Shown here: piece after piece, positions 1-12,003 of the stretch
Layout of the letters: every line of letters begins with the position of its first letter
Position numbering within the stretch: position 1 is the stretch's first letter
Notes under the pieces: generated by a model
The model's database searches: none
What the model was told of the DNA's origin: nothing
Seen by the model: the letters and a program-made list of their open reading frames with translations, nothing else
Translations under genes and position numbers: made by a program
Assembly: GCA_016190205.1 (NCBI GenBank)
Contig: JACPQZ010000008.1
Coordinates: forward strand, 1 to 12,003
DNA: 12,003 nucleotides
Source of the DNA: Candidatus Omnitrophota bacterium
GTDB lineage: Bacteria > Omnitrophota > JACPQZ01
Reading direction: 5' to 3'

Positions 1-169
1 GAGCTGTGTAGATCACCTCACGCCCCTCCCGCATCGCCTGCTTTATAGCTTCTTCAGCGATGAGTGTTTTACCGGAGCCCGTGGGCGCGGAGACCAAGAC
101 GCTTGCGCCCGCCTCGATGGACGCGATGGCCTGCTGTTGAAAGGGGTCGAGCACCAGGTTAGAGTTCAT
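1..169 (-). CDS. Ski2-like DExH-box helicase, N-terminal fragment (cut by window edge)
   Basis: Read on the minus strand from the ATG at 169, the product begins MNSNLVLDPFQQQAIASIEA and continues through APTGSGKT into ...GREVIYTA at the window edge. LDPFQ..AI..I is the Q-motif-like entry and APTGSGKT is motif I (Walker A, P-loop), followed by the motif Ia lead-in (REVIYTA). This arrangement is typical of the superfamily 2 Ski2/Mtr4-like helicases (COG4581), ATP-driven RNA or DNA unwinding enzymes; the family level is established knowledge, the exact substrate is not visible. Only about 56 residues lie in the window. The reading frame stays open upstream to a TTG at 226, overlapping the 3' end of putA by 14 bases, so a longer N-terminus (PPYEVFGNPLHDRRLRHL-) is possible. 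It lies directly downstream of putA on the same strand and may be co-transcribed. No strong Shine-Dalgarno is seen before either start. Confidence 0.82.
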   Translation of the reverse strand, partial: MNSNLVLDPFQQQAIASIEAGASVLVSAPTGSGKTLIAEEAIKQAMREGREVIYTA

Positions 170-212
170 GAGGTGGCGGAGCCTGCGATCATGTAAGGGA
201 TTCCCGAAGACC

Positions 213-3155
213 TCATAAGGGGGCAAAGCCGTGACGGAGGGTGTTTTCGGATATGGTTTGGGCCAGCACAAACTCATCCAGATACCTTGGGCCCCCGGCT
301 TTAAGACCGGTACCCGAGAGTTTAAATCCCCCGAAGGGCTGCCGCCCGACGACCGCCCCCGTGATGGAACGATTGATATAAATATTCCCAGCCTCGAACA
401 CGGCATTCACCTTTTTGATATGGGCCGGGTTTCGGGTGTAAACCCCGCCCGTGAGGGCATAGGCTGTTGAGTTGGCCATTTGGACGGCCTCATCGAAATC
501 GGAGGCCCGCATCACGGCCAGGATGGGGGCGAAGATCTCATCCTGCGCCAAAGGCGATTCGGGCGTAACGCCGGAGACGATCAGGGGTCCGAAGTAAGGG
601 CCCTCCTGCGGGAGATTGGCCTGCGGGTACTCTAAGTGAATCGTGTGGAGCGATGCTGCGATACGAGCGTACTCGCGGGCCTTCTCGAGGGCTGCAGCAT
701 CGATCAAGGGCCCCAGGAATGTGGAAGGTTTTTCGGGGCGGCCCACGCGCAGGCTTTTGGCTGCCTCCACCAGGCGCTTTAAGAAGGTATCATGGATGTC
801 TGAAAGGAGGATGGCGCGCGAGCAGGCAGAGCACTTCTGACCCTGGTATCCAAAGGCAGAGTGAATAACCCCCAGCACCGCTTCATCCAAGTCGGCATCC
901 TTGTCGACGATGATGGCGTTTTTTCCACCCATTTCTGTGATGAGCCTTTTCAAGAATTGTTCACCTTTTTTGAGCTGTCCGACCCGCTCGCGGATGGCAA
1001 GGCCGACTTCCCGCGAGCCTGTGAAGGCGATGAATTTGATGGAAGGGCTCTCGATGAGGCGTGCCCCCGCCTCTTCGCCCCTTCCTGGAAGATAATTGAG
1101 GACCCCGTCAGGAAGCCCTGCCTCTTCAAAAAGGTCCATGAGCTTCCGGGCGACAGCCGGGGACTGCTCTGCCGGTTTCATCACCACGGCGTTTCCCGTC
1201 ACGATGGCGGCGGAGGTCATGCCGGTCAAGATCGCAAGCGGGAAGTTCCACGGGGCGATGACGGCCCCGACGCCTAAAGGGCGGCAGACAAGATCGTTGG
1301 TCTCGCCGGGCACCTGCTGGATAGGTGCAGGCCGGAAAAGCCGTATGGCCTGGCGGCCGTAATAATCGAGATAGTCTATGGCTTCACAGACATCGGCGTC
1401 CGCTTCGCGCCAGCCCTTTCCGACTTCCAGGACTTCGAGCGCTGCGAGATCGAACCGGTGCCTGCGCATCCCCTCCGCCGTCTTGAAGAGAATCTCGGCG
1501 CGGGCTCGAACGCCTCTTTGTGCCCAGGCGGTCTGGGCCTTGCGGGCCGCCTCAATGGCGGCATCTGTCTCGGCCACGCCGGCGCAAGACACGGTTGCGA
1601 TAATCTCATTTAAGTCGGCAGGGTTGGTACTTTGCAGGGTCGAGTTCGTTTGCACGTCTTGACCCATCATGCGCAGGGGAAGGGTCTTTCCGCACTCGTG
1701 GTGCGCCGCTTGGATGGCCTCGCGCATGCGCCGGCGCTCATCTTCATGTGAAAAATCCAAAGGAGGCTCGTTTTGAAAGGAAGGGATGCCCTCCGTCTCC
1801 TGGGTCCCCTCGTCCAGGATGATCTGCGGTTTTGGGGCTCGCACGGTGGACCGCAGGGGGTCTCTCAAGAGGATCTCGGGAGAGGCAGTCGACTCGAGGA
1901 AGCCCTGCCTTAAAAACGACTCATTCGAGGTATTCTCCAAAAGGCGCCTTACCAGATATCCCATCCCGGGAATGAGCTCTCCGAAAGGCGTGTAGACGCG
2001 GACCGGAAGGCCCATCTCGATCAACGCCTCTTGGATGGGATCGGCCATACCGTAAAGGACTTGAAACTCCAGCTCCTTGGGGCCAAGCCCCAGCTGGTTT
2101 TTGAGCGCGGCGGCATGGGCGATGCTCCTCACATTGTGGCTTGCGATCGCGGCGTGCACGTGGGCGTGGTTTTCCAGGAGAAGCGCAGTCAGCCGCTCAA
2201 AGGAAATGTCTGTGTCATGCTTATCGACGAAAACCGGTGTAGGCCAGTTGTTTTGCCTGGCATGAATGACCTCGTAGTCCCAATAGGCGCCCTTAACGAG
2301 ACGCACGGAGACAGGGGTCCGCCGCTTCTTGGCCCATTCGATGAGGTCTACGAGCACGCGCTCCGCATCGCGGTGGTAAGCCTGGATGGCGATTCCGGCA
2401 TCCTCGGTGTCTAAAAATTCCTTTTCACCCAGCGTCTCTTTGAAGATGCGCACGACGAGATCGCGGCAGGTGTATTGCTCCATGTCCAGGCAAACAAATG
2501 CACGGGCGGCGCGGGCCTCCTTCAAGATGTGCGCGAGGCGCTGCTTGACGGCATGCACGGTGCCTTCGGTGTCCACGGGATCGAATTGCGAATAGAGGGC
2601 CGACGGTTTTATGGAGACGTTGGCCCTGTCTCCGAAGGTCTTTGCCAGGGTTTGGATGAGGTTTACCACGCGGTTCGTGTACTCATCGGCTTCCAGCTCG
2701 CTCGTGACGGCCTCACCTAAGAGATCAATGGTAAACGAAGCTCCCCCCTCCTCCATTTTCTTAAGTACCTGGCAGGCCTCCTCAATGTCTTCCGCGGCAA
2801 TGAAGTGAAGCGCCATGCGGCGCACCGCCCAGCGGACGGCATAAGCTGCCGCGCGGCCGGTGAGAAGAGACTCCCCCGCGAGGGCTCGCCCCAGCCTTAA
2901 GGGGAGCGGGAGCCGCTCCATCGTGTCGGGAAAGTATTCCTTCATGTGGTCGATGATGTCACGATGCGTCTTGAGGGCGGGGAGGACGTCCACGAATCTC
3001 AAGATCTTCACCTTGAGTTTTGGGTCTTTGAGGCACCAGGTGAGGACCTGTGCCTCCCAGTCTTTGACCTTGAGGGTGTGCGCCTTGTGGCGGAGCGCCC
3101 GGTCGAAGATCTCGCGGCCTATTGACTGGATGTGCTCTTCAAGTGCATCTGTCAT
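213..3155 (-). CDS. putA: Bifunctional proline dehydrogenase / L-glutamate gamma-semialdehyde dehydrogenase (PutA)
   Basis: Oxidises proline to P5C using FAD, then oxidises the semialdehyde to glutamate with NAD+. With the start chosen here (MTDALEEHIQSIG) it has 980 residues, matching short type B PutA proteins. Residues about 180-415 form the proline dehydrogenase barrel (SIKPSALYSQFDP, VSVRLVKGAYWDYE, LEFQVLYGMADP, YTPFGELIPGMGYLVRRLLEN). Residues about 510-975 form the aldehyde dehydrogenase domain: APWNFP, FTGSREVG, catalytic Glu about 741 in ITEMGGKNA, catalytic Cys about 775 in GQKCSACSR, and FGGFKLSGTG near the end. There is no N-terminal ribbon-helix-helix domain, so it should be a plain enzyme and not the self-regulating PutA repressor. 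The frame stays open to an ATG at 3224, but those 23 extra residues are translated from repeat DNA (3196-3222), which is why I prefer 3155. It is divergent from the ornithine cyclodeaminase gene, whose product proline would be its substrate. Confidence 0.96.
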   Translation of the reverse strand: MTDALEEHIQSIGREIFDRALRHKAHTLKVKDWEAQVLTWCLKDPKLKVKILRFVDVLPALKTHRDIIDHMKEYFPDTMERLPLPLRLGRALAGESLLTGRAAAYAVRWAVRRMALHFIAAEDIEEACQVLKKMEEGGASFTIDLLGEAVTSELEADEYTNRVVNLIQTLAKTFGDRANVSIKPSALYSQFDPVDTEGTVHAVKQRLAHILKEARAARAFVCLDMEQYTCRDLVVRIFKETLGEKEFLDTEDAGIAIQAYHRDAERVLVDLIEWAKKRRTPVSVRLVKGAYWDYEVIHARQNNWPTPVFVDKHDTDISFERLTALLLENHAHVHAAIASHNVRSIAHAAALKNQLGLGPKELEFQVLYGMADPIQEALIEMGLPVRVYTPFGELIPGMGYLVRRLLENTSNESFLRQGFLESTASPEILLRDPLRSTVRAPKPQIILDEGTQETEGIPSFQNEPPLDFSHEDERRRMREAIQAAHHECGKTLPLRMMGQDVQTNSTLQSTNPADLNEIIATVSCAGVAETDAAIEAARKAQTAWAQRGVRARAEILFKTAEGMRRHRFDLAALEVLEVGKGWREADADVCEAIDYLDYYGRQAIRLFRPAPIQQVPGETNDLVCRPLGVGAVIAPWNFPLAILTGMTSAAIVTGNAVVMKPAEQSPAVARKLMDLFEEAGLPDGVLNYLPGRGEEAGARLIESPSIKFIAFTGSREVGLAIRERVGQLKKGEQFLKRLITEMGGKNAIIVDKDADLDEAVLGVIHSAFGYQGQKCSACSRAILLSDIHDTFLKRLVEAAKSLRVGRPEKPSTFLGPLIDAAALEKAREYARIAASLHTIHLEYPQANLPQEGPYFGPLIVSGVTPESPLAQDEIFAPILAVMRASDFDEAVQMANSTAYALTGGVYTRNPAHIKKVNAVFEAGNIYINRSITGAVVGRQPFGGFKLSGTGLKAGGPRYLDEFVLAQTISENTLRHGFAPL

Positions 3156-3195
3156 AATAGAAGTGATATAATCAACACTTATTAATTGGTTTGCT

Positions 3196-3330
3196 GCTGG
3201 TCGCTCGTCGCTGGTCGCTAGCAAACAAAAACTTCGTCAGCTGTTAAGTAGCAACTTCATGTTGCCAGCGAGCACTTACTAGCGACTGCTTTTCTGCCAG
3301 CGACTAGAGACCAGCGACTAGCGACTGACG
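3196..3330. repeat. Short direct and inverted GCGAC/CTAG repeats in divergent spacer
   Basis: The spacer between putA and the next gene holds degenerate units of one theme. GCTGGTCGCT occurs at 3196-3205 and 3210-3219. On the other side, CCAGCGACTAG occurs at 3297-3307 and 3311-3321, and CTAGCGACTG at 3279-3288 and 3318-3327. The two sides are roughly inverted relative to one another (CGCTGGTCGCTAG at 3209-3221 versus CTAGCGAC/CCAGCGAC on the right). Between them is a small hairpin, GCAAC-TTCAT-GTTGC (3251-3265). It carries no gene. It may be a dispersed intergenic repeat family and could fold into a long imperfect cruciform. Any promoters for the two flanking genes must lie in or beside it; none is convincing. 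Confidence 0.7.
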
Positions 3331-3349
3331 TTTGTGTTAGAGAGTCAAC

Positions 3350-4561
3350 ATGCCTTCCCAAACCGTTACCATAAGAGGCCACATCATCGACTCCCTCATC
3401 CTGCCCAAGATCCTGGACGAGATCATGGATGCGTCCGGGAGCTTCAAGATTGAGCACATCCGCATCGGCCAGAAAAAGACGGATACCAGCACCGCCCAGG
3501 TAAAAGTATCTGCCAACACGGCGCCGCACCTTGCAAATATCATCAGGCGCATATCAAAAATCGGCGCCGTGCCGGTGGCCGAAGAAGATGCAAAGCTCGA
3601 ACCGGCGCCGCGGCATGGCGTCTTTCCCGAAGACTTTTATTGTACTACAAATCTAATCACGTGGGTGCACTTTGAGGGGCGCTGGATACCGGTCCGGAAC
3701 ATCGAGATGGACTGCGGCATCGTCATCCAAAAAGGAAAGGCCTGGTGCACTCCGGTGGGAAAAGTGAGGCGCGGCGAGCGTGTGGTCTGTGGACACGCAG
3801 GGGTCAAGGTCATACCGCTCGAGCGTTCGAGAAAAAGCGAAACCTTTCAGTTTATGACGAGCTCCATCTCTTCAGAAAAACCCAAGGGCCGCATCATCCG
3901 GGGGCTCGCCCGGGAAATCCGGGAAGTGCGGCGCAGGGGCGGGAAGATTTTAGTGGTGGCGGGGCCTGCGGTAGTCCACACGGGGGCAGGGCGTTACCTC
4001 GAGCAGATGATCCGGATGGGATATGTGCAGGTCCTCTTCGCAGGGAATGGGCTCGCGACGCATGATATGGAATACGCGCTCTTCGGAACTTCACTGGGTG
4101 TTAACTTAGATAAAGGAGAGCCGGAGAAATACGGCCACGACCACCACATGCGCGCCATCAATGCGATTCGCGCGGCCGGCGGAATCCGCCGTGCGGTGCG
4201 GAAAGGGCTCCTCAAAAAAGGCATCATGCATGCGTGCGTCCAGAAAGGGGTTCAGGTTGTGCTGGCTGGGTCTGTTCGTGACGATGGACCTCTGCCCGAT
4301 GTTATCACAGACGTCATCGAGGCCCAGGACGCCATGCGCAAGAAAATAAAAGGGGTCTCCCTGGCCCTCATGATTGCGAGCACTCTTCACTCCATTGCGA
4401 CGGGCAACATGCTGCCCGCCACCGTGAGAACCATCTGCGTCGACATCAACCCCGCTGTAGTCACCAAGGTAGCTGATCGCGGCACGTTCCAAATCCTTGG
4501 TCTCGTTACGGATACAGAGTCCTTTCTTAGGGAGCTGTGTCACGCGTTAAACCGGCGCTAA
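3350..4561 (+). CDS. TIGR00300/LOR-SDH family protein, predicted ornithine cyclodeaminase
   Basis: Predicted to convert L-ornithine to L-proline plus ammonia with bound NAD. The 403 residues match the usual length (about 400) of the TIGR00300 family, known from archaeal alternative ornithine cyclodeaminase and as the C-terminal half of cyanobacterial ArgZ/AgrE. Residues about 1-100 form the LOR/SDH N-terminal region (MPSQTVTIRGHIIDSLILPKILD). DCGIVI lies at 121-126 and GHAGVKVIP at 148-156. A nucleotide-binding segment GGKILVVAGPAVVHTGAG spans 197-214, and LFAGNGLATHDMEYALFGTSLG spans about 229-250. GHDHHMRAINAIRAAGG covers about 262-278, VLAGSVRDDGPLPDV 304-318, and the family-typical CVDINPAVVTKVADRG 363-378. 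The ATG at 3350 has a modest AGAGAG about 5 bases upstream. An older alternative annotation is lysine-ketoglutarate reductase/saccharopine dehydrogenase-related protein. The divergent putA and nearby arginine dihydrolase-like gene favour the ornithine-to-proline role. Confidence 0.88.
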   Translation: MPSQTVTIRGHIIDSLILPKILDEIMDASGSFKIEHIRIGQKKTDTSTAQVKVSANTAPHLANIIRRISKIGAVPVAEEDAKLEPAPRHGVFPEDFYCTTNLITWVHFEGRWIPVRNIEMDCGIVIQKGKAWCTPVGKVRRGERVVCGHAGVKVIPLERSRKSETFQFMTSSISSEKPKGRIIRGLAREIREVRRRGGKILVVAGPAVVHTGAGRYLEQMIRMGYVQVLFAGNGLATHDMEYALFGTSLGVNLDKGEPEKYGHDHHMRAINAIRAAGGIRRAVRKGLLKKGIMHACVQKGVQVVLAGSVRDDGPLPDVITDVIEAQDAMRKKIKGVSLALMIASTLHSIATGNMLPATVRTICVDINPAVVTKVADRGTFQILGLVTDTESFLRELCHALNRR

Positions 4562-4568
4562 ATACAGC

Positions 4569-4597
4569 TTTACAATATAATCAAATAACTGTATACT
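4569..4597 (+). promoter_or_regulatory. Predicted sigma70 promoter for the 904-residue protein gene
   Basis: TTTACA (4569-4574) and TATACT (4592-4597) are separated by exactly 17 bases; each matches the consensus hexamer at five of six positions. The predicted start of transcription lies about 40 bases before the ATG at 4645. A second TATAAT (4576-4581) lies inside the spacer but has no acceptable -35. The presence of a promoter here suggests that the exported-protein gene is not simply read through from the upstream cyclodeaminase gene. No clear terminator hairpin follows the upstream stop at 4561. Confidence 0.5.
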
Positions 4598-4644
4598 ACA
4601 TCTTATTCGAAGTTCCCGCCCCTGTATTACCCAATTAACCGGAA

Positions 4645-7359
4645 ATGGATAAGTCAAAGATAATGATAAGGAATTTCTTCGTCATAAACTGCCTGTTAGC
4701 AGTTGCGTGCACCCATGCATGCCTGGCAGACACCATAAAACAACCTACACTACTTGACGAAGACTCCCAGGTAATAATGACGAGCTTGGAGGCAGCGCAA
4801 AGGCTTAAAAGAATTGCCATGGTTTTGCAATTTGAGCGTTCGGATAGTATCGAGATCCGTCATCTTTTAGATGGTCCGCTTAGAGGTTTTAGTGTGACTC
4901 AAGGAGAGGGCACCCTTAAGATTCAAGCCCAGGAAGGTCCACAATTTCTCCTTGCAAGCGGCGCAGGCCCCGCCGCGCTTTTTGAATCGGGTGACGTGCT
5001 GAACCTCGGTGACGGAATCACGTTGCATGTGCTCTCCCAGCGCGTGGCTCGGGTTCCGGACGGTGACGGCGTGCGTGTGCCCCGTGGCGCAGAAGTCGAA
5101 GGTGTGCTTAAGGAACTTCGAAGTAGAGACAGGGAGAAAATTAAGAATGCAATTCGGAAAGTGCTTTTGTGGACGGAGACCCTTTCCTCCGGCAAGGTGG
5201 GCAAGCCGCTCGAGAAGCGTTCGCGCGAGCTTGTCGAGCAGCTGCGTCGAAGCATGTCTAAACAGACTGGCGATGAGACTACGCGGATGAGTCAAGAGGC
5301 CCTGCTTGCACTGGCAGAACGGTGGAGATGGGGCTTGGGGTTGTTTGCGCACTTGAGGTTAGAACCTAACGAGATCGGGCTTCCGGCACTTCTTGATTGG
5401 GAAGACTTCGGCCGTTTTTTAGAGGCATGGGGGCAAATACGGATGCTCCCGCAGTTTAATGAGCTTACCTTGGGGGCCCGGGCCGTCCTTCGTTCCTACC
5501 TGCTCGAGGGAACATCGGCCGAGGATTCGCCCTCGCTTTTGCTCGAGGCCGGAGAGGGATATATGACCTACCTGGCGCATTTGGAAGCACTGGATCGGAT
5601 TCTTGGTTTTCCCCAAGCGTCCGTTGATCTTGCATACCCCAGCGACTATCAGAAGGATTTCAGGGCGGCGGTGGGGCCGGCGGTAGCCTTTTCCTTCGGT
5701 GTGGGCCCGCATGAAATGGCGCCTGTTGAATATTCCCAAAGAGAGAGGCAGGCCCTCATCCGCCTTTTGCCTGCCTATCCCAGCGTACTGATGCACCTCA
5801 TCAGGCAGTTTGTGAAGCAGGCACGTATCGATGCCGTCCGGACCATACCCGTGTACCACTTCGCTTTGACGCCCACCGAGGATATTGTCCCTTTGGCACT
5901 CGCGCTTTTCTTTCATCGGGAATGGGGACCCATGGCTATTCCAGAAGGGTGGATCGCCGAGGGCGATATTACCTTTCCGGGCATACGCATCCGGAGACAA
6001 GGGATGGTCGATGCGTTTAGCGGAAAAAAAGGCAGCGCGGCATACCTTTCGCTTGCGGTTGAGCCGCTGGATTATGTGACCTATGGAGGAACGAAAACGG
6101 AGAGAGATTTCTCCCGCATCGGTCGCGCACCTTACATGCGAATTCTTCAGGACGTTCCTACATTTCTGGTTGCCTCACAGACGGGTTTTGAAGACCCATT
6201 GGGGAAGGCGTTTGTCCAGTTCCGTGTCGGATGGTATACGCTCTTGAGAGATATCGATTACCCGGCGCTGAATAACTGGGTCAATAGCGCAATGAGAGGA
6301 GTGCGCTCCGAGGAATTCACGCGCCAACACAGCCTCGCTTTTTATCAAGCGAGTCAGGCTATGTTTGACGAGATCACGGGCATGGATCCCGAAGAGGCCA
6401 GATCCGGTCATGTGGATATAGAAAATATCCCGTCGGGCAACGAGGAGTTTCGCATAAAGCTTCGCGCGCTCTTGGACGATACGAGGCAGTCTGTTGGGGA
6501 GGCCCTCTTTTCCGACGACAGAATTCATGACCGCCTGGGCTCGTATCGCGAGGCGCGTGCGCCCAAGAATTTAAGTGACAATTTTGCGGCCTTGGTGAAT
6601 GCCTTAAAAGGGCAGGTTTTCAGGGTGCCGGATGAATCCTATGAATATAGGCGCACTCTGGCTGCGCTCAAGGTCCTTGCTCCTCAGAAGGCAGCGGACA
6701 TTCAGACAGCGCTCGAGACGGTGAGGCAAAGGCAGGCGGGTATCCAATCTCCAGAAGACCCCGGGGGACTGTCTGCGGGGGACGGAGTGCTTGCTGAAGT
6801 GAGTAAAGCCCTATTGTTTGAAGAGCGCATCGAGCCCATCCGCTCGACCCTCGAACGCGCCCGCTCGGGCGAGATCGGTTGGCGTGATGCAGCGCGCCGG
6901 ATTTCCGAGGGCGCCGCTTCCCTGACGACATTTCATGCAGTGGTTGCAGTGGGGGAGGGCGCTGCATCCTTTATTGATCAGCACGTCCTTGAAGAAAAGA
7001 CACTTCTACGTGTGGCCCTTGTTCCGACAGAGGATATCCCAGGATGGAACAAGGCGCATCCCGGCTGGCGGGCGGTTCACGTCAATATGGTATTGTCGGC
7101 GGAACGCAAGGTTTCCGTTCCCAAACTGCTCCCCATTTTGAAAGAGCAGTATGGAGTTGGAAATGTGGGCATTCTCTTTACCCTTTTTGACGATGCATGG
7201 ATTGATCTTAGAGACCCCCATGACCCCACGGCTTGGGACATTCAGCGCTTCCTCACCGAAATCCATGCCGCGCAGGAACTTTTGCGAACCGGCACTCCTA
7301 CCCTGGATAATTACCGGGAGTTTTACAGAGCCGCAGCGCTTACCCGAGTCGCCGCCTGA
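4645..7359 (+). CDS. Large predicted exported protein of unknown family (904 aa)
   Basis: I do not recognise this family. The N-terminus has a basic stretch (MDKSKIMIRN) followed by a hydrophobic segment (FFVINCLLAVACTHACLA), consistent with a Sec signal peptide. Cleavage after ACLA, or lipid attachment at the Cys of LLAVAC, are both possible but the lipobox is imperfect. No other membrane segment is evident. Residues about 40-125 look beta-rich and glycine-containing. About 125-230 and 620-750 are charged and helical (for example LKELRSRDREKIKNAIRKVL and RRTLAALKVLAPQKAADIQTAL), and the rest is mixed. A nine-residue segment recurs with seven identities: FALTPTEDI (ending near residue 414) and VALVPTEDI (ending near 798). 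No catalytic motif is recognised. An internal start at Met7 (4663) is equally good; neither has a strong ribosome binding site. It sits between the predicted cyclodeaminase and arginine dihydrolase genes, but nothing in the protein itself shows a link to arginine. Confidence 0.8.
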   Translation: MDKSKIMIRNFFVINCLLAVACTHACLADTIKQPTLLDEDSQVIMTSLEAAQRLKRIAMVLQFERSDSIEIRHLLDGPLRGFSVTQGEGTLKIQAQEGPQFLLASGAGPAALFESGDVLNLGDGITLHVLSQRVARVPDGDGVRVPRGAEVEGVLKELRSRDREKIKNAIRKVLLWTETLSSGKVGKPLEKRSRELVEQLRRSMSKQTGDETTRMSQEALLALAERWRWGLGLFAHLRLEPNEIGLPALLDWEDFGRFLEAWGQIRMLPQFNELTLGARAVLRSYLLEGTSAEDSPSLLLEAGEGYMTYLAHLEALDRILGFPQASVDLAYPSDYQKDFRAAVGPAVAFSFGVGPHEMAPVEYSQRERQALIRLLPAYPSVLMHLIRQFVKQARIDAVRTIPVYHFALTPTEDIVPLALALFFHREWGPMAIPEGWIAEGDITFPGIRIRRQGMVDAFSGKKGSAAYLSLAVEPLDYVTYGGTKTERDFSRIGRAPYMRILQDVPTFLVASQTGFEDPLGKAFVQFRVGWYTLLRDIDYPALNNWVNSAMRGVRSEEFTRQHSLAFYQASQAMFDEITGMDPEEARSGHVDIENIPSGNEEFRIKLRALLDDTRQSVGEALFSDDRIHDRLGSYREARAPKNLSDNFAALVNALKGQVFRVPDESYEYRRTLAALKVLAPQKAADIQTALETVRQRQAGIQSPEDPGGLSAGDGVLAEVSKALLFEERIEPIRSTLERARSGEIGWRDAARRISEGAASLTTFHAVVAVGEGAASFIDQHVLEEKTLLRVALVPTEDIPGWNKAHPGWRAVHVNMVLSAERKVSVPKLLPILKEQYGVGNVGILFTLFDDAWIDLRDPHDPTAWDIQRFLTEIHAAQELLRTGTPTLDNYREFYRAAALTRVAA

Positions 7360-7372
7360 CATCTGCCAGATG
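7360..7372. other. Small perfect inverted repeat after the exported-protein stop
   Basis: CATCTG-C-CAGATG is a perfect 6+6 inverted repeat that begins one base after the TGA at 7357-7359. The single-base centre is too small for an RNA hairpin without opening inner pairs, and no T-run follows, so it is a poor intrinsic terminator. It could equally be a binding site for a dimeric protein upstream of the following transcription unit. Confidence 0.35.
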
Positions 7373-7392
7373 CGTATTCGTAGCTGATAAAA

Positions 7393-7410
7393 CAGGGTAT
7401 AATATCCCTG
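7393..7410 (+). promoter_or_regulatory. -10 element inside an inverted repeat, upstream of the arginine dihydrolase-like gene
   Basis: A perfect TATAAT (7398-7403) is embedded in CAGGGTATAATATCCCTG. Allowing one extra T (7398), the arms CAGGG-ATA and TAT-CCCTG pair over eight bases. No good -35 is seen at 16-18 bases upstream (the best are weak, around 7374-7382), as might be expected of a promoter needing an activator. The arrangement suggests a promoter overlapped by an operator, driving the 7482-11028 gene chain. This is inference from sequence shape only. Confidence 0.4.
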
Positions 7411-7456
7411 GGTTGTGGCTTCTCACCCCACGCTTGGCAGTTCGCGATGACCGATC

Positions 7457-7474
7457 CACGAATCACGATTCACG
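7457..7474. repeat. Heptamer tandem repeat CACGAWT in leader
   Basis: CACGAAT-CACGATT-CACG is two and a half copies of a seven-base unit; it also contains the inverted pair GAATC..GATTC. It lies just before the chosen start at 7482. If the in-frame upstream ATG at 7413 were used, this DNA would be translated as part of an unusual 23-residue leader, which argues for the later start. Confidence 0.5.
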
Positions 7475-7481
7475 GACAAAT

Positions 7482-8276
7482 ATGTTAACCTTTCTGATGT
7501 GTCGCCCGCGGTACTACCGCGTCGCCTATGAGATCAATCCGTGGATGAAAGTCCGCCATCCCGTGGAGCGCGATCAGGCTGCGGCGCAGTGGGAAGTGCT
7601 TTACAAAACCCTGCGCGGGCTTCCGGGAGTCAAGGTCAAGCTTATCCCTCATGCGCGCGGCTGGCCGGACATGGTTTTTACAGCCAATGGCGGCCTCGTC
7701 TTTGACCGCTCGGTCGTCATCCCTAATTTTCGCTACCCCCAGAGGCAGGGGGAGGCAAGGCATTTTGGCGCCTGGTTTGGAAAGAAGGGCTACCGCCTCA
7801 TCCGGATTCCCTCGCGATTTCAATTCGAAGGAGAGGGAGATGCCCTTAAGCTCGGGGACACCTGGTTTTTCGGCTACCATTTCCGCTCCGATATCTCGAG
7901 CCACCAGTGGCTGTCGGAGAAGCTTAAGGCGCGCGTCCTTTCCCTCGAGCTTGTGGATAAGCGTTTTTACCACCTGGATACTTGCTTTTTACCACTCTCT
8001 GACTCAAGCTGCCTTTACTACCCGAAGGCCTTTGATCCTTATGCGAGAAAGCTCATCGAGCGTTATGTGCCGAATCCAGTTGCTGTTGGTTTAAGGGATG
8101 CCTTAAAGTTTGTCTGTAACGCAATCGCGGTGGGTAAGAGACTCGTGGTGCATAAGGGGGTTTCCCGCCCCTTGAGGCGAACCCTTGAAAAAATGGGTTT
8201 CCGGTTTATTGAACTTGAGCTGGGAGAATTTCTCAAGGCAGGGGGCTCGGCCAAATGTCTTGTGTTAAGGCTTTAG
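7482..8276 (+). CDS. Amidinotransferase-fold protein, predicted arginine dihydrolase (stand-alone ArgZ/AgrE N-domain-like)
   Basis: Belongs to the guanidino-group-modifying (amidinotransferase/DDAH) superfamily and most resembles the N-terminal domain of cyanobacterial ArgZ/AgrE, which hydrolyses arginine to ornithine, CO2 and two ammonia. From the ATG at 7482 it has 264 residues, about one such domain. Visible motifs are CRPRYYRVAYEINPWM (7-22), WPDMVFTANGGLV (61-73, Asn69), FEGEGDAL (115-122), FYHLDTCFLPL (162-172, catalytic His164) and near the C-terminus GGSAKCLVL with the predicted nucleophile Cys259. From memory, ArgZ needs an Asn near 71 and a Cys near 264, which fit Asn69 and Cys259. 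The frame opens earlier (7413), but the added residues look like repeat-derived leader. Its stop touches the ATG of the radical SAM gene. Alternatives are dimethylarginine dimethylaminohydrolase or arginine deiminase-like; the Asn in FTANGG, where DDAH-like enzymes have acidic residues, favours the dihydrolase. Confidence 0.83.
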   Translation: MLTFLMCRPRYYRVAYEINPWMKVRHPVERDQAAAQWEVLYKTLRGLPGVKVKLIPHARGWPDMVFTANGGLVFDRSVVIPNFRYPQRQGEARHFGAWFGKKGYRLIRIPSRFQFEGEGDALKLGDTWFFGYHFRSDISSHQWLSEKLKARVLSLELVDKRFYHLDTCFLPLSDSSCLYYPKAFDPYARKLIERYVPNPVAVGLRDALKFVCNAIAVGKRLVVHKGVSRPLRRTLEKMGFRFIELELGEFLKAGGSAKCLVLRL

Positions 8277-9296
8277 ATGATCCGAAGACTTAAAAATCCG
8301 CCCAATCCTTTTGATTCCCAATACGTGGAGTGGCTGGGGGAGCCTCCGGTCACCCAGCCGCAGGTTTATCTTGATCAGACGCGCACGATCCTTGCGAAAA
8401 ATGAAAGTCCGGATCTCCCCTTCACCTGGAGTGTGAATCCTTACCGGGGATGTTTTCACGCATGTGCCTACTGTTATGCGCGGCCGAGCCATGAGTATTT
8501 GGGCTGGGGTGCGGGGAGCGACTTTGAAAACCGGCTCGTGGTAAAGAAAGACGCCCCGCGCCTTCTGCGTGAGGCATTTATGAGATCGTTGTGGAAAGGA
8601 GAGCTCGTCGTCTTTTCGGGAGACACCGACTGCTACCAGCCGCTTGAGGCGGGCTGGCACCTCACCCGCGAGTGTCTTCAGGTTTGCCTTGAATTTAGAA
8701 ATCCCGTGGGTATCGTCACAAAATCTGCATTGATTCAGAAAGATCTCGATCTTTTGATGCGCTTAAGCCGCGAAGCCCACCTTACAGTCTACTTCAGCAT
8801 TCCCTTCGCAGATGAGAAAATAGCGCGCCTTATCGAGCCGCAGGCGCCCACCCTCAAGCGGCGCCTCGAGGCCCTCAAGGCCCTGTCGGAGGCGGGCGTC
8901 TTTACCGGGGTTCTTGTGGCGCCCGTCATCCCCGGCTTGAACGATGAGGCGATTCCAGCGATCTTAAAGGCTGCCAAGGCGCATGGAGCGCGCCAGGCAA
9001 GTTTCGTGCTTTTGAGGTTATCGGGCAGCGTGCGCGAGGTGTTTTTAAAAACGCTCCGGCAGAAGTTTCCGGGTTCTGCAGATAAGATTATTAAAAGGAT
9101 CCGCGAGGTAAGGGGCGGAAAGATCACGGAGAGTGAATTTTTTTACAGGCAAAGGGGTGAGGGCGAGTACTGGAAAAGCATAGAGCAAATATTTAATGTG
9201 CACCGCGACCGGTTGGGGCTTAACGAAAACCACCCCCTGCCCCCGGTGAGCCCCTTCAGACGTCCCTCGCCGCAGTCGGAGTTCGTTTTCAGCTAA
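8277..9296 (+). CDS. Radical SAM protein, SPL/PA0069-like (COG1533)
   Basis: A 339-residue radical S-adenosylmethionine enzyme. The [4Fe-4S] cluster motif is C59-FHA-C63-AY-C66 in NPYRGCFHACAYCYARPSHEYLGW, which together with the following DFENRLVVK and VVFSGDTDCYQPLE segments is characteristic of the spore-photoproduct-lyase-like PA0069/Rv2578c group. VTKSALIQKDLDLL and VAPVIPGLND are later barrel motifs. The biochemical role of this group is not established to my knowledge; the SPL-like label reflects homology and not proven DNA repair. It lacks recognisable extra domains. The ATG at 8277 follows the previous stop codon with no gap, and its TAA overlaps the next ATG by one base, so it is almost certainly co-transcribed and translationally coupled with both neighbours. 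Confidence 0.9.
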   Translation: MIRRLKNPPNPFDSQYVEWLGEPPVTQPQVYLDQTRTILAKNESPDLPFTWSVNPYRGCFHACAYCYARPSHEYLGWGAGSDFENRLVVKKDAPRLLREAFMRSLWKGELVVFSGDTDCYQPLEAGWHLTRECLQVCLEFRNPVGIVTKSALIQKDLDLLMRLSREAHLTVYFSIPFADEKIARLIEPQAPTLKRRLEALKALSEAGVFTGVLVAPVIPGLNDEAIPAILKAAKAHGARQASFVLLRLSGSVREVFLKTLRQKFPGSADKIIKRIREVRGGKITESEFFYRQRGEGEYWKSIEQIFNVHRDRLGLNENHPLPPVSPFRRPSPQSEFVFS

Positions 9297-10477
9297 TGTA
9301 TCCCATCGTGTTACTAAAGAAGGGCCGGGAAAAATCCATCGCGAGAAGGCACCCATGGATCTTTTCGGGCGCTGTCCAAAGGGCTGACGCCCCCGCCGCA
9401 GCCGGGGGGCTCGTTTGCGTGGAGTCGGAAAAGCAACTCCCCCTGGCCACGGGATATTACAATCCGCAGTCTGATATCCGCGTTCGGATATTGGACTTTA
9501 AGGAAAGTAAGATTGACGAGGGTTTTTTCACCGAGAGATTTAAGCGGGCTTGGGATTCGAGGAAAAACCTGCTCGGGGCCGAAACGGATGCGTGGCGCCT
9601 CATCAATAGCGAGGGCGACGGGCTTCCCGGCCTCGTGGTGGATCGCTATGCGGATGGGCTTGTAGTAAGCGTGGAGACGCTGGGGATGGAGCGGCTTAAA
9701 CCCCTTTGGCTTAAGGCCCTTGAGGATGCTGTCAAGCCGCAGTTTATCTTTGAGCGCAGTGAAAGGGATGAAAGGGAGTCGGACCGTGGTTCCAAACCTG
9801 TGCGCGCATTGCTTTCGGGTGAGAGGGAAGCAGGCCGCGTGGTGATTCGCGAGGGGGGGTGCCGCTACCTTGTGGATTTCGAGAAGGGGCAGAAGACCGG
9901 GTTTTATTTGGACCAGAGGGAAGGCAGGCGCTGGGTGGGGCGGCTTGCGAAGGATCGGCGCGTCCTCAATCTCTTTTCATACTCCGGCGGCTTCACCGTG
10001 CAGGCCCTCAAGGAAGGCGCCCGGGAGGTGGTGTCCGTGGATTCGTCGAGGCCCGCCCTTGAGCTTTTGGAAGAAAACCTCGCCTTGAACGGCCTGGACT
10101 CGGCCTCAAGCGATGCTGTGGAAGGCAATGTATTCGACTTTTTAAGGACGGAGAAGGCGGGGGAGTTTGGACTTGTGATCGTAGATCCCCCCTCCTTTGC
10201 CCGCAGGCGCAGTGAAACCCAGAAGGCCGGCCGGGCGTACAAGGACGTGAACAGGCTCGCTTTTCAAAGAGCGGCGCCGGGAGGTTATGTCCTCACCTAT
10301 TCCTGTTCGCATTTTTTCCCGTATGAACTTTTTATCAAGATTGTTTATCAGGCGGCCCTCGAGGCGGGGCGCGAGGCGCGCATCTTAAACCGCTTTTCTC
10401 ATCCGGTGGATCACCCAGTGCATATTTTCCACCCGGAGGGGGAGTATTTTAAGGGGCTGTTGCTGGAGGTGAGTTGA
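9296..10477 (+). CDS. rlmI: RlmI-like class I SAM-dependent rRNA (cytosine-C5) methyltransferase
   Basis: Predicted to methylate C5 of a 23S rRNA cytosine (position 1962 in E. coli for RlmI). The 393-residue length matches the family (E. coli RlmI about 396). Residues 1-70 form a PUA-like RNA-binding domain (RREHP-type [11 protein letters not shown] at 17-27). Residues 101-117 have the family [30 protein letters not shown] at 199-211 is the conserved RlmI signature. The Rossmann methyltransferase core has motif [10 protein letters not shown] (225-233), acidic VVSVDSS (246-251), motif [11 protein letters not shown] (296-304) and the catalytic-cysteine region YSCSH (335-339, Cys337). The C-terminus [14 protein letters not shown] is typical. 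The segment 155-180 ([26 protein letters not shown]) is polar and looks like a variable loop. Start and stop both overlap neighbours by one base. A paralogous RlmI-like methyltransferase with a different target cannot be excluded. Confidence 0.9.
10465..10472 (+). promoter_or_regulatory. Strong Shine-Dalgarno for the macrodomain gene, inside the rlmI 3' end
   Basis: GGAGGTGA ends four bases before the ATG at 10477 (GGAGG core seven bases upstream). It is by far the clearest ribosome binding site in the window and fixes the start at 10477 over the TTG at 10474. Because the upstream stop and this ATG overlap in TGATG, terminating ribosomes can also restart here. Confidence 0.75.
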
Positions 10478-11028
10478 TGAAGATAGAAGTGGGTCGGGCA
10501 GTGATCGAGCTTGTCCAAGGCGACATCACCGAGCAGGACGTGGACGCAATCGTTAACGCGGCCAATTCGGGGCTTATGGGAGGGGGAGGGGTGGACGGCG
10601 CGATTCACCGCGCGGGCGGACCTAAGATCCTGGCGGAGTGCCGCAAAATAAGAGAGAAACTGCCGGACGGATTGCCGGCCGGGCAGGCCGTGATGACAAC
10701 CGGGGGAAGGTTAAAGGCGCGGCACGTGATCCATGCGGTAGGGCCGCGCTGGCGGGGCGGCACGCATGGAGAGCCTGCACTCCTTGCGGATTGTTACACG
10801 AACAGTGTCAAGCTTGCGGATGAGAAGGGATTAAAAAGCGTCTCTTTCCCCTCCATCAGCACCGGGATATACGGGTATCCCGTAGAAAAAGCGGCCCCCG
10901 TGGCCATGGGCGCGGTCAAGGCCTTTCTTAAGAGAGCGAAATGTGTCGCCGTGGTTCGCTTTGTGCTTTTCGATTCCGGGACATACTCCGCATACGCCGC
11001 CGTCATCGCCGCGCCCCACAGTGTCTGA
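10477..11028 (+). CDS. MacroD-type macrodomain protein, O-acetyl-ADP-ribose deacetylase / ADP-ribose hydrolase
   Basis: A stand-alone macrodomain of 183 residues, the usual size of the YmdB/MacroD class. GDIT (15-18) begins the adenine-binding region. [27 protein letters not shown] (22-48) holds the catalytic NAAN asparagines (27, 30), the glycine-rich loop and the conserved Asp40. GPRWRGG (89-95) and [15 protein letters not shown] (126-140) supply the diphosphate-binding loop. The family removes ADP-ribose from acidic residues or hydrolyses O-acetyl-ADP-ribose and some act on RNA ends. It is the last of four tightly packed genes starting at 7482. No ADP-ribosyltransferase gene (for example a DarT) is adjacent within the window, so it does not look like a DarTG-type toxin-antitoxin. 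Confidence 0.94.
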
Positions 11029-11053
11029 CAAACGCGCAGATACGTGATATAAT
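11025..11053 (+). promoter_or_regulatory. Predicted sigma70 promoter for queF
   Basis: CTGACA (11025-11030, five of six to consensus) and a perfect TATAAT (11048-11053) are separated by 17 bases. It is the best promoter in the window. The -35 overlaps the TGA (11026-11028) of the macrodomain gene. Transcription would start about 45 bases before the GTG of queF. The leader contains ACTCCTTT twice (11069-11076 and 11080-11087), 11 bases apart, whose role is unknown; no preQ1 riboswitch is recognisable. Confidence 0.6.
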
Positions 11054-11104
11054 ACTTTCCTTCGAAGCACTCCTTTGTTACTCCTTTAGATATAGAGACT
11101 TGCG

Positions 11105-11512
11105 GTGCCTACGAAACCATCAAAAGCGCTTGAGACTTTTCCAAACCCAAAACCCGAAAGGGATTACGAAATATCCTTTGAGGCCCCGGAATTTACCTGC
11201 ATCTGCCCGCGCACAAGTCAGCCGGATTTTGCCACGATACGGATCCGGTATGTGCCTGACAAATTGTGCGTAGAGCTCAAAAGCCTCAAACTCTATCTCT
11301 GGTCGTTCCGAGATGAGGGACATTTCCACGAAGCGGTGACTAACCAGATCCTGGATGATCTGGTGAAGGCCGTGTGGCCCCGCCGCATGGAGGTGGTGGG
11401 GGACTTTTTCGTGCGCGGCGGGATACATTCGGTGGTGACAACACGGTATGGTGAAGAAGATAGTTCACCGTCATTGCGAGCCCCGCACAGCGGGGCGAAG
11501 CAATCTCAATGA
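11105..11512 (+). CDS. queF: NADPH-dependent 7-cyano-7-deazaguanine (preQ0) reductase QueF, type I
   Basis: Reduces the nitrile of preQ0 to preQ1 in the synthesis of the tRNA-modified base queuosine. The 135-residue product has the tunnel-fold type I QueF signatures: [17 protein letters not shown] with catalytic Cys34 and Asp41, the NADPH-binding [13 protein letters not shown] (57-69), FHE with Glu76, and [15 protein letters not shown] (101-115). The spacing of Cys34 and Glu76 equals that of Cys55 and Glu97 in the B. subtilis enzyme. The GTG at 11105 is used because an in-frame stop lies at 11093-11095. The family fold normally ends near residue 116; residues about 119-135 ([15 protein letters not shown]) and the stop codon come from the MITE-like repeat beginning at 11470, so the C-terminal tail is acquired. 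Other queuosine genes are not in the window. Confidence 0.94.
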
Positions 11513-11616
11513 GCACTAGACTTAAGCGACCTATGGGAGCTTAAGTCTATGTGCGAATTGATCCCGAACGAAGTGAGGGATCTCATTAACTTTGGCCCTG
11601 CGGGCCTCGCAATGAC
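11470..11616. mobile_element. MITE-like palindromic intergenic repeat overlapping the end of queF
   Basis: A 147-bp element bounded by perfect 11-bp inverted ends, GTCATTGCGAG (11470-11480) and CTCGCAATGAC (11606-11616). Inside are four hairpins: GCCCCGC-ACA-GCGGGGC (11480-11496); TAGACTTAAGC and its exact complement (11517-11527 with 11539-11549, 11-base loop, extended by CAC/GTG with a bulge); GATCCC...GGGATC (11560-11582); GGCCC-TGC-GGGCC (11594-11606). AATGAG (11508-11513) can also pair with CTCATT (11582-11587). There is no coding capacity for a transposase. The TCATTGCGAG...GAAGCAATCTC wording resembles a palindromic repeat type I know from intergenic regions of many bacterial genomes. 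No clean target duplication is visible at the ends. Confidence 0.7.
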
Positions 11617-11627
11617 AGGGGAAAATT

Positions 11628-12003
11628 ATGAAGTATCGCCCGTTCGGTAAAACCGGTGTGGAGGTATCCGAGGTGGGCCTCGGGGCCTGGCCATTGGGCG
11701 GCAAAACCTTTGTGGCGGGAAGCCCCATCACTTACGGAGATGTGCCGGAGAAAGAAGCGGTACGTATTGTCGAGTCAGCTCTGAACTTGGGGATAAATCT
11801 TATCGATACGGCGGATAGTTACGGCCTGGGCCGGAGCGAGCGGGTCATTGGAAAGGCCATCCAGGGCAGGCGCGACCGGGTGTTTATTGCTACCAAGGCC
11901 TGCTGGGTCCCGGATCAAGAGGAGATTTTTATGCGGGATGTAAGTTATCACAACCTTCTCGCGACCTGCGATCGGAGCTTGAAGAGGCTCGGTACCGACC
12001 ATA
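11628..12003 (+). CDS. Aldo/keto reductase, N-terminal fragment (cut by window edge)
   Basis: The ATG at 11628 opens MKYRPFGKTGVEVSEVGLGAWPLGG and stays open for 125 codons to the window end. LGKTG-like FGKTG with VGLGAW is the usual N-terminal hairpin and first strand of the family. INLIDTADSYGLGRSERVIGKAI (56-78) carries the catalytic Asp60 and Tyr65, and VFIATKAC carries Lys90. The sequence breaks off at KRLGTDH, just before the stretch that should hold the catalytic His. These are NAD(P)H-dependent oxidoreductases of the beta/alpha barrel fold; the substrate cannot be told from the N-terminus. AGGGG six bases before the ATG is a usable ribosome binding site and lies directly at the outer edge of the palindromic repeat. 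Confidence 0.93.
   Translation, partial: MKYRPFGKTGVEVSEVGLGAWPLGGKTFVAGSPITYGDVPEKEAVRIVESALNLGINLIDTADSYGLGRSERVIGKAIQGRRDRVFIATKACWVPDQEEIFMRDVSYHNLLATCDRSLKRLGTDH

What the first reader, a model, noticed from the sequence alone, without database searches (positions are those of the whole stretch)
213..8276. Complete arginine to glutamate route with ArgZ/AgrE split into two genes
The window encodes an ArgZ N-domain-like arginine dihydrolase (7482-8276), a TIGR00300 ornithine cyclodeaminase (3350-4561) and PutA (213-3155), in order arginine, ornithine, proline, glutamate. In cyanobacteria the first two are one fused protein. Here the two parts (264 and 403 residues, together close to the size of the fused enzyme as I recall it) are separate genes about 2.9 kb apart. 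This could be the unfused form of the pathway in a lineage where it has not been described, allowing arginine to serve as nitrogen and carbon source.
Basis: partly seen in the sequence, partly recalled or inferred. Interest (0 to 1): 0.65.

Follow-up and report, generated by a model that had tools for sequence, protein, structure and literature searches.

The report
Unfused arginine-to-glutamate gene cluster
A little-studied bacterium (Omnitrophota) carries, as three separate clustered genes, enzymes that very probably turn arginine into ornithine, proline and then glutamate; cyanobacteria do the first two steps with one fused protein, and comparison shows that the unfused gene set is widespread in other phyla, so it is a sound new variant of a known pathway.

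Summary
The genes are at the stated coordinates. PutA (213-3155, minus) is divergent from a TIGR00300 ornithine cyclodeaminase (OCD, 3350-4561); a 904-codon ORF of unknown function follows, then an ArgZ-type protein (7482-8276). The contig is from an Omnitrophota MAG. Among 384 Omnitrophota genomes, all 13 with OCD also have ArgZ (27 have ArgZ; Fisher p about 4e-17). In one family putA<- ->ocd->argZ recurs in ten genomes, ocd and argZ adjacent. The ocd->argZ pair also occurs in Methylomirabilota, Nitrospirota, Chloroflexota, Planctomycetota and Deltaproteobacteria/Myxococcota. The cyanobacterial fusion is one clade with the opposite domain order, so separate genes look like the widespread form, not a split fusion. 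The ArgZ-type protein does not group with actinobacterial dimethylargininases (100/100 branch; 10 of 19 group-specific positions ArgZ-like, none DDAH-like). It falls below both NCBIfam cut-offs, and the proposed Asn/His/Cys check does not discriminate, because dimethylargininases share these residues. ProA, ProB and ProC are present, which argues for catabolism. Dihydrolase activity is inferred, not shown. No OCD-bearing genome here has a complete LarB/C/E set, at odds with NCBIfam's 'nickel-pincer-dependent' label.

The parts
213..3155 (-). putA: bifunctional proline dehydrogenase / L-glutamate gamma-semialdehyde dehydrogenase
   Evidence: Pfam PutA_N, Pro_dh 293 bits, Aldedh 478 bits; best NCBIfam PutA equivalog NF008869 659 bits, under its cut-off of 747
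3156..3349 (.). divergent intergenic region between putA and ocd; holds an inverted repeat 3200-3221 / 3304-3325 (22 nt, 91%)
3350..4561 (+). ocd: TIGR00300 ornithine cyclodeaminase, equivalent of the AgrE C-terminal part and of archaeal MMP1218-type enzymes
   Evidence: TIGR00300 535.7 bits; PDB 6lrf/6lrh (Alr4995) 357 bits, 3c2q 340 bits
4645..7359 (+). 904-codon ORF of unknown function lying between ocd and argZ; absent from this place in all relatives seen; not thought to belong to the pathway
   Evidence: no Pfam or NCBIfam match; weak relatives (27-33%) inside much longer open frames of four other Omnitrophota
7482..8276 (+). argZ-type arginine dihydrolase (inferred), unfused
   Evidence: PDB Sll1336/Alr4995 E about 1e-71; NF052232 290 bits (cut-off 450), NF045659 dimethylargininase 265 bits (cut-off 300); trees

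Best explanation
This is an unfused arginine catabolic gene cluster. An ArgZ-type dihydrolase hydrolyses arginine to ornithine, CO2 and 2 NH3 [inferred]. A TIGR00300 cyclodeaminase converts ornithine to proline and NH3 [family function, inferred here]. PutA oxidises proline to glutamate [family function]. The separate genes ocd->argZ, often with divergent putA, are the widespread form in several phyla; the cyanobacterial AgrE/ArgZ fusion is a single clade with the two parts in the reverse order. In this genome a 904-codon ORF has come to lie between ocd and argZ.
For: Domain and structure matches. All 13 OCD-bearing Omnitrophota genomes out of 384 carry ArgZ (Fisher p about 4e-17). putA<- ->ocd->argZ is found in ten genomes of one Omnitrophota family and in a Thermodesulfovibrionia MAG. 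Adjacent ocd->argZ pairs occur in Methylomirabilota, Nitrospirota, Chloroflexota, Planctomycetota and Deltaproteobacteria/Myxococcota. The ArgZ tree separates all of these from dimethylargininases at 100/100; group-specific positions of the window protein: 10 ArgZ-like, 0 DDAH-like, 9 other. 69 residues are invariant over 26 OCDs, separate and fused. ProB, ProA and ProC are all over their cut-offs in the same genome, so proline does not have to come from ornithine.
Against: The ArgZ-type protein is below NCBIfam's arginine dihydrolase cut-off (290 < 450) and that score leads the dimethylargininase score by only 25 bits. The outgroup is five proteins, four named by annotation only and one unannotated. 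Fourteen Omnitrophota genomes have ArgZ without a detected OCD; two of these are cut by contig ends, the rest (mostly family f2) are not explained. In this genome the pair is not adjacent. Arginine uptake and regulation were not examined. Nothing has been assayed.
Confidence: 0.82

Rival explanations
1. The 264-aa protein is a dimethylargininase or deiminase-like hydrolase giving citrulline; its nearness to ocd and putA is incidental.
For: It scores 265 bits on the M. tuberculosis-type dimethylargininase model, near that cut-off of 300; Asn69, His164 and Cys259 are shared with dimethylargininases.
Against: Annotated dimethylargininases score over 430 on that model and about 190-200 on arginine dihydrolase, the reverse of the window and its kin. 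100/100 separation in the tree. No DDAH-like state at 19 group-specific positions. Linkage with ocd in at least six phyla; citrulline is not a substrate expected for an ornithine cyclodeaminase (general knowledge).
Confidence: 0.1
2. OCD serves proline biosynthesis, as reported for the archaeal MMP1218 enzyme, and ArgZ only feeds it ornithine; putA is separate.
For: The archaeal OCD family was reported to make proline from ornithine in Methanococcus maripaludis (cited in PMC10809761).
Against: The genome has proB (381 bits), proA (468 bits) and proC (267 bits), all over cut-off; putA is divergently adjacent in this and ten related loci.
Confidence: 0.07
3. The two genes derive from a cyanobacterial-type fusion that broke into two genes.
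For: Together they have close to the length of AgrE and align to its two halves.
Against: The fused order is ArgZ-OCD, every separate pair found is OCD-ArgZ, and the fused proteins form one clade among separate ones.
Confidence: 0.04

Closest known systems
Cyanobacterial AgrE / ArgZ (Alr4995, Sll1336), bifunctional arginine dihydrolase/ornithine cyclodeaminase, followed by PutA
   Same: Both enzyme parts with the active-site residues, same pathway to glutamate with PutA (pathway as described in PMC8262935)
   Different: Two genes instead of one, opposite order, about 48% (ArgZ part) and 43% (OCD part) identity; gene cluster with divergent putA; not cyanobacterial
Archaeal TIGR00300 ornithine cyclodeaminase (MMP1218 type; closest solved archaeal-type chain 3c2q)
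   Same: Stand-alone OCD of the same family, well over the cut-off
   Different: Reported role in archaea is proline biosynthesis; here linked to argZ and putA in a genome with proABC
Actinobacterial / M. tuberculosis-type dimethylargininase (NF045659)
   Same: Same superfamily, shared Asn/His/Cys, about 40% identity
   Different: Separate clade; Ala in place of Cys168, Ala in place of Gly71 and other group-specific positions

Membership tests
Arginine dihydrolase (ArgZ N-domain) | Closest solved relatives are ArgZ/AgrE N-domains | tested here: met
   E about 1e-71 against 3e-7 for DDAH
Arginine dihydrolase (ArgZ N-domain) | Asn (Sll1336 Asn71), His and Cys of the active site | tested here: met
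   Asn69, His164, Cys259 aligned; not diagnostic, dimethylargininases share them
Arginine dihydrolase (ArgZ N-domain) | NCBIfam NF052232 curated cut-off (450 bits) | tested here: not met
   290 bits; the other separate ArgZ proteins tested score 250-294, so the model is tuned to a narrower set
Arginine dihydrolase (ArgZ N-domain) | Clade apart from dimethylargininases | tested here: met
   100/100 branch
Arginine dihydrolase (ArgZ N-domain) | Ornithine and 2 NH3 from arginine | not testable with these tools
   needs assay
Dimethylargininase NF045659 | Curated cut-off (300 bits) | tested here: not met
   264.8 bits
Bifunctional ArgZ/AgrE (NF052231) | Both activities in one polypeptide | tested here: not met
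   two genes 2.9 kb apart; best score 423 against cut-off 1025
TIGR00300 ornithine cyclodeaminase | Curated cut-off (410.8 bits) | tested here: met
   535.7 bits over positions 2-405 of 407
TIGR00300 ornithine cyclodeaminase | Nickel-pincer cofactor supply (LarB, LarC, LarE) implied by the NCBIfam name | tested here: inconclusive
   own genome and G039 have LarB and LarC, no LarE over cut-off; the 11 family-f43 genomes have LarB and LarE, no LarC; no complete set, but MAGs are incomplete and a divergent or substitute enzyme is possible
PutA | Proline dehydrogenase and P5C dehydrogenase domains in one protein | tested here: met
   PutA_N, Pro_dh, Aldedh; NF008869 equivalog cut-off itself not reached (659 < 747)

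The most novel reading that the evidence does not exclude
An ocd-argZ-putA cluster of separate genes, spread over Omnitrophota, Nitrospirota, Planctomycetota, Chloroflexota and others, is the older form of the arginine-to-glutamate route from which cyanobacterial AgrE was made by an order-reversing fusion, and its cyclodeaminase works without a locally made nickel-pincer cofactor.
Probability: 0.4. Interest if true: 0.55.

Novelty: new variant of a known kind. Interest (0 to 1): 0.42.

Why it matters
The arginine dihydrolase route is described, in the papers I could read, as a cyanobacterial route tied to one fused enzyme. A conserved cluster of separate genes in at least six other phyla would make it a general bacterial route, give clean single-activity proteins for enzymology, fill a band of proteins that falls between the arginine dihydrolase and dimethylargininase models and is liable to misannotation, and allow a direct test of which cofactor TIGR00300 cyclodeaminases need.

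Tried and rejected
A 'reverse fusion' in L047 (720-aa ORF) was rejected: the OCD part lies in another frame. A similar automatic call for L157 was a cyclodeaminase cut off at the contig end. L097 is not counted among the split pairs because only 73 residues of OCD align (it carries the 'spl' label in the trees). L039 was left out because its ArgZ frame is interrupted. The idea that the contig is foreign to the genome was rejected on tetranucleotide profile. No RNA family in the window. Open-access literature searches found no paper on unfused ArgZ/OCD pairs, nor on a nickel-pincer cofactor of this cyclodeaminase; the two JBC structure papers are not held. The 904-codon ORF had no hit in viral contigs and was not folded for lack of a usable alignment.

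Full report
Observation. The window is one whole contig (C61, 12,003 bp) of a 1.65-Mb genome, 92.8% complete. Its relatives in the same phylum include contigs identical in length to named Candidatus Omnitrophota records (G039:C23, 23,904 bp = JACQQS010000048.1; G033:C52 = JAHFHG010000020.1; G019:C13 = JAUYMS010000048.1), so the organism is an Omnitrophota bacterium. The window's tetranucleotide profile correlates 0.94 with pooled other contigs of the same genome; four of the five contigs in that pool give 0.92-0.95 against it, or 0.86-0.92 when left out of it. Between ocd and argZ lies a single ORF of 904 codons with no known family.

Identity of the parts. The 403-aa protein is a full-length TIGR00300 member (535.7 bits, cut-off 410.8) and matches both the C-terminal part of AgrE (357 bits) and chain 3c2q (340 bits). 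PutA has all three expected domains, though it scores below the NCBIfam PutA equivalog cut-off. The 264-aa protein matches the N-domains of Sll1336 and Alr4995 over its whole length. It falls in a gap between two curated models: 290 bits on arginine dihydrolase (cut-off 450) and 265 on M. tuberculosis-type dimethylargininase (cut-off 300). Two annotated dimethylargininases score over 430 on the second and 190-200 on the first; other separate ArgZ proteins score like the window.

Is it dihydrolase or dimethylargininase? The residues proposed for the check (Asn69, His164, Cys259) are present, but five actinobacterial dimethylargininase-type proteins have them too, so they do not discriminate. 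What separates the groups: in a careful tree of 82 sequences the dimethylargininases lie behind a 100/100 branch, and the fused cyanobacterial proteins form one clade (100/99) amid the separate ones; the window sits with the Omnitrophota and Methylomirabilis proteins that adjoin ocd (93/96) (quick tree). At 19 positions where fused ArgZ and dimethylargininases differ cleanly, the window is ArgZ-like at 10, dimethylargininase-like at none, and has a third residue at 9. The tree is rooted on a small outgroup known mostly by annotation, so the root, and with it the claim that separate genes are older, is not settled.

Context. A scan of named genomes and the analysis of its 80 loci show two arrangements. 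Cyanobacteria have one protein of about 703 aa, ArgZ first. Elsewhere ocd and argZ are separate, ocd always upstream, usually with only tens of bases between the aligned parts: Methylomirabilis (L033), Omnitrophota (L034), Nitrospirota (L035, L037, L093), Chloroflexota (L036, L066), Deltaproteobacteria/Myxococcota (L038, L069) and Planctomycetota (L046, L060, L091). In L036 and L091 only part of ocd is held. L037 also has putA divergent upstream. In 384 Omnitrophota genomes, OCD occurs in 13 (12 over cut-off plus one fragment at a contig end) and ArgZ in 27; all 13 OCD genomes have ArgZ (Fisher p about 4e-17; genomes are related, so this overstates independence). In family f43, ten genomes show putA<- ->ocd->argZ (one of them with putA cut by the contig end). 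G039 has ocd->argZ without putA nearby. The window therefore shows the f43 arrangement with an extra ORF inserted; that ORF has only weak relatives, inside much longer open frames of four other Omnitrophota and in none of the other ocd-argZ genomes.

Function. The most likely flow is arginine -> ornithine -> proline -> glutamate, releasing three ammonia and one CO2 on the way to proline, as described for cyanobacteria (PMC8262935). The rival that OCD serves proline synthesis, as in methanogens (PMC10809761), is weakened by the presence of proB, proA and proC in the same genome and by the linkage to putA. Shown: presence, domain content, conservation, linkage. Inferred: enzyme activities, direction, physiological role.

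Cofactor. NCBIfam names TIGR00300 'nickel-pincer nucleotide-dependent'. The genes for making that cofactor are not complete in any OCD-bearing Omnitrophota genome: this genome and G039 have LarB and LarC but no LarE over cut-off; the eleven f43 genomes have LarB and LarE but no LarC; two genomes of family f2 without OCD have all three. MAG gaps could hide single genes but hardly the same gene eleven times. Either the family does not need that cofactor here, or a non-standard enzyme supplies a step. No open paper on the point was found.

Verdict. It is a new variant of a known pathway, of moderate interest.

Noticed in passing
L136 (G185:C126) 4173-9773 (+) and 9905-15580 (-): Two convergent giant ORFs of 1866 and 1891 codons with signal-like N-termini: one carries two TIGR00300-type cyclodeaminase Rossmann domains, the other Pro_dh and Aldedh domains of PutA. 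OCD and PutA are linked again, but inside giant proteins, and no ArgZ was found in that genome.
   Followed up: partly
window 4645-7359 (+): 904-codon ORF with a signal-like N-terminus and no known family; weak relatives inside open frames of 1194-5781 codons in four other Omnitrophota.
   Followed up: partly
family f43 genomes and G000/G039 (L146-L156): Incomplete nickel-pincer pathways in complementary ways: LarB+LarE without LarC in eleven genomes, LarB+LarC without LarE in two.
   Followed up: partly
L131 5481-8371 and L133 9494-12542: PutA is itself split into separate proline dehydrogenase and aldehyde dehydrogenase ORFs in two genomes of the f43 family.
   Followed up: no
L026 (G011:C55) 4982-7517: An aldehyde dehydrogenase gene followed by a distant guanidino-enzyme relative (28% to the window ArgZ), perhaps another arginine or guanidino catabolic pair.
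   Followed up: no
window 3200-3325: Intergenic inverted repeat of CAGCGACTAGCGAC-like units between putA and ocd (4 matches, 0.07 expected); the unit also occurs in L131 but in no other fetched contig of this genome.
   Followed up: partly
window 7393-7410: Palindrome CAGGGTATAATATCCCTG just upstream of argZ that encloses a TATAAT-like hexamer; could be a separate promoter/operator for argZ.
   Followed up: no
window 8276-11028: argZ abuts, and is followed without gaps by, a PA0069-family radical SAM gene, an RlmI-like methyltransferase and a macro-domain gene.
   Followed up: no
L054, L059, L063, L065, L072, L077, L080, L112 and Omnitrophota family f2 (L019-L025): ArgZ-type genes without ocd nearby in Planctomycetota and in Omnitrophota family f2; what uses their ornithine is unknown. 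L025 has lost the Asn, His and Cys of the active site.
   Followed up: partly
L030 (G000:C20) 1-10000: A contig of the same genome with a very different tetranucleotide profile (0.42 in leave-one-out), perhaps foreign or repetitive.
   Followed up: no
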